The notes under the pieces: model-generated | What the model was told of the DNA's origin: nothing | Seen by the model: only the letters and a program-made list of their open reading frames with translations | The model's database searches: none | Origin: Caulifigura coniformis | GTDB taxonomy: Bacteria; Planctomycetota; Planctomycetia; Planctomycetales; Planctomycetaceae | Assembly (NCBI RefSeq): GCF_007745175.1 | Contig: NZ_CP036271.1 | Coordinates: 5,034,314-5,098,313, forward strand | DNA: 64,000 nt | Reading direction: 5' to 3' | Shown: piece by piece, positions 1 through 64,000 of the stretch | Layout: the number at the start of each line of letters is the position of its first letter | Position numbering within the stretch: the stretch's first letter is position 1 | Translations under genes and position numbers: made by a program

Positions 1-142
1 CGAGCCGATCGGCGATGAGCGCGCCGGTGATGCCCGCGCCGATGATGGCCACCTCGGCATGTGCGTCCTGCTCGAGTGCCGGAAAGGACGCCAGCAGCCC
101 GTTCAGGACTGGCCAGAGAGGTTCAGGGCTCTTGAGATCCAC
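1..142 (-). CDS. FAD-dependent oxidoreductase (DAO type), N-terminal fragment
   Basis: The minus strand reads from a GTG at 142 off the left edge with no stop. About 28 residues precede AEVAIIGAGITGALIADRL, a glycine-rich dinucleotide-binding loop (GxGxxG) of the kind that binds FAD in D-amino-acid-oxidase-like enzymes. A TGA in the same frame lies immediately upstream of the GTG (143-145), so the frame cannot extend further; no ATG lies between it and the Rossmann loop. The N-terminal stretch before the loop (SPEPLWPVLNGLLASFPAL) resembles the lead-in of DAO-type oxidoreductases, from memory of the family. Only 47 residues are visible, so substrate and exact family cannot be told. Confidence 0.7.
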   Translation of the reverse strand, partial: MDLKSPEPLWPVLNGLLASFPALEQDAHAEVAIIGAGITGALIADRL

Positions 143-781
143 TCAACAGGTCTCTGGTTCGACGGAGCGGCCACCTGGAATGCACCGATCCTAACCCAAT
201 CAGCAGACTTGCAGAGCCCCCTGTTTGGCCACCCGGGCGTCTTACGGAACGCCCGTCAGGGAACATGAACAGGAACTTAAGAAGGGCTCATCAGGGGCTT
301 AAGGGGCGGTTCTACGCTGAATGGTGTCGGAGTCCTGCACGTCAATTCCGGCCGTTCCCGTCAGTCCGGAGACTCTCGCCATGACCTTCAATCCCGACAG
401 CGCTTCTGGCGTGGTCTGTTTCCTCTTCATTGCGCTCGCCTCGATGCTCGGCATGCTCGAATGTCGCCATGGTTTTGGCCCGGCTGCGGCACAGCATGTC
501 GCCATGGCTGAGGAGGCTGAGAACGAAGACGACAGGAACCGCGCGTCGTAGACGCCCCGCCGAGCGGCATCATTTCTTTGCGGTCAGTTTCTTTCCGGCC
601 AGTACTGAAAGCCCGGCTTCCCGATCCCCATCGCATCGTTCTTCAGAACGATGTGCGATGAAGGCCTTGGGACCCTGCCGGGCTTCTCGCGTTTGTACAG
701 ACACGGGTCGCGTTTGCGCAGACAGGCAAGCCAGGAGCCGGCCGCCTATTGAGAGTCCGGAGAGCCTGCGCGGCGCCGGAA
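143..781. other. 639-bp gap between the FAD oxidoreductase and ftsH
   Basis: No convincing known gene. It holds one weak small-ORF candidate (381-551, listed separately). It also holds a nested inverted repeat: an outer arm GCCCGGC at 611-617 pairs with GCCGGGC at 677-683, and inside it CATCGTTCT (634-642) faces AGAACGATG (645-653). The ftsH stop is at the right edge, so this structure could end the ftsH transcript on the minus strand, but there is no clear U-tract. Confidence 0.5.
381..551 (+). CDS. possible 56-aa single-span membrane protein
   Basis: A 56-codon frame starts at an ATG with GGAG about 10 bases upstream (within TCCGGAGACT). The product has a central hydrophobic stretch (GVVCFLFIALASMLGML, roughly residues 10-26) followed by an acidic and polar tail. 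That is the layout of a small single-pass membrane protein. About two thirds of third codon positions are G or C, lower than in the neighbouring genes. I recognise no family and overlapping frames on both strands are also open, so this may be chance. Confidence 0.22.
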   Translation: MTFNPDSASGVVCFLFIALASMLGMLECRHGFGPAAAQHVAMAEEAENEDDRNRAS

Positions 782-2773
782 TTACGTATGCACCGGCTGG
801 TCGGGTGAGACGGTGACGACCTTGTCGGGGGCGTATTTCCGCGTCTTGGGGGGGCCGATCAGGAGCGTGAGCGCTTCGCGGTCGAGGATTTCCGACTTCA
901 GCAATGCCTCGGAAACCTTATCGAGTTCGGTGCGATGTTCGCGAAGCAGCTGGATGGCGCTCTCCTGGGCGTCGCTCAGGAATCGCTGGATTTCCTGGTC
1001 GATGGCAAAGGCGGTCTTTTCGCTGAAGTGGCGCTGGTCGTGCATTTCCTTGCCGAGGAACGGATTTTCTTCGGCATCGACGAACGCGACGGGGCCCACT
1101 GACTCGCTCATGCCCCAGCGCCCGACCATCTTGCGGGCGATGGAAGTCGCCTGCTTGAGGTCCTGCTCGGCGCCGGCGCTGTATTCGTTGAACACCAGCT
1201 TCTCGGCCGCCCTGCCCCCCATGGCGATGCGAAGCTGCGCGTGCAGCCGGCGTTCGCCGATGTGGTAGCGATCTTCCTCGGGCTGGAACTCGGTGACTCC
1301 CAGCGACCGGCCGCGCGGAACGATGGTGACCTTGTGCACGGGATCGACCTCGGGCGTATACCAGCCGATGAGGGCGTGCCCCGCCTCATGATACGCGGTC
1401 ATTTCGCGCTCGTAGTCGTCGAGGATTTCCTCGCGCTTGGCGCCCATCACGATCCGGTCCTTGGCGATCTCGAAGTCGTGGCGGTCGACGGCCGTCTTGC
1501 CTTCGCGCGTGGCGTTGAGGGCGGCCTCGTTGACGAGATTCCGGAGGTCAGCGCCGGAGAATCCGATGGTGCTGCCGGCCACACGTTCGAGATCGACATT
1601 TTCGGCCAGCGGAACTTTGCGGACGTGAACCTTGAGGATGCCCAGGCGGCCTTCGCGGGTCGGGCGGTCGACGGTGACGTGGCGGTCGAACCGGCCCGGG
1701 CGGAGCAGGGCCGGGTCGAGCACGTCAGGCCGGTTCGTCGCGGCGATGACGATCACGGCTTCGGACTGGTTGAAGCCGTCCATTTCGCTGAGGATCTGGT
1801 TGAGCGTCTGTTCGCGTTCATCGTGCCCACCGCCGATGCCGCCGCCGCGGATGCGTCCGACGGCGTCGATTTCGTCGATGAACAGGATGCAGGGGGACTG
1901 TTCCTTGGCGGCTCGGAACATGTCGCGGACGCGGCTGGCGCCGACGCCGACGAACATCTGGATGAACTCGCTGCCGTTGATCGAGAAGAAGGGAACTCCC
2001 GCCTCGCCGGCGACGGCACGGGCCACCAGCGTCTTTCCGGTTCCGGGAGGGCCCATGAGCAGCACGCCCTTGGGAATCTGGGCGCCGAGCCGCTGGAACT
2101 TGGCGGGGTCCTTCAGGAACTCCACCACTTCCTGGAGTTCGCGTTTGGCGTTTTCCATGCCGGCGACGTCGTCGAAGGTGGTCTTCTGGTCGGACGGTTT
2201 GAAGCGCTTGGCGGGGCTGCGGATGAATCCGCCGAACATGCCGCCGGACGACATGGGATCCGACGATCGGCGCATCATCCACATGATGATGCCGAACACG
2301 AGCAGCAGCGGTAGCGAATAGGCGAAGGCTTCGACGAACACGCTGGGCCGCGCCGTGCGTGCGTCGAACTTGATATTGCGCCTGCGGAGTTCGGGGATCA
2401 GGTCGCGGTCCTCGGGGACCACGGGCATCTCGGTGTTGAATTCGGGCGTGAGCGTGGGCATCCGGGCCTTGGTGGCCTCATCCGGGTTGGACGGAGGATT
2501 CTTCCACGAGCCGGTGATCGTCGTGTTGACGATCTTCACGTCCTTGACGTTGTCCTGCTTGGTGAGCTGATCCCAGAAGAAGCTGTAGTCGACGCGCGTG
2601 CCGATGGCGGCCGCCTGGCTCCACAGCCATCCCAGAAGGATGATGGAGATCAGGAGCAGGACCATCGGGACGGGCGGGCCCGTCCGGCGCGCTTCCGTTT
2701 CGCGGTCCTCCGAGCGGGATTGCGGCTTGGTGGCTGTGGGAGGTTTGGGGCCGCTCGGTGGGACGGAACTCAC
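782..2773 (-). CDS. ftsH: ATP-dependent zinc metalloprotease FtsH
   Basis: Membrane-anchored AAA+ protease that unfolds and degrades membrane and short-lived cytosolic proteins. I place the start at the GTG at 2773 because AAGGAAG sits 7 bases upstream; this gives 663 residues, normal for the family. The frame stays open to 2914, which would add 47 low-complexity residues reaching almost to the stop of the gene before it. Visible elements in order: transmembrane segment 37-53, a periplasmic domain, a second transmembrane segment about 146-167, Walker A GPPGTGKT 241-248, Walker B with ILFIDEID around 296-303, second region of homology RPGRFD 358-363, zinc motif HEAGH 462-466, and the downstream acidic ligand in AGAEQDL. 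All key residues are intact. A 121-bp gap separates it from the upstream propeller gene on the same strand. Confidence 0.97.
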
Positions 2774-2894
2774 GAGGTCGCTTCCTTGGGTGACAATCCG
2801 CCGGCGACTCCGGGGTGAAACCCGGAGCCGCCTGGTCGGAGGATGACTCCTGAACACTTCAATCGCTTCACGACGGCAGGGGCCGCCGTCCGGA

Positions 2895-4571
2895 TCAGTC
2901 TTTCTTCTCGCCAATGGCGAACAGCGTCGACTTGTTCGAGATGTAGAGAACGCCGTTGGCCATCACCGGGGTGCTGTACACGCTGTTCCCCATGTTCACC
3001 TCGGCGATGATCTCCATTTCCGGACCGTGCTTGAAGATCGTCACGTCGCCGTCTTCATCGCCGATGTAGACCTTGCCTTCAACGAGCATCGGGCTTGACC
3101 AGGCGGCCGCGAACATGTCGTGCGTCCAGTGCTGCTCGCCGGTGAGGGCGTTCAGGCAGTGGACCAGGCCGCTGAAGTCGGCGATATAGAGGATGTCATC
3201 CTTGATGACGACCGTGCCGCAGGTGCGGTGCATCTCCTCTTCGAACTCGAGCTTGCCGTCCTTGTTCTTGTCGAAGCCGACATAGTGCCAGACGGCGGCG
3301 GAGTCGGGGTTTGGAACCGCTTTTTCACCGGCCTTCGGGTCGACAGCCTGCAGGCGGCGGTGCGGGATCGGCTTGCCGTCCTTGTCCTGGGCCAGTTCGG
3401 GGCTGACGTCGCCGCGTTTGGTCGGGTCGATGCACCACAGGTGGCCGTTGCCTTCGCCGTGCTCGGGATCTTCACCCACGCCGACGTAGACCAGGCCCTT
3501 GTAGATCACCGGCGTGCCGATGATGTGATTCCGTTCTGACTTTCCGCTGACGGAGTAGACCGAGGCCTTCGGATTGCAGTCGAACTTCCACAGCAGTTTG
3601 GCATTTCCCTGGCCGTCGCCGGCGGGGTCGAAGCTGTAGATGTAGCCGTCGCCGCCGCCGAAGATGACCTGCTTCTGGCCCCCCATGACGCCATAGGCGG
3701 GGCTGGACCACTGGCCATGCAGAATGTTGATGCCAGGGCTCTTGTCGGTCCACAGCACCTTGCCCGTGTCGCGCTCCATGGCGAAGAAGCTCGGGGCGTT
3801 CGGGGCCGGGATGTTGACGTGGGTTTCGTCGACGCCGTTGGAGGTGCAGACGAACAGCACACCGTCGACGCAGATCAGCGACGAATTGCACATGTTGTGC
3901 TGCGAGACGCCCATCTGGCCCATCATGTCATACTTCCAGATGATGTCGGCCTCGTCCTTGTTCTCGTTGTCTTCCTGCTTGAAGGGGCCGTCGTTTTCGT
4001 TGTCGTGGAAACCTTCGGCGTCGAGGCAGGCGACTTCACCGCGGCTCGTGACGTACCAGACCTTGTCGCCTTCCGCATAAGCGGCGGCGCAGATTCCCTG
4101 ATCGGGCCAGTCGTGGACGCGTCCGGTGGGCAGCTTCGGGCTGGAATGCTGCCACAGGAATTTGCCGTCCGCTTCGTTGAAGCAGAGGAACACGCCGAGG
4201 TCGACAGTCTTGGGGTATCGCTTCAGCCAGGCGTGGTGGTTGTTGGTTCCGATGTAGACCTTGCCGTTCGCCACGACGACGTTGCCGTAGGTCTGGGAGC
4301 CGAGCGGGGCCGACCACAGGATGTTCTTCCCGCTTTCCACGTCCCATTCGATCGGGACGTTCTTCGCGTCGGGCGTATTGTTGCGATGAGTCCAGCCGCC
4401 CCACTGCGGCCAGTCCGACGGCTTGACGGCCCGTGCCTTGATCTCCGCCGCCGCCATGGCGGTCGGGTCTTCGTCCTTCGAGTCCTTCTCAGCCGCGGCA
4501 AGACAGTTGATCAGTCCAGCGGTGCCAGCGGTGACGAGCGCCGCGGGAATGAGCCAGTGGGACAATCGCAT
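2895..4571 (-). CDS. secreted PQQ-type beta-propeller protein with an EF-hand loop
   Basis: 558-residue protein with a signal peptide ([20 protein letters not shown], then a hydrophobic/alanine stretch to about residue 27). The rest is a series of PQQ-like beta-propeller repeats, seen as recurrent patterns such as [42 protein letters not shown] and NGVLYISN. Such proteins are common and secreted in planctomycetes; some bind PQQ, others are scaffolds related to BamB, and nothing here decides which. Residues 434-445 ([12 protein letters not shown]) form a canonical 12-residue EF-hand calcium loop embedded in the propeller. Start: ATG at 4571 with AGGAAG 8 bases upstream. It precedes ftsH on the same strand. 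Confidence 0.85.
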
Positions 4572-4816
4572 GGGCAGGACTTCCTGAACACAGTGAGGCG
4601 GGGTGCGGACATCCCGTCCGCAATCGACGGGTGGGACAGGTCACCGCGCAGGCTCCTGCGGCGGCAACCCGAAATTATAGGCACTGAGGCCGGGGAATGA
4701 ATGCAACGGAGGGGAGTGGAGACAATCCGCGGGGTGAGCGGATCTTCAGGTTCCGGAAGGCGATGGCGGAGAAGTCCCGCCGCCGGGCGGGAGCTGGACC
4801 CCGGAAACGGCCCCCA

Positions 4817-5770
4817 TCAACCTGCTTCAGGCTTGGGCTGGAGGTCCCGGAATCGAAGCTGGGGCTTCTCGATGGTCACCACCGTGTACGGCGGGATCGT
4901 GCGGGTCAGCGACACGCTGGCGCCGACGACGCAGTTGGCGCCGACAGTCGTCTCCCCCCCCAGGACCGTCGCGTTCGCGTAGATCACGACGTCATCGTCG
5001 ATCGTCGGATGCCGTTTGCTGCCGCGAACGAGATTTCCGTCTTCATCCTTGGCGAAGCTCAGGGCCCCGAGAGTGACTCCCTGGTAGATCTTCACCCGCG
5101 AGCCGATCTCGCACGTCGCGCCGATGACGACGCCCGTTCCGTGGTCGATGAAGAAGGACGGGCCGATTTTCGCCCCAGGGTGGATGTCGATTCCGGTCAG
5201 CTTGTGGGCGTCTTCCGAGATCATGCGGGGAATCAGCGGGACTCCCTGACGGAACAACTGGTGGGCGATGCGGTAGCTGCTGATGGCTTCGAGGCCGGGA
5301 TAGCAGAAGATGATCTCGTCGAGTCCGGAGGCGGCCGGGTCGCCGTCGAAGGCGGCCTGGACGTCTGTGGCCAGCAGTCGCCGGAGTTCGGGCAGCGATT
5401 CGAGGAAGCGGACGGTCTGTCGCTGTCCCTCCATTTCGAAATCTTTGAGCTTCTCGGTTTCGCAGCAATCACTGTGCTGGGTGTCGCTGCCATAGCGGAC
5501 GGCGCGGGCGATCTGCTGCGTCAGCCGGTCGTGGAGCGAATCGATCATGTCACCGACGAAGTAGGTGACGTTGCCCATGTGAAGATGCTGCCGCCGCCTG
5601 TAGCCGGGGAACAGGAGTTCCTTCACATCGGAGACGATGCTCACGACATCCGCGACGTTCGGGAGCGGGCAATGCCCCAGATAGTTGATCGAACGGTGCT
5701 CGAGATAGCTGTCGACGAGCCGGTCGGTGAGTTGGCCGAGTTCTTCCTTGATGCGGAAATCCGTCGCCAT
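4817..5770 (-). CDS. cysE: serine O-acetyltransferase
   Basis: Transfers acetyl from acetyl-CoA to L-serine to give O-acetylserine, the committed step of cysteine synthesis. The C-terminal half is a left-handed beta-helix of hexapeptide repeats: [43 protein letters not shown], and the following [21 protein letters not shown]. The catalytic His lies in FIDHGTG. The N-terminal half is the all-helical domain of about 170 residues. Start at the ATG at 5770 (GGGAG 7 bases upstream); an in-frame ATG at 5806 would add 12 residues. 317 residues is longer than the short EpsC form and matches the long form. Flanked by gaps of about 245 bp on both sides, so probably transcribed alone. Confidence 0.93.
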
Positions 5771-6015
5771 GAAGGTGCTCCCGCGCGAAGCGGCGTCCTG
5801 AATCACAAAGCCAGCCAGGGCCGCCGGTTGGCGACCGGCCGAATCGGCGGGTCGCCTGGAAGCGGGGACACAGTATCCCCCGGAAAGTTCCCCCTGCTTG
5901 CCTGAATTCTACGACCGTTGTCGCAGGCGCTTCAAGCACTGGGGGAATCGTCCACCAGACCTCTCCAAGTTGAATGGAATCGCGAGGCGAACTCCCGGGA
6001 AGCGGCCCGTCGCCC

Positions 6016-7263
6016 CTAACCCAGCGTTCGGCGATTCTCGCGAATGGTCACTCGCCGGACGGCGTCCAGGTCGACGGTCACCCCCAGGCCAGGGCCTTCG
6101 AGCCGGGCGCCCCAGCCCCCGCGGCGAAAGGTGATGTCCTCCTTGATCAGCGGCTCGGCCACCAGCAGGCGGTCGAAGCTTCCTTCGACGTACCGCAGCG
6201 GGCCGATCTTACAGGCGAAGTGCCGTCCCGCGGCGGAGAGCAACCCGGTCTCGCCGACCTGGCAGCCGAGCTGGAATTCCAGCCCCGCCGCGCGCGCCAT
6301 GCGCGCCAGGGCACCCGTTCTGACGATTCCCCCGCACTTCGAGAGTCTGAGGTTGAAGATGTCGCACAGTCCCAGGTCGATCGCGCGCTGGGCGTCGTCC
6401 GTACTGCACAGCGACTCATCGAGGATCACATCGACACCGAGTCGCGGACGAATGGTCGCGAGTCTCTCGACGTCCGTATGACGGACAGGCTGTTCCACGG
6501 CCGAAATTCGGGCGGGCCGAAGTGCGGCGACGCGTCTCTCGACGTCATCAGGGCGCCACGCCTCGTTCGCGTCGACGCGGAGGTCCATCTTCCGACCGCA
6601 CGCATGCCGAATGGCGCGGACATTCCACGGATCGATCAGCGGCCACTTTCCGACTTTGACTTTGCAGAACTCGAAGCCGTAGTACCGGAACATTCCGGCT
6701 CCGATGAGGGTGCGAATCGGACCAGTGGAAGACAGGGCACCGCTGTATTGCGCCCGATCGCGATTCTGGCGCAGCGGTTCGGCGCCGGGGATGGCATCGA
6801 ATACCGCCGAGAGCGGCCGGCCGAGGCTGCGGCAGACGGCATCCAGGACGGCCAGTTCCACGGCGCAGCGAAACGCATTGCCAAAGCTGGATCGACGAGC
6901 CCGATCGAGGGGTGTCGATGTGAACATTTCCAGCCGGCCGGCGACATTTGCCAGGACGTTCCGTGCGTCGAGTTCGCCTCCAAGGACCGCGCCGAAGTCG
7001 AATCGGGCGAAATGCTCCCAGGCCGTTTCGATGGTCTCCCCGGTGACGTACTCCCGGGGCAGGCCTTCCCCCCAGCCGATCGTGCCATCGTCAAGTCGGG
7101 CCCGGATAAGCAGCGTGTCGTTGTCGGTCCGCGTGTGTGAGGCGTGCCGGATGCGACGCTTGAGTGGAATGCGTGCGTGCGTGGCGGTGAGTTCGACGAG
7201 ACGCACGGCAGAAACTTGAGCGGGAGAACGGGACGGGGGCCGGATGTTTCGAACGGGCAACAC
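6016..7263 (-). CDS. enolase-superfamily enzyme (muconate cycloisomerase / dipeptide epimerase-like)
   Basis: Mandelate racemase/muconate-lactonising-type barrel enzyme, which abstracts a proton alpha to a carboxylate bound to Mg2+. Visible: N-terminal capping domain, the catalytic KxK pair in CKVKVGKW, metal ligands Asp (LRVDANEAW), Glu (AVEQPV) and Asp (ILDESL), and the opposing base Lys in RLSKCGG. All expected catalytic residues are present. The substrate cannot be read from sequence; dipeptide epimerase, muconate cycloisomerase and o-succinylbenzoate synthase share this pattern, and no menaquinone or peptidoglycan-recycling gene is adjacent. The GTG at 7263 gives 415 residues; a GTG about 19 codons in would give a more typical N-terminus (VRLVELTATHARIPL). 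Confidence 0.85.
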   Translation of the reverse strand: MLPVRNIRPPSRSPAQVSAVRLVELTATHARIPLKRRIRHASHTRTDNDTLLIRARLDDGTIGWGEGLPREYVTGETIETAWEHFARFDFGAVLGGELDARNVLANVAGRLEMFTSTPLDRARRSSFGNAFRCAVELAVLDAVCRSLGRPLSAVFDAIPGAEPLRQNRDRAQYSGALSSTGPIRTLIGAGMFRYYGFEFCKVKVGKWPLIDPWNVRAIRHACGRKMDLRVDANEAWRPDDVERRVAALRPARISAVEQPVRHTDVERLATIRPRLGVDVILDESLCSTDDAQRAIDLGLCDIFNLRLSKCGGIVRTGALARMARAAGLEFQLGCQVGETGLLSAAGRHFACKIGPLRYVEGSFDRLLVAEPLIKEDITFRRGGWGARLEGPGLGVTVDLDAVRRVTIRENRRTLG

Positions 7264-7398
7264 GTCCCGGCCGTCAAATCCATGGTCTGTACCCCGGATC
7301 CTATCGGCTGCGACGTATGATTTCAGAGCGCGAGGATCGGAAGGGGCGGTGGAGGATGAGAATGGCTTTGCGGACGAATCGCCGAGTCAACCCGTATC

Positions 7399-7427
7399 TT
7401 GCCGCTTCCCCTGTCCGCAACTAGAAT
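7399..7427 (+). promoter_or_regulatory. sigma70-type promoter of clpC
   Basis: TTGCCG at 7399-7404 and TAGAAT at 7422-7427 are separated by exactly 17 bases. The site lies about 118 bases upstream of the clpC ATG in an otherwise empty gap. No CIRCE or CtsR-like repeat was seen near it. Confidence 0.5.
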
Positions 7428-7513
7428 TCCGCAGATTATTACGGGGGCTGACGGACCAGTCCTTCCAGCACGAAACCCAGTCGGGGATGCTCCGGTCTCG
7501 GTTTTGCAACTTC

Positions 7514-7538
7514 CTGCCGCAACGGCAGTTGCGAGGAG
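7514..7538 (+). promoter_or_regulatory. clpC leader hairpin and strong ribosome binding site
   Basis: CTGCCG (7514-7519) and CGGCAG (7523-7528) form a tight hairpin with a CAA loop. An overlapping alternative pairs GCAACT (7506-7511) with AGTTGC (7527-7532). Four bases downstream of the hairpin is GAGGAG (7533-7538), 6 bases before the clpC ATG. The hairpin is close enough to influence ribosome access, but no regulation is demonstrated. Confidence 0.4.
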
Positions 7539-7544
7539 TTTTGA

Positions 7545-10070
7545 ATGTACGAACGATTTACCGATCGAGCCCGGAAGGTCATGCAACTGGCCAACCAGGA
7601 AGCTCAGCGGTTCAACCACGAATACATCGGCACGGAACACATCCTGCTGGGTCTCGTGAAAGAGGGCTCGGGCGTCGCGGCCAACGTTCTGAAGAATCTG
7701 GACGTCGACCTCCGCAAGATCCGCCATGAGGTCGAGAACATCGTCCAGTCCGGTCCGGACATGGTCACGATGGGCAAGCTGCCGCAGACGCCTCGCGCCA
7801 AGAAGGTGATCGAGTACGCGATGGAAGAGGCGCGCAACCTCAACCACAACTACGTCGGCACCGAGCACCTTCTCCTCGGCCTCCTGCGCGAGCAGGAAGG
7901 TGTGGCCGCTCAGGTTCTCATGAATCTCGGCATGAAGCTCGAAGACGTCCGCGAGGAGGTTCTGAACCTGCTGGGGCATGGCCTCGAGCAGGGGAGCGAA
8001 TCGACCGAACGGGGGACGCAGAAATCCGAGAAGCAGTCGGGCAAGAGCAAGACTCCGGCCCTCGACAGCTTCGGCCGCGACCTCACCGAACTCGCCCGCC
8101 AGGGCAAGCTCGATCCGGTCATCGGCCGCGCCAACGAGATCGAACGCGTGACGCAGATTCTCTGCCGTCGCCAGAAGAACAATCCGGTGCTCCTCGGTGA
8201 GGCGGGCGTCGGCAAGACGGCCATCGTCGAAGGCTTCGCCCAGCTCGTGATCGAAGGCAACGTTCCGGAGATCCTGCGGGATCGCCGGATCGTCGTGCTC
8301 GACCTCGCGATGATGGTCGCCGGCACGAAGTACCGCGGTCAGTTCGAAGAGCGGATCAAGGCCGTGATGAACGAAGTTCGTCGCGCCAAGAACGTGATCC
8401 TGTTTATCGACGAACTGCACACCCTCGTGGGCGCGGGCGGCGCGGAAGGGGCGATCGACGCCTCGAACGTGCTGAAGCCGGCCCTGAGCCGCGGCGAGAT
8501 GCAGTGCATCGGAGCGACCACCCTCGACGAGTACCGCAAGTACATCGAGAAGGACGGCGCTCTCGAACGCCGCTTCCAGATGGTGATGGTCGATCCGCCG
8601 AGCAAGGACCAGGCGGTCGAGATCCTCAAGGGTCTGCGCGATCGTTACGAGAGCCACCACCGCGTCCAGTACACCGACGACGCCCTCGAGAAGTCGGTCG
8701 AGCTGTCGAGCCGCTACATCACCGGCCGCTGCCTGCCGGACAAGGCGATCGACGTGATTGACGAAGCGGGCGCCCGCATCCGGCTGAAGAGCATGGTCCG
8801 TCCGCCGGATCTGAAAGAGCTCGAAGAGGAAATGGAGCGGCTGAACACCCAGAAGGAAGAAGCCGTCGCCAATCAGGACTTCGAGAAGGCCGCGGCGCTG
8901 CGCGATTCGGCCGACAAGCTGAAGAAGAAGAAGGAGTCGATCAACAAGGAGTGGCGTCAGAAGTCGAAGGAAGTCGACGGAGTCGTCGACGGCGAGGTGA
9001 TTTCGGAGGTCGTCGCCAAGATGACCGGCGTTCCGCTCACCCGGCTGTCGAGCGAAGACCAGGTTCGGCTGCTGGAGATGGAGAAGGAGCTGCACAAGCG
9101 GGTCGTTTCGCAGGACGAGGCGATCAAGCTGGTGTGCAAGGCGGTTCGCCGCAGCCGCAGCGGTCTGAAAGACCCGAAGCGTCCGACGGCGACGTTCCTG
9201 TTCTCCGGACCGACCGGCGTCGGCAAGACGCTGCTCGCGAAGACGCTCGCCGAATTCATGTTCGGCGAGGAAGACGCCCTCGTGCAGATCGACATGTCGG
9301 AGTACCAGGAGCGGCATAACATCAGCCGCCTCATTGGCGCCCCTCCGGGATATGTCGGCTATGAAGAAGGCGGCCAGTTGACGGAAAAGATCCGCCGCCG
9401 GCCGTACAGCGTGGTCCTGCTCGACGAAATCGAGAAGGCGCATCCCGACGTTTACAACATGCTTCTGCAGATCATGGAAGAAGGCCATCTGACCGACAGC
9501 TTCGGTCGGAAGGTCGACTTCAAGAACGTGATCCTGATCATGACGACGAACGTCGGCGCCCAGGCGATCGCCAACAAGTCGTTCGGGTTCGACGTCGCCA
9601 GCGACGAGAACGCGAGCTACGACAAGATGAAGAAGAACGTGCTGGCGGAAGTCAGCCGCGTTTTCAAGCCCGAGTTCATCGGCCGTCTTGATGAGATCGT
9701 CGTGTTCCACAAGCTGACCGACGAGAACATGAAGAGCATCGTCGAGTTCGAGATGTCGAAGGTGCGCGAGCGTCTGAAGGAACGGGGCATGACCCTCATC
9801 CTGACCGACGAAGCGAAGCAGTTCGTCATCGAGAAGGCCCGGGCCGTCGAAGGCAACCGCGAAGCCGAATACGGCGCGCGTCCGCTTCGTCGTGCCGTCG
9901 AGATGTACGTCGAAGACCCGCTGGCGGAGGAGCTTCTCCGCGGCGAGTTCCAGGGGAAGACGGTCATCACGGTCAAGGTCGCGGAAGTTGGCGAAGAAAA
10001 GCGTCTGGAGTTCACGGCCTCGGCCGAAGAAGCGGCTCCGGAAGAGGAACTGGCTTCAGCCGGCGCGTAA
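7545..10070 (+). CDS. clpC: ATP-dependent Clp protease ATPase subunit ClpC
   Basis: Two-domain AAA+ unfoldase that feeds substrates to ClpP; 841 residues, usual for ClpC. Order: paired Clp N-terminal repeats (about 1-145), D1 with Walker A GEAGVGKT 218-225 and Walker [11 protein letters not shown], a middle coiled region containing a UVR motif (around residues 425-460) which separates ClpC from ClpA and ClpB, D2 with Walker A GPTGVGKT 555-562 and Walker [11 protein letters not shown], and the C-terminal D2-small domain. Start fixed by GAGGAG six bases upstream. It stands alone between a promoter at 7399 and a strong terminator at 10087; clpP is not in the window. The antisense strand carries a 795-codon open frame that is a composition artefact. 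Confidence 0.97.
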
Positions 10071-10086
10071 GTTTGATCTCTCGCGA

Positions 10087-10121
10087 AAGCCCGGGGGTTG
10101 CAACCCCCGGGCTTCTTTCTT
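10087..10121 (+). terminator. rho-independent terminator of clpC
   Basis: A perfect 28-bp inverted repeat: 14 bases beginning AAGCCCGGGGG at 10087-10100 face their exact complement at 10101-10114, followed by CTTTCTT. It begins 16 bases after the clpC stop codon. Confidence 0.85.
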
Positions 10122-10165
10122 GCGCTGTCTCCGTTCGCGTTCACCGCAGGCCAGTGGAAGGCGGC

Positions 10166-10201
10166 ACACGCATGAAAGCGCGCCTCGCCGGTGACGAGAT
10201 C
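10166..10201 (-). pseudogene. relic of a second Nif3-like gene (short fragment)
   Basis: The minus strand encodes DLVTGEARFHAC here. The intact Nif3-like gene 700 bp away contains VLVTGEARFHAC. Eleven consecutive residues are identical although 8 of the 11 codons differ, every time only at the third base. Chance DNA similarity would not leave only synonymous changes, so this looks like a diverged coding fragment, not a recent duplication. Downstream, FHWPAV faintly recalls the HYATERPAV that follows in the intact protein, as if a piece were deleted. The frame runs on into clpC antisense sequence, has no start of its own, and contains the terminator, so it is not a functional gene. Confidence 0.4.
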
Positions 10202-10277
10202 GAGATTCGACTGATCGATCCAGATGACGGCAGACGATCTGTCGCCCCTTCGAGGCTGCGACGTGTGGGAGCTCATT

Positions 10278-10297
10278 CCGGGTGCTGACGCACCCGG
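10278..10297. repeat. small intergenic hairpin
   Basis: CCGGGTGC (10278-10285) faces GCACCCGG (10290-10297) across TGAC. A further small hairpin with a UUCG-type loop, GCTCC-TTC-GGAGC, lies at 10310-10322. They fall between the convergent clpC and DUF983 genes and may end the latter's transcript. There is no U-tract. Confidence 0.45.
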
Positions 10298-10331
10298 CTA
10301 AGCAGTGTCGCTCCTTCGGAGCTTTGCGTCC

Positions 10332-10748
10332 TCAATCCTCTTCATCCGTCATCATCGCCGGATCCCACCGGCAATCCATCGCCAGCCACAGGGCCCGGGC
10401 GTAGCGGAAGGCCAGCAGCGGGAAGATGACACAGAAACCGGCCAGCGGGCCGGCCAGTTGCTGGTTGGAGTAACCCAGCTTGTAGTGCAGGATGATGTAG
10501 GCGATCAGGAGCGCGACGGCCGTCAGGCCATAGTTTACATACGACGAGCCGAGGTAGTATCCCGGCGCGCGTTCGTACTTGAGCCCGCAGCTGCTGCAGC
10601 GCTCATGCATGCGGAAGAAGCCGCTGAAGAGTTGGCCTTCGCCACAGCGGGGGCAGCGCAGCTTCAGGGCCCGCTGGACCAGCGTGGGATACTCCGGGCG
10701 CGTCCAGCGGCGAATCGCCGGCCGGTCGTCGGGCGTCTCGCTCGTCAT
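10332..10748 (-). CDS. DUF983 family zinc-ribbon membrane protein
   Basis: 138 residues. The N-terminal half has a zinc ribbon built from CPRCGEGQ and CSSCGLKY, followed by APGYYLGSSYVNYG and two transmembrane helices; this is the DUF983 layout. The function of the family is unknown. The ATG at 10748 overlaps the TGA of the upstream Nif3-like gene as ATGA, so the two are almost certainly translationally coupled. An in-frame ATG at 10760 would lengthen the overlap and is less likely. Confidence 0.85.
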   Translation of the reverse strand: MTSETPDDRPAIRRWTRPEYPTLVQRALKLRCPRCGEGQLFSGFFRMHERCSSCGLKYERAPGYYLGSSYVNYGLTAVALLIAYIILHYKLGYSNQQLAGPLAGFCVIFPLLAFRYARALWLAMDCRWDPAMMTDEED

Positions 10749-11551
10749 GGCGTGCTCCACTTCAGCGGGTCGCTTTCCACGCGGCTCGCCGCGGCCACGA
10801 GGCCGGGAAATGTGGCGGCAATCAGTTGGGCCAGTTCCTCGACGGCGGGACGCTCGGTGGCGTAGTGGCCGGCCAGGATCATCGCCACGCCCTTGGCGCG
10901 GGCGTCCAGGCAGGCGTGGAAGCGGGCTTCGCCCGTCACGAGCACGTCGCAGTCATGGTGGAGTGCGTCGTCGAGGAACTCCGCCGCCGCGCCGCAGGCG
11001 ACCGCCACCATCCGGACGGACCTGTCCAACTGGCCGACGTAGCCGAGAGCGTCGACGCCCAGTGACCTGCGGACGACCTGCAGAAACTCCGACAGCGGAA
11101 CGGCCTCCGGCAGACGTCCGAAGCGGCCTCCGCCGGCCGGACTTTCATCGCCCGTCGGACGCAGCGGCCGAATGTCCGAGAGGCCAAACTTCGAGGCGAG
11201 CCGGCGGTTGATGCCCTGGGCCGCACTGTCGAACGCCGTGTGCGGGCTGTACACGGCGATGCCCGCCTTCAGCAGGGTCAGCAGAGTGCGGCCTTCGCTC
11301 GATTCGGCCGTGATGCGTTTCACGGCCTTGAAGAGGAGCGGGTGATGAGAGACGACGAGGCCGACCCCGGCGTGGGCGGCTTCTTCGGCAACGTCTTCCG
11401 TCAGCGTGAGACAGGTCAACACATTCCGTGCGGGAGAGTTTTCATCGCCGACGAGGAGGCCGGTGTTGTCCCAGGGCTCCGAGAGGCCGGGGGGCGCGAG
11501 TTCGGCGAGGAACCGCGCGATGTCGCCGACGGTGAGTGATGGGTGAGCCAT
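10745..11551 (-). CDS. Nif3-like dinuclear metal centre hexameric protein
   Basis: 268 residues of the Nif3/YbgI family, toroidal hexamers with a two-metal site. Visible metal-binding landmarks: VVSHHPLLF (paired His), HTAFDSAAQG (His and Asp), and C-terminal GHYATERPAVE (His and Glu). The family is sometimes labelled GTP cyclohydrolase I type 2, but its reaction is not settled. It is the short form, without the inserted middle domain of longer homologues. First gene of a two-gene unit with DUF983 (4-base overlap). A fragment resembling its VTGEARFHAC region lies beyond the partner gene at 10166. Confidence 0.92.
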   Translation of the reverse strand: MAHPSLTVGDIARFLAELAPPGLSEPWDNTGLLVGDENSPARNVLTCLTLTEDVAEEAAHAGVGLVVSHHPLLFKAVKRITAESSEGRTLLTLLKAGIAVYSPHTAFDSAAQGINRRLASKFGLSDIRPLRPTGDESPAGGGRFGRLPEAVPLSEFLQVVRRSLGVDALGYVGQLDRSVRMVAVACGAAAEFLDDALHHDCDVLVTGEARFHACLDARAKGVAMILAGHYATERPAVEELAQLIAATFPGLVAAASRVESDPLKWSTP

Positions 11552-11797
11552 GATGGTGCGATCATCACGATCGACGCGGCAGGACTCAAGCTGGCGACAG
11601 GTCGGGGAGCGGGGTTTCGGGAGACTCGCTCACGCGAGGAAGAGACGCATACGCATGCTGAGAGAAGGATCCTCCCGATCGTCCGAAACCTTGAGATCGA
11701 CCCGGTGTTGCATGAGCGGAAGCCAATGGCGGGATGGTGGGCTGACGAGTGTCCTGTCGGTCCCTTTTCGGGAATCTCAGTCTTCAGGAGGCGGGAG

Positions 11798-12664
11798 ATG
11801 CAGAGAGCCATTGCAACGATGCTGGTCACGGCGTTGTGGGCCATCGGAGCGGAGGGCCGGATCCTGGCGCAGGAGGCCCAGCCGAACGAACCGGGCGTGC
11901 GGATGCTGTACTGCGGACGGAATCAGTCGGTGCAGGACCTGGCGGTTTTTCTGTCGAAGGCCTACGAGCAGGAAAAGGGGATCAGGTTTGTCGCCGGGCC
12001 GAGCGGCAATGTGCTTTCGGTTCGGACGGCGACAACGGCGCAGATGGACAATGTGCTGAAGGAACTGGAGATTGCAGACCGGCCGAGACAACGCATTGAA
12101 GTCCAGGCAGTCCTGATCGACCTGGCGGAGGCGGCCGACGGGAATTCGCCGGTCGGCATCGACACGGAGCTTCTGAAAGGATCGGCCGGTGAGGTGCTGA
12201 AGACCGCGCGCGAGTGGGTGCGGGAAGGAAAGGTCGCACGGGCGCGGGCGTACACGCTGACGACCCTCGACGAACAGATTGCGAGCACGGCGATCACCGA
12301 GATCGTTCCAAGAGTGGTCGGTTCAATGACGACTTCCCGGGGAACGACGCCCCAGAGAACGGACCAGAAGGTCGGCGTCACATTCAGCGTGATTCCCCGC
12401 TTCAACGACAGAAGCGAGATCCTCTGCGAGTTGATCTGCGACTCGACGGAGATGGTCGAGGATCCGGCGAACGAGCGAGGTGCAGCGGACGATCGCGTCC
12501 GTTCCAGTTCCATCGTCCAGCAACGGACTCAGACGACGGTCAGCATCCCGAGCGGGCATTCGGTGGTCGTCGCAGGGCGTGAAGGGGACGTCGCTTCCCC
12601 CCATCCGTCCGGGCTGCTCGTGGTGTCGGCCAGAACTGTTGAACCAGAGGCCGCGAAGAAATGA
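11798..12664 (+). CDS. secreted secretin-like protein (type II/III secretion family C-domain)
   Basis: 288 residues starting at an ATG with a strong AGGAGGCGGGAG directly upstream; the frame is open further upstream but without signal-peptide character. A signal peptide (MQRAIATMLVTALWAIGAEG, cut near residue 23) is followed by a short N-domain and then a pattern seen in secretin beta-domains: IEVQAVLIDL, VGVTFSVIPRFND with ILCELICDST, and IPSGHSVVVAG, which corresponds to the gqtvviGG turn of secretins. It is far shorter than a true outer-membrane secretin and lacks the N1-N3 ring domains, so it is probably a secretin-domain relative and not a channel. No type II secretion genes are nearby. 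Convergent with the ABC permease. Confidence 0.6.
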   Translation: MQRAIATMLVTALWAIGAEGRILAQEAQPNEPGVRMLYCGRNQSVQDLAVFLSKAYEQEKGIRFVAGPSGNVLSVRTATTAQMDNVLKELEIADRPRQRIEVQAVLIDLAEAADGNSPVGIDTELLKGSAGEVLKTAREWVREGKVARARAYTLTTLDEQIASTAITEIVPRVVGSMTTSRGTTPQRTDQKVGVTFSVIPRFNDRSEILCELICDSTEMVEDPANERGAADDRVRSSSIVQQRTQTTVSIPSGHSVVVAGREGDVASPHPSGLLVVSARTVEPEAAKK

Positions 12665-12721
12665 CGCAGCGACTCCCGGCCGCACGGATCGGTCGCCGAC
12701 TTGTCCCACTCACTGAGGGGG

Positions 12722-13885
12722 CTACTGCTCGCGGAGCGCATTCACGATGTTCAGCCGCACCGCGCGGATCGCGGGAATGAGCCCGCCGAGCAGGCCCATC
12801 GCGAGTGACATCAGCACTCCCTGCAGCAGCACCCGCGGCCCGAACCGGAACGCAAACGTGATCTCGCTGAATGTGGCCCAGTTGGCCGTCCCGGTCGAGA
12901 GCCCGTTGAACGGCAGCGTCGCCAGGCATCCCAGGATTCCCCCGAGCAGACAGAGGATCACCGATTCGAGCAGGAAGCACAGCAGGATGCTGCGGCGCTT
13001 GAACCCGAGCGCCCGCAGTGTGCCGATCTCGCGCCCACGACTCGCGACGGCCGCAAACATCGTGTTGGCCGCGGCGAACATCGCCCCGATCGTCAGGAAC
13101 ACCGCGATGAACAGCCCGACGAACTTGATGAACACCGCCTGCTCGAGCTGCTTCGCGAAATACTCTGGCTCCGGAAGCGGCTGAAGGCTGAATTGCTCGT
13201 CGTTCTTGAGCTTGTCCACCAGCAGGGCCTGCGACTCCTTGTCGCGGGCCCTCAGGTTCACCGAGGAAATGGCATCGGCCGTGCGTCGAGCGCTCGCGAT
13301 GTCGCGGATGTCGGTCCATACCTCCGACTCGGCCGAGCTGCCGCCGGCCTCGAAGTAGCCGACGATCTCGAAGTCGACCTTGTTGATTTCGAGCTTCTCT
13401 CCGATCGCCAGATTCTCGAACCGGCGGGCCATGTTCTCGCTGGTGATCGCTTCGTTCACGCCGGGCTTCAGGTCGCGGCCTTTGACAATCTTGAAGTCGG
13501 GCCGAAGCTCCCGGCTCATCACGTCCACTCCGCGGACGATCAGGTTGGTCGTTCCGCCGTTGTTGCGGCGGGGCTTCGTCAGGATCGTGACGAACTCCGC
13601 GGAACAGAGGGGCTGGCCCTGGTCGTTCTTCGCGACGCCTTCCAGATCGGCGATCTGGTCGGCGGTGGCCTGCGCAACGTTGCTTCCGGTTTCGTCGTTG
13701 GCGCCTTTTCGCAGGACGATCAGGTCGAGCGGCTGGCCGCTGATCGACAGCGCGTGCTCGAGGCCGTCGGTGAGACCGAACGTGAGGACCATCGCCCAGA
13801 CGACCAGCCCCGTGCCGATGACGGTCATCAGCGTGGTGATCCAGCGGACGCGCAGGTTACGGACGTTGTATTTGAGAGGAATCAT
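12722..13885 (-). CDS. ABC transporter permease (MacB/FtsX family), second of pair
   Basis: 387 residues with the MacB topology: one N-terminal transmembrane helix (ITTLMTVIGTGLVVWAMVLT), a large extracytoplasmic domain, then three C-terminal helices of the FtsX domain with the cytoplasmic GREIGTLRALGFKRRSI element that couples to the ATPase. Last gene of the adaptor-ATPase-permease-permease operon, 48 bp after the other permease, to which it is a distant paralogue. It contacts the export ATPase at 15091-15801. Confidence 0.9.
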   Translation of the reverse strand: MIPLKYNVRNLRVRWITTLMTVIGTGLVVWAMVLTFGLTDGLEHALSISGQPLDLIVLRKGANDETGSNVAQATADQIADLEGVAKNDQGQPLCSAEFVTILTKPRRNNGGTTNLIVRGVDVMSRELRPDFKIVKGRDLKPGVNEAITSENMARRFENLAIGEKLEINKVDFEIVGYFEAGGSSAESEVWTDIRDIASARRTADAISSVNLRARDKESQALLVDKLKNDEQFSLQPLPEPEYFAKQLEQAVFIKFVGLFIAVFLTIGAMFAAANTMFAAVASRGREIGTLRALGFKRRSILLCFLLESVILCLLGGILGCLATLPFNGLSTGTANWATFSEITFAFRFGPRVLLQGVLMSLAMGLLGGLIPAIRAVRLNIVNALREQ

Positions 13886-13933
13886 CGGAAGGGATCAGGA
13901 ACCAGGAGTCGGGGTTTCCGGGATGAACTCGTC

Positions 13934-15094
13934 TCAGACAACGCGGCGCAGGCCATCAATCACGGAGAGCTGGGCCGCACGCACGCTCGGCACGATGCCG
14001 CTCACAAGGCCGATGCCCGCGGAAACCGCCAGCAGCACCAGCATCCACGGCCCGACCAGGGCCTTCACGCCGAACGCGAACAACTGCGGGTTGGCGCGGT
14101 GCCCCAGTTCCAGGAAGGCGCAACCGATGGAGACGCCCAGGATCCCTCCCAAGAGCGCAATCAGGCACGACTCGCCGAGGATCATCCGCATGACTCGGCT
14201 GCGTGGGAATCCGATCGCCTTGAGGACGGCGATCTCGGTCGTCCGCTCCCGCATCGACATGGCCATCGCATTCGCGGCCACGAGCGAGAGCGAGAACACG
14301 ACGGCGATTCCGATGCTCTGAATGAAGCCCTGAACATTGCCCATCATGTCGCTGAACATCTGGGCGAATGCCGCTTCGGTCTGGGTCCGCACGGGATGCT
14401 CCGAGCTGGCATACTCGGCATCGATCTTCTTGACGAGATCGGGAATGACAGCGGCGGTCCTGGTCTTGGCGTAGAGCATCCCGGCATTGCCGTCGCCCCG
14501 GGCGTTCGTGTTCCGCAGGCCTTCGTCGAGATACTTCCAGTGGAACCAGATCTGCCCGGTGTTGTTCGGCGCGTCAAAGAATCCGACAAGGTTCAGGTCG
14601 AGCGGGAACGTGTAGAACGTGGACCTCAGCGGGATCTTGTCGCCGAGCTTCCAGCCCTGCTGCTCGGCCAGTGTTCGGTCGGCCACGCAGCCCTGTTTGT
14701 CGGCCAGCCAGGCCTTGTGCTCGTCGGGCGTGATCTTGAATTCGTCCCAGACGTTGAACGCATGTTCTGCATCCGTTGCGAACTGCGCGAACGACATCTG
14801 GGCTTCGTCCTTGTAGAGCCCGCCGTACCACGCATACGGGACCGCATCGACGATCCCTTCCATGCCACGGACTTTTTCGACGTAGGCGATCGGCAACCGT
14901 CCCGAGAAGCCCTGGATATTGAGGGCCACGATGCGGTTGTATTTCTTCGCTTCATCGCCCCACGCCGACTGCGTGACCATGAACCCGTGCAGCACGGTCA
15001 TGAGCGCGAGGCTGAAGCCGATCGAGAGGATCGTCAGCGTCGTGCGGAGCTTGTTCCGCATGACGTTTCGCCAGATGTACTTGAGCGTTTTCAT
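13934..15094 (-). CDS. ABC transporter permease (MacB/FtsX family), first of pair
   Basis: 386 residues: N-terminal transmembrane helix ([20 protein letters not shown]), a periplasmic MacB-PCD-like domain of about 230 residues, then three C-terminal helices with the coupling motif [19 protein letters not shown]. The ATG overlaps the TGA of the ATPase gene as ATGA, so it is translationally coupled. Two different half-size permeases in one operon imply a heterodimeric membrane unit. Confidence 0.9.
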
Positions 15095-15801
15095 GCGGTG
15101 CGCCCCGCGGAAACGGGCTGCGGATTGCCGACGAGAACGCCCTTCTCCAGGTGCAGCTGGCGGGTCGCCCGTTCGGCGGCGTGTGGGTCGTGGGTGACCA
15201 TGATGATGGTCTTCTTGAACTCGGTGTTGAGCCGGCCAAGGAGGTCGAGAATCTCGCCGGCCGACTTGGCATCCAGGTCGCCGGTCGGTTCGTCGGCGAC
15301 GATCAGCGTCGGATCGGTCGCGATCGCGCGGGCGATCGAGACGCGCTGTTCCTGACCGCCGGAGAGCTGGCGGGGGAAGTGGTCCATCCGCTCGGCCAGG
15401 CCGACGACTTCGAGCGCCGCACGGACATGCTCGTCGCGCTCGCGCTTGGTCAGGTGGGTGAGCGTCAGCGGCAGCTCGACATTCTCATAGGCGGTGAGAA
15501 CCGGGATCAGGTTGTAGAGCTGGAAGATGAAGCCCACATGCCGCGAGCGCCAGTTGGCAAGCTGTCCTTCCGAGAGCTGCTTCAGGTCCTCGCCGACGAC
15601 CTGGACCACTCCGCGGGTCGGCTTGTCGAGTCCGGCGATCAGGTTCAGCAGTGTCGACTTGCCCGAGCCTGAAGGCCCCATCAGCGAGACGAACTCGCCC
15701 TGGTCGATTTCCAGCGTCAGCCCGCTGAGAACCGGGATCGTGATCTGGTCACGATGGAACTCCTTGTACAGGTCGCGGATGACAACGACACGTTCAGACA
15801 C
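15091..15801 (-). CDS. ABC transporter ATP-binding protein (MacB/LolD type)
   Basis: 236 residues. Walker [11 protein letters not shown]-loop in [13 protein letters not shown] signature [14 protein letters not shown], Walker [13 protein letters not shown], and switch His in VTHDPHAAE are all present. The tail [10 protein letters not shown] and compact size are typical of the MacB/LolD class that drives mechanotransmission to FtsX-like permeases. Start at the GTG at 15801 with GAGGAG 8 bases upstream; the upstream extension to 15858 has no coding character. It lies 96 bp after the adaptor and overlaps the permease by 4 bases. Confidence 0.95.
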
Positions 15802-15897
15802 GTTCTCGCTCCTCGGAGGACCGGCCGGATTGTGATGGGGCGCCCATCCCCCATGCACGTCCGGTGTTCGCTTTTCACAAGAGCCCGATTGCTCGAC

Positions 15898-17184
15898 TCA
15901 ATCCCTCACCTTCACGAGTTGTTCCTCATGAAGTTCGGGTGACGGATCAACGACGACCCGCTCGCCACCTTTGAGGCCTTCCAGGATCTCTGTCCGGCCA
16001 TCGCGGTCTTCTCCGCCGGTGATCGCCACGCGACGCACCCGCAGGTCGTCTCCCAGCTGCCACACGGCCCGGTTGGCGCCCGTGCCGATGATGGCGGCGC
16101 TATCGCAGAAGATCCGCTTTTCCTTCGCTTCCGGCGGCTTCTCGCCGGGTTCGGGCAGGAAGTAGACCTTCGCACTCATGTTCGGGAACAGGCGGGCATC
16201 GGCATCCGTGATCTCGACCTTCACCTTGATCGTCGCGCGCGCACGATCTCCCATCGGAATGACCTTCCGGACAAGCCCGTGGTATCGGCGGTTCGGAACG
16301 GCGTCGACAGCCACCTCCGTCGGCGCCCCGGAGAGCACACGGCCGATGTAATCTTCTTTGACGTCGCAGTCGACTTCGAGACGATCAAGATCGGCGATCA
16401 TGACGACCGAACCGCGACCCGAGGCTTCGCCCATGCCGCCGGGGAGAATCGACTCGCCGACTTCGGCCGTCTTGTTGATGACCGTGGCCGTGAACGGCGC
16501 GCGGACGATCATGTTCTCGATCATCTGCTCGGTCTCGAGCACTTTGGCCTGCGCCAGCTTCACCGCGGCTTCGAGAGTCCCTCGTTTGGCGACCATCGCC
16601 TGGTACTGGAAGTTGGTTTCATCAAACTGCGATTCCGTCAGCGCGCTCGATTCCTTCAGCTTTGTCTTCCGTTCGAGGTCTTTCTTCGCGCGGGCGATGG
16701 CCACTTCCTGCTCAGCGAGTTCGGCCTCGGCCCGGAGAACGGCCGCCTTCGTCCCGGCCAGCGCCGCATCAATGTCCTTGTGGTCCAAGACGGCGATGAC
16801 TTCACCGGCCTGCACACGGGTTCCTTCTTCGACGTTGATCTTCTCGATCCGGCCGGCGGCGCGGGCGCCGATGTTGGCCTGCTGGTACGACTCGAGATAT
16901 CCGGTGGCGACGACGACGGCATCGGCCGACCGGCCCGTCTCGACGGTGACCTTTGTCACGCGGACCTGCTTGAGCGTTCGAATGGCCTGCGGGATCCATT
17001 CGTCGGAGGCGGCAACCCAGCCCTGACGCTGCGCGAAGACGAAGCCGCCGATCCCGAGCGCCGCAAGCAGCACCAGGAGTCCGATGAGCTGCACCAGTCG
17101 TCCGAGAAACGACGGACCGCGGCGCTCATCGCGGCGTTTGATCTGCAGGGTCGCCAGGGCGTCGCGAGGTGCGGGTGTGTTCAC
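15898..17184 (-). CDS. periplasmic adaptor (membrane fusion) protein of an ABC exporter
   Basis: 428 residues, HlyD/MacA type. One N-terminal transmembrane helix (about 30-50), a biotinyl-lipoyl half (ARAAGRIEKINVEEG with AGEVIAVLDHKDID), a coiled-coil hairpin of about 90 residues rich in Ala, Glu and Lys, the second lipoyl half (IVRAPFTATVINK), a beta-barrel and membrane-proximal domain. First gene of the four-gene operon; the start is a GTG at 17184 without an obvious Shine-Dalgarno. In a planctomycete it would link the inner membrane complex to the outer envelope. No outer-membrane TolC-like gene is adjacent; the substrate is unknown. Confidence 0.9.
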   Translation of the reverse strand: MNTPAPRDALATLQIKRRDERRGPSFLGRLVQLIGLLVLLAALGIGGFVFAQRQGWVAASDEWIPQAIRTLKQVRVTKVTVETGRSADAVVVATGYLESYQQANIGARAAGRIEKINVEEGTRVQAGEVIAVLDHKDIDAALAGTKAAVLRAEAELAEQEVAIARAKKDLERKTKLKESSALTESQFDETNFQYQAMVAKRGTLEAAVKLAQAKVLETEQMIENMIVRAPFTATVINKTAEVGESILPGGMGEASGRGSVVMIADLDRLEVDCDVKEDYIGRVLSGAPTEVAVDAVPNRRYHGLVRKVIPMGDRARATIKVKVEITDADARLFPNMSAKVYFLPEPGEKPPEAKEKRIFCDSAAIIGTGANRAVWQLGDDLRVRRVAITGGEDRDGRTEILEGLKGGERVVVDPSPELHEEQLVKVRD

Positions 17185-17815
17185 TGCGGAGACGGAAGAC
17201 GAAGGGAAGTCCGATGCACCGATCGACGCTCGTTTGCCCGCGAACGTGGAATCGTGAACAGAAGATCATATCCATTGAAGCCAATCCGCGGCTAGCTCGA
17301 CCTGCGGCCGCGGGCCCTGAGCGTGCGATTGACGAGCAGACGCTTTGTTTCAAAGCCTTGCACTGATCCGCCTTAACGGTCCTTTACCGATTCGGCCGGT
17401 GTCGAAGAACTCCGTGAGCGGCTATCTCATTCCTGGTGATGTCAGGCCGGCGGTCGTGCGCCTCGATGAATCCGTCGGTGCAAGCGAGGGAAATCGGCAC
17501 CGGGTGGTTCGCGGTTGTTCCTTCCAGGATCCGAGGCGCTGCGACCGGCTGAAGACGTCGGGCTTCGCGAGCCTCCTGACCCGCCCAACCGTCACGTTCG
17601 TTCGGCCTTCGCGGTCCGCCAATCTCTACGCACGTCACAATTCGCGCTTCTCAGGAGCGACGCCGGCGTGAAATCCGCCTCCAGTTGCGGGTCGCAGCCT
17701 GCCCTCGAAAAGCCCGTGCTAGATTTGCACGGCAGTGAACCCCCGGCGTGACGTCGGGACGCTGCCCGAAACACCGGCCTTTCCTGGCTGGTCCTGTTCC
17801 GGGAGTGATGCAGTC
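17185..17815. other. 631-bp gap upstream of the ABC operon
   Basis: Divergent spacer between the adaptor gene (minus) and the unknown gene at 17816 (plus). Several open frames of 60-108 codons overlap on both strands, none with a ribosome binding site plus plausible protein. It must hold promoters in both directions, but I cannot pick convincing -35/-10 pairs. Confidence 0.5.
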
Positions 17816-18499
17816 ATGGGTTTCATCAAAAAATCATCGCGATCGAACACGCGCGACGCCGGCGTCAAAAAAGGACGCAGCAGCTTCGAAGGCGTGTCTG
17901 AGAACCAGCTCGAAGAGCATCTCGCGATTGCGCGCTACGGCAGCTTTCGGCTGACCGAAGCCGTCCGTCCTTCTTATGACCTGCAGGTCGTTCCCAGTGC
18001 CGGATGGCGTCGCGACGCCTATGTCGACGACATCGCGCGGGTCAAAGTCCCCGTGATCATCGCCGCGCAGACCCGTGAAAAGCTGTTCGAGCTGTTCATC
18101 GATCTCCTGACTCCGCTGGGAGACGAAGTCGACGTGGTTCTCGAAACGAGCCATCAGTCGCACGGCAAGCGGCATAAGGACATGCACCGCGAGAACATCG
18201 ACCTGCCGATCCTGAAGAGCATTCTTTACGACTACGAAGAGATGCTGATGAACGACGGCTGCACCGGCATCGCCGTGCTCAATCCGTCGATGCCGCTCGA
18301 AGTGCAGTTCGATGAACACAAGCTGCTTGTCCTCTACGGACACGAGCTCGAGGCATTCGAAGGAATCCTCGAAGACCATCGCCTCCCCGTGAGCGACACC
18401 ATCCGCTTCATCACCGAAGGGGAGCATGTCCACTCGTCGAGCGTCGAGTACGGCGAACTGTTCAACGAAATGAAGTACCGGATCGGAGTTGAGGAGTAA
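17816..18499 (+). CDS. conserved-looking protein of unknown function
   Basis: 227 residues, not recognised. The N-terminus is basic and polar (GFIKKSSRSNTRDAGVKKGR), with no signal peptide or transmembrane segment, so it is cytoplasmic. The rest is a mixed alpha/beta sequence with a central stretch VKVPVIIAAQTREKLFELFIDLL, a His-rich polar loop (TSHQSHGKRHKDMHRENID) and an acidic C-terminus. The ATG at 17816 has GGGAG 10 bases upstream. Codon use matches the surroundings, so it is a real gene. It stands alone, followed after 151 bp by a lipoprotein gene on the same strand. Confidence 0.75.
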   Translation: MGFIKKSSRSNTRDAGVKKGRSSFEGVSENQLEEHLAIARYGSFRLTEAVRPSYDLQVVPSAGWRRDAYVDDIARVKVPVIIAAQTREKLFELFIDLLTPLGDEVDVVLETSHQSHGKRHKDMHRENIDLPILKSILYDYEEMLMNDGCTGIAVLNPSMPLEVQFDEHKLLVLYGHELEAFEGILEDHRLPVSDTIRFITEGEHVHSSSVEYGELFNEMKYRIGVEE

Positions 18500-18650
18500 C
18501 AACGGTCGGCAAAGGTGTTTGAGTGTGCGGCGCGGGCGGGGATCGCTCGCGCCATCGAGGGGCGGCATGGCTGACGCTCCTCATTCCCCAGGTTCACTGT
18601 GGGGACGTGTGTCCGATGCCGGTGTCCCCTCACCGGCGGGAGATCTCCTG

Positions 18651-19136
18651 ATGCGATTTTCCCTGATTGCGCTGCCTGTCCTGTGTCTCGCCGGCTGCAC
18701 GGCCGGACCTCGCGCCAGCATGTTCGACCCCGTCGGCGGGCCGGCTGTTCAGCTGATGACGCCCGAGGTCGATCCGTTCCTCGAAACGCCCGCGGTTCCC
18801 GTCGGACCGGGGGGCCTGCGGCCACCGACGCTTCCGAAGCTCGGCCCTGTGTCGTCGGCCGCCCGGCACCACATGTGGCGCGCGGCCCAGTCGCTGGGAC
18901 CTGCGGTGAAGTCGACGCAGAGCTCGATCCCGCTGTCGGCCCGGCCATCGCAGACGCCCGGAAGCGTCAGCGCGACCAGTCCCGCAAAGCATCTCGAAGC
19001 CAAGCCGACCTCGATCCAGAAGATGGACGGACTGCGCGGATTCGTGCAGATCCTGCCTCCTCCGCCGGATGATGTCGGCGGCTCGGCGGCCGCTCCGCGT
19101 GAATCGCGGTACTTCGAACTCCCGCCCCCTCCGTAA
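18651..19136 (+). CDS. small putative lipoprotein
   Basis: 161 residues. A short signal (MRFSLIALPVLCLAGC) ends in a lipobox, LAGC, so Cys16 is probably lipidated and the protein anchored to a membrane. The mature part is low-complexity and rich in Pro, Ala and Ser, ending ILPPPPDD and ELPPPP, with no known domain. The ATG has GGGAG 9 bases upstream. A strong terminator follows at 19204. Confidence 0.7.
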   Translation: MRFSLIALPVLCLAGCTAGPRASMFDPVGGPAVQLMTPEVDPFLETPAVPVGPGGLRPPTLPKLGPVSSAARHHMWRAAQSLGPAVKSTQSSIPLSARPSQTPGSVSATSPAKHLEAKPTSIQKMDGLRGFVQILPPPPDDVGGSAAAPRESRYFELPPPP

Positions 19137-19203
19137 GACCGAACAACGTCGATGTCGGCTCCAGCTGACATCGGGAGAGAATCATCCTTTGGGATGTCGC
19201 AGC

Positions 19204-19240
19204 AAAGCCCGGCCTATTGGGTAGGCCGGGCTTTGTTCTT
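19204..19240 (+). terminator. terminator after the lipoprotein gene
   Basis: AAAGCCCGGCCTA (19204-19216) pairs perfectly with TAGGCCGGGCTTT (19222-19234) across a TTGGG loop, then GTTCTT. With A residues before and T residues after, it could act on both strands, serving the convergent EamA gene too. Confidence 0.85.
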
Positions 19241-19254
19241 TGGGGCCAGCACGC

Positions 19255-19311
19255 ATCGAACCGATCAGACGGACATTTCGTCGAGGAGACGCTCCTTCGG
19301 ATCGGTTCGAT
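19255..19311. repeat. 12-bp perfect inverted repeat with 33-bp spacer
   Basis: ATCGAACCGATC at 19255-19266 and GATCGGTTCGAT at 19300-19311 are exact complements. The spacer holds a small hairpin, GACG (19268-19271) with CGTC (19278-19281). It sits between a terminator and the 3' end of the broken EamA gene. It has no coding content that I can see. Confidence 0.6.
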
Positions 19312-19381
19312 CGGCGGGTATTCTTTCTGAAGTCGACGCCGGGTCTGCGAAGGACAATAAGGGCCGTTGTTAATTGAGCAG

Positions 19382-20475
19382 TCACGAATCCGGAGTCAGG
19401 GCGGCCTCCAGCGGCACTCCCTCCGCAAATGATTCGGGCGGTTGCGGTTGTTCGGCTTCCATGATCAGCGCGGTGTCCGCATCGGGCGAGTGAGGATCCT
19501 GTGTCCCGAGAATGCCCAGGCTGACAATCGTCATCCCGGTCCCCAGGCCGATCCACCAGGTAGGCCGATCCACCAGGTGGCCGGCTCGCTGAAGAAAATG
19601 ATCCCGCCCAGGGCGCACATCGCGGTCTGCGACGCGTTGATGAGGTTTACACGCACGATCGGCAGTCGGGCCATCGCGGCGCCGACGAAGAAGAATCCGA
19701 ACGCGTTGCACGTTCCTGCGGCCAGGATCGTCGCGTTCATTTCCCACGGGACGGCGGCCAGCCCTGAGGAACCCATCTGGTTCCACGCGATGAGCCCTGG
19801 TCCCACGACTCCAATCGTCGACAGCGGAGCAATCGTCGAGGCGATCGTTCCCGTGCCGGTGACGGCGCGGCGAATCGACACTCCGCCGAATCCATAACCA
19901 AGCCCGCTGAGCCCCGAAAACACGATCGCTTTCGCCATGTCGGCGAAAGTCGCCTCGCCGCGCATCTTGTCTGCGGCTTCATTCGCCCCCTGGCTGAGGA
20001 TGACGACGGCTGCGATCAGGCACCACATGGCGACCATCGCCCGCCGGCTGATGGTTTCCTTGAGGAACAACCGTCCTCCCAGCGCTCCCGAAAGGATGAG
20101 CGTGCAGAAGCACATCGGAACGGTGAGCGCCAGCCCGCCGAAGCTCATGGCATACTGGAACGAGATGTTTCCGCCGAACTGCATGACGAACCCGTTCAGC
20201 GTCAGCCACAGAAACGACTTCCAGCCGTCGAGCCCGCGCTCCCCCTGTGTCCAGCGGTAGACGATGAGGGCCCACGCCGCGAGCGCTGAGGGGACTGCCT
20301 TGAGACAGGTGGCCCAGCAGTTCCAGCCGAGGTCGGTGGGGCCGGCGGAGTTTCGCAGGAGGATGTTGGTGCAGGTGTAGGCGAGGGCGGCGCCGATTCC
20401 GAACGCGAGTCCGATGTGCGCGGTGCGTCGACGGTGTTCACCGGGCGACCGCGAGTCTCCTTGAGAAGCTGACAA
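19382..20475 (-). pseudogene. EamA/DMT-family transporter, frameshifted near its C-terminus
   Basis: Ten-helix drug/metabolite-type carrier in two EamA halves; hydrophobic helices and the IIFFSEPATWW element at the end of the second half are clear. At 19545-19578 the 17-bp unit AGGCCGATCCACCAGGT occurs twice in direct tandem. With both copies the protein ends prematurely at 19531 as WWIGLPGGSAWGPG. With one copy removed the frame continues as WWIGLGTGMTIVSLGILG, the expected tenth helix, followed by a 45-residue tail ending at 19382. So the gene is broken by a recent slippage duplication, or the duplication is a sequencing or assembly artefact. Start is a TTG directly after the TGA of the YkgJ-like gene, so the two are coupled. 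Confidence 0.85.
19545..19578. repeat. 17-bp tandem duplication disrupting the EamA gene
   Basis: AGGCCGATCCACCAGGT occupies 19545-19561 and again 19562-19578 without any mismatch. Seventeen is not a multiple of three, so the second copy shifts the EamA frame. Confidence 0.95.
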
Positions 20476-20919
20476 TCAGGTCGTCCTGAGCGGTTCCTGC
20501 TGTTCCGCTGGAGAGGGAGGGCCGGGACGGAGGTCGCGCGTCGAAGGCTGGCCCGCTCCGATTCCCTGCCGGCGGCGATAAATATGACATCCCGGAGAAT
20601 CGAGCTCGAAGACCCGGCATGTGGATGGCCGCAGATCATAGAAACGGCAACAACAGTTTGCCGTATCGAACCAGACGCAGACTCCGTTTTCCGAACGCCG
20701 TCCGGCCTCCCGTTCTTCGAAGTACAGGTCGAGCAGTCGAAGAGGCTCGCCGGAGAGGGAACGGGAGCGGGCAAGATCGTCGGCGAAGCTCGGATCGTCC
20801 GCCAGGTGGGGACTCATGCGCAGGGCGACATAGTCCGGCGGCGCTCCCTGCTCACTGCAGCAGGCGCCGCACCCCTGGCACGACTCGATGGGAACAACGA
20901 CGACAGGAAGCGGGGTCAT
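20476..20919 (-). CDS. YkgJ-like cysteine-cluster (CxxCxxC) protein
   Basis: 147 residues starting at the ATG at 20919. N-terminal ESCQGCGACC and later CVWFDTANCCCRFYDLRPSTC with a further CH are the cysteine pattern of the YkgJ/Fe-S-or-zinc-cluster family, whose members are thought to bind iron or zinc; the exact role is unknown. The frame is open to 21144 but that part lacks coding character and a Shine-Dalgarno. Its TGA abuts the TTG start of the EamA transporter, so they form a two-gene unit. Confidence 0.8.
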   Translation of the reverse strand: MTPLPVVVVPIESCQGCGACCSEQGAPPDYVALRMSPHLADDPSFADDLARSRSLSGEPLRLLDLYFEEREAGRRSENGVCVWFDTANCCCRFYDLRPSTCRVFELDSPGCHIYRRRQGIGAGQPSTRDLRPGPPSPAEQQEPLRTT

Positions 20920-21232
20920 CGACTCTGGAAACCGGGTTGTAAGTTCGACACTTTCGCATGTTAACAACTTGTCAAATCGACAGTTGCAACGCATCAAAGT
21001 TGACTGTTGGCTGGACAATCCGGGGGACGTGGCGATAATCACGCGAGCGTTCCGGCCGCGGTCCGTCTTGTGCATGGCCATGCACGCACGGTCCTGGTTC
21101 GAGAACGTGGCGCGGAGCGCGTCACCCGAACCGGGATGTTCCAAGACAACCCTTTTCTGTGATGCAGATCGCGGGGAGATGCGTGATCTCAGCCCGCGAG
21201 GACTTTCAGTTCATTCGATGGAGACGACGAAC
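20920..21232. promoter_or_regulatory. divergent promoter region, YkgJ-like / thioredoxin-like genes
   Basis: 313-bp spacer between divergent genes with a locally AT-rich patch at 20955-21000. On the minus strand a perfect TTGACA (20975-20970) faces the YkgJ-like gene, though its -10 partner is weak. On the plus strand CTGGAC (21011-21016) and GATAAT (21034-21039) are 17 bases apart, a reasonable promoter for the secreted thioredoxin-like gene. No gene is seen inside. Confidence 0.35.
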
Positions 21233-21781
21233 ATGAAGAAGCTTCTGGCCGTTTTGAGCGTTGCCTGCTGCGCCACCGTCGCTGCCTGGGCCGAAGAAAA
21301 GAGCGATTGCCTGAAGGAAGGCGATTCGGTCGCCGCGTTCTACGTGACGGACGTGACCGGTCCCTCGGCCGGCGACAAGCTCTGCTATCGCTGCAAGTAC
21401 GGCGCTCGCCCCGTCGTCAGCATCTTCGCGAAGCAGATGAACGACAAGGTGGCCAAGCTCACCAAGCAGATCGATGACCAGGTCGGCGCCAACAAGGACG
21501 CCAAGATGGCTGCGTTCGTCGTCGTGCTCACCGAAGACCCGGAAGCGCAGACCGAAGCCCTCAAGACCGTCGCCGCCAAGCAGGAAATCAAGAACACCCC
21601 GCTGACGACGTTCGACGGCCTCGCCGGACCGGACAAGTACAAGATCTCGAAGGACGCCGACGTCACCGTCATGATGTGGGTGGACAGCAAGGTGAAGGTC
21701 AACGAGGCCCTGAAGGCCAACGAACTGACCGACGAGAAGATCGCGACTCTGGCCAAGAGCACCAGCAAGATCCTGAACTGA
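21233..21781 (+). CDS. secreted thioredoxin-fold-like protein with CxxC
   Basis: 182 residues. Start at the ATG encoding MKKLL (GGAG 9 bases upstream), giving a clean signal peptide cut after AAWA near residue 21. The mature protein begins KEGDSVAAFYVTDVTG, then CYRCKYGARPVVSIFAK, which resembles the peroxiredoxin/thioredoxin pattern of a strand, CxxC at a helix start and a hydrophobic strand. The classical cis-Pro is not obvious, though NTPLTTFDG may supply it. It is probably extracytoplasmic; whether it is redox-active is inferred. Followed by a strong terminator. Confidence 0.65.
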   Translation: MKKLLAVLSVACCATVAAWAEEKSDCLKEGDSVAAFYVTDVTGPSAGDKLCYRCKYGARPVVSIFAKQMNDKVAKLTKQIDDQVGANKDAKMAAFVVVLTEDPEAQTEALKTVAAKQEIKNTPLTTFDGLAGPDKYKISKDADVTVMMWVDSKVKVNEALKANELTDEKIATLAKSTSKILN

Positions 21782-21821
21782 TTTCCTGCGGGTTCGACCC
21801 GCCGAAATCGATCGATTTGAG

Positions 21822-21859
21822 AAAACGGCCCGCCTGCTTCCCGCAGACGGGCCGTTTTT
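21822..21859 (+). terminator. terminator of the thioredoxin-like gene
   Basis: AAAACGGCCCG-CCTGC faces GCAG-ACGGGCCGTTTT, 16 bp with one G-U pair, a five-base loop and a T5 run. It starts 41 bases after the stop codon. Confidence 0.85.
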
Positions 21860-21998
21860 CGTGTCCAGATGTTGATTTGCGGATACCATCGGAAGAAGAG
21901 ACGGCTCCGGCCGTTTTCGCGCCGGCGGGGCGTGACGGGGAATCGCTTGCCGCAGTGGTCCAGACAATCAACGCGCGGCGCTGAGCCGCCGGACGCAA

Positions 21999-23000
21999 AT
22001 GCTCCGCGAACTGCCTCTGATCGACTCCTTCGGCCGCGTGCACAACAACCTGCGGATCAGCGTCACCGATCGCTGCAACATCCGCTGCTTCTACTGCATG
22101 CCGGCCGACAACGTGCAGTTCATGCCCCGCAGGGACCTGCTCACGTTCGAAGAGATCGAACGTTTTACGCGGGCCGTGGTTCCGCTCGGCGTCAACAAGC
22201 TGCGTTTGACCGGCGGTGAGCCGCTTGTCCGCCGCGACCTGCACCTGCTGGTCGAGCGCCTGGTGCGGATCGAAGGCGTCGACGATGTCGGGATGACGAC
22301 CAACGGCATCCTGCTTGCGGAGCAGGCACAGAGCCTGTTCGATGCGGGCTTGCGGCGTCTGAACGTCAGCCTCGATGCGCTCTCGCCGGAAAAGTTCCGC
22401 GAGATCACCCGGCGCGAGGGGTACGAAAAAGTGATCGAGGGAATCGAAGCCGCGAGGCGCGTCGGGTTTGAATCGATCAAGATCAACGCAGTCGCCATCC
22501 GGGGCCTGACGGAGGACGAAGTCGTCCCGTTCGGCCGCTTCGCCCGCGAAACGGGCTGTGAAGTCCGATTCATCGAATACATGCCGCTGGACGCCGATGC
22601 CGCCTGGGAGCGCGACAAGGTACTCTTTGCAGACGAAATGCTCCGGCTGCTCGAGGAGGGCATCGGGCCGCTCGAGCCGGCCCCGGACCAGGACCCGAAG
22701 GCCCCGGCTTCAGACTACGTGTTTGCGGACGGAGTCGGTCGCATCGGGTTCATTTCATCCATCAGCCGGCCATTCTGCGCCAGTTGCAACCGCGCGCGTC
22801 TCACGGCGGACGGCAAGTTTCGGAACTGCCTGTTCAGCCTGGAAGAGACCGATGTTCGGTCTCTGATTCGCGGCGACGCGACCGATGACGACATTCGCTC
22901 GGCTGTTCGGGCGTCCATCGCGTCCAAGTGGGAAGGACACGAAATCAACACGTCGCGCTTCGTTCAGCCGACCAGGGCCATGCACTCCATCGGCGGCTAA
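21999..23000 (+). CDS. moaA: GTP 3',8-cyclase MoaA (molybdenum cofactor biosynthesis)
   Basis: Radical-SAM enzyme that rearranges GTP to 3',8-cyclo-GTP, the first step of molybdopterin synthesis. The SAM cluster is Cys26, Cys30 and Cys33 in DRCNIRCFYC. SAM-binding LTGGEPLVR follows. The second 4Fe-4S cluster is in FCASCNRARLTADGKFRNC. The C-terminus ends in the diagnostic double glycine, SIGG. 333 residues is normal. No other moa or moe gene is in the window, and I saw no molybdenum-cofactor riboswitch in the 139 bp upstream. Confidence 0.97.
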   Translation: MLRELPLIDSFGRVHNNLRISVTDRCNIRCFYCMPADNVQFMPRRDLLTFEEIERFTRAVVPLGVNKLRLTGGEPLVRRDLHLLVERLVRIEGVDDVGMTTNGILLAEQAQSLFDAGLRRLNVSLDALSPEKFREITRREGYEKVIEGIEAARRVGFESIKINAVAIRGLTEDEVVPFGRFARETGCEVRFIEYMPLDADAAWERDKVLFADEMLRLLEEGIGPLEPAPDQDPKAPASDYVFADGVGRIGFISSISRPFCASCNRARLTADGKFRNCLFSLEETDVRSLIRGDATDDDIRSAVRASIASKWEGHEINTSRFVQPTRAMHSIGG

Positions 23001-23007
23001 ACGGGCA

Positions 23008-23030
23008 GCACGCATCGAATGCGTGCCTTT
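23008..23030. terminator. hairpin between convergent moaA and the proline-rich gene
   Basis: GCACGCAT (23008-23015) pairs with ATGCGTGC (23019-23026) across CGA, followed by CTTT. It begins 7 bases after the moaA stop and lies just outside the stop of the opposing gene. Confidence 0.5.
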
Positions 23031-23044
23031 GAAGCCCATCAGGA

Positions 23045-24709
23045 TCACTCAAAGACCACCGTCAGCCATCCATTGGTGGATGTGACGTCGCTCACCCGTG
23101 GCCGGTGGCCATTCGCCATCGGCGGAATGGCGTCGGTCGAGATCGTGACGGGTCGCAGCCGTCCCTCGATCTGGGCTTTGATCAACTGCTCGACGGTGCC
23201 GGAGACGAACGTTCCTGATGCCTCCGCCTGCACGTCGACGGGCAGCGGCTGAAGTTCAAACGAGTCGGCCACGCGGCGGATCGAGTAGCCGATCGACACC
23301 CGGTGCACCGGCAGGTCGACGGCGTCCCCGGCCCGAATGGACGCCCGCAGGACGACGCGAAATTCGTCGTTCTGGTAGGACAGCGCCAGCGGTTCATCGT
23401 CCGCCAGCCGGAGCGACACGTTGGTCGGCGACGTCAGCGGCGGCATGAGCGAGTCGGGGCCGGAGACTCCGCCGATATCATCGCCGAACAGGTCGATCCA
23501 GCGGCGGATTTCTTCGATCGTGATTTCCCGGCCGTTGAGCTGAAGCGCCGTGGACAGCGAGGGAGCGAGCGATTCATGGATTCGCACGGTCGCGCCGCCG
23601 CGGGGCTCGGGAGGCGCACTCGATACCGGAACCGTTGACGCCACCTGGCCGGTGACGGCCGATCCCGTCGACGACCAGCGACCGCTGGTCAGGAACGCGT
23701 GAACGTTGGGAAGCGTGGTCGACAGGTTGGCCAGCCAGTCGTTGGCGGCCGCCAGGCGTTCGTCGATCGCCTGGTTAAACGGAGGAACGACGCGGTTGGT
23801 CACCTGCCTCGCCGTTTCCTGACGGGCCAGCGGCTGGCGGAGGTTCGCCTGGTTGAGGGCGATCGTCTCGGCGATCGAATTGACCACAGGGATCTGGCTC
23901 GCCATCGTGCGTGCGCGAAGATTCTGCTGGCACGATTCAAGCTGCGTGGCAGGCGTTCTCGTGAGGAAATGCGCCCCGTCGAACTCGACCGATTTGTGCA
24001 GGCTGAAACGCTGGCGGCCGGTCATGTCGATTGACGCCTGGGGAGTCATCGCCGTCGTTCGCGTGCAGCTTTCTCCTCCGAGGTTCACGTCCAGGCTGGC
24101 CGACTGCGCTGATGGAACCGTGCGGATGATGACGCTCGACTGCGTTGTCTGCTCTCCTTCGACGCGCGCCCCGAGCACCATGTCGTTCACCGGGCCGGCG
24201 TCCTGCCGCGGTGTCGAAATCAGGCTGTTCAGGTAGGCGCCTGTGACGTCGATGAACAGGCAGGCAGCTCCGTCCGGTCGGAGCGAAGTGATCGTCCGTG
24301 GGGGAATGGATTGTGGGCCTTCAGGCGCCTGGCGCGGGAAGGGCTCATCGGGAAGCGTCGGCGTCTTCAGCGCCGGGACGCCGGGAACGCCCGGGACGCT
24401 CGGAAGACCGGGAGGGACAAACCGCGGCGCATCGGTCAGCGGCGCCGCGAGCGTCGGCTCAGTGGAGAGTGTCGGGGTTGGTTCGCTCGGCGCGAGCTGC
24501 GGCCGGATCGGCTCCGCCGGCGGAACAGAGGGCCGAGCGGGAGTGAGCGAGGGGGCCGGCACGCTCGACGACTGAACGCGGCGGAAGAATCGCCGGTCGG
24601 CCAATGCGGGCGAAACGAGGCCGATGATGCCGATCGCCACGAGGGCCATCCGCCATCCTCGAGTCGAGGTGTGTCCTGAACAGGCTCTGCTGGTCACCTG
24701 GGAAATCAT
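23045..24709 (-). CDS. secreted proline-rich protein of unknown function
   Basis: 554 residues with a strong Shine-Dalgarno (GGAGGCAGG touching the ATG). An N-terminal basic stretch leads to a signal helix (WRMALVAIGIIGLVSPALAD, cleavage near residue 38). A proline-rich linker (about 50-140, with repeated VPGVPGVP-like units) follows, then a predicted globular part beginning ACLFIDVTGAYLNSLI. Later come a region with IHESLAPSLSTALQLNGREITIEEIRRWI and a terminal beta-rich part. I do not recognise the family; long secreted proteins of this kind are common in planctomycetes. It has no transmembrane anchor beyond the signal. Confidence 0.7.
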   Translation of the reverse strand: MISQVTSRACSGHTSTRGWRMALVAIGIIGLVSPALADRRFFRRVQSSSVPAPSLTPARPSVPPAEPIRPQLAPSEPTPTLSTEPTLAAPLTDAPRFVPPGLPSVPGVPGVPALKTPTLPDEPFPRQAPEGPQSIPPRTITSLRPDGAACLFIDVTGAYLNSLISTPRQDAGPVNDMVLGARVEGEQTTQSSVIIRTVPSAQSASLDVNLGGESCTRTTAMTPQASIDMTGRQRFSLHKSVEFDGAHFLTRTPATQLESCQQNLRARTMASQIPVVNSIAETIALNQANLRQPLARQETARQVTNRVVPPFNQAIDERLAAANDWLANLSTTLPNVHAFLTSGRWSSTGSAVTGQVASTVPVSSAPPEPRGGATVRIHESLAPSLSTALQLNGREITIEEIRRWIDLFGDDIGGVSGPDSLMPPLTSPTNVSLRLADDEPLALSYQNDEFRVVLRASIRAGDAVDLPVHRVSIGYSIRRVADSFELQPLPVDVQAEASGTFVSGTVEQLIKAQIEGRLRPVTISTDAIPPMANGHRPRVSDVTSTNGWLTVVFE

Positions 24710-24930
24710 CCTGCCTCCGCGACAACTGAACGTCTTCAGGCGGGCTGGCTCGCGAGACCCGGATCAGCACAGATCGTACCGGTCCCGTTCCCATGAGGTC
24801 CGCAGAAATCACGTCCGGCCCGGCCAGGAACCCCGTTCGCCCGCGCAAGAGGAAAGGTGGGGCGAGCTGTGAAACTGCGCAGGGCTTGGCGCATCTCCCG
24901 GGGCGGCGGTCCTTCCCCGGGGCACGACGC

Positions 24931-24965
24931 AAAAAAAGCCCGGACGACGGGACGTCGTCCGGGCT
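24931..24965 (-). terminator. terminator of the giant FG-GAP protein gene
   Basis: AGCCCGGACGAC (24937-24948) faces GTCGTCCGGGCT (24954-24965) across GGGAC. On the minus strand it is followed by a run of T residues (A run at 24931-24937 on the plus strand). It starts 26 bases after the stop at 24991. Confidence 0.85.
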
Positions 24966-24990
24966 CGATTTCCTGGAACCGAAGGGCGGA

Positions 24991-27843
24991 TCAGAAGTTG
25001 CCAACACCGATCAGCGAGAACGGCCCGGTGCCCTCGATCGTGCCGAACAGGCTCGAGGTGAACGTGTCGACGTTCAGGTCGGTCCCCTGCGCCACATAGA
25101 GATTCTGGGTCGTGGTGGTAACTTTGCCGATGGTCGTGCTGACGGCCTTCCGGACGAGAATGTCGGATTTGCCATCCCGGTTGAAATCACCGATCACGAT
25201 GTCCTTCGGATCGATCCCGACCGCCGGGACCGGCAGGATTCCGCCGCCATGCTGGGTGAACGAACTTCCGGTCGATCGGAAGAGCGTCATCGCGCCCGTT
25301 CCCGTGAAGCCGACGATGTCTTCGAGTCCGTCTCCGTTGAAGTCACCCATCCGGAAGCCGATGTAGGGAACTCCGGCTTTCAGCATGCCAAACGCCATGC
25401 TGGAGAAGGCCGTGCCGGTCGACCGCAGCACCACGAGATTGAGGGTGCCCTGCCGGAAGAACACGTCGTCGCGTCCGTCGCCATTGAAGTCGCCCACGTT
25501 GACTTCCGTGACCGCCACGTTGAGCGGCACGTTGCCCCAGACGGATGACGTGAACGTCGAGCCGTTCGAGATGGACGCGATCACCTGGCCCGTCGAGGTA
25601 TTGAAGCCGACGAGATCATCCCGTCCGTCACCGTTGAAGTCGCCCACTTTCACGTTTGTGAGGGCTCGCAGGTCAGCCGGCAGGGTTTCGTAGACCACGT
25701 TGGTGAACTTGGTCCCGTTCGACTGTGCGACCTGCAGCTGCCCCTGCGCGTTCCGGCCGACGATGTCGTCCTTCCCGTCGCCGTTGAAATCGCCGACGAA
25801 CAAGTCGCGCATCGTGCTGGCGAACGGCAGCGTCGTCCACGCGGTGGCCGAAGTGACGAACTGGTTCCCCGAAGCCAGCGCAACGAGGACCTGGCCGTTG
25901 GCCGCGTTCCGGCCGGCGATGTCGAGCCGTCCATCTCCGTTGAAGTCCCCGGTCAACAGTTCCGAGAACGTCACTCCCGGCCGGAGAACCGCTGCCGGCT
26001 GGTTCACGAAAGTGCTGCCGTCCGAACGGGCAACCGTCAGGGCGCCGGTCGAGTTGTCCTGGAAGACGACGTCGTCTGAAGGATCCTCCAGGACGAGGTT
26101 CAGAGACGGCTGTCGCGAGAGCGGATTGCCCAGGTTGACGGGGCCTTCCACACTGTCGATTCCGAGAACATTCAGGTTCAGGTCATTCCGCAGCACGAGG
26201 CCCAGGTCCGATTGCGTGCCGATCAGCTGCTGGATCAAGGCCGGGTTCAATTCGATCGTATAGGCGCGAAGGTCAGCCTTGCTGTTGATCGTGATCGTTT
26301 TCGAACCGATCAACGTTCCCAGCACCGCATCGCCGGCCGTGACGATTCCATCTCCCGCATAGCCGTAGACGCTGACCGGGTGGTTCGAACCCCCGTAGGC
26401 GCTCACGTAGATCGTCAGGTAGGCCGACTTCACCACCTTGCCGCTGCTCACGCCCGACAGGTCGAATTCCATGACCGGGCGGCGACCGACCACGCCGGGC
26501 TCGCCCGGGCGAATGAACATCACGTTGGCCGGAGCATCGACCGATTCGAACGTGCCGTCGTTGTTGACGTCGCGCGCCTCGGCGTCGGACCCGGGTGTGA
26601 TGCGGACGAAGTTCGACGAATTGATGGGGGTCGAGCGCGGCGTCAGGAAAATCTGGACCTTCTGCAGAACCGGCTGCGTCCCGGCCGGACTGCGCGTGTC
26701 GCGCACGCCGACGTACAGCACGAAGCTCGGCGAGGCGATGTAGCTGAGTGCATTCTGGTCGTTGACGGAGATCACGCCCGTTCGCGAGTCGATCTTGAAC
26801 GCGTTCCCCGTATTGCCGGCAGCGATCGAGTAGGTCAGGGGATCGGCCGAGTCGGGATCGGACGCCTCCACTCTGCCGACGACCGTATTGACGGGCGAAA
26901 ACTCGGTGAGTTCAAATTCCGAGGCCGTGACGACTGGCTGGTTGTTCCCGCCGAACACGTTCTTGACGTTGATCGTGACGTTGAACGTCCCGAAGCTGCC
27001 ATCGGCCAGGACCGCCTGGACGTTCAGCACATACTTCTGCTGGTTGGCGTAGGTCAGCAGCGAACTGTCGAGAACCGTGATCACGCCCGTCGTCGGATTC
27101 AGGGCGAACACGTTGCCCGGATCGCCCCCTGTGATCGTGTAGTTCGAATTCGTGCCGATGCCGATCCGGCCCACGATCGTCCCTTTCGGGCGTCGCTCGT
27201 CGATATTGAACGATGTGTCGTTGATGTCGAGTTCGAGCTTCGGAGCCGTGAATGCCGATTCCTGCGACGTGTAAACCGCGAAGGGACCGTTCAGCACAGC
27301 GTTCTCGATCCGCAGGCCGAGATAGCTTCCGAACTTCGAGCGGACATAGTCGAGGTCGAGTTCCAGTCGCAGCTCGCCGGTCGTAGAGATCGTGGCGCTG
27401 GAGACGGCCGTTCCGATGGCCGAGGCGTCGTCGAGTGTGAGCGTGCCGTCGCCGCTGTAGCCGAACAGGTTGATCTTCGGCAGGACAGCGCCGTTCTTCC
27501 CGACCTGCGAAACGTTGACGATAAAGGTCGCGGAGCTGACCGAGAGCGCCGTGGAGGTGGCGGTCAGGTCGAACTCGAACATCGCCCGCTCGGCGCCGAT
27601 CGTTGCAGAGGTCGACAACCGCGTGAGCAGGGTTTCACTGGTATCGTCGAGCACCGTGAAAACGCCGTCGCGATTGGCGTCCCGGGCGTAGCCGTCGACC
27701 GAAGCGGTGATCGTGACCGCTGCCGGAAGGACACGGACTTCCAGTGGTTCGGCCGTCTGCCAGCGATTCGCAAGCGCTCGGGTCGCGCGCGATTTCTTCC
27801 ACAAGGACTTCCAGGCACGGCTGAGCGGACGAGTCGTGGGCAT
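24991..27843 (-). CDS. giant secreted adhesin-like protein: LEPR motif, cadherin-like and FG-GAP repeats
   Basis: 950 residues from the ATG at 27843 (the frame is open to 27996 without coding character). Residues 31-40 (AEPLEVRVLP) match the LEPR-type N-terminal motif of planctomycete extracellular proteins, preceded by a basic stretch and no classical signal. Then: a module about 45-195 (VDGYARDANRDG, FEFDL, FGYSGDG); two cadherin-like domains about 205-410, each with NTG/DPG...F.ID..TGVI; a second copy of the first module about 420-560 (EARDVNNDG, MEFDLSG, YGYAGDG); and from about 575 at least six FG-GAP/VCBS units (GDFNGDGRLDI, GDFNGDGKDDI, GDFNGDGRDDL, GDFNGDGRDDV, GDFNGDGLEDI, GDFNRDGKSDI). 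The Asp-rich loops should bind calcium. Likely surface attached or secreted; ligand unknown. A strong terminator follows. Confidence 0.85.
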   Translation of the reverse strand: MPTTRPLSRAWKSLWKKSRATRALANRWQTAEPLEVRVLPAAVTITASVDGYARDANRDGVFTVLDDTSETLLTRLSTSATIGAERAMFEFDLTATSTALSVSSATFIVNVSQVGKNGAVLPKINLFGYSGDGTLTLDDASAIGTAVSSATISTTGELRLELDLDYVRSKFGSYLGLRIENAVLNGPFAVYTSQESAFTAPKLELDINDTSFNIDERRPKGTIVGRIGIGTNSNYTITGGDPGNVFALNPTTGVITVLDSSLLTYANQQKYVLNVQAVLADGSFGTFNVTINVKNVFGGNNQPVVTASEFELTEFSPVNTVVGRVEASDPDSADPLTYSIAAGNTGNAFKIDSRTGVISVNDQNALSYIASPSFVLYVGVRDTRSPAGTQPVLQKVQIFLTPRSTPINSSNFVRITPGSDAEARDVNNDGTFESVDAPANVMFIRPGEPGVVGRRPVMEFDLSGVSSGKVVKSAYLTIYVSAYGGSNHPVSVYGYAGDGIVTAGDAVLGTLIGSKTITINSKADLRAYTIELNPALIQQLIGTQSDLGLVLRNDLNLNVLGIDSVEGPVNLGNPLSRQPSLNLVLEDPSDDVVFQDNSTGALTVARSDGSTFVNQPAAVLRPGVTFSELLTGDFNGDGRLDIAGRNAANGQVLVALASGNQFVTSATAWTTLPFASTMRDLFVGDFNGDGKDDIVGRNAQGQLQVAQSNGTKFTNVVYETLPADLRALTNVKVGDFNGDGRDDLVGFNTSTGQVIASISNGSTFTSSVWGNVPLNVAVTEVNVGDFNGDGRDDVFFRQGTLNLVVLRSTGTAFSSMAFGMLKAGVPYIGFRMGDFNGDGLEDIVGFTGTGAMTLFRSTGSSFTQHGGGILPVPAVGIDPKDIVIGDFNRDGKSDILVRKAVSTTIGKVTTTTQNLYVAQGTDLNVDTFTSSLFGTIEGTGPFSLIGVGNF

Positions 27844-28162
27844 GAGTCTGAATGCTCTGAACGGTATGAAACGGACGTCAACGGATTTCGTGGCCGCAAC
27901 GTCTCCATGACCGACGGCGAGCAGACGCGGCGGCAGAAGTTCGTTTTCATCCGTTGGCGGCGGACCCGGCGACCCTGCCGGGAGAAGACACTTCACCCCT
28001 GACGAATCGACGGCCTGTGAGACGCGCCCTCAGGGCGCAGCCGCCGACTCGACAGCGCATCGTAAAACAGCCGTTTGACCGCAGAACAGACGCCCCCGCG
28101 ATCCCGCGGAAAAATTTGCGAGAATTCCGGGGGGAGTCTGACGGGCAGGCCCGGGCCCGGGA
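27844..28162. other. 319-bp gap upstream of the giant secreted-protein gene
   Basis: Holds the 5' region of the giant gene and the 3' end of the RidA-like gene. A small palindrome, GCGCCC-TCA-GGGCGC, is at 28024-28038. No gene or clear promoter pair was recognised. Confidence 0.4.
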
Positions 28163-28624
28163 TCAGCCCGTAACCTCGAAGATCGCCTCGATCTCGACCG
28201 AGATATTGCCCGGCAGCGATCCCATTCCGACGGCGCTTCGCGCCCCGACGCCGTTCTCGCCGAAGATGTCGCGCATCAGTTCGCTGTAGCCGTTGATTAC
28301 TGCCGGATGACGGCCGAACTCGGGCACTGCGTTGACCATTCCCAGCGACTTCACCAGCTGGACGACGCGGTCCAGCGAGCCCAGGTGCGCCCGCAGCGAG
28401 GCGAGCAGGGCCAGGCCCGTGATCCGGGCCGCCTCTTTCGCCTGCTCTTCGGTCACCTCAGCCCCCACCTTCCCGGTGATCAGAGTGCCGTCGACCTTCA
28501 GCGGGCCGTGTCCGGACACGTAGCAGACGTTTCCAACCTGCACGACCGGCTTGTAGACGCCGCCGGGCTTCGGGGGATTCGGGAGCTGCAGTTTCAGTTC
28601 GGCAATGCGTGCTTCAGCGGCCAT
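28163..28624 (-). CDS. RidA/YjgF-family protein
   Basis: 153 residues. The family removes reactive enamine/imine intermediates or acts as a related imine deaminase. The conserved Arg that binds the carboxylate is present in GARSAVGMGSLPGNISVEIEA, and the fold landmarks VCYVSGHGPL and the C-terminal VEIEAIFEV are clear. It is slightly longer than canonical RidA, as in the YjgF-like subgroup with an extended middle. It follows the pseudo-receiver gene by 84 bp on the same strand. Confidence 0.9.
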   Translation of the reverse strand: MAAEARIAELKLQLPNPPKPGGVYKPVVQVGNVCYVSGHGPLKVDGTLITGKVGAEVTEEQAKEAARITGLALLASLRAHLGSLDRVVQLVKSLGMVNAVPEFGRHPAVINGYSELMRDIFGENGVGARSAVGMGSLPGNISVEIEAIFEVTG

Positions 28625-28708
28625 CGTTCATTCCGTAGAGAGTCGTCCCACCCTGGATCACAAGTTCGCCGGCGGCTCCGCCAGACGGCGTTCATCAATG
28701 AAGGTTGG

Positions 28709-29203
28709 TCATTCCTGCGCGGCCATTGGCCCGGGAAGCGTCAGGTCGGCCGGAGTTCCGGCGTGTTTGTCACAGCTTCCCTTGCAGCCTGTGGCCGGTC
28801 GATCCCCCAGGATCGCCACGCGCAGCCCCTGCGGGTTCGAGGAAATCTGGCCCCGTGTCAGGATGGCGTCACAGCCCGCTTCACGGGCCGCGTCGAGCTT
28901 TGCGGTGTGCACATGCGGCCCGAAGGCGACGACGCGGGCACGCGGCTCGTCCCCGAGAGAGGCCACCAACGCGGGCAGGTCCAGGCCGGCCGATTCCACA
29001 TCGACAACGACGCCTGCCCAGCAGCCCGTCGCAAGCTGACCCGCGGCGCGGGCCGACTGCATCTCGAGCACCGCGTCAAACCCGGCCGAGCGGACCATGC
29101 CCGCCACCTGGGTGCTGAAGAACAGGTCGCTGCACACGACGAGGACGCGCCCACCGGCGTCGGCCATGCGTTGATCGATTGGGGCCTGAGAGCGAATTGC
29201 CAT
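28709..29203 (-). CDS. degenerate response-regulator receiver-like protein
   Basis: 164 residues. The alternating pattern RVLVVCSDLFFS, GVVVDVESAGLDLPALV, RARVVAFG and ILTRGQ matches beta1, beta3, beta4 and beta5 of a CheY-like receiver. A candidate phospho-acceptor Asp (VVVD) is present, but the invariant Lys after beta5 is absent (DAILTRGQ). There is no output domain; the tail carries two Cys in TGCKGSC. Probably a pseudo-receiver that works by protein contact. The ATG at 29203 lies 3 bases after the TAA of the MFS gene, whose GGAG is its ribosome site, so both are coupled. Confidence 0.55.
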   Translation of the reverse strand: MAIRSQAPIDQRMADAGGRVLVVCSDLFFSTQVAGMVRSAGFDAVLEMQSARAAGQLATGCWAGVVVDVESAGLDLPALVASLGDEPRARVVAFGPHVHTAKLDAAREAGCDAILTRGQISSNPQGLRVAILGDRPATGCKGSCDKHAGTPADLTLPGPMAAQE

Positions 29204-29206
29204 GAC

Positions 29207-30838
29207 TTACTCCGGGAGCGGCTGCTTGTGGGTTTCCGGGGCGAACCAGATCACCACCATTCCGACCAGGTACACCAGACTCAGCACCGAACAGGCCTTC
29301 GGGAAGCTGCCGTCAAACACATTCTGCATCAGGTAACCGAACTGCAGTGCTCCCACGGCGGCGATCACGCGGCCGAAGTTGAAGGCGAAACCCTGGCCGA
29401 AGGCCCGGACTCGCGTTGGAAACAGTTCCGGTAGATACAAGGGCAGCCAGCCGTAGAACGACGCGGTGAGTCCTCCGGCAAAAAACACCGTCACGAGGAA
29501 CATCCAGTCATAGTTCGTATTCGTCTGGAAGAAGACGAGCGATGAGATCAGCGCGCCCAGGCACAGGAGGACATACGAAAACCGACGCCCGACCCAGTCC
29601 CCCAGCAACGCCGCGAAGATCGTCCCGACCACGGCCCCGAACCCGGCGGCGATCTGGGTATACGCCGCGGCCGAGGCGGCCTTGGCTTTCACCACCGCGA
29701 CATCCGTCTCGCCTGCCGCAAGGGCCTGTTTCTCCGCCTGTTTCTCCGCCAGTTCATTCGCCCACGGAGCGGCGTTCTGAATCGAGGCCCAGGTGCCCAG
29801 GAGTGCGACGCCGCTGAGCGTCGCCCCGATGATCAGGCGACGGAGGATCGCCGGCCCCGTCCACGTCCCGAAGGAGCCCGGCTTCTCGGCCAGTGTGCGT
29901 CCGATGTACTTGCGGATTGGATAGGTGAACCCGGCGTAGGTCAGTCCCAGGCCAACTACGGTGACGCTGATCTGGATTGCGAGGCGGGTCGACTCGGCCA
30001 TCGTCGCGCCGAACATCTCCGGATAGGCCCAGACGCTGATCATCGCCATCGCGGCCAGCGTACCGAGAACAACGGCGCCCAGGTCGGCGCTCGACCACTG
30101 CTTCGTCGTCCCCTTGGAATGCTCTTCCGCCCATTTTTCCGATTCTGGGACGAAGAGCCGAATGAAGAATGTGAGCAACGCTGGCAGGACACCGCAGATC
30201 ATCAGCAGCCGCCAGCCGGAATTGCTGGTCAATGCGGCGGTGATGTTCTCCGGGACGCCGATCGCCAGGAGCCCCTGACCGACGTCAGCGATCAGCTGCG
30301 ACAGCACGAGGCTGATGATGGCGACCAGCATGAAGCCGACGTTCGAGGCGGCCCCGATCAATCCGGCGAGCCAGGCCCGCGACGAACTGGGCCACAATTC
30401 CATCACGAGCGAAACGCCGAGCGACCACTCCCCCCCCATTCCCATCGAAGCGAGAAAACGAAAAGCGAACAGGTGCCAGGGTTCCTGCGAGAAACCGCAG
30501 AGGCCGCTGAAGACGGCATACGTGAGAACGCTGAGCGTCATCGCCCGCACACGGCCGAGACGGTCGCCGAGCCAGCCGAAGATCACGCCGCCCGCCGAAG
30601 CGCCGACAAGGAACCCGGCGGTCATCACGCCGATCCACAGTCCGACGGTCTGGTCCAGGTTGGCCGGGGGCGAGGCGCTCTGAGTGAGCATTTCCCGCAG
30701 GGCCGGACGGGCTGCCAATGGGAACAGTCCCATCTCAAATCCGTCAAACATCCAGCCGAGAATAGCCGCGATGAGGGCCATCCAGAGGCCGCGTTTGCTG
30801 GCGGGTTGCGAAGTGGGAAGAGCAGGGGACGTCGTCAT
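29207..30838 (-). CDS. MFS transporter (metabolite:H+ symporter-like)
   Basis: 543 residues, about 12 transmembrane helices. GWLGDRLGRVRAM between helices 2 and 3 and DWVGRRFSYV between helices 8 and 9 are the family signature loops (GxxxDRxGRR type), placing it in the large MFS. GGEWSLGVSLVMELWPSSSRAWLAG resembles the AAHS and SHS type. An Ala/Glu/Lys-rich loop with a 12-bp duplicated EKQAEKQA stretch connects helices 7 and 8. Substrate unknown. I prefer the ATG at 30838; upstream starts at 30886 and 30925 are possible. First gene of a unit with the pseudo-receiver and RidA-like genes. Confidence 0.88.
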   Translation of the reverse strand: MTTSPALPTSQPASKRGLWMALIAAILGWMFDGFEMGLFPLAARPALREMLTQSASPPANLDQTVGLWIGVMTAGFLVGASAGGVIFGWLGDRLGRVRAMTLSVLTYAVFSGLCGFSQEPWHLFAFRFLASMGMGGEWSLGVSLVMELWPSSSRAWLAGLIGAASNVGFMLVAIISLVLSQLIADVGQGLLAIGVPENITAALTSNSGWRLLMICGVLPALLTFFIRLFVPESEKWAEEHSKGTTKQWSSADLGAVVLGTLAAMAMISVWAYPEMFGATMAESTRLAIQISVTVVGLGLTYAGFTYPIRKYIGRTLAEKPGSFGTWTGPAILRRLIIGATLSGVALLGTWASIQNAAPWANELAEKQAEKQALAAGETDVAVVKAKAASAAAYTQIAAGFGAVVGTIFAALLGDWVGRRFSYVLLCLGALISSLVFFQTNTNYDWMFLVTVFFAGGLTASFYGWLPLYLPELFPTRVRAFGQGFAFNFGRVIAAVGALQFGYLMQNVFDGSFPKACSVLSLVYLVGMVVIWFAPETHKQPLPE

Positions 30839-31093
30839 CGGCAGGCGACTGGCGAAAGGGGGGACGTAAATGGAGTCCGCCAGCATATCGAACCGACCGG
30901 GATTGCACGACGCGCTGGCACGCATCTCTCAGGCAGACAGCCCTCCAGCCTTCTCCGCAGTCAGCTTCCTCCACGTCGGAGCATTCTCAGCGAGGAGAAG
31001 GTGCGTGAAGAGTGGATGAGGGGGCGCGCTCTGTCCCCACTCGCCGCCTGAGGTGTGTCAAGCAGCCATCGGTCCGACTTTGTCGGCTGCCGC

Positions 31094-31573
31094 TTACACA
31101 AACCCCCGCCAGTCGCCCAAGGCCCCCTCGATCGCGCTCCGCGCCGCAACGTCGCGCAGCATCTGGAAATCAGCGAAATCAAAGCCCGGACCGACCGCGC
31201 ATTGCACCAGTGTGAATTCTCCAAGCGAGCGCGCCGCCTGCCAGACGCCCGGAGGAACGACCGCAGTCGATCGACGCGATGTCGTTACGGGGCCGAGTTC
31301 CACGCTCAGTCGATTCGAGGTCTGCGCATCGAACGTCAGAAGTTCCAGCGGATCCCCTTCGCAGTATTGCCAGCATTCATCGGAAGAGACGACATGCCAG
31401 GCGCTGAACTGTCCCCGCTCGAGCAGGAAATAGATCACCGTCAGGGCCGACCGGGCCGGCCGGCCGTCATCGGGCATCACCTGCGCCGCGGCGCGATGAA
31501 TCTCGCGATACCAGCCCCCTTCGGGATGTGGCTGGAGTTCGAGGAGGGAAATCAATTCCTGGGCGCGCGACAT
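31094..31573 (-). CDS. cupin-fold protein, DUF985 family
   Basis: 159 residues. The N-terminal LQPHPEGGWYREIHR and central SAWHVVSSDECWQYCEGDPLELL are the signature of the DUF985 cupin family, with the His and Glu positions of a cupin metal pocket. C-terminal VPPGVWQAARSLGEFTLVQCAVGPGFDFADF is also typical. The biochemical role is unknown. The start at 31573 omits 13 residues of open frame with no coding character. Confidence 0.88.
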   Translation of the reverse strand: MSRAQELISLLELQPHPEGGWYREIHRAAAQVMPDDGRPARSALTVIYFLLERGQFSAWHVVSSDECWQYCEGDPLELLTFDAQTSNRLSVELGPVTTSRRSTAVVPPGVWQAARSLGEFTLVQCAVGPGFDFADFQMLRDVAARSAIEGALGDWRGFV

Positions 31574-31592
31574 CGGTGGACCTGCAACAACG

Positions 31593-31628
31593 AAGCACCC
31601 CGGCCGCCCCAAAGCAGCCGGGGTGCTT
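31593..31628 (-). terminator. hairpin between hsp20 and the DUF985 gene
   Basis: AAGCACCCCGGC (31593-31604) pairs exactly with GCCGGGGTGCTT (31617-31628). Read on the minus strand, it lies 11 bases after the Hsp20 stop and is followed by CGTTGTTG. It probably ends the Hsp20 transcript before the cupin gene. Confidence 0.65.
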
Positions 31629-31639
31629 GAAACGGGAAC

Positions 31640-32104
31640 TCAAATCATCGGCTGCGCGCCGGAGACCGGAATCTTGCGGGGCTTGGCCGTCTCGATCTTG
31701 CCGACCGAGATCTGGAGCACGCCGTTCCGGGATTCGGCGCGGACATCTTCCGAATTGACCGAAGCCGGGAGCGGAACCAGCCGCTTGAACGTTCCACGGG
31801 GGCGCTCGGAGAGATGCGTCGTTCCCCCTTCCGTCAGGATCGTCGCGTAACTCCCCTGCACGGTGAGCATGTTGCCGACAATCGAGACGTCGATCGATTC
31901 CGGAGTGACGCCGGGCAGATCGACGGCGACGTGAACGCGATCGGCATGCTCGATCACATCGATGGCCGGCATCGACGTGCGGCGGAGCCCGATGGCGTCC
32001 ATCGCCCGCTCGCCCGAGGTCCAGGCGTCGTCGACGAGCCGGCCGATTTCGGAGCGAATGCGTTCAAGCGACCCGGTGACCGGGCCCGAGGGAGAAGCGG
32101 ACAT
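31640..32104 (-). CDS. small heat-shock protein (Hsp20/alpha-crystallin)
   Basis: 154 residues with GAGG 6 bases upstream of the ATG at 32104. The alpha-crystallin domain runs from about 58: PAIDVIEHADRVHVAVDLPGV, VSIVGNMLTVQG, RGTFKRLVPLPASVN and the closing RNGVLQISVGK, followed by an IPV-type C-terminal anchor, KIPVSG. An ATP-independent holdase that keeps unfolding proteins soluble. Stands alone in the window; a terminator-like hairpin follows. Confidence 0.95.
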   Translation of the reverse strand: MSASPSGPVTGSLERIRSEIGRLVDDAWTSGERAMDAIGLRRTSMPAIDVIEHADRVHVAVDLPGVTPESIDVSIVGNMLTVQGSYATILTEGGTTHLSERPRGTFKRLVPLPASVNSEDVRAESRNGVLQISVGKIETAKPRKIPVSGAQPMI

Positions 32105-32269
32105 ATGTTCCTCAATCGACGAAGGCGGAAACCCAACGTGTCTCAATTGTGCCGCATGATCCGCGGCTCAACCACTGCAACGTGAGAAAGCCGGGGGCGG
32201 ATCAGGCAGAATTGTGGGCCTGACTCGTCCCGTGATTTCAGCGAGTCAAACACCCGGAACAAAAAAACA

Positions 32270-32345
32270 AACCACGGATCAAGAGGATAAGACGGATGGC
32301 TTCGATGTTGCCGAGCCATCCGTGTCATCCGTCTGATCCGTGGTT
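32270..32345. repeat. 76-bp imperfect hairpin of the AACCACGGA type
   Basis: AACCACGGATCA (32270-32281) faces its exact complement TGATCCGTGGTT (32334-32345); inside, ACGGATGGC (32292-32300) faces GCCATCCGT (32315-32323). The whole folds into a long stem. It lies 45 bases beyond the stop of the NagB-PIG-L gene. A second element with the same AACCACGGA start occurs at 47444. Confidence 0.75.
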
Positions 32346-32389
32346 TCTCAGTCGTTCTCGGAACCGGCGCTGTCCGCGTCGGCCGACTG

Positions 32390-34312
32390 CTACAGGATCC
32401 CGTCGTACCGCCGGAACGCCTCGAGCGCGTAGAACTCTGGAAGTCCGAGCTCGTTGTAGATCCGGGCCGTGTTCTTGGTCCGTTCTTCGGCCCGTACCCA
32501 GAACTCCCGTTCGTCGTGTCCGGGGAACAGGGCTGCGTCCTTCTGCGACTCGTGCCGGAAGATCGCCAGCTTCTTGCGGAGTGTGACTTCCGGGCTGAGG
32601 GGTACGGCCCGCTCGATTTCGTGCGGATCGTATTCCTGCCAGGCCCCGCGATACAGCCACACTTCGGGAGTGACGTTTTCCTTCTCGACGGCGGCGAGCG
32701 CCTTCAGGATCGCCTCGGCGCACATCCGGTGCGTGCCGTGCGGATCGGACAGGTCCCCTGCCAGGTAAACCTGCGTCGGCTGCAGCTCGCGCAGGAGCGC
32801 CGCGATGATATCGACGTCTTCCTGCCCGATCGGTTTTTTGTGGACCTGCCCCGTCTGGTAGAACGGCAGGTCGAGGAAGTGGCACCGCTCGCCCGGAACG
32901 CCGGCAATGTGCGCGCCCGCGACGGCCTCGGTTTTCCGGATCAGGCCTTTGACCTTGAGAACGTCCGGCCCGTCGCAGGCGCCTGGCGGCTTCTGCGCCA
33001 CCTGCTGCCGGATCTTCTGCTCGAGCTGCATGCTGGCCGGCGTCTGCAGGCCGAAGAGGTCGAGGAACTCGCTGACGTAGTCGACGTGGCGCAGCGCATC
33101 GTGATCGAAGACGGCGATATTGCCGCTCGTCTGGTAGGCAACGTGGACTTCGTGCCCCTGGTCGCACAACGTGCACAGCGTTCCGCCCATCGAAATGACA
33201 TCGTCATCCGGGTGCGGACTGAACACGATGATCTTCGTCGGCGATTGCCCCCCCGGCTGCGGGCACAGAGTGCCCAGCAGATCATCGAACACCCTCTGGC
33301 GGATGCGCTCCACCGGCCCGCTTTCGTGGATCAGGTCGGTCAGGTGGTTCTCGTGAAAGTCGCGGGCGTCGAGCTTGAGGATCGGCTTCTTCTCCTGCTG
33401 CGACAGCCACACCACCGCGCGCCGCTCCAGGAGCGGCGTCCATTCGACGTGCTCAAACCGCCATGGCGTTTTGACGCTCGTGAGCTGTGCCGCTGAGGCG
33501 GCGTCCAGCACAAACTCGACGTTCTCATGCGACTGCAGGAACGAGGCCACGATCTCAGGCGTCTCGGGGCCCTCCAGCGATTTGTAGATCACTTTCGCCT
33601 TGTGCTCGCCCAGCGCCATGACGAACACCTTGCGGGCCGACAGGATTGTGCCGACCCCCATCGTGATGGCGCGCTGCGGAACGTTCTCCTCGCCGAAGAA
33701 ATCGCTCGCTGCATCGCGGCGGGTCACCGGATCGAGATTGATGATCCGCGTGCGGCTGCTCTTCGAGCTTCCTGGTTCGTTGAATCCGATGTGCCCCGTC
33801 CGGCCGATGCCCAGCATCTGGATGTCGATGCCGCCGGCGTCCACGATCGCCTGCTCGTACTGGCGGCAGAACTCTTCCACTTCGATCCGCCCGATGTCTC
33901 CCCGGGGGATGTGGATGTTCGCCTCGGGAACGTTCACGTGGTTGAAGAAGTTCTCGCGCATCCAGCGGTTGTAGCTGTGCAGCGAGTCGGGCTTCATGGG
34001 CCAGTACTCGTCCAGGTTGAACGTCACGACGTTCGAAAAGTCGAGCCCTTCCTCCCGGTGCAGCCGGATCAGTTCCCGGTAGACGCCCACGGGCGTGGAG
34101 CCCGTCGGCAGGCCCAGCACCGTCGCCTTGCCCGCGGCATTCCGCTCGCGGATCAGGGCGGCCACTTCATGGGCGACGTGACGGCCCACGCCGTCCGAAG
34201 TCCGGAACATGATCGCCGGACTTTTGACCCCCTCGACAGCCCGGGCCCCGGGTTCATCGTAAACCCTCGTTCCTGACCCCCGGGAATTCGCGTGCTCGAC
34301 AAGCATGTTCAT
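32390..34312 (-). CDS. nagB: NagB-type glucosamine-6-phosphate deaminase fused to a PIG-L deacetylase
   Basis: 640 residues. The N-terminal half (about 40-330) is a glucosamine-6-phosphate deaminase: [13 protein letters not shown] phosphate loop, [12 protein letters not shown] (active-site Asp), and [14 protein letters not shown]. In E. coli NagB the latter reads NDGHIAFNEP; here the catalytic Asp (position 141 there) is Thr, while the His and Glu of the relay remain. The C-terminal half (about 375-640) is a PIG-L/LmbE metal-dependent N-deacetylase with [16 protein letters not shown] and [10 protein letters not shown]. Fusing the two would couple deacetylation and deamination of amino sugars. 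Such long NagB proteins are known in Bacteroidetes and planctomycetes. The start at the ATG at 34312 is uncertain; another ATG lies at 34306. Confidence 0.9.
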
Positions 34313-34448
34313 CAACAAATCGGCCGATAAGATCGTCAATTGTGGCGCGGGGGGCGGCGAAGTGTTCGCCGGCCGGCTGCCCGCGCGGACCGCGAGCGTC
34401 GCGGTCCCTGCAGTCCTGCTATCAGATTCGACAGAGAGAACAGTTTCA

Positions 34449-35237
34449 ATGGCCGATGGCTCCCCCCAGCCCCGGATTCTCGCGATTCACGCCCATCCTG
34501 ACGACGTGGAGTTCCAGATTGCCGGGACGCTCGCCCTCCTGAAGCAGAAGGGCTGTCACATCACCATCGCCACGATGACCGCCGGCGACCTCGGCAGCGC
34601 CGAGCTCTCCCAGACCGAAATCGCCAATATCCGCCGCAAGGAAGCCAAGGCCGCCGCCGACCTCCTCGGCGCCGATTACATGTGCCTCGAGTTCGGCGAC
34701 CTCGCCATCGTCGTCGACGACGCCTCCCGCCGCCGCGTCACCGAAGCAATTCGCCGCGCCCGCCCCAGTGTCGTCATCACCGCCCCCCCCATCGATTACA
34801 TGGCCGACCACGAGGTCACCAGCCGCCTCGTTCGCGACGCCCTCTTCTCGGCCAGCGTCCCCTTCTACAAGACGCACGAATGGGACGCCGCCCCTCCCAC
34901 CGAGAAGATCCCCCACCTCTACTACTGCGATCCGCTCGAAGGCGTCGACTGGTTCGGCAAGCCGGTTCCCCACGATTTCATCGTCGATACGACCTCGACC
35001 AACGATCTCAAGATGAAGATGCTCGCCGCCCACGACAGCCAGCGCGCCTGGCTTCGCCGGCAGCACGGAGTCGACGAATACCTCGACAGCTGCACCAAGT
35101 GGAGCGGCAAGCGCGGCGCGGTGATCGGCAAGGCGCACGGTGAGGCGTTCCGCCAGCACCTGGGGCATCCCTATCCCCACTCCAACATCATCGCCGAACT
35201 CCTCGGCCCGCTCTGCCACGTGACACAGGCGTCGTAG
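34449..35237 (+). CDS. PIG-L family N-deacetylase
   Basis: 262 residues. Zinc motif AHPDDVEFQ (about 16-24) and later [16 protein letters not shown] carry the metal-binding His and Asp residues of the PIG-L/LmbE/BshB fold, which removes N-acetyl groups from GlcNAc-containing molecules. Resembles BshB1-type enzymes, but no other bacillithiol genes are present, so I do not assign that role. The ATG at 34449 opens the domain directly. Divergent from the NagB-PIG-L fusion, with 136 bp between. Followed after 31 bp by DUF309. Confidence 0.88.
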
Positions 35238-35268
35238 GGAGAGCCCGTGCGGCGGGAATCCCGCAACC

Positions 35269-35790
35269 ATGACGAGCGAACCCGGATTCCCACCGTACAC
35301 CTACACTCCCGGCGTCACGCCCCATCCGATTCGCGATCCGGCCGGCCACTCGCATGGCCAGCCGGTTCGCACGATCATCGTCGAGAACAACCGCATCGAC
35401 GCCGTCCCCGAATTCGCGCGCGGCGTCGCCCTCTTTGGCCGCGGTTACTACTGGGAAGCCCATGAAGAATGGGAAGCCGTCTGGCACGCCGTCGGACGCC
35501 ACGGTCCCACGGCCGACTTCCTGAAGGCCCTCATCAAGCTGGCGGCGGCAGGCGTCAAGGTACGTGAGGGGAAACCCGCAGGTGTCCAGCGCCACGCACT
35601 TCGAGCCCTCGAACTGGTCACTCACGTCCGCGCGCAATCCGGCGCGTCCCATTTCGCTGGGCTTCCCCTGGCCGATCTCTCGCGCCTCGCGTCCAGCATC
35701 GCTGAAACGACCTGGACCCAGCCCGCGCTCGATCACGGCCGGCCCATCGCGTTCTGGCCCGGCCTCCCCGCCTCCGGCGACCGTTTGTAG
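35269..35790 (+). CDS. DUF309 family protein
   Basis: 173 residues. The family signature FGRGYYWEAHEEWEAVWHAVG (about residues 56-76) followed by DFLKALIKLAAAGVKVREG is intact. DUF309 is a small helical family of unknown biochemical role. It lies 31 bp after the PIG-L gene on the same strand and probably shares its transcript. Confidence 0.85.
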   Translation: MTSEPGFPPYTYTPGVTPHPIRDPAGHSHGQPVRTIIVENNRIDAVPEFARGVALFGRGYYWEAHEEWEAVWHAVGRHGPTADFLKALIKLAAAGVKVREGKPAGVQRHALRALELVTHVRAQSGASHFAGLPLADLSRLASSIAETTWTQPALDHGRPIAFWPGLPASGDRL

Positions 35791-35971
35791 CGGTCGCACC
35801 GGCTGCCCGGGGGCAGTCCGGGGGGACCTTGCCGCCGCCATGCGGCCCGTCGTTTCGAGTTGAAGTTGCCGCCATTCCGGTGACGATGGCAGCGCGAGGG
35901 ACGCCCTTGCCCGTGGTTCCGTTGCGTTCGTAGAGTGGCAACCGGAGCCCATCTTCCCGGAGTGACCCGAC

Positions 35972-36382
35972 GTGACCGCTCGTTCTTCGCTGTTTTCGAT
36001 GTCGATCATCGGGGCCGCCCCTGGTCTGGCCATGGCGATCTTCGGCGCCCTCGGCGTCATCGGCGATGCTCCTGGCGTGCTGAAAGGCATCTATGCCGTC
36101 GCCGCGGCTGCCGGAGCCCTCCTCGCCTTCTTTCCGCTGCTGATCATCACGGGAATGTTCCCCAAAACCGGACCTGCAAAAGCCAAGGCCGCCGCCAAGG
36201 CCGAGCCGGCCAAGGGAGCGAATGCCGCTGCGGTTGCGGAACCGGCGTCCGAAGAACTGGAAGTCGCCGAGAACGATGAATTTGCGGAGGCCTCGGACGA
36301 CTTCTCGGCCGTCTCCGACGACGAACTCGAGTTCGACGAAGTCGACGAGTTCGAAGACGAGGACGACGACAGGCGGAAGTAG
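35972..36382 (+). CDS. two-helix membrane protein with a very acidic tail
   Basis: 136 residues. A GTG start with GGAG 9 bases upstream. Two hydrophobic helices (SIIGAAPGLAMAIFGALGVI and AVAAAAGALLAFFPLLIITG) are followed by a Lys/Ala-rich hinge and about 45 residues that are almost all Asp and Glu with interspersed Phe and Val. No family recognised. The tail is of low complexity and may bind cations or protein partners. Real gene judging by codon use and start. Confidence 0.6.
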   Translation: MTARSSLFSMSIIGAAPGLAMAIFGALGVIGDAPGVLKGIYAVAAAAGALLAFFPLLIITGMFPKTGPAKAKAAAKAEPAKGANAAAVAEPASEELEVAENDEFAEASDDFSAVSDDELEFDEVDEFEDEDDDRRK

Positions 36383-36449
36383 TCCACGGATTTCGAGGCG
36401 TCTCGCACGTCCGTTCCCCCAACGCGCAGAAGCCGGGCCTGGGACGCCG

Positions 36450-36824
36450 ATGCCGCTGGTCTTCGTCTACGGAACGCTGAAACGCGGCGATTGCCGCCAC
36501 CGATTTATGGCGGGGAGCCGGTTCCTCGGAATCGCGACGACCGCCCCCGGTTTCCGCCTCTACAACCTCGGCGAGTACCCGGCCCTGGTGGAAGACAACT
36601 CCGGCGGGCAGATCGAGGGAGAGGTCTACGAAGTCTCCCCCGCCATTCTCGAGGTCCTCGATGAAGTCGAAGGCGTAGCCGACTCGCTCTACGTGCGCAA
36701 ACGCCTCCCGCTGATGACGCCCTTCGCCGAATCCGCCGTCGAGGCTTACCTCTACGAAGGCGACATCCGGGGAAAACGCGAACTGCAGCGGCGCTGGGAC
36801 GTCCCTCTCCGGCCCCCCGGTTAG
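36450..36824 (+). CDS. gamma-glutamylcyclotransferase-like protein
   Basis: 124 residues. FVYGTLKRG (about 5-13) is the substrate-binding YGTL motif of the GGCT fold, and the catalytic Glu lies in LDEVEGV. These enzymes release 5-oxoproline from gamma-glutamyl peptides; substrate specificity is not evident here. It is preceded by the acidic-tail gene, 67 bp away on the same strand. Confidence 0.88.
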   Translation: MPLVFVYGTLKRGDCRHRFMAGSRFLGIATTAPGFRLYNLGEYPALVEDNSGGQIEGEVYEVSPAILEVLDEVEGVADSLYVRKRLPLMTPFAESAVEAYLYEGDIRGKRELQRRWDVPLRPPG

Positions 36825-36850
36825 ACTGTTCGAGTCTCGCGAAAGCAGGT

Positions 36851-38194
36851 ATGCCTACGGGCATGTCGCGAAGGATCGCCCAGCTCCGTTTCGTGCTCGT
36901 CGTCATGCTCCTGGCGAGCGCATCGTCGACGCCCGCCGCCGACCGGGTCGTTCGGCCGGCCGTCGCCCGCTCCGAGTACGACGACGCCCGCCTGCGAGAA
37001 CTTGGAATCGAGAAGTTCGAATCGAAACGGCTGCGGCTGTTCACGGATATCGACCCTGCAAAAGCCCGTCCGCTGCCGTTGCTCGTCGACCGCCTCTACG
37101 ACGTCTGGACGGCCAAATTCGGCCCGCTTCCGCCGGCCGCCGACGGGGCTGAATTCCAGATCACCGGCTACCTGATGAAGGACGCCGACCGCTTTCGCGC
37201 CGCGAAGATGCTCCGCGATGACGTCCCCGCGTTCGATCATGGCCGGCATATCGGTCTCGAATTCTGGATGAACGAGCAGGAGTTCGACTACTACCGCGAA
37301 CACCTGCTGCTTCACGAAGCGACGCACTGTTTCATGACGGCCGTCCCCGGGGCCGACCAGCCCGTCTGGTTCCACGAAGGCATGGCCGAGATGTTCGGAT
37401 GCCATCATGCCGATGCGGATGGAACCATGCAGTTCGGCGTCTTTCCGGAACCCGGCCGGAAATACGAAGGATTCGCACGCATCAAGTTCCTCGCGGACGA
37501 AATAGCCGCCGGCCGGGCGATGGCGGCCCAGGAGGTCGCCACCCTGGGGCCTTCCGATTTCGCCGGCTTCCAGAAGCGGCCGTACGCCTGGAGTTGGCTG
37601 CTGTGTTCGTTCCTCGACAAGCACCCCACGTTCCGCGACCGCTTTCATGAACTTTGCCGGCTCAGCAACGAACCTGGCTTCAATCGACGCCTCCGGGAGG
37701 CCTACCGCGACGAAGAACGCCTCGATCCGGAATGGCGGCTGTTCATTTCACAGATGGAGCCCGGATTCGATTTCGAACGCAGCGCGATTGCGTTTCGTAA
37801 AGGGGCTCCGTTTGCCCGTCCCGTGGACGTGACGGTCCGGGCCGATCGCGGGTGGCAGTCGTCGGGACTCATGCTGCAGCGGGGAAAAGCGTATGTCATC
37901 ACTGCGACCGGCCAGGTGACGCTCGGTTCGTCCACGAAACCGTGGATCAGCGGGCCCGCGGGGATCTCGCTCCGCTATGCCGGCGGGCGACCAATCGGAA
38001 TGCTGCTCGCCGCGGTGGTCGACGACCCTAAACAGATCGGCGGTGAAGGTGGGTTGCTCAAGCCTCTCGCCGTCGGCGATTCGACCGTCATCGAACCCGC
38101 CACCGGAGGGACGCTCTACTTCCGGGTGAACGACCGCTTCAGCAGCCTCACCGATAACTCGGGCGAGTACACCGTCGGCGTGCGACTGGAGTGA
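36851..38194 (+). CDS. secreted metalloprotease-like protein with a LecA-like C-terminal domain
   Basis: 447 residues. Signal peptide to about residue 30 (QLRFVLVVMLLASASSTPAAD). The zinc motif HEATH (in LLLHEATHCFM, about residue 155) is an HExxH, and a Glu in FHEGMAEMFG downstream fits a third ligand, as in gluzincin-type or DUF1570-like enzymes. The last 130 residues (RADRGWQSSGLMLQRGKAYVITATGQVTLG, then GTLYFRVNDRFSSLTDNSGEYTV) resemble the galactose-binding PA-IL/LecA fold, whose DNSG turn binds calcium. So it may be a glycan-targeted secreted peptidase. Catalysis is inferred; an in-frame ATG lies at 36863. Confidence 0.7.
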   Translation: MPTGMSRRIAQLRFVLVVMLLASASSTPAADRVVRPAVARSEYDDARLRELGIEKFESKRLRLFTDIDPAKARPLPLLVDRLYDVWTAKFGPLPPAADGAEFQITGYLMKDADRFRAAKMLRDDVPAFDHGRHIGLEFWMNEQEFDYYREHLLLHEATHCFMTAVPGADQPVWFHEGMAEMFGCHHADADGTMQFGVFPEPGRKYEGFARIKFLADEIAAGRAMAAQEVATLGPSDFAGFQKRPYAWSWLLCSFLDKHPTFRDRFHELCRLSNEPGFNRRLREAYRDEERLDPEWRLFISQMEPGFDFERSAIAFRKGAPFARPVDVTVRADRGWQSSGLMLQRGKAYVITATGQVTLGSSTKPWISGPAGISLRYAGGRPIGMLLAAVVDDPKQIGGEGGLLKPLAVGDSTVIEPATGGTLYFRVNDRFSSLTDNSGEYTVGVRLE

Positions 38195-38219
38195 ATCCAG
38201 CCGCACGCGAGACACGTCC

Positions 38220-39122
38220 CTATTTGCCCAGGAACGGAAAGAGAACGCGGATCTCGGCGTCGGATGGCTGCTTGCCGTACTCGCAGATCTCGAACAGTTC
38301 AGCGTATTTCACGTTCTTCGCCTGCTCCTCGCCGTACCACTTCACGAGAGCTTCACGCCCCTTGCGTGCCTCGGCCGACTGTCGGGAATCCCAGCGCTTG
38401 CGGAGCCATGCCTTCCGCCCGGCGATATCTCTGGCCGGAGGAACGCTATCGACATGCTCCTGGCTGCCGTTCGCGCCTCCTTCGTAGTGCTGCGATTCCA
38501 GTTCATGAATCGCGTCGATTTTCTGGTCGAACACATCGTCGACTGCGACGGCGATGTCCGCCCGAAACGGGTAGGGCTTCTGGAATCCGTCGCTCGAATA
38601 CAGGAATACCGGGTTGGTCTTCAGGATCGGCACGTCCGGACAGAAGAACGGCACGGTCACCATGTAGGCCGCGTCCTGCACGAGCACGCCGACATAGCGG
38701 TGATCGGGATGGTAGTCCCAAGGGCGATGGGCGATGACGACGTCTGCCTGCCATTCACGAATCACTTTCGTAATCAGCTTGCGGTTCTCGAGTGTCGGCA
38801 GCAGTTCGCCGTCGTGAATGTCGAGGACCTGGCTCTCGACCCCGAGAGTCTTCGCGCAGGCCGCCGCTTCCGCGGTGCGACGCTGGGCCAACTCGCCGCC
38901 TGCCATCTGCCAGTGGCCGATGTCGCCATTCGTGACCGAACAGAGCTTCACCTTGTGCCCGGCCTTCGCCCACAGTGCGGCCGTCCCGCCCGCCTTGTAG
39001 TCAGCGTCATCCGGATGGGCGCCGAAGACCACGATGCGAAGCGGCTTCGTTTCCTTGTCCTGGCCCGACAGGGGCGGCGTGAAGAAAAGGACGGCCAGCA
39101 CAGGCAACAGCAATCGGCTCAT
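38220..39122 (-). CDS. secreted PIG-L family N-deacetylase
   Basis: 300 residues with a signal peptide (about 20 residues, cut near SGQ). The zinc motif is FGAHPDDADYKAGG, and the distal ligands lie in PWDYHPDHRYVG, so the PIG-L fold is complete. The third PIG-L in the window, and exported unlike the others, so its substrate is probably extracellular. It follows asnB on the same strand after 77 bp and may be co-transcribed. Convergent with the metalloprotease-like gene. Confidence 0.87.
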   Translation of the reverse strand: MSRLLLPVLAVLFFTPPLSGQDKETKPLRIVVFGAHPDDADYKAGGTAALWAKAGHKVKLCSVTNGDIGHWQMAGGELAQRRTAEAAACAKTLGVESQVLDIHDGELLPTLENRKLITKVIREWQADVVIAHRPWDYHPDHRYVGVLVQDAAYMVTVPFFCPDVPILKTNPVFLYSSDGFQKPYPFRADIAVAVDDVFDQKIDAIHELESQHYEGGANGSQEHVDSVPPARDIAGRKAWLRKRWDSRQSAEARKGREALVKWYGEEQAKNVKYAELFEICEYGKQPSDAEIRVLFPFLGK

Positions 39123-39199
39123 GGCAAAACCTGTTCGATGTCGGCAGGACGAGGAACCCGGACGCCAATCTAACCGGCCGTGCTTCTCCAGCACAGAAA

Positions 39200-41182
39200 T
39201 CAGACCGGCCCGCTGGGGGCCACGTTCCCGTCGACGAATGCCCGCATCCACCGTTCAAAGACGATGAGTGCCCACAGCCGATAGCTGTGGTCCCACTTCT
39301 CCGACTGGTGCTCGTCGATCATCCGCTGCACCGTCTGCGTGCGGAAATAGCCGCGCGACCGGGCCGTCGCGTCGAGCAGCGTGTCGTTCAGCAGCGGCCG
39401 CAACTCGTTGCGGAACCAGTGCGACATCGGGACGCCGAACCCCATCTTGGGGCGCGTCTGAATCGAGGCCGGCAGCAGGTCGCTGAAGGTCTCCAGGAGG
39501 ATCCGTTTCCCTTTGCCGCCGCTCTGCTTCAGTTCGATCGGCATCCGGGCGGCCAGCTCCATCACCCGGTGGTCGAGGAATGGGCAGCGCGCCTCGAGGC
39601 TGTGGGCCATCGTCGCGATGTCGACCTTGTTGAGAATGTCGCAGGGTAGATAGCTGTGAACATCGACGCACGTCGTCCGCGTGACGAGGTCCCGGTCGGG
39701 GCAGGCCCGATAACAGCCCAGCAGGAACTCGGCCGCGTTGAAGCCCTCGAGTTTCTGGCGGAATTCGGGCGTATACAGGTCGCTTCGTCGTTCGGCGTCG
39801 AAGATGCCGATCCAGCGGAGGTAGCGCAGTTCGGGGCTTTCCGCCAGCCCGGCTGCAAACCGCTTGATGCGCCGCCCGAGCGCCCGCTGGTTGACCGAGG
39901 TCGGAATGTTCTGCCAGAGGTTCCACGCGAAGATGTTGCGGACGAATTGCGGGAGTCGGTCGATCCGGGTCGCCAGTCGCACCGCTTCGTAGCGTTCATA
40001 GCCCGCGAAGAGTTCGTCCCCTCCATCTCCGGAGAGGGCCACCGTCACTTCGCGGCGCGTCACTTCCGCCAGGTAGCGGGTTGGAATGGCCGAGCTGTCG
40101 CCGAACGGTTCGTCGTAATGCCACGTGAGCTTCGGCAGCGATTCGAGCGCCGAGGGCTCGACGAGGTACTCGTGATGGTTCGTTCCCAGGTGCGCCGCCG
40201 CTTCGCGGGCGAACGTCCGTTCGTCGAACTGCGCGACGGGGAAGCCGATGGAAAAGGTGTGGATCGGCCGGTTCGAGAGCGACTGCATCAGTCCGGCCGT
40301 GATCGTCGAGTCGATCCCGCCTGAGAGAAACGCTCCGAGAGGAACGTCCGACCGCATCCGCAGGCGAACGGATTCCGTCAGCGTGTCCCGCAGTCGCGTT
40401 CGCCACTCGTCCGGCGTCCACGATTCACTTCCGGCCAGATCCGGATTGTCGATCGGATCGCTGGCCGAGTAGGGGGGGATCCAGTAGCGCTGCACGTCGA
40501 GCCGGCTGTTTTCATAGACAGCGGTGTGGGCCGGCGCGAGCTTGTTGAACCCCTTGAGAACCGAACGGGGATGGGGGACGTACTGGTAGGTGAAGAACAG
40601 GTCGACTGCCTGCGGATCGACCTCCCGCGGGATGCCCGGAACCTGCAGGATCGACTTCAATTCGCTGGCGAAGAACAGGCGGTCGTTTTCGAGCCGGTAC
40701 ACGAGCGGCTTCTTGCCCGCCCGGTCGCGGGCGAGGAACAGACGCTTCCGGCGGTCGTCCCAGATCGCGAAGGCGAACATCCCTCGCAGGTGCTTCACGC
40801 AATCGACGCCATGCTCCTCGTACAGGTGCACGATCGTTTCGGTGTCGGAGTGCGTCGCGAAGCGGTGGCCGCGGGCCTCGAGCGCCGGCCGCAACTCCTT
40901 GTAGTTGTAGATCTCGCCGTTGAAGGCAATCCAGACGCTGCCGTCCTCATTCGAGAGGGGCTGATGCCCGGCCGAGAGGTCGATGATCGACAGGCGTCGG
41001 AATCCGAGGGCCGCGCCGGGGGCCGCCGCGTCAGGGAATCCGTTCGGACCTGGTTCGGACGACCAGTATTCCCCCGAATCGTCGGGCCCGCGGTGGACAA
41101 TGGCGTCCGTCATCCGCCGCAGGTCTGGGCGGGAAATCGGCCGGCCGTTCTGAATCCAGCTGGCGCCGGCGATACCGCACAT
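39200..41182 (-). CDS. asnB: asparagine synthase (glutamine-hydrolysing)
   Basis: 660 residues. Cys2 is the glutaminase nucleophile (MCGIAGAS); N-terminal class-II glutaminase domain to about 215, with RLSIIDLSAGHQPL and FNGEIYN. The synthetase domain carries the pyrophosphate loop FLSGGIDST and later LSGDGGDELFAGY. Converts aspartate to asparagine with glutamine and ATP; in polysaccharide loci the same family amidates sugar or peptide precursors. The window's exopolysaccharide genes are 15 kb away, so the housekeeping role is the safer call. Start at the ATG directly preceding Cys2, so correct by definition. Confidence 0.93.
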   Translation of the reverse strand: MCGIAGASWIQNGRPISRPDLRRMTDAIVHRGPDDSGEYWSSEPGPNGFPDAAAPGAALGFRRLSIIDLSAGHQPLSNEDGSVWIAFNGEIYNYKELRPALEARGHRFATHSDTETIVHLYEEHGVDCVKHLRGMFAFAIWDDRRKRLFLARDRAGKKPLVYRLENDRLFFASELKSILQVPGIPREVDPQAVDLFFTYQYVPHPRSVLKGFNKLAPAHTAVYENSRLDVQRYWIPPYSASDPIDNPDLAGSESWTPDEWRTRLRDTLTESVRLRMRSDVPLGAFLSGGIDSTITAGLMQSLSNRPIHTFSIGFPVAQFDERTFAREAAAHLGTNHHEYLVEPSALESLPKLTWHYDEPFGDSSAIPTRYLAEVTRREVTVALSGDGGDELFAGYERYEAVRLATRIDRLPQFVRNIFAWNLWQNIPTSVNQRALGRRIKRFAAGLAESPELRYLRWIGIFDAERRSDLYTPEFRQKLEGFNAAEFLLGCYRACPDRDLVTRTTCVDVHSYLPCDILNKVDIATMAHSLEARCPFLDHRVMELAARMPIELKQSGGKGKRILLETFSDLLPASIQTRPKMGFGVPMSHWFRNELRPLLNDTLLDATARSRGYFRTQTVQRMIDEHQSEKWDHSYRLWALIVFERWMRAFVDGNVAPSGPV

Positions 41183-41710
41183 CCGCGTCGTGACCTCGTC
41201 AGGATGGAAAGGGGATGCTGAATCTTAGCGTCCGCCGTCAACTCAGCATTACCGCGAACGGTCCCAGTCGGCCGCGAAGCACCGGCACATTCAGACCCAC
41301 AATGCGCGCAACCTCCCACGAAGGGTGGAGGGACCATGCAGACCATCATCACAAACACATCAATCACCCGGACCTCGCCGCCGACTGCGCCGAACAACTC
41401 GCGCTGCCGGCGTATGCAGTCGGTTCGCAGGCACAACCCCAATCCGGTCAGGATGGAAGTCGTGTCCCGGCTGGAGAAAAAGGGGAGAGAGGGCATCTGA
41501 GACGCACCGTACCCTGACGCCGTCAGTCTTGGTCTCCTTGCTTCCAGACGCACGCTCCAGATCCCCTGGGGCTCCTGAATCACCGGATCGGAGAAGAGTC
41601 AGGACAGAAACGACCCGGCCGATCGCTCCCAAATTGAGGGGGTGACGGGATGGCGCGCGTGCGGAATAATCCGGGAACACGTTCCGCCACTTCGAGACTG
41701 CGCCCTGCCG
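41183..41710. other. 528-bp gap between asnB and nadE
   Basis: Divergent spacer. It holds one small-ORF candidate (41336-41500, listed separately). The remainder, from 41501 to the nadE start, shows only overlapping short frames and no strong promoter or terminator. Confidence 0.5.
41336..41500 (+). CDS. candidate 54-aa basic protein
   Basis: A 54-codon frame begins at an ATG preceded by GGAGGGACC, an unusually good ribosome site with GGAGG four bases from the ATG. About 80 percent of third positions are G or C, as in proven neighbours. The product begins MQTIITNTSITRTSPPTAP, is rich in Ser, Thr, Arg and Lys, and ends RLEKKGREGI. It has no transmembrane stretch. No family recognised; its Thr/Ser-rich start and basic tail would suit a small regulator or nucleic-acid binder, but that is a guess. 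Confidence 0.4.
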   Translation: MQTIITNTSITRTSPPTAPNNSRCRRMQSVRRHNPNPVRMEVVSRLEKKGREGI

Positions 41711-43369
41711 ATGCGTATTGCCCTTGCCCAACTGAACCCGACCGTCGGCGACCTGGCCGGAAACTCGGCGCTGATCGAGGCCGCCGCACGCCGGGCCGCG
41801 GAAGAGGGTGCGGAACTTCTCGTCTGTTCAGAACTGGTGATCTGTGGATATCCGCCAAAAGACCTGCTCCTGAGGAGCGGCTTCGTGGCCGCCTGCGACA
41901 AGGCCGTCGCGGAACTGGCCGGACGCGTTCCTCCGGAACTCGGCGTCCTGGTCGGCCACCCCACCCATCGGGGCATTACCTCCGGGCGGTTCGCGAACGG
42001 GGCGAGCCTGCTGTTCGGCGGGCGCGTCGAGGCGACGATCCACAAGACGCTGCTCCCGAATTACGACGTGTTCGATGAGCGGCGTTATTTCCGGTCGGCC
42101 GATTCGGTGAAGCCGATCGAATTCAAGAACCTCCGCCTGGGCGTGCATATCTGCGAAGACGCCTGGTGGGGAGAAGCCAGCACCAGCTACCACGATGAGC
42201 CGATCCGGCAGCTCGACCCCGTCGCCGAGCTGGCGAAACAGGGGGTGGACCTGTTCATCAATCTCTCCGCCAGTCCGTTTGAAGTGGCCAAGCCGGACCG
42301 GCGGTCGAGGCTCGTTGAGCGGCACGTGAAGGCACACCAGCGGCCGTTCCTGTTCGTGAACCAGATCGGCGGAAACGACGACCTCGTTTTCGACGGCCAC
42401 AGCTTCGTCACCGATGCCAGCGGGCGGGTCGTCGAGCGCCTGGCAGGCTTCGAGCCCGATTTTCGGGTCATCGATACGACGAAGTTGCCGGCCCGGCATC
42501 TGTTGTTTGACACCCCCAGGGAGTCGCTGCTGCTGGATGCTCTCATCCTCGGACTGCGGGACTACGCATCGAAATCCGGGTTCACCGACTGCGTTCTGGG
42601 GCTTTCCGGCGGAATCGACAGCGCCCTTGCGGCCTATATCGCGGCGCGGGCGGTCGGCCCGGCGCATGTCCATGGGCTGTTGATGCCGAGCCGCTACTCG
42701 AGCGATCACAGCGTGGCCGATGCAAAAGCCCTGGCCGAGGCGATGGGGCTCGACTGGCAGATCGTCCCGATCGACGGCGTCCACAAGGCCTATGAAGCCC
42801 TGCCGGTGCTGGCGAACGACCTGCAGGGAGAGGCAGCCAGTCTGGCCGACCAGAACCTGCAGGCCCGCATCCGCGGGGCGATCGTGATGACCCGCAGCAA
42901 CCGCTATGGATGGCTGGCGCTGGCGACCGGCAACAAGAGCGAACTCGCGGTCGGATACTGCACGCTTTACGGCGACATGTGCGGCGGGTTTGCCGTTCTC
43001 TGCGATCTCCTGAAACGCGACGTTTACGGCGTGTCGAAATACGTCAACGAACTCGAGAAGCGGGAAGTCATTCCCGTCAGCACGCTCACGAAGCCGCCCA
43101 GCGCCGAACTCGCGCCGAACCAGACCGACCAGGACACGCTGCCGCCCTATCCCGTTCTCGATGGGATTCTGGAGGGGCTCGTCGAGCGGGAGATGTCGGT
43201 GCGGGAAGTGGCCGAGCACTATCCGCTGGAAACCGTGCAGTGGGTGGCGAAACGCCTCGACCGCAACGAGTTCAAGCGCCGCCAGATGCCGCCGGGGATC
43301 AAGCTGTCAGGCCGCGCCTTCGGCAGCGGGAGGCGGATGCCCATGGCGGCCAGGATTGGAGTGGAATGA
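41711..43369 (+). CDS. nadE: glutamine-dependent NAD(+) synthetase
   Basis: 552 residues. N-terminal nitrilase-type glutaminase with the Glu-Lys-Cys triad: Glu in [15 protein letters not shown], Lys in [11 protein letters not shown], and Cys in HICEDAWW. The C-terminal synthetase has the pyrophosphate loop [12 protein letters not shown] and the NAD-binding [17 protein letters not shown]. Converts nicotinate adenine dinucleotide to NAD with ATP and glutamine-derived ammonia. The ATG at 41711 starts the nitrilase domain directly ([14 protein letters not shown]). Confidence 0.95.
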
Positions 43370-43375
43370 CGCCAG

Positions 43376-43386
43376 AAGCCCGGCTT
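43376..43386. repeat. intergenic AAGCCCGGCTT hairpin
   Basis: AGAAGC-CCG-GCTTCT forms a 6-bp stem directly after nadE. The same 11 bases, AAGCCCGGCTT, occur in two other intergenic places, 609-619 and 53511-53521. Confidence 0.45.
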
Positions 43387-43561
43387 CTTCCATCACTCAC
43401 AAATTTGCGATTTGAACGCTTCGCCAGACTCTCCACCCGAGCAGTCGGTGTTGTTCATCCGGCCGGATCACGACACCTGGTTGTGTGATGATCTCCTCAC
43501 CATGACGCCGCCCAACCGCCGATCGGCCAGGCGTTGCGTCATCGCCTCTGTTTCCGAGCCC

Positions 43562-44446
43562 TCAGTCGGCCTTCGTCGCGTTCGCCACCACCGGAACCTG
43601 GAACTGGTTGGTCGCGAGCGGTAAGGGAAATCCAATCGGGACGTGCACCGTGACCGTCGCCGAGCCAGGAACTGCCTCTGCCGGAGCCCTGAATGTCGTG
43701 GTGTAAAACTCCCAGTAGCAGCACCGTTCATGAATCGTGTGTCTGGTCTTCAGCGGCTTGCTTCCCTGGGCCACCGGCCAATCGATGTCCACTTCGAAAG
43801 TGACGCCTGCCGGAAGCGAATCGATGCTCAGTCGCGTGGCGTCCGCCTTCTCCAGACCGATGTTTGCAAAACAGATGCTCAGCCGATCCAGCGGCCTCCC
43901 GATGACGAACTCCTTCGACCGCAGGAGATGAGGCGTCAGCGGGGCCGCGAAATGAAAGACCGGCGCCTCTTTCGGAGTCGCGGCCCAGAACGCGTTGAAC
44001 CAGCCGGAATACATCGGCACCGCGCCGTCCACGCTCAGCGACAGTCCATACGAGTCCTGAGACTCGGCGTCGTTATTCCACCTGTGGAGCGAAAAATCCT
44101 TGTGGAGGAACGAGTCGGCCGTTCCGAATTCCGTCAGCACATACTGGAGTCGCAACCGGCTCGAGACCAACCCCGGCTTGTTCAGGTTTGTGGCCTGAAT
44201 CGGGCCGTCGTCCGTCAGATCCCTGTTCGCATTGCGGTCGATGTAGAGGATCTGACCATCCTCAACCATCCAGATGAGTTGCTGAGCACGATCGCCAAAG
44301 ACGAGCAATGTATACCGTGGCCGATTCTCGTACTTCGGCTCGCGAACGATCGTTCGATCGAGCTTCGTGAGCAGCTCGTTGCCACTCGCCGAGGCGCCGA
44401 TCGAACAGCACAGCACCAAACCGCCCAGGAGAAACCTGCTGCACAT
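43562..44446 (-). CDS. secreted protein of unknown function
   Basis: 294 residues from the ATG at 44446, which has GGAGG at 8 bases; a TTG two codons upstream would be too close to that site. A signal peptide (MCSRFLLGGLVLCCSIGASASG) is followed by a beta-rich sequence without known domain. It includes a calcium-loop-like DRNANRDLTDDG around residues 71-82. The tail carries a double Cys (ERCCYW). Probably extracytoplasmic; no function proposed. It follows the symporter gene by 31 bp on the same strand. Confidence 0.65.
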   Translation of the reverse strand: MCSRFLLGGLVLCCSIGASASGNELLTKLDRTIVREPKYENRPRYTLLVFGDRAQQLIWMVEDGQILYIDRNANRDLTDDGPIQATNLNKPGLVSSRLRLQYVLTEFGTADSFLHKDFSLHRWNNDAESQDSYGLSLSVDGAVPMYSGWFNAFWAATPKEAPVFHFAAPLTPHLLRSKEFVIGRPLDRLSICFANIGLEKADATRLSIDSLPAGVTFEVDIDWPVAQGSKPLKTRHTIHERCCYWEFYTTTFRAPAEAVPGSATVTVHVPIGFPLPLATNQFQVPVVANATKAD

Positions 44447-44477
44447 CTTCAAGCCCTCCGAATGAAAGACACGTCCC

Positions 44478-45866
44478 TTACGCGGCGGCCACCACCTCCG
44501 GCGGTTCGCTCGATGCGACGCATTGGGCGACGACGAGGTCGCCGGTGACGTTCACCACGGTCCGGCACATATCCAGGATGCGGTCGACGCCGAACACGAT
44601 GCCAATGGCTTCGGCCGGCACGCCGACCGACTGCATCACGACGATGATCAGTGGAATCGAGCCTCCGGGAACACCGGCCGTTCCGACGCCCGCGAGGACC
44701 GACATCAGCACGACCGTGAACTGCTGGCTGAAGCTCAGGTCGACGCCCGTGACCTGAGCGAGGAAGAGAACCACGAAGCCCTCGAACAGGGCCGTTCCGT
44801 TCTGGTTCCCCGTCGCCCCCACGGTGAGCACGAAGTTCGACACGCGGGGGGGCAGCTTGAGATCTTCGATGGCGACCTTGATCGACGTCGGAAGCGTCGC
44901 GTTCGACGAACTGGTTCCCAGTGCCACGAGCATGGCCTCGCGGCACTGCCGGAAGAATTCCAGCGGGCTCTTCCGCGCCAGCACCTTCAGCACGATCGAG
45001 TAGGTGCCGAACAGATGCAGCGCGAGACCCAGGATGCAGGCCCCGACAAACCAGGCCAGCGTTTTGAGGATCGGAAATCCAAGCTGGGCCGTGACGGTGA
45101 AGACCAGGCAGCCGGCGCCGACCGGAGCGAGCCGCATGGCGAATTCGATCACTGTCATCGATACGGCGTTCAATCCCGCGAGCCAGCTGACGAGCCCCTG
45201 GCATTTGTCGGGGTTGACCGTGATCGCGGTTCCGAGGATCAGGGATGCGACCATGACGGCGAGCATGCCGTTGCCCTTGGAACTGCCATCCAACGCTCCG
45301 ACCATTTCCTGCAGAGGGTTTTCCGGGATCAGGTCAACCAGCGTATCCCTGAGGCTCTTGGCCGACTGGGCCTGCTGGACCCTGCCCTTGGTCTTTGTTC
45401 CCTCCTGCTGGATGATCCGCTCCGTCAGTTCGGGCGGAAGTCCTTTTCCTGGCTGGACGACGTTGACCAGGGTGACACCGATCAGGACGGCCGATCCCGA
45501 AAGGATTCCGGTAAACAGCAGCGTTCGAAGTCCCATCCGGCCGAGACGCCGGAGATCGCCAATCTCGACAACGGCGAGGGCGAGAGCCGAAACGACCAGC
45601 GGCAGCACGACCATGAACATCAGCCGGAGGAAGATCTTTCCGACCGGTTCGACCCAGTACACGGCAGAGTCCAGCCAGTCGGCGAGCCCGTTTTCATTGG
45701 CATCGGGACCGCGGCCCGTGCCGGCGACGTTCAAAATGAGCCCCAGCACGGCGCCGATGACGAGGCCGATCAGGATCTTGGTGTGAAGGGGGATTCGCCG
45801 TTTGACTGGCGGGTCATACGTGGAGAGGAGGTCCTGATCGGGCACGTGATTCGCGGGCGACTCCAT
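44478..45866 (-). CDS. dicarboxylate/amino acid:cation symporter (DAACS family)
   Basis: 462 residues, Glt/DctA fold with eight helices and two re-entrant hairpins. The SSS-type hairpin 1 reads ALGTSSSNATLPTS, and hairpin 2 with GTAGVPGGSIPLI is typical. The substrate-binding helix 8 has FGVDRILDMCRTVVNVTGDL, with Asp and Asn at the positions used for substrate and Na+/H+. A periplasmic segment of about 80 residues with Lys and Gln between early helices is longer than usual. Substrate probably glutamate, aspartate or C4-dicarboxylate. Start at the ATG at 45866 with GGAG upstream. Confidence 0.92.
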   Translation of the reverse strand: MESPANHVPDQDLLSTYDPPVKRRIPLHTKILIGLVIGAVLGLILNVAGTGRGPDANENGLADWLDSAVYWVEPVGKIFLRLMFMVVLPLVVSALALAVVEIGDLRRLGRMGLRTLLFTGILSGSAVLIGVTLVNVVQPGKGLPPELTERIIQQEGTKTKGRVQQAQSAKSLRDTLVDLIPENPLQEMVGALDGSSKGNGMLAVMVASLILGTAITVNPDKCQGLVSWLAGLNAVSMTVIEFAMRLAPVGAGCLVFTVTAQLGFPILKTLAWFVGACILGLALHLFGTYSIVLKVLARKSPLEFFRQCREAMLVALGTSSSNATLPTSIKVAIEDLKLPPRVSNFVLTVGATGNQNGTALFEGFVVLFLAQVTGVDLSFSQQFTVVLMSVLAGVGTAGVPGGSIPLIIVVMQSVGVPAEAIGIVFGVDRILDMCRTVVNVTGDLVVAQCVASSEPPEVVAAA

Positions 45867-46146
45867 GTGGAGATCTCCAGTTGCAGTGTGAAGCGGGCGA
45901 GTCGCTGAGAGTTGAGACTTTGACCCATGACACGGCTTGCTGGCAACTCGCATCCGGCGGCCGCTTCGTGCAGTGGTGGAAATGTGGGAGTCGAGCTGCG
46001 GGAGGGGACTCGGGGCGCAGGAAAAACCCGAAACGCGACCGGGAAGCCACGATGATTTCCAGCGGCCCTTGACGGTCGCTTCCCGAGTCCCCTACGTTCC
46101 TTGCCCTCGCAAAACAATCGCACACCAGTCTGCTTTTTGGGAACAC

Positions 46147-47409
46147 ATGTCGATGGCTGATCTCATTGCGCCGCATGGCGGTTTGACGGAACCTGTTTGC
46201 CTTACCGTGGGCGCTGCGGAAATTGACGCGTTCAAGGCGGAAGCCGAGAAACTGCCGAAGGTTCCGGTTTCCGCGGCCGACCTGTCGAGCGTCTATCGCT
46301 TTGCGGACGGCACGCTGAGCCCCCTCACCGGCCCGATGGACAAGGCGACCTACGACCTGGTCCTCAACGAGGCCCACATCGTCAACAACGGCAAGAAGTA
46401 CGCCTGGACGATTCCGATCGCGTTCCCGGTGACGGCCGAACTTGCCAAGACGCTGGCCAAGGGGCAGAAGGTCGCCCTGACGAACCCGGCGGGTGAAGTC
46501 GTCGCCACGCTCGACATCAGCGACGTCTTCGAATGGGATAAGCCCGCCTACATCAAGGGGGTCTACCAGACCGAGCGGACGGATCATCCGGGTGCCGCCA
46601 TGGTGCTCGAAGGGGACAAAGACAAGACTCACCTCGTCGGCGGCACGATCAAGGCGCTGCCCCAGCCGAAGAACGCGAAGTTCGGCAAGTACGTGCTGAC
46701 GCCCCGCGAAGTGCGCAAGCTGCTGGCGGAGACCGGCTGGGAAGCGGCCGTTGCCTTCCAGACGCGCAATCCGCTGCACCGCGCTCACGAGTACGCACTC
46801 GTTTACGGCCTGGAAACCCTGATCCGCCAGGGCAAGAACGCCGGCGCCGTCCTGAACCCGCTGATCGGTGAGACGAAGGGTGACGACGTCAATGCCGAGA
46901 TCCGGATGCAGACGTACGAAAGCCTGATCAACAACCGCGAGTTCGGCGACGGCGACAGCGACGTCGAGCTGTGGAAGAAGCGCGGAGAATCGGTTCCGGA
47001 TCGCGTGAAGCTGCTCGGCCTGGACATCAAGATGTTCTACGCCGGCCCGAAGGAAGCGGTGATGCACGCCATCTACCGCCAGAACATGGGCTACACGAAC
47101 ATCATCATCGGCCGGAAGCATGCCGACGTGCCGTACGCCGACGGGACGAACATCTGGGGCGACTTTGATGCCCAGGAGATGTTCGGCAAGCTGAGCGGCG
47201 ACCTGAAGATCCAGCCGGTGAAGGTCGGCTTCGCGGCTTATTACGAGTCGATGGGCCGCGTCGACCTGACGGAGAATCACAAGGACGAGAAGCCCTGGTC
47301 GATCAGCGGCAAGGACGTCCGCGCCACGCTGCAGAAGGGCGACATGGTCGACCCGCGGATCATGCGGCCGAGCACGTCGACGATTCTCGCTGCGGCGATG
47401 AAGAAGTAA
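46147..47409 (+). CDS. sat: sulfate adenylyltransferase (ATP sulfurylase)
   Basis: 420 residues. Catalyses ATP plus sulfate to APS and pyrophosphate, or the reverse. The active site [14 protein letters not shown] (HxxH) and [25 protein letters not shown] are intact. The second motif is GRKHAD, which I recall as typical of the homodimeric Sat of sulfur-oxidising bacteria; enzymes of sulfate reducers and most assimilators usually read GRDHAG. No APS reductase or APS kinase is adjacent. The neighbouring genes are unrelated. ATG at 46147; a second ATG two codons on is equally possible. A hairpin follows the stop. Confidence 0.95.
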
Positions 47410-47442
47410 TCAGACCGACGGCTTTGCCGTCGTGTCTCGTTT

Positions 47443-47501
47443 GAACCACGGAATGCACGGAAGACACGAAAGTCTTCCGTGCATTTTGTGTTTCATGGTT
47501 C
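47443..47501. terminator. hairpin with terminator character after sat (AACCACGGA type)
   Basis: AATGCACGGAAGAC (47452-47465) pairs exactly with GTCTTCCGTGCATT (47472-47485), loop ACGAAA, followed by TTGTGTTTC. Outer arms GAACCA (47443-47448) and TGGTTC (47496-47501) extend the stem. It lies between the convergent sat and kinase genes and can serve both. Confidence 0.75.
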
Positions 47502-47507
47502 TCGGCG

Positions 47508-49295
47508 TCACATCGGCTTCCGGCGACGGACGGTCTTGCCGTGCTGATCGTTCTGAAGTGCCTTCAGCCGCGCGGTGACGTCGTAAACCCGGAAGTAGCG
47601 CCGGGCGGGATTCTTCTGGAGACAGCGGCGGCAGAACGCATCGAGCGCGGGTGACACGTCCGAATTGAACGTCGAGGGGGCGACGGGTTCCGCTGATCGA
47701 ATTTGTTCCAGAACCTCGGCCACGGTTTCGCCGATAAAGGGCGTCCGGCCTGTCAGCAGCTCGTACAGCACCATCCCCATTCCGTAAATATCCGTCGCGA
47801 ATCCGGGTTCGGCGTCGCGTGCATCGATCTGCTCGGGGGCGAGGCGGCTCACAACCGAGGCGTGATCTACTTCCGCCCTGGGCAGCAGCGACAGGCCTCC
47901 GATCGGCGAGAGGTCGATCAGCAGCGGAATGCCGCTGGGCGCCAGGAGCACGTTGGTGCGTTTGATGTTTCCGTGAGCGACGCCCTGCCGGTGGAGATAG
48001 CCGACAACCTCCGACAGTTGCTCGACGACCTTGAGCGACTGTCTGATCGACCATCGGGACACCGTGGTCAGGTCACCCTGGGGAACATGGTCGATGACGA
48101 CGCAGCCGCGGCCATCCCACCAGCGGATGGTGAGCGGCAGGAGGATCTGGGGATGGCTCAGCGACGCCCATTGCTGCGCGGCGGCCTGCATCCGGGGCTG
48201 CCAGCTCGCTTCGGGGAGCGCGCCGTCGTGAAAGACCTTGATCGCCACGCCATGCTTCGTCGCTGTCGCCAGCCCGCGATAGACGACGCTCCTCGGGCCG
48301 CGGCCGATCTCGTCGCCAATCTGATAGCCATCCCTGGCCGCACATCGCACCAGCCGCTCGAAGGGATCGATGGCGCTGGCCGCGATGGAAACATCGCTCA
48401 GGAATCGATCGAGATCGCCCGCCAGTTCGGCGGCATCGGCGTAGCGTGCGGCGGGTGACTTCTCGAGACACTTCAGGCAGATCGTCTCGAGGTCCGCCGG
48501 TACATTGGCCAGCAACTGAGTGAGACGGACGGGCTCGGCGTGCAGCACCTGCTCGACAATCCCGATCGCCGAATCGGCGACAAACGGCGGCCGGCCTGTC
48601 AGGAGTTCGTACAGGATCGCGCCGAGCGAGTAGATATCGGCCGGCGGGCCGACTTCGTTGGCGCGTCCGGCGGCCTGTTCGGGCGCCATGTAGCTGGCCG
48701 TTCCAAGCAGGGCTCCGTCCATCGTCCAGGCGGTGCTGTTGCTGTCGAGGCGCTTCGCCAGTCCGAAGTCGGCGATCTTTGGCGTCCACGGAACCTCGGT
48801 CGTCGGAACGGACCGTTCGAGGAGGATGTTGGCCGGCTTGAGGTCGCGATGAACGATCTTCTGCTCGTGGGCCGAGTGAACAGCGAGGGCGAGGACGCTC
48901 ACCAGTGCCGCAGCATCTCGCGGTGGTTGAGATTCGCCCTTCAATTGATCGGCGAGGCTGCCCCCTTCGACGAGTTCCATCGCGAAATAAGGATGGCCCT
49001 GGTGCGATCCGACGTCGTAGACCGCGACGACATTCGGATGCTGCACGCGTGCGGCGGCTTCGGCTTCGATCTGGAAGCGTCCCCGCTCCTGAGGCCCCGC
49101 CAGGACGCTGTCGCGAATCAGCTTGAGGGCGACCAGTCGTGAAGGGCTCAGCTGCCGGGCCCGGTAGACGACGCCCATTCCGCCGCGACCGAGTTCACTG
49201 AGGACCTCGTAACCCGGGATGGCCGGCAGTGGCTCGGCGGGCGATGGACTCTCGAGCAGAGTTTGCCCTCCGCCGATTTCCGGGCGGCCGGTCAT
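47508..49295 (-). CDS. soluble Ser/Thr protein kinase with an appended pseudokinase domain
   Basis: 595 residues from the ATG at 49295 (GGAGG 8 bases upstream). First kinase domain (about 29-300): Gly loop LGRGGMGVVY, Lys58 in VALKL, HRDLKPAN 149-156, DFG 176-178, APE 204-206, all intact, so active Hanks type. A second kinase fold follows (about 324-575): Gly loop GRGPRSVVY, VAIKVF with Lys353, but HGNIKRTN in place of HRDLKxxN and DLS instead of DFG, with LAPEQ kept. The catalytic Asp and the metal Asp-Phe-Gly are therefore altered, indicating a pseudokinase. No transmembrane segment, PASTA or WD repeats. Cytosolic; partners unknown. Confidence 0.9.
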   Translation of the reverse strand: MTGRPEIGGGQTLLESPSPAEPLPAIPGYEVLSELGRGGMGVVYRARQLSPSRLVALKLIRDSVLAGPQERGRFQIEAEAAARVQHPNVVAVYDVGSHQGHPYFAMELVEGGSLADQLKGESQPPRDAAALVSVLALAVHSAHEQKIVHRDLKPANILLERSVPTTEVPWTPKIADFGLAKRLDSNSTAWTMDGALLGTASYMAPEQAAGRANEVGPPADIYSLGAILYELLTGRPPFVADSAIGIVEQVLHAEPVRLTQLLANVPADLETICLKCLEKSPAARYADAAELAGDLDRFLSDVSIAASAIDPFERLVRCAARDGYQIGDEIGRGPRSVVYRGLATATKHGVAIKVFHDGALPEASWQPRMQAAAQQWASLSHPQILLPLTIRWWDGRGCVVIDHVPQGDLTTVSRWSIRQSLKVVEQLSEVVGYLHRQGVAHGNIKRTNVLLAPSGIPLLIDLSPIGGLSLLPRAEVDHASVVSRLAPEQIDARDAEPGFATDIYGMGMVLYELLTGRTPFIGETVAEVLEQIRSAEPVAPSTFNSDVSPALDAFCRRCLQKNPARRYFRVYDVTARLKALQNDQHGKTVRRRKPM

Positions 49296-49401
49296 CGTGA
49301 ACGCCTCCACAACTTTTTCGACAGTTTCTTGCTCTGGAGGCTATGCGCCTCGATCCTGGTCGGCAAGCGTTGGAAAAGGGCCCCGCAGGAATCGCAGGCG
49401 A

Positions 49402-49845
49402 TCAGAGAAACGTCGAGAGATACAGGCCCAGAAACGCGAAGAGGATCAGGTAGCCCACGATTGATACACTCGGGACCGGCTGGCCGGTCATCGCGGCGGT
49501 CTTTCGACTGATGGGGTACACGACGAGGTACCGCACGAGGGCCGGCAGCAAGGCGAACGCCATGATGTACCTGCCGCTGTCGAAAACGCCGAAGCAATTG
49601 CAGAGCACCACGATCGTGGAGATCGCGAAAGCCCCGAGATAGGCGCCCCCGGCCGCGATGAGATAGGGCCGTACGCGCTGCCGGTCTTCATCGCTGAGCA
49701 GACAAGGTTTGCACTCGGTCGCTATTGGCGGGGCCCCTGTAATGCTCCTACAGCTTAGAGATCGTCCGTTCCGTTGAGAAACACAGTTCGTCTTCTCGCA
49801 AAATCGGGTTTCTGAGAGTCTTCCCGCCCTGACGCTCAGGTTCAT
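49402..49845 (-). CDS. small three-helix membrane protein
   Basis: 147 residues. Three transmembrane helices (YLIAAGGAYLGAFAISTIVVL, YIMAFALLPALVRYLVVYPI and VSIVGYLILFAFLGLYLST) follow a polar N-terminus with CxxC (ECKPC). The ATG at 49845 is the only normal start upstream, but the first 40 residues have weak coding character and the true start may lie further in. It is divergent from the phosphohexomutase-like gene, 17 bp apart. No family recognised. Confidence 0.5.
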   Translation of the reverse strand: MNLSVRAGRLSETRFCEKTNCVSQRNGRSLSCRSITGAPPIATECKPCLLSDEDRQRVRPYLIAAGGAYLGAFAISTIVVLCNCFGVFDSGRYIMAFALLPALVRYLVVYPISRKTAAMTGQPVPSVSIVGYLILFAFLGLYLSTFL

Positions 49846-49862
49846 GGAGGACGCCAGCGGTC

Positions 49863-51131
49863 ATGTCGGTGCGGAGCTACGTGTGTCCGGGAGAGGTGCA
49901 TCCGATCAGTCGGTCGGTTCACCTTGCGCGGCTCGCGGCCGACTATGCGAAGTGCTCGGCGTGTCCACATTGCAGCGACCTCGGCGGCATCGGGCTTCCC
50001 GTGCGGCCGGACCGTGTTGAGACGACGCTGGCTCCGGTTCTGCAGCGGGAGCGGCTGTGGCGATCGCTGCGGAGCCCGGGGGCGCGAGCCGAGATTCTTG
50101 CCTGCTGTGAGGCGCTGGCGGCGCTGTTGTGGCAGGAAACGCCCTGGGAGCTTCCGGTGAATGAATGGAACGCGGGCGAGACCTGCGGACCGACCGGGCC
50201 TCTGGTTTGCGTGGCGGCGCATCCTTCCGATGTGGCGGAATCGTTTTCGACCGAAGTCATCCGTCGGATGAGCCGCAGTGGTTGCCGCGTCGTTTCGCTT
50301 GGGGCTGTCAGTCGCGCGGCGCTCGATTTCGCGGTCGACCATCTCGAATGCTCCGCAGGAATCTGGGTGGAAGGTGGCGGCTCGCCGGCGGGGATCGGGA
50401 TTCGCGTCACGGGGCCGGCCTCGTCGGCCTGGTCGGAAGGAGGCCGGCTTGGCGGTGTAGTTGAATGGATGGACGGACGGGCGGGGCGGCCGTCACGAAT
50501 TGCCGGAGCGGTCAAGTCGTTCGAGATTCTGCCGGCCTATCGCGAGAGTCTTGTTCGTCACTACGGGCCTGTGGCGACAGAACTGGCCGCGGTCGGCATG
50601 GGGACGGTGCTGCAGTCGACCTGGTCGGGGCTCGATGCGCGAGTGGCCTGCCAATTGCGGGAAGCCTGTCCGGGAGGCCGGTGTGACGAAGCTCCTTCCG
50701 CCACCTTGCTGAGAGCGCTTCAGGAGGACGTTGTCCGGCAGCGAATGGGCGGCGGCGTGGTGTTCGGAGCCGACGGCCGCCAGGCGTGGTGGGTCGACCG
50801 CCGCGAGGGGCTGCGGACCGATCGGTTCATCGCTGAACGGTTGGCGCAGGAGCTTCGGCAGGAAACAGGCGAGCGGGAAGTGCGGGTGGTGGCGGCGGAA
50901 GAGTTGATGTGGACCGAACTCAACGCGGCAGGTGTACGGCTGGTGACCTGCGGGCCGGGAGAGGAGAAACTCGTCGACGCGATGCGGCGTCACCGGGCGC
51001 TCCTCGGTTGCGACGGCGCGGGGCGTTACTGGATTGCCAGGCCGATCCCAAGATGCGACGGGCTGCTGACGCTGGCCTATCTTTGCCGGACGGTCGCCGC
51101 CGGGGGATCCGCGCTTCAGCGGTGTGCATAG
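49863..51131 (+). CDS. degenerate phosphohexomutase-like protein with N-terminal cysteine cluster
   Basis: 422 residues. The overall layout follows the phosphoglucomutase/phosphomannomutase (alpha-D-phosphohexomutase) fold, but the diagnostic sites are altered. The phosphoserine loop (normally TASHNP) is replaced around residue 173 by EGGGSPAGIGIRVTG, lacking the Ser-His pair. The metal loop (normally DGDxDR) appears as FGADGRQAWWVD. The C-terminal sugar and phosphate region (CDGAGRYWI, then CDGLLTLAYLCRTVAAGG) is recognisable. The N-terminus adds a cysteine-rich segment, CSACPHC, around residue 31. It is therefore unlikely to be a normal mutase and may be a pseudoenzyme or regulator. It ends 13 bp before the convergent MarR gene. 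Confidence 0.55.
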   Translation: MSVRSYVCPGEVHPISRSVHLARLAADYAKCSACPHCSDLGGIGLPVRPDRVETTLAPVLQRERLWRSLRSPGARAEILACCEALAALLWQETPWELPVNEWNAGETCGPTGPLVCVAAHPSDVAESFSTEVIRRMSRSGCRVVSLGAVSRAALDFAVDHLECSAGIWVEGGGSPAGIGIRVTGPASSAWSEGGRLGGVVEWMDGRAGRPSRIAGAVKSFEILPAYRESLVRHYGPVATELAAVGMGTVLQSTWSGLDARVACQLREACPGGRCDEAPSATLLRALQEDVVRQRMGGGVVFGADGRQAWWVDRREGLRTDRFIAERLAQELRQETGEREVRVVAAEELMWTELNAAGVRLVTCGPGEEKLVDAMRRHRALLGCDGAGRYWIARPIPRCDGLLTLAYLCRTVAAGGSALQRCA

Positions 51132-51144
51132 CGCCGCCGGAATT

Positions 51145-51681
51145 TCAACCAGCCGAATGAGCCAGTTCGAGGATCGAGCTTTCGGATTCCGTTGGTTCCG
51201 ACAAGGATTCGGCCTTCGCGTTTGCGGCGGGCATGTTGATGTCGGAGTCGTCGCCGAGGTTCCTGCGGATCCGCTCGCAGTACTGCTTCATGAGCCGGCA
51301 CTCTTCCGGGGAAAAGCCGGTCAGCGCCTGGTTCCGGACTTCGCGACACCAGTCGACGGCCCGGGTCCAGACGGCATGTCCCCGTTCCGTGGGGAGAATC
51401 GAATAGCGGCGACGATCGGTGGATGAGGCGACGCGCCTCACCCAGCCGTCTCGCTCCATGCGGCTGATGATGCCTGTCAGCGTGTGGGGCTCGATTCCCA
51501 GGCACTCTGCGATCTCGGCCTGCGAAGAGTTCTGACGTTGAGAGAGGCAGGCGAGGACTTCCCACTGACGAAGCGTCATCCGTTCCTGCGCGAGGCGGTT
51601 GCTCAAGGCGCGTCGGATCGCATGCGAGGTCGTGCAGATCCAGTAGCCAACGCTGTTTTCCCAGTCGTATTCGAGCACCAT
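51145..51681 (-). CDS. MarR-family transcriptional regulator
   Basis: 178 residues. Winged helix with SQAEIAECLGIEPHTLTGIISRMERDGWVRRVASSTDRRRYSILPTERG: recognition helix followed by the DxRxxxxxLT-type wing. The C-terminal helix forms the dimer. A 30-residue Ser/Glu/Ala-rich tail is an extra. It lies 132 bp downstream of a sulfatase gene on the same strand; its target genes are unknown. Confidence 0.9.
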   Translation of the reverse strand: MVLEYDWENSVGYWICTTSHAIRRALSNRLAQERMTLRQWEVLACLSQRQNSSQAEIAECLGIEPHTLTGIISRMERDGWVRRVASSTDRRRYSILPTERGHAVWTRAVDWCREVRNQALTGFSPEECRLMKQYCERIRRNLGDDSDINMPAANAKAESLSEPTESESSILELAHSAG

Positions 51682-51813
51682 CGTCCCCTGCGTTCAGTGA
51701 AGCGGTCTTTATGAAAGTCTAAAAGGCGTTCGCGCAGGCCGACAAGCCCCTTTCCCGGAAAGGATCAAATGGCAAGGCTTTACGTCAGGAGGCCGCTGGA
51801 CAGTTGTGATTTC

Positions 51814-53463
51814 TCAGTTAGCACGCCGCCGGCGGTTGGGCTGCTGCACGTCGCCGGGCAGGGGGCCCGCCAAGGGCGGCGACTCGAAGAATCGACCGTC
51901 CTCTTTCACGCGCGGATCCCCCGATCGCTCGAGTTCCCCCATCAGCTGTCGCCGCAGGTCAGCGACCTGCGATTGATAGGCCGGATCCGCGGCCAGGTTG
52001 TTCATCTGATCGGGATCGTTACGGAGTTCATAGAGCTCTTCACGGGGACGCAGCCCGTAGGTGTGCTCGTAGAAGGGCTTCCACTGCGGGTCGTCGCGAT
52101 GTGAAACCAGCCAGGCTTTAGTCAGCCCGGCATCGTCATCGGGAAACGCGACGAAGGTCTCGTTCTCGAGGTCCCTGAACGATGGCGGAGTACCGGAGGC
52201 GACCTCGAGCGGATCGCCGAGCGGCCTGCGCTCGGGATGGAAGTTGATGATGAACAGGTGGTTCGCGGTTCGGATGGCTCGCTGTGGATAGGGGAGAAAA
52301 CCTTCGCGCGCCATCTCGACGTGGCGCTCGCGACCGATATAGACGGCGTCCCTGGCGGGATCGACCTGGCCCGACGCGCTCGATCGCAACACGGGCCACA
52401 AGCTGCGGGCCGTCATGACGGCCGGCGGGGTTCCGCCTCCGGCTTCCACGAACGTCGGCGCCAGGTCGGGGATCGAGACAAAGTCGTCGACCACGCGGCC
52501 ACCTGCGACGCCGGGGCCCGCGATTGCGAGGCTGACGCGGGTGCCGAAGTCGTACAGGTTGCATTTGCCGTGTGGAAACCCGGGCGCGCCGTGGTCGCCG
52601 CTGATGGCGATGAGGGTGTTCTCGGCCTCGCCGGTTTTCTGCAGTTCGTCGAGCAGGATGCCAATCATGGCATCGAGCGCCTGCGCCTCGCCGAGGTAGT
52701 CGGCCAGATCCTCACGGACTTCGGGGACGTCTGGCAGGAACTTCGGAAGCTTCCCCTTCAGGCTGTCGGGTTCGAGTCCCCAGATCGCCTTGCCGGACCC
52801 CCGCTTCCATTTGCGATGTGTGTTCGTCGTTCCGAACCAGTAGGCGAACGGCCTGGCCGGGTCGCGCTTCGCGAGGAACGCCTGGAAGTTCTCCCGCACG
52901 TTGGAGAGCACGGCCTGCTTCGCGTCTTCGACCGGAGTTCCGTTCGCGACCGCAGCCGTGACCGTTTCGGAAAAGCTCGAGACCTGCCCCGCTCCCTTGT
53001 CGAAGGCGTACTCCTTCCCGCCGTAGGGGGCATCGACAGGCGAGCCCGGGCTCCAGACCTTATACGTTTTGCCGAGGTTGTATCCGGCGTCACGAAGAAG
53101 CAATGGCCAGGATGGAATCGTGGAATCCCAGACGGCCCCCCGCAGGATGGCGCCCCGTCCAGTCCTCCAGAAGTACTGGCCGGACATGAACGAACTGCGG
53201 CAGGGAGTGCAGGACGGAGAGTTGACGAACGCATTGCGGAACAGGACTCCCTGTTTTGCGACGCGGTCGAAGTGCGGCGTCTGCACGATGTCGTTGATTC
53301 CGCCTGGTTCGAGCTTCGCGTACGCGCTCGCGTGCCGGCCCCAGTCGTCGGCGAAGATCATGAGGATGTTGGGGCGTTTGCCTTCGGCCGCCGGCGCGGT
53401 CGCGCAGACCAGCGTGAGGAGAGCGAACATCACCCCCTGCAGCCGCGATGACATCGTGAACAT
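51814..53463 (-). CDS. secreted sulfatase (formylglycine type)
   Basis: 549 residues. Signal peptide ending near residue 27 (FALLTLVCATAPAAEG). Metal-binding PNILMIFADDWG follows, then the formylglycine site CTPCR (Cys85 to Arg89, form CxPCR). ISGDHGAPGFPHGK supplies further active-site residues. Removes sulfate esters from a carbohydrate or aryl substrate outside the cytoplasm after maturation of the Cys by a formylglycine-generating enzyme, which is not in the window. The start at 53463 has GGAA 9 bases upstream; the frame is open to 53565. It follows the other sulfatase on the same strand, 147 bp apart. Confidence 0.93.
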   Translation of the reverse strand: MFTMSSRLQGVMFALLTLVCATAPAAEGKRPNILMIFADDWGRHASAYAKLEPGGINDIVQTPHFDRVAKQGVLFRNAFVNSPSCTPCRSSFMSGQYFWRTGRGAILRGAVWDSTIPSWPLLLRDAGYNLGKTYKVWSPGSPVDAPYGGKEYAFDKGAGQVSSFSETVTAAVANGTPVEDAKQAVLSNVRENFQAFLAKRDPARPFAYWFGTTNTHRKWKRGSGKAIWGLEPDSLKGKLPKFLPDVPEVREDLADYLGEAQALDAMIGILLDELQKTGEAENTLIAISGDHGAPGFPHGKCNLYDFGTRVSLAIAGPGVAGGRVVDDFVSIPDLAPTFVEAGGGTPPAVMTARSLWPVLRSSASGQVDPARDAVYIGRERHVEMAREGFLPYPQRAIRTANHLFIINFHPERRPLGDPLEVASGTPPSFRDLENETFVAFPDDDAGLTKAWLVSHRDDPQWKPFYEHTYGLRPREELYELRNDPDQMNNLAADPAYQSQVADLRRQLMGELERSGDPRVKEDGRFFESPPLAGPLPGDVQQPNRRRRAN

Positions 53464-53510
53464 GAGGTCTGTTCCAGAGAGGTTTGAAGTCCAGTGGATT
53501 AAACGTATGG

Positions 53511-53521
53511 AAGCCCGGCTT
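53511..53521. repeat. intergenic AAGCCCGGCTT hairpin
   Basis: GGAAGC-CCG-GCTTCC gives a 6-bp stem in the gap between the two sulfatase genes. Same core as at 609-619 and 43376-43386. Confidence 0.45.
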
Positions 53522-53610
53522 CCTGAGAGGGATTGTGTCTGTCCACCTGAAGGCAAGGACTGCAAGCCGAGGACATACCGGGCTGTTGGCGATCAAGGAC
53601 CGGCGACCGT

Positions 53611-55053
53611 TCAAGGAGCCTTTCTTCCGGCCCGTTTTCGTGCCTGCGGATCGCCGCTGATCGCGTCCGGCCCGAAGCTCGTCGGATCAGTCAGCAGACG
53701 CGGCTCGCCGAACACGGTCTGCTGGTCGCCCTGGCTGGTCATCCACTCATCAAGCTGCCTGCGAAGGCGGTCGAGGGCCTCTTTGCCGCGGGGATCTTCC
53801 ACCAGGTTCTGCTGCTCCAGCGGATCGGCATCGAGGTCGAACAGTTCCTCGGCGGGACGCAGATGGTAGCGCTTGATGGCGGCAGCCGCCGCGGGATCGG
53901 TTTCCGCGGCTTTCTGCCACGACTCGAAATAGGTCCTATTGCCCTGCCGATCCGGAAGGTCGACGTGGCTGGTAAAGGCGAACTCCGGATGCAGGTTGCG
54001 GATGTATTTCCAGCGGCCGACGCGGACGCCGCGCTGCGGATAGACGTTCCAGTTCCCGTCGCCACTGTGCGTCGTGAAGATCGCGTCGCGGTGCGCGTCC
54101 GCGGTCCCCTTGAGAACGCCGACGAATGAACGCCCGTCGATGGCGTCGGACGGCGCGCCGCCGGCGACGGAAACCAGCGTCGGCAGCAGGTCGATCCAAC
54201 TCACCATCGCGGAGGTACGGCTTGCGGCTTTCGTCACGCCCGGCCACGACACGATCAGCGGAACGCGGACACCCCCTTCGTAGCAGTTCCATTTTCCGAA
54301 TGGCCACTGGGAGCCGTGGTCGCTCGTGAATGCGATCAATGCCTGGTCCCCGAGCACCTCACGGACGGCAGACATTACGAGGCCCAGATCGCGGTCGGCC
54401 CGTGTGACCGCCGCCGCATAGCGGGCCCGGGCCAGACGCGACGCATGCGTGTCGACGTTGCCCGGCGCCGGCGGAATGGTTTCCGGATCGTAGCCCTCGG
54501 GAGTGTCGGGCCACGGGACATGCGGCCAGTTCGTCCCGACCAGCAGGCACAGCGGCTTCGAGCCCTTCCCGCGATTGCGGAGGAACTTCACCGCTTCCGG
54601 GATGGCGATGTCCTCGTGGAACTTGTCGTGGGCAAACGAGTCGAACCCGTAGTCGATCGTGTGCCTGTAGTGCGAGACCTTGCCATAGGCCACCACTTCA
54701 TAACCCAGCTCCTGAAAATAGGCGGGCCACTTGCGGATCTCCGCTTTCGGCCTGCTGTGATTAGCCTCCGAGCCGTTCCGGGCGGGCATCAGGCCAGTGA
54801 GCAGGGCGGCCCGGCTGGGGGCGCAACTGGGGGAAGCGACATAGGCGTTTTCAAAGGTCAGGCCCGCGTCCGCCAGGGCCTGGAGGTTGGGTGTCCGGAA
54901 CGCCTTGGCCCCGTACGGAGAAATGTCTCGCTGGGAGAGGTCGTCGGCGATGAACAGCACGATGTCGGGAGCGGCCACGGCCGGCGCGGCGAACCCGCAC
55001 ACGACGAGCAGCAGGAGCAGGGGGAGAGATCTCGAACCGAGCGGGAGTTTCAT
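53611..55053 (-). CDS. secreted sulfatase (formylglycine type)
   Basis: 480 residues. Signal peptide to about residue 28 (LPLLLLLVVCGFAAPAVA). The metal site PDIVLFIADDLS and the formylglycine motif CAPSR (Cys77 to Arg81, classical CxPSR) are intact, and the second active-site loop is FTSDHGSQWPFGKW. Form and length fit iduronate-2-sulfatase-like members of family S1, but the substrate cannot be read from sequence. Differs from the neighbour in its FGly motif (CAPSR against CTPCR), so the pair are not recent duplicates. Probably the first gene of the sulfatase pair. Confidence 0.95.
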   Translation of the reverse strand: MKLPLGSRSLPLLLLLVVCGFAAPAVAAPDIVLFIADDLSQRDISPYGAKAFRTPNLQALADAGLTFENAYVASPSCAPSRAALLTGLMPARNGSEANHSRPKAEIRKWPAYFQELGYEVVAYGKVSHYRHTIDYGFDSFAHDKFHEDIAIPEAVKFLRNRGKGSKPLCLLVGTNWPHVPWPDTPEGYDPETIPPAPGNVDTHASRLARARYAAAVTRADRDLGLVMSAVREVLGDQALIAFTSDHGSQWPFGKWNCYEGGVRVPLIVSWPGVTKAASRTSAMVSWIDLLPTLVSVAGGAPSDAIDGRSFVGVLKGTADAHRDAIFTTHSGDGNWNVYPQRGVRVGRWKYIRNLHPEFAFTSHVDLPDRQGNRTYFESWQKAAETDPAAAAAIKRYHLRPAEELFDLDADPLEQQNLVEDPRGKEALDRLRRQLDEWMTSQGDQQTVFGEPRLLTDPTSFGPDAISGDPQARKRAGRKAP

Positions 55054-55412
55054 CGGAGCGCATTCCACGAGGCAGGAACCGGAGAAGAAAACTGTAACCC
55101 GCCGGGAACCGTGGCGGCACTGTCAGCCGGGGAGACGCGGCTCCTCAATGACAAACGGCTTCCGGGGGATGCGAGCGTTGCGAGCGGTGAGTGATTTTTT
55201 CCAAAAACGAATGATGCCGCGAGAATTCATTCAAGAATCAGGGTTTACGAGGGCTTCAAGCGGCAACATCGTCTTGACCCGTTTTTCGAGGATGGCGTAG
55301 TTTCCCGGCCCTGTCGGCCCGGGGTGCGCGGCGTGACTATGGAAGGTCTGCGCCTCTGGCCCTGGGACACATTTTCCGGTTTGACCTGCCTTCGCGTCGC
55401 AAAACGATCGGC
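55054..55412. promoter_or_regulatory. 359-bp gap upstream of the exopolysaccharide block, with candidate promoter
   Basis: Divergent spacer between the sulfatases and the polysaccharide genes. TTGACC at 55274-55279 and TAGTTT at 55298-55303 are 18 bases apart and point toward the Wza-like gene, about 110 bases upstream of its start. An AT-rich patch at 55195-55245 lies before it. No gene is seen inside. Confidence 0.35.
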
Positions 55413-56522
55413 ATGATGCCCGTTTCGACCACAACCTGGCATTCGCTTCGCCTTCGGCGGTTCGGAATCGTTCTGGCCTGTCTGGCCGTTTGCGGGTGTT
55501 CGCAGACGAAGGTCTACACGGCGAAGAACCTGCCTGCGCAGTGGCATGCCAAGTCGATTCCGAACGTCACGACGTTCGATATGACCAAGCTGTCCTCGGC
55601 GACCATCCCTGAAGACCTGATCGCCTGCGAGGATGTGCTGGAAGTCACGATCGCGGCGGGAACGCAGCGGGAAGACATCCAGACCATGCCCTCCCGCGTC
55701 AGCGAGTCAGGTGAAGTCGATGTTCTGCATGTCGGGCGGGTGCCCGTGGCCGGTCTGGATCTTGCAGAGGCAGAGGCCGCCATCACGCGAGCCTGCATCG
55801 ACCGTGAAATCTACCGGACTCCGCACGTGACGGTCGTCATGAAGCGGCCGAAGGTGAATCGGATCACGGTGCTGGGCGCTGTCGAGAAGCCGGGCGTGGT
55901 CGAACTCCGCAATGGAAACAGCGACCTGCTGCAGGCGCTGGTGGAGGCCGGCAACCTGACGAAGGAAGCGGGCTCGATGGTCGAGATTCATCATCCCGGA
56001 TTCCGTCCTCTCAATAATGGAAATCCACGGATTGCCGAAGGAACGGATGCGGCCGGCAACCAGCTGACCTCGTATGACACGACGGCGAAGACCGTGTCGT
56101 CGCGGACGCTGAAGGTCGATCTGGCGTCGCTCGGATCGGGCGCGCCGACCAACTACGACCTCGAAGACGGGGCCGTCGTCCGCGTCGAGAAACGCGATCC
56201 GCCGGCACTTCAGGTGATCGGGCTGGTCCGCAAACCCGATCGTTACGAATTCCCCCTGGGAAAGAACATGCGGCTGACGGACGCAATCGCCCTGGCAGGC
56301 GGAACGTCGAACCAGCTGGCGGACAAGGTGTTCATCATCCGCCGCCGGGAAGGGGCGGAGCCAATGCTGGTAGGAACCAGCATCCGCAAGGCGAAGCGGG
56401 ACGGAAACGAAAACATGCTCCTCGAACCTGGCGATACGGTTTCGATCGAGCAGACGCCCGGGACGGTGTTCCTGGACGCTATCCGAACGGTTGGCGTGAA
56501 TCTGGGAGGTGCGTTGTTCTGA
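55413..56522 (+). CDS. polysaccharide export lipoprotein (Wza-like, SLBB domains)
   Basis: 369 residues. Lipobox AVCGC near residue 28 makes it a likely outer-envelope lipoprotein. The polysaccharide export domain (IACEDVLEVTIAAGT with a beta sandwich) is followed by SLBB-type domains: ITVLGAVEKPGVVELRNG and LQVIGLVRKPDRYEFPLGKN. Forms the exit channel for exopolysaccharide in Wza-type systems. First gene of the block; the chain-length/kinase gene follows at 56659 and the polymerase gene after that. Confidence 0.9.
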   Translation: MMPVSTTTWHSLRLRRFGIVLACLAVCGCSQTKVYTAKNLPAQWHAKSIPNVTTFDMTKLSSATIPEDLIACEDVLEVTIAAGTQREDIQTMPSRVSESGEVDVLHVGRVPVAGLDLAEAEAAITRACIDREIYRTPHVTVVMKRPKVNRITVLGAVEKPGVVELRNGNSDLLQALVEAGNLTKEAGSMVEIHHPGFRPLNNGNPRIAEGTDAAGNQLTSYDTTAKTVSSRTLKVDLASLGSGAPTNYDLEDGAVVRVEKRDPPALQVIGLVRKPDRYEFPLGKNMRLTDAIALAGGTSNQLADKVFIIRRREGAEPMLVGTSIRKAKRDGNENMLLEPGDTVSIEQTPGTVFLDAIRTVGVNLGGALF

Positions 56523-56658
56523 CCGGAGCAATCTGGCCAGGCCGTGCCTTGAGAGGTGGCGGGAAGACTTCCTGCGGGAGGGTCTGAGATCAGGCGGCCG
56601 TTGGCGTCGTCAGGGGAGGGGACGGCATCCTTGCCGTCACGGGACTTCGGAAAGTCGC

Positions 56659-58899
56659 ATGCACGTGGGGAACGGACAGACTTCAACGCCGGGCGAACAC
56701 GCCGATCTCGTGGCGTGGATGGTGCGCTTTCTGAAGACCGCACGGGCCCGCAAGAAAACGGTCCTGTTGTTCTTCACCGTCTGCTCGATCCTCGGGGTGG
56801 TGAAGTATGTCACCTCCACGCGGCTTTTTGAGTCGCACGCTGAAGTGCTGGTACTGGAGCAGGGGGGGAGCGTTCTCGACAAGGATCGCGGCGGCGGTCG
56901 GTCGCTGACCGACCAGATGCCGAACTTCGAACGCGTCTTCACCAGCGATCGCGTCCTCAAGCAGACCCTGCGTGAACTTCCTTCAGAGTACCGCAGCGAC
57001 TTCCTCGGGACTTCGCCCGATCGCTGGCTCGACGCCTTCAGGAACAGCGTCTCGGTGTCCACGGCGCGGCGGACCAATCTCATCCAGGTGGCCTACCGCT
57101 CGAAGGACCCGGAGACGGCGTACTATGTGGTCGACGCTCTCGTTTCGGCGTCGCTCGAGTTCCTGAACTCGATGCACTCCGACTCCGCCCTCGACGTGCT
57201 CAAGATTCTTCGGGCCGACCTGAACCGCACCGAACAGGCGCTGCAGGAGAAGCAGGCACGGAATACGCAGCTCACCCGCGAATCGCAACTGCTGTTCAGC
57301 ACCGACGAAAAGGTTGTCAACGTTCTGAACGAGGCGATCATCCGGCTGAACCAGGACCTCATCGTCGCCAAGCGGGAAACGACCGACGCCCGCGCGATGA
57401 AAGCGGCCCTGGAAACCGCCATCAAGAATGGCGACGACGTCCAGGCGATCGCCATGAAACTCAGCGAATCGCTGGCGACGGAGTTCATCAAGGCGGCCAG
57501 CGGGCTGGGGCCCTCCGATGCCCAGACCGTTGCGCGCCTCGAACAGAGCATGGTGAACGACCAGGCCGAACTGCAGAACAAGCTGTCCGTGCTCGGCGCG
57601 CGCCATCCGGAGGTGATCGCTCTGGATGCCCGGATTCGGGAAACCCAGCGGTACATCGTCAGCCGCAAGGAAGTGATCGGCGCGGTGGCCAACGAGCAGA
57701 GCAAGACGGTCCTTGCCCCCCGGCTGCTGGAGATCGCCCGCACCCGCCTTTCGCTGGCCGAGGCCAACGAGAAGGAACTGGAACGGCAGTTCAACCAGCT
57801 TCGCGAGGAAGCTCTCGGCAGGAACCAGCAGGTGGCCGAACTTCAGATCCTGACGGCCGAGATCAACCAGCTGCAGTCGCACCATACTTTGCTGATGGAG
57901 CGGATGCGCGACCTCGACCTGGGGAAGCAGACGGGGATCCGGGCCAAGGTGATCACCGACCCGCGAATCAACCGGACGCCTGTCTCTCCGAAGCTCTCGA
58001 TGATCATGCTGTTGACCCTGGTCTGCGGACTGGGAAGCGGACTCGGCGCCGTCTACATCATCGATCTGATCGACGACCGTTTCCGGTCGCCGGATGATCT
58101 GCGGGTGCAGATCGGAGCCCCGATCCTGGCCATGGTCCGCAAGCTGCCGCCGCTGGCGCCACACGGGCTGGAATCCCTGTACCCCTACGCCCGGCCGACG
58201 TCCGTCGAGGCGGAAGCGTTCCGGTCGCTGCGAACGGCGATCGATTTCTCGGACAACGACACGAAGGTGCTGACGATCTCGAGCACCGAGCCCGGCGACG
58301 GGAAAACGACGGTGATCGGCAGCCTCGCCGTCGCGTTCGCCCAGGGCGGAAAACGGATCCTGGCGATCGACGGAGACATGCGTCGGCCGGGTCTCACGAA
58401 GTTGTTCGACCTTGGCCAGCGGGCGGGACTGTCGAACGTCCTGAAATCGGATCGTCCGATCGAAGAGGCCGTGCAGCCTCTCATCTATCGGCCAGGACTG
58501 GCGAATCTCGACATCATCGCTGCCGGGCCACGACCTTCGAATCCCGCCGAATTGCTCAGTGGCGACCGTCTTCCGGAACTCATTGCGTGGGCCCAGGAGC
58601 GGTACGACCAGATCCTGATCGACGCTCCGCCGTCCCTGGCCGTGTCGGACGTCCAGATCATCGGCCGCGTCGTCGATGGCGCGTTGATCACCGTCCGTCC
58701 GGATCGGAACCGTCGCAAGATGGTGCTGAGGGCGGCCGAGAACCTGACCGCGCTGGGATGCCCGCTGATCGGAATCGTCGTGAACCACCTCAACGCCCGT
58801 GAGGGCGACGAGTACGCCTACGGATACGGGTACGGCTACGTGTACGGTGAAGAAATGCACGACCAACCCGCCGCGGAACCGATTCGCCGCGCGGCATGA
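56659..58899 (+). CDS. Wzc-like tyrosine autokinase / chain-length determinant
   Basis: 746 residues. Transmembrane 1 at about 33-53, periplasmic Wzz domain, long coiled-coil (about 170-420), transmembrane 2 about 447-470, and a cytoplasmic BY-kinase: Walker A SSTEPGDGKTT (about 541), Walker A' ILAIDGDMRRP, Walker B ILIDAPP. The C-terminus has a tyrosine cluster (YAYGYGYGYVYG), the usual autophosphorylation tail. Controls polymer length and export together with the Wza-like gene. I choose the ATG at 56659; GGAAAG lies 4 bases before it. The frame is open to 56509. Confidence 0.93.
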   Translation: MHVGNGQTSTPGEHADLVAWMVRFLKTARARKKTVLLFFTVCSILGVVKYVTSTRLFESHAEVLVLEQGGSVLDKDRGGGRSLTDQMPNFERVFTSDRVLKQTLRELPSEYRSDFLGTSPDRWLDAFRNSVSVSTARRTNLIQVAYRSKDPETAYYVVDALVSASLEFLNSMHSDSALDVLKILRADLNRTEQALQEKQARNTQLTRESQLLFSTDEKVVNVLNEAIIRLNQDLIVAKRETTDARAMKAALETAIKNGDDVQAIAMKLSESLATEFIKAASGLGPSDAQTVARLEQSMVNDQAELQNKLSVLGARHPEVIALDARIRETQRYIVSRKEVIGAVANEQSKTVLAPRLLEIARTRLSLAEANEKELERQFNQLREEALGRNQQVAELQILTAEINQLQSHHTLLMERMRDLDLGKQTGIRAKVITDPRINRTPVSPKLSMIMLLTLVCGLGSGLGAVYIIDLIDDRFRSPDDLRVQIGAPILAMVRKLPPLAPHGLESLYPYARPTSVEAEAFRSLRTAIDFSDNDTKVLTISSTEPGDGKTTVIGSLAVAFAQGGKRILAIDGDMRRPGLTKLFDLGQRAGLSNVLKSDRPIEEAVQPLIYRPGLANLDIIAAGPRPSNPAELLSGDRLPELIAWAQERYDQILIDAPPSLAVSDVQIIGRVVDGALITVRPDRNRRKMVLRAAENLTALGCPLIGIVVNHLNAREGDEYAYGYGYGYVYGEEMHDQPAAEPIRRAA

Positions 58900-58914
58900 A
58901 AGCGGACTGCGATC

Positions 58915-61626
58915 ATGGATGAGACCGTCACCCACCGACGCCAGCGCAGTTCGCGGTCGCGTCCCGCCGAACCTGATCCCGGCATGACGGGGCCGTTCGT
59001 CCGCGGAACGGACGCCGGATTCGCCGCGATCATCTTCGTCTTGCCCTATGTGATGGGAGGGCGTCAGGCGTGGGGGCATCTCCTGCTGGGACTGCTGACC
59101 TGCTGGACGGCGCTCTGCTGGTCGATTCATCAGATTCTGTCCGATCGCCCGAAGTGGCGATGGTCAGGCGCTGAGCCTCTGTTCGCGATGGGGTTGGCGC
59201 TGCTGATCCTGCAGGTGGTGTCGTTGCCCACGGCCACCGTTCATTCCATTTCCCCGGCACTCGAGAAGCGGCTTCCGTTGTGGAGCGAAGTCTCCGAACT
59301 CGGAGAATGGACGACGATCAGCCTGACACCGCAGGACACCCTCGCGAGCCTGCTGACGGTCGCGTCGTGCATGCTGCTGTTCTTTACGGCGGTGCAACGG
59401 TTTCAGCGGTCGGATGATGTCCAGCAGGTCCTGACGTGGATCGGCATTTCCACGGCCGGCATGGCGGCGTTCGGCTCGCTGCAACTTCTGTTCGGCAATG
59501 GAAAATTCTTCTGGTTCTACGAGCACCCGTTTACGGACGCGACGCTGATTGCCAAAGGGGGCTTCACGAACGCGAACCACTTTGCGCATTTCATTGCGCT
59601 CGGGCTTCCCATCTGGTTGTGGAAGCTGGCGACCGTCGACAAGGAATCGAGTGGGCGGCGCTCGCGGAGCAGCAGCGAGTGGAGGTCGTCACGGGTCACG
59701 AGCGACATCCAGAAACTGCAGACCGTCGCGGCCGCCATCTGCCTGGCGGTGATCGGGGCGGGGCTGCTGCTGTCGCAGTCGCGAGGCGGGATGGCTGTCG
59801 GATCGATCGGCGCGGCGGTGACGCTGTTCTTCCTGTGGAGACAGGGACTGATCGGCGCGGGGCTGACGCTCGCCATCTGCGGCCTTGCGGTGGCGAGCGC
59901 CACCTCACTGGCGTTCTTCGGCGACAATATCGAGGCGCTGGTCCAGCGGAGCCTTTCGGACCTGGCGACGACGGACGTCGAGACCCTCGACCAGGGAGAA
60001 GCACGCCGGAAGATCTGGTCGTCGGCGATTGCGGCGGCGAAGGAATTTCCGATCGCCGGAACCGGGCTGAGCAGCCATGTGGAGGTTTATCCGACCTACT
60101 ACAACGGCAGGAATGAGGGCGTCGAGTACACGCATGCCGAAAACGGCTACCTGCAGGTGCTGATGGAGACCGGCGTCGCCGGGCTTGGAATCGCCGCCCT
60201 GTTCATCGGGATCGTTGCGTGGTGGTGTCTGCGGGGAATCTCACGCAGCACTTCCCCACGCACCGCCGCCCTGCTGGGGGCGATCACGGCCGTCCTGGCG
60301 ATGAACCTGGTTCATTCGATCACGGATTTCATCTGGTATGTCCCGGCGTTGATGGCCGTGGTGCTGATCGTCGCCGCTGCCGCGGTGAGGACCTACCAGA
60401 TGGTGTCCCCGGCGCCTCAGCCGGCGGCAGCGGAGGGAGGGGGCCAGTTCGGGCGGATGACATGGGCGGCAGCCGCCTGTGGTGTGGCCTGCTTCGCGGC
60501 CTTCACGATCCGGCTCGAGTGGCCGCTCGTCGCCGCCGAACCCCACTGGTTCAACTACATCCACCTGACGCGGGCGATGAACGCCGACGAAGGAGAGCGC
60601 GAGGAGTCGACAGCTGACCTGGGACTGGCCCGCCGACGGCTGGCCACCATTGCGGCCGCGGTGCGATGCAATCCGAATTCCCATCGGGCGCAGATGGCGC
60701 TCGCTCGATCGTATGTGCAGTATGTCGAGCTGAAGCTGGCCGACTCGGATAATGCGATGCCGCTGTCGCAGATTCGCGATGCGGCGAAGAGCAACTTCGA
60801 GTCGGTCGAAGAAATGCTCGAGTGGCTGGAGAAGCCGGCCCTCTTGGGCGAACGTCGCAAGATGCTGTCGGCCGCCCTGAACTGTACGCGGCGTGCGCTG
60901 AAACTGTGCCCGGTGGCCGGCCGCGGATACCTGATGCTTTCCGACCTCGCGTGGCTGGAAGGGGCAGGCGATGAAGAAGAAGAATTGCTTGTCGACCAAG
61001 CGTATGAGGTGCGGCCGTTCGATCCGCGTGTCCATTTCGTGATCGGACGCCGGGAGTTCATCGCGCAGCGGTTCGAGCCGGCGATGGAGCATTGGCGGGA
61101 AGCCTTCGATCGCGACCCGACCTATCGCAGGCAGTTGATCCAGGGCCTGGCGGAACTCGTTCCTCCGACGTTCTTCCTGCAGAACTTCGAGATGGACCTC
61201 GATTCGACTCGAATGCTGTGGTCGGCGTACGAGAATTCGGAGGATGAGAAAGGAAAGGCGATTGTCCTGACGCACCTCGCGGAAGCGGAAATCGGTGCTG
61301 CGAAAACCGCCTCGCCGACCGAGGCCGTCCGCCACTGGCTGCAGGCCTCCAACTGCTACAGGCAGCTGAACGATCCCGTCCTGATGCTGGAATCGGCCCA
61401 GTCGGCTGTGGATGCCAACCGGAATTCGGTGCTGGCCCGTCAGCGCCTTGGAACGATTCTCTTCGAACAGGGAGAGTTTGATCAGGCCGCCGAGCACCTG
61501 ACGTGGTGCGTCAAGCGGCAGCCTGACAACCCGGATCTCCAGAACCTGGCCCAGCGGGCGATCATGCAGCAGGGGAAGGCCCGGACCCGGGTGGCGAGGG
61601 AACCGTCGGAATCGGCGACCCGCTGA
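58915..61626 (+). CDS. Wzy-like O-antigen ligase/polymerase fused to a TPR domain
   Basis: 903 residues. Residues 1 to about 480 hold about 12 transmembrane helices and the Wzy_C/O-antigen-ligase pattern, with a periplasmic loop containing TGLSSHVEVYP and YTHAENGYLQVLMETGVAGL (the GxExxxxx-type polymerase motif). The last 380 residues are helical TPR-like repeats (for example VRPFDPRVHFVIGRREFIAQ, ARQRLGTILFEQGEF). It lies 15 bp after the Wzc gene, so the cluster is a single operon. It is predicted to polymerise or transfer the exopolysaccharide; the TPR part may bind partners. Confidence 0.9.
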   Translation: MDETVTHRRQRSSRSRPAEPDPGMTGPFVRGTDAGFAAIIFVLPYVMGGRQAWGHLLLGLLTCWTALCWSIHQILSDRPKWRWSGAEPLFAMGLALLILQVVSLPTATVHSISPALEKRLPLWSEVSELGEWTTISLTPQDTLASLLTVASCMLLFFTAVQRFQRSDDVQQVLTWIGISTAGMAAFGSLQLLFGNGKFFWFYEHPFTDATLIAKGGFTNANHFAHFIALGLPIWLWKLATVDKESSGRRSRSSSEWRSSRVTSDIQKLQTVAAAICLAVIGAGLLLSQSRGGMAVGSIGAAVTLFFLWRQGLIGAGLTLAICGLAVASATSLAFFGDNIEALVQRSLSDLATTDVETLDQGEARRKIWSSAIAAAKEFPIAGTGLSSHVEVYPTYYNGRNEGVEYTHAENGYLQVLMETGVAGLGIAALFIGIVAWWCLRGISRSTSPRTAALLGAITAVLAMNLVHSITDFIWYVPALMAVVLIVAAAAVRTYQMVSPAPQPAAAEGGGQFGRMTWAAAACGVACFAAFTIRLEWPLVAAEPHWFNYIHLTRAMNADEGEREESTADLGLARRRLATIAAAVRCNPNSHRAQMALARSYVQYVELKLADSDNAMPLSQIRDAAKSNFESVEEMLEWLEKPALLGERRKMLSAALNCTRRALKLCPVAGRGYLMLSDLAWLEGAGDEEEELLVDQAYEVRPFDPRVHFVIGRREFIAQRFEPAMEHWREAFDRDPTYRRQLIQGLAELVPPTFFLQNFEMDLDSTRMLWSAYENSEDEKGKAIVLTHLAEAEIGAAKTASPTEAVRHWLQASNCYRQLNDPVLMLESAQSAVDANRNSVLARQRLGTILFEQGEFDQAAEHLTWCVKRQPDNPDLQNLAQRAIMQQGKARTRVAREPSESATR

Positions 61627-62027
61627 TCGGGTTGCGGGGACCCTCTTGGGAGTGGCGTGGCCATTCAGGTCGGCCGAACCCTCAAACTTTGCGAAAGCTG
61701 CCAGGTTTTCCTGTCAAGTCTCGCAGGCCCTGTCTGACGCTGAAATCCGGAATCTGCATCTGGATTTCATGCTGCGCCTATCGACGCCGGGTGGACGCCG
61801 ATAAGCTCTTTCTTGGAGTACGACATGACATTCGGCGGCCAGGCGGGCTGTCGAATGCGGAGATGTGGCCGGGTAAGCCCTCTCTGCGACACTGCGAAGG
61901 AGTCGTTTGTTTGGGGATGCGGGGAGACTGCATGCCTGTGGGTCCGGACACAGCCGAAGGTCCAGGATGAGACCACTGACCGCCCGCTCAGGCGGTTGTC
62001 GAGCTGGGTTCGACGAGACAATTCACG
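61627..62027. other. 401-bp gap after the polymerase gene
   Basis: Spacer before the next membrane protein on the same strand. Overlapping short frames only; I see no gene with ribosome site, no clear terminator and no promoter pair. Confidence 0.45.
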
Positions 62028-63422
62028 ATGGAATCGATTCTCCGAGGGTACTCGGTCACTCCGGCGACATGGTTCTACCTGTCGCTGCTGCTGATCGTTG
62101 CCGTTTATTTCCGTTTCAGCCGCCTGTGGTCACTGCGCAACTTTGACCTGGGGCTGTTGCTGTCGACGTCGCCCGGCCTGCTTCTAGTGGAAGCGGGCAA
62201 CGAAGGGGACCAGACGCTCCGCACGGTCGGGTATACCTGGCTGTTCGCCGTCTCGGCCGTTCTTCTGGTGCGCCTGCTGATGGACACGGCACTCACCCGC
62301 CGTCCCCAGTTTGCTCAAAACCTGAACGGCGCGGGAATGGCGTTCCTGTGCATCTGTACGTTCGTGTTCCTCACGGCCCAGGCGATCACCAAGCCGCCCG
62401 CGAAGCCCGTCGTGGTGACGCAGGACGAAGCCGCCGTGACCGAACCCGCCCCCACTCCCGATGAGGTGGCGCCGAAGGCGGCCGTCGCGTCGGCTCCGCC
62501 AGTGAATCCCGCCAGTAACCCGCTGGCCGGTTCTCTGATTTCCACTCCCGTCGAGATCGTCGCCGAGCATCTGGCGACGCGTGACGGCGTTCCTCCGGAG
62601 GTCCTCGCTGTCCGCATCCTGGCGACGGTGGCGCACCTCGCCGTCGTCCTCGGCCTGCTTTCGGTCGGGCAGCGGCTGTTTGGGGACCCGCTCGCCGGCT
62701 GGGCGATGGCGACCCTGTACCTGCTGCTTCCCTGCACGGCTTACGGAGTGGGCGAGTTGAACCACGTCTTCCCGGCCGCGTTGATCGTGTGGGCGTTTGT
62801 CGCCTACCGAAAGCCGGCGGTTTCGGGCGTGCTGCTCGGGCTGGCCTGCGGCAGCATGTTTTTCCCGCTGTTCCTGCTTCCGCTCTGGGCCGCGTTTTAC
62901 GGTCGTCGAGGGTGGATGAAGTTTGCGGCAGCGCTGGGCTGTGTCATGTGCGTGCTCGTTGGCGGCCGCGCGCTGATGACGTCCGTGGATGCGAACTCGT
63001 TCCTCCGGCAGGCGATCGGCACACTCGACGTCGCCCGCCTGGCGTTCCGCAGTGGCGAGAATGTCCCGCTGTTCTGGGACGAAGGAACATTCTTCTCGAT
63101 CTACCGCATTCCGATCATCGTCGCGTACTTCGCGATGTTGTTTTCGGTCACAGTCTGGCCGCGACATAAGACGGTGGAGCACCTGCTGGCCCACTCGGCG
63201 GCGATCATCGTGGGAACGCAGTTCTGGTTCACCCAGCAGGGGGGCGTGTACCTCCTGTGGTACCTGCCACTGGTGCTGATGGTCGTTTTTCGTCCGCGCC
63301 TCGCTCACCTGCGGCCGCCGGCGCTGGAAGCCTCCGCCCAGGCGACGTCCACGCGAGTGTTGAGCGGCACGCCAGGCACACGGGCCGGAAGCACCGCCGG
63401 AAAGCTCCACCTGTTCCGGTGA
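62028..63422 (+). CDS. multi-pass membrane protein of the exopolysaccharide region
   Basis: 464 residues, about 9-10 transmembrane helices: a first block of four, then a Pro/Ala/Thr-rich extramembrane linker (about 120-170), then six more. Loops contain a Tyr/Arg-rich segment and the sequence GENVPLFWDEGTFFSIYRIP. The general shape (helices with a periplasmic-loop middle) recalls membrane glycosyltransferases of the GT-C type or acyltransferases, but I see no diagnostic motif. It lies downstream of the polymerase and is probably a later gene of the same pathway. Confidence 0.6.
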   Translation: MESILRGYSVTPATWFYLSLLLIVAVYFRFSRLWSLRNFDLGLLLSTSPGLLLVEAGNEGDQTLRTVGYTWLFAVSAVLLVRLLMDTALTRRPQFAQNLNGAGMAFLCICTFVFLTAQAITKPPAKPVVVTQDEAAVTEPAPTPDEVAPKAAVASAPPVNPASNPLAGSLISTPVEIVAEHLATRDGVPPEVLAVRILATVAHLAVVLGLLSVGQRLFGDPLAGWAMATLYLLLPCTAYGVGELNHVFPAALIVWAFVAYRKPAVSGVLLGLACGSMFFPLFLLPLWAAFYGRRGWMKFAAALGCVMCVLVGGRALMTSVDANSFLRQAIGTLDVARLAFRSGENVPLFWDEGTFFSIYRIPIIVAYFAMLFSVTVWPRHKTVEHLLAHSAAIIVGTQFWFTQQGGVYLLWYLPLVLMVVFRPRLAHLRPPALEASAQATSTRVLSGTPGTRAGSTAGKLHLFR

Positions 63423-63445
63423 AGCGTCTACCGTTCGGCGTGCAT

Positions 63446-64000
63446 TCAAGTCGTGGCGACCGGCTCGGAAGGGCGTTCAGCCCGCCGACGTGCGGGTGTT
63501 GACGGCGTCTCACCGCGGTCGTTGTCGGAGTCGTAGAACCAGTTAGCGACGAAGTGTTCTCCGCAGAAGGCGAGAATCGCCAGCAGCAGAATCAGGGGAA
63601 AGACTTCCTTGCCAAGGTGGGACGCATTCACGTCGGCCTTGATCTCATCGAGCGTACGGGCGATCTGAAAACGCCCCTTTCCCAGCAACTGCTCGAACTG
63701 CTCTTCGGTGGCTCGAGTGAGATCGCTTTCTTCCGGCGCGGAATTGACGCTGAAGCCCGAAACGGCCGGACCGCCTGGCGGGGCGACGTTGTACTGCCCC
63801 AGTTCACGAGTCTCGGAGATCGAGATCGTCGGGGCCTTGGCTTTCTGGATGATCCGTGTCTGGGCGAAGGAAGGGCGCTGGAGCAGAAACTCACGGTCTT
63901 CTTCGAGCGGAGGCATCGGCAGAGTGACGGTCTCTCCGGCGACCACATTGAAACGCCAGTCGGTGGCGCGGGCGAGATGCCCCGTCAGCTGTTCGATGAA
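63446..64000 (-). CDS. C-terminal part of a membrane protein (BatA/vWA-type double-span), truncated by the window
   Basis: 185 codons in frame, open to the right edge. The visible part begins FIEQLTGHLARATDW, has a beta-rich region, and ends with one transmembrane helix (EVFPLILLLAILAFCGEHFVANWFY) and a polar, Arg/Pro-rich tail. A first part with vWA and N-terminal membrane domains is expected beyond the window; this C-terminal pattern (NAS.L..EVFPLILLLAI...E.FVANWFY) is one I associate with planctomycete vWA/BatA-like membrane proteins. Convergent with the membrane-protein gene, 23 bp apart. Confidence 0.6.
   Translation of the reverse strand, partial: FIEQLTGHLARATDWRFNVVAGETVTLPMPPLEEDREFLLQRPSFAQTRIIQKAKAPTISISETRELGQYNVAPPGGPAVSGFSVNSAPEESDLTRATEEQFEQLLGKGRFQIARTLDEIKADVNASHLGKEVFPLILLLAILAFCGEHFVANWFYDSDNDRGETPSTPARRRAERPSEPVATT

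Follow-up and report, generated by a model that had tools for sequence, protein, structure and literature searches.

A degenerate phosphohexomutase with a candidate N-terminal metal module in Caulifigura coniformis and related Planctomycetota

Introduction

The closest described relatives of the protein reported here are the phosphomannomutase/phosphoglucomutases (PMM/PGM) and GlmM. In the PMM/PGM of Pseudomonas aeruginosa, domain 4 comprises residues 369-463 (PMC3369874). The phosphohexomutase (PHM) superfamily also includes a non-enzyme, the vertebrate pseudo-phosphoglucomutase PGM5 (aciculin), which is devoid of mutase activity and retains phosphoserine, metal and substrate binding (PMC7761743). 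In Bacillus subtilis the engineered truncation GlmM-F369, a three-domain PHM without domain 4, acts by binding a protein, CdaA (PMC8573169); GlmM in its natural form has mutase activity and bears no metal module. A literature search found neither a planctomycete pseudo-PHM nor a zinc-bearing PMM.

In this study, we report an open reading frame from a 64,000-nucleotide stretch of C. coniformis DNA (hereafter the window) whose product shares with PMM/PGM and GlmM the fold of domains I-III, the order of the loops and significant homology, but differs from them in the loss of the phosphoserine loop, the DGDxDR motif, the sugar loop and domain IV, and in the addition of a putative metal module (Table 1). 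It resembles PGM5 in being a PHM-superfamily protein that is predicted not to be an enzyme. Unlike PGM5, however, it has lost the loops and domain IV, is bacterial and is of separate origin. With GlmM-F369 it has in common the three-domain architecture, which in that case was engineered. Active PMM/PGMs of other planctomycete classes (L230-L233, L276-L284, L286, L287) carry a module of the same spacing on the same PHM body, but their active-site motifs and domain IV are intact and ligand 2 of their module is Cys.

Table 1. Features of the pseudoenzyme gene and of the related fusion loci.
Feature	Position	Strand	Remarks
Degenerate PHM with putative N-terminal metal module, CDS	49863..51131	+	422 aa + stop, frame intact
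N-terminal 'CPGE' module, residues 6-40, C-x11-H-x2-R-x7-C-x2-C	49878..49982	+	99/99 body-selected members; phylum-wide recurrences
C8, proposed metal ligand 1	49884..49886	+	Invariant
H20, proposed metal ligand 2	49920..49922	+	Alignments; Cys in the modules of other classes
R23, invariant Arg between ligands	49929..49931	+	Alignments
C31, proposed metal ligand 3	49953..49955	+	Invariant
C34, proposed metal ligand 4	49962..49964	+	Invariant
C37, third Cys of CxxCxxC, non-conserved	49971..49973	+	Cys in 2/91, usually Arg
PHM domains I-III, residues 56-418	50028..51116	+	VIA-align to 9du5_A and 4il8
Degenerate phosphoserine loop, VEGGGSPAG at residues 169-177 (TASHNP in the enzymes)	50367..50393	+	Family alignment
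Degenerate metal loop, FGADGRQ at residues 301-307 (DGDxDR in the enzymes)	50763..50783	+	Family alignment
f64 module-PMM fusion loci with epimerase/FMN reductase			L238-L241, L248, L249, L254, L256, L257, L259, L268

Results

Taken alone, the window protein matched the Pfam PHM domains only below threshold, and its NCBIfam match (Arch_GlmM, E 2.8e-9) lay far below the cut-off of that model. Its membership of the superfamily was settled by the domain matches of its relatives, which were found in 36 of 59 related genomes, and by profile-profile comparison. All 27 members of alignment A1 contained domain I (PGM_PMM_I; Pfam, best E 4e-21), and the pseudoenzyme family matched a set of 15 intact GlmM-type proteins with 99.9% probability (E 2.9e-33). 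An AlphaFold2 model of the window protein built with 51 homologues (mean pLDDT 88.1, pTM 0.82) returned only phosphohexomutases as top Foldseek matches (5bmp, E 3.4e-23). VIA-align placed 337 residues of 9du5_A on model residues 58-418 (Z 35.6), and 336 residues of the P. aeruginosa PMM/PGM 4il8 (Z 35.4), with model residues 56-418 set against enzyme residues 10-362. Since this last match ends at residue 362 and domain 4 of the enzyme runs from residue 369, the window protein stops at the point where domain IV would begin. Homology and the predicted fold of domains I-III thus place it by descent in the alpha-D-phosphohexomutase superfamily. An earlier note, made from the letters of the window, had discerned the outline of this fold and had named a failure to match it as the result that would count against the reading; the profile-profile search, the model and the structural matches all agree on a PHM fold.

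The catalytic positions were counted in 91 distinct pseudoenzyme members, picked by a regular expression requiring the module ligands and aligned with 15 intact proteins, all 15 of which carry TASHNP and DPDADR. The column of the catalytic Ser holds Ala in 36 members, Ser in 24, His in 10 and Gly in 7; the aligned Ser of those 24 stands in a context unlike TASHNP, and the His that follows it in the enzymes is missing from the eight residues most often seen at that position in the 91 members. Likewise, the third Asp of the metal loop does not figure among the eight most frequent residues of its column in this set; Gln, Arg, Glu and Ala, among others, take its place. The two other acidic positions of the loop are Asp in 68 and 81 of the 91 members, respectively, and the window protein retains only one of the two. 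The Glu of the sugar loop (GExSGH or GGEGNGG in the enzymes) is left in 3/91, and the window protein reads CDGAGR at this site. The alignment shows gaps where domain IV would lie in 88-89 of the 91 members, and PF00408, which represents this domain with its phosphate-binding R-x-S-x-T-E-P, was matched by 0 of 27 members. Some residues conserved in the superfamily persist, e.g., D399. Decay has gone further in the window lineage than in most members, and this lineage lies on a long branch shared with its sister species.

As judged from the alignment and the model, all four PHM catalytic elements are changed or absent across the family and not by local accident, and its members presumably lack mutase activity; residual phosphotransfer is formally conceivable in the lineages that retain the Ser (24/91). 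The replacement of TASHNP by an EGGGSPAG loop and of DGDxDR by GADGRQ, both of which the earlier note had read in the window protein, is seen in the alignment. Its naming of the protein as a PHM-like pseudoenzyme agrees with the profile-profile comparison, the structure prediction and the family-wide alignment. Retention of the phosphoserine loop by homologues, which it had cited as contrary evidence, was not what the family showed, the His being gone and the Ser surviving only as described above. The loss of the whole of domain IV had escaped it.

A profile search of 397 genomes of the class located the pseudoenzyme in about 119 of the 124 genomes of the same planctomycete family, a clear member being taken as a match with E 1e-38 or lower or one taking in the N-terminal module; the five doubtful genomes are fragmented assemblies. 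The dN/dS ratio ranged from 0.04 to 0.17 in 16 closely related pairs, and by this measure the gene is kept under strong selection. Loss of catalytic residues and purifying selection are thus combined in these sequences, as in a pseudoenzyme. The pseudoenzymes are monophyletic (support 100/99), and the named matches are all planctomycetes, including Gimesia, Schlesneria and Planctomicrobium MAGs, save for a few records titled only 'bacterium'. The viral contigs searched contained no relatives, and a viral origin or carriage was rejected on that account.

The exact spacing C8-x11-H20-x2-R23-x7-C31-x2-C34 was found in 99/99 complete members that lack TASHNP and had been chosen by the PHM body alone (residue 106 onward). 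This is the unbiased count, because the 91-member set had the ligands as a requirement. Only two body-selected members were without the module, both of them cut by contig ends. When the window protein was shuffled 20000 times, the same five-residue spacing arose twice. At ligand 2, all 91 distinct pseudoenzyme modules of the Planctomycetia have His, and the modules from other classes have Cys; in its four conserved Cys/His ligands and this His/Cys exchange the module shares a feature of zinc-finger/ribbon families. Ligand invariance, together with the exchange, which is what would be expected of one of the four ligands of a metal site, makes the module very likely a metal site, and the metal is most likely a single structural ion, Zn(II).

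The CxxCxxC segment as such was ruled out as the metal site, given that C37 is rarely Cys. The suggestion in the earlier note that an N-terminal CSACPHC could bind a metal therefore stands in part: the segment is present and a metal-type module is supported, with C31 and C34 invariant among the planctomycete homologues, but CxxCxxC is not the unit, its third Cys is not conserved, and C8 and H20 had been overlooked. The module had no clear match in Pfam and no meaningful one in NCBIfam; against PDB sequences its best E was 0.26, and one of 27 full-length members matched PF16827 (zf-HC3) somewhere along its length (E 0.0016). Modelled alone, the module gave a small structure (46 residues) of moderate confidence (pLDDT 74) that found no usable Foldseek match (best E 4.2).

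A search of 40 close genomes brought up no further module copy at E 0.009 or better, which suggested that it was peculiar to the gene under study; this was overturned by phylum-wide searches. The first module profile gave matches in 14/109 genomes of the phylum and the profile with four-Cys forms added gave matches in 82/392, some of them weak, and the spacing was identical throughout. The module is fused to PMM/PGMs in families f64, f95, f113, f117 and f118 (21 distinct fusions), in which TASHNP, DGDADR and GE-SGH are intact save for single-residue variants and domain IV is present. In f65 (L242, L243) and f51 (L289) it is encoded on its own, in a small ORF that immediately precedes a PMM/PGM gene on the same strand, and short module ORFs devoid of a PHM body occur at L244 and L245. 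It was not found at 15 loci of active GlmM-type proteins, nor at the PMM locus of the C. coniformis genome. A second degenerate PHM with a four-Cys module and a decayed domain IV was detected in f112 (L285:2182-4005, +); it sits among the active fusions in the tree, although in a single genome and on a long branch, and seems to have lost catalysis independently, in another class.

In the tree of PHM bodies the pseudoenzymes and the GlmM-type proteins each form a block, and a third block holds the PMM/PGMs, among them every active one that bears the module. Profile scores put the pseudoenzymes closer to PMM/PGM (E about 1e-60) than to the GlmM type (E 1e-36 to 1e-40). A single joining of module and PHM, followed by loss from module-free PMMs, and two separate joinings are both compatible with this unrooted, long-branched tree.

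Other occurrences of the module were recorded. In f113 it heads giant proteins (L291:7004-15262, +, and L292:4029-8999, +), of which the one scanned, L291, consists of PEGA repeats. Partial, weak matches to its second half were obtained at L293:1203-1454 (-) and in similar short ORFs of f49 and f90; all of these possibly represent a further variant with other spacing. At about ten loci of f64 the module-PMM fusion follows, on the same strand, genes for an NAD-dependent epimerase and an FMN reductase. By eye, we take this epimerase to be UDP-xylose-synthase-like, and these neighbours would fit nucleotide-sugar metabolism for the active fusion form.

With respect to genomic context, holA (DNA polymerase III delta) is the divergent neighbour in 17 of the 34 loci with a detected member and is commoner there than any other gene; it is not adjacent in the window or in the sister species. 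In the window, 17 bp separate the ATG of the pseudoenzyme from that of a divergent 147-aa ORF (49402-49845, -) with three hydrophobic stretches and a CKPC at residues 45-48, and no ATG, GTG or TTG start lies closer to this CKPC. The 17-bp spacing to a small membrane protein, as given in the earlier note, is correct; its CxxC, however, is not N-terminal, and the pairing is not conserved. A functional link between the two was rejected, as a search of 39 other genomes, that of the sister species among them, gave no match to the ORF. The window also contains a Ser/Thr protein kinase with two tandem kinase domains (47508-49310, -), two adjoining sulfatases of the arylsulfatase/choline-sulfatase type (51814-55068, -) and, near these, a MarR-type regulator (51145-51681, -). 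The genome of C. coniformis encodes one intact PHM, of the PMM/PGM type (C1:3378207-3379727), and no GlmM-type protein above the cut-off; most of its relatives have two or three PHMs.

Discussion

On balance, we favour the view that the window protein is a non-catalytic PMM/PGM-type paralogue that combines the PHM fold with a metal module and acts by binding in sugar-phosphate metabolism. By sequence and model, this paralogue has kept the fold of domains I-III and its four catalytic loops are altered or lost; its compact N-terminal module would hold one structural metal through C8, H20, C31 and C34. In the Planctomycetia, catalysis would be left to module-free PHMs, and since the paralogue has kept both module and fold, it most likely acts by binding. 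It might regulate, as a partner, an active PHM or another sugar-phosphate enzyme or, alternatively, serve as a phosphosugar-sensing adaptor, and the metal module could provide the contact surface for the partner. The regulatory role, like metal binding and the lack of activity, is inferred. A fixed partner is made less plausible by the fact that no single active PHM type accompanies the pseudoenzyme in all genomes, and the recurrence of holA points to no sugar pathway, which counts against a role in sugar-phosphate metabolism. More tentatively, and with some doubt, the module may be a phylum-specific regulator of PHMs that acts mostly in cis, fused or adjacent, and that in the Planctomycetia was placed by duplication on a dead paralogue regulating a module-free enzyme in trans.

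A different binding role, by analogy with B. subtilis GlmM acting on CdaA, would make the protein a trans inhibitor of a diadenylate cyclase, in which a dimer of domains I-III blocks the cyclase and the metal module tunes the effect. Removal of domain 4 leaves GlmM able to bind and inhibit CdaA (PMC8573169), so that a three-domain PHM can do so, and such truncated GlmM structures (7olh, 7ojs) are among the structural matches of the model; all PHMs, however, match it about equally well. A DAC domain is present in 40/41 genomes of the family, including that of C. coniformis, which permits such a role and does not support it. DAC genes are common in many bacteria, and no linkage to the pseudoenzyme gene was seen. 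We regard this explanation as unlikely. Quite improbable as well is an enzyme of altered chemistry, with a phosphosugar bound in the cleft and the N-terminal metal joining in catalysis. The mostly conserved metal-loop acidic residues (68/91 and 81/91), D399 and the strong purifying selection would agree with it, but of the two Asp the window protein has just one, the family conserves no nucleophile, and the domain that closes the site, domain IV, is missing; moreover, the presence of the module on intact PHMs argues that it is not a replacement catalytic centre.

The frequency of holA next to the gene and the invariant Arg between the ligands could also be read as signs of a protein linked to nucleic acids or replication, whose module binds DNA, RNA or a replication protein. 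Yet holA is transcribed in the opposite direction and is not adjacent in the window or the sister species; nor was it found near the module-bearing PMMs of other classes, those of f64 adjoining the epimerase and FMN reductase genes instead, and we consider such a role very unlikely. That the protein is the product of a decaying pseudogene or an annotation artefact, as low identity across the family (20-30%) and the extra decay of the window lineage might suggest, is scarcely credible in view of the open frames throughout, the occurrence in about 119/124 genomes, the exact motif in 99/99 members and a selection test (dN/dS 0.04-0.17) that contradicts it for the family.

Under the favoured reading of a non-catalytic paralogue acting by binding, what is new is the family-wide retention of a dead PHM together with a small, phylum-wide module that is found on active, adjacent and dead PHMs. 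The PHM-superfamily pseudoenzyme found in the literature consulted is the vertebrate PGM5; the window protein would be a bacterial one, near-universal in its family. As the module is carried, depending on the lineage, by an active enzyme, by an ORF next to one or by a degenerate enzyme, its role should be directly testable by swap and deletion.
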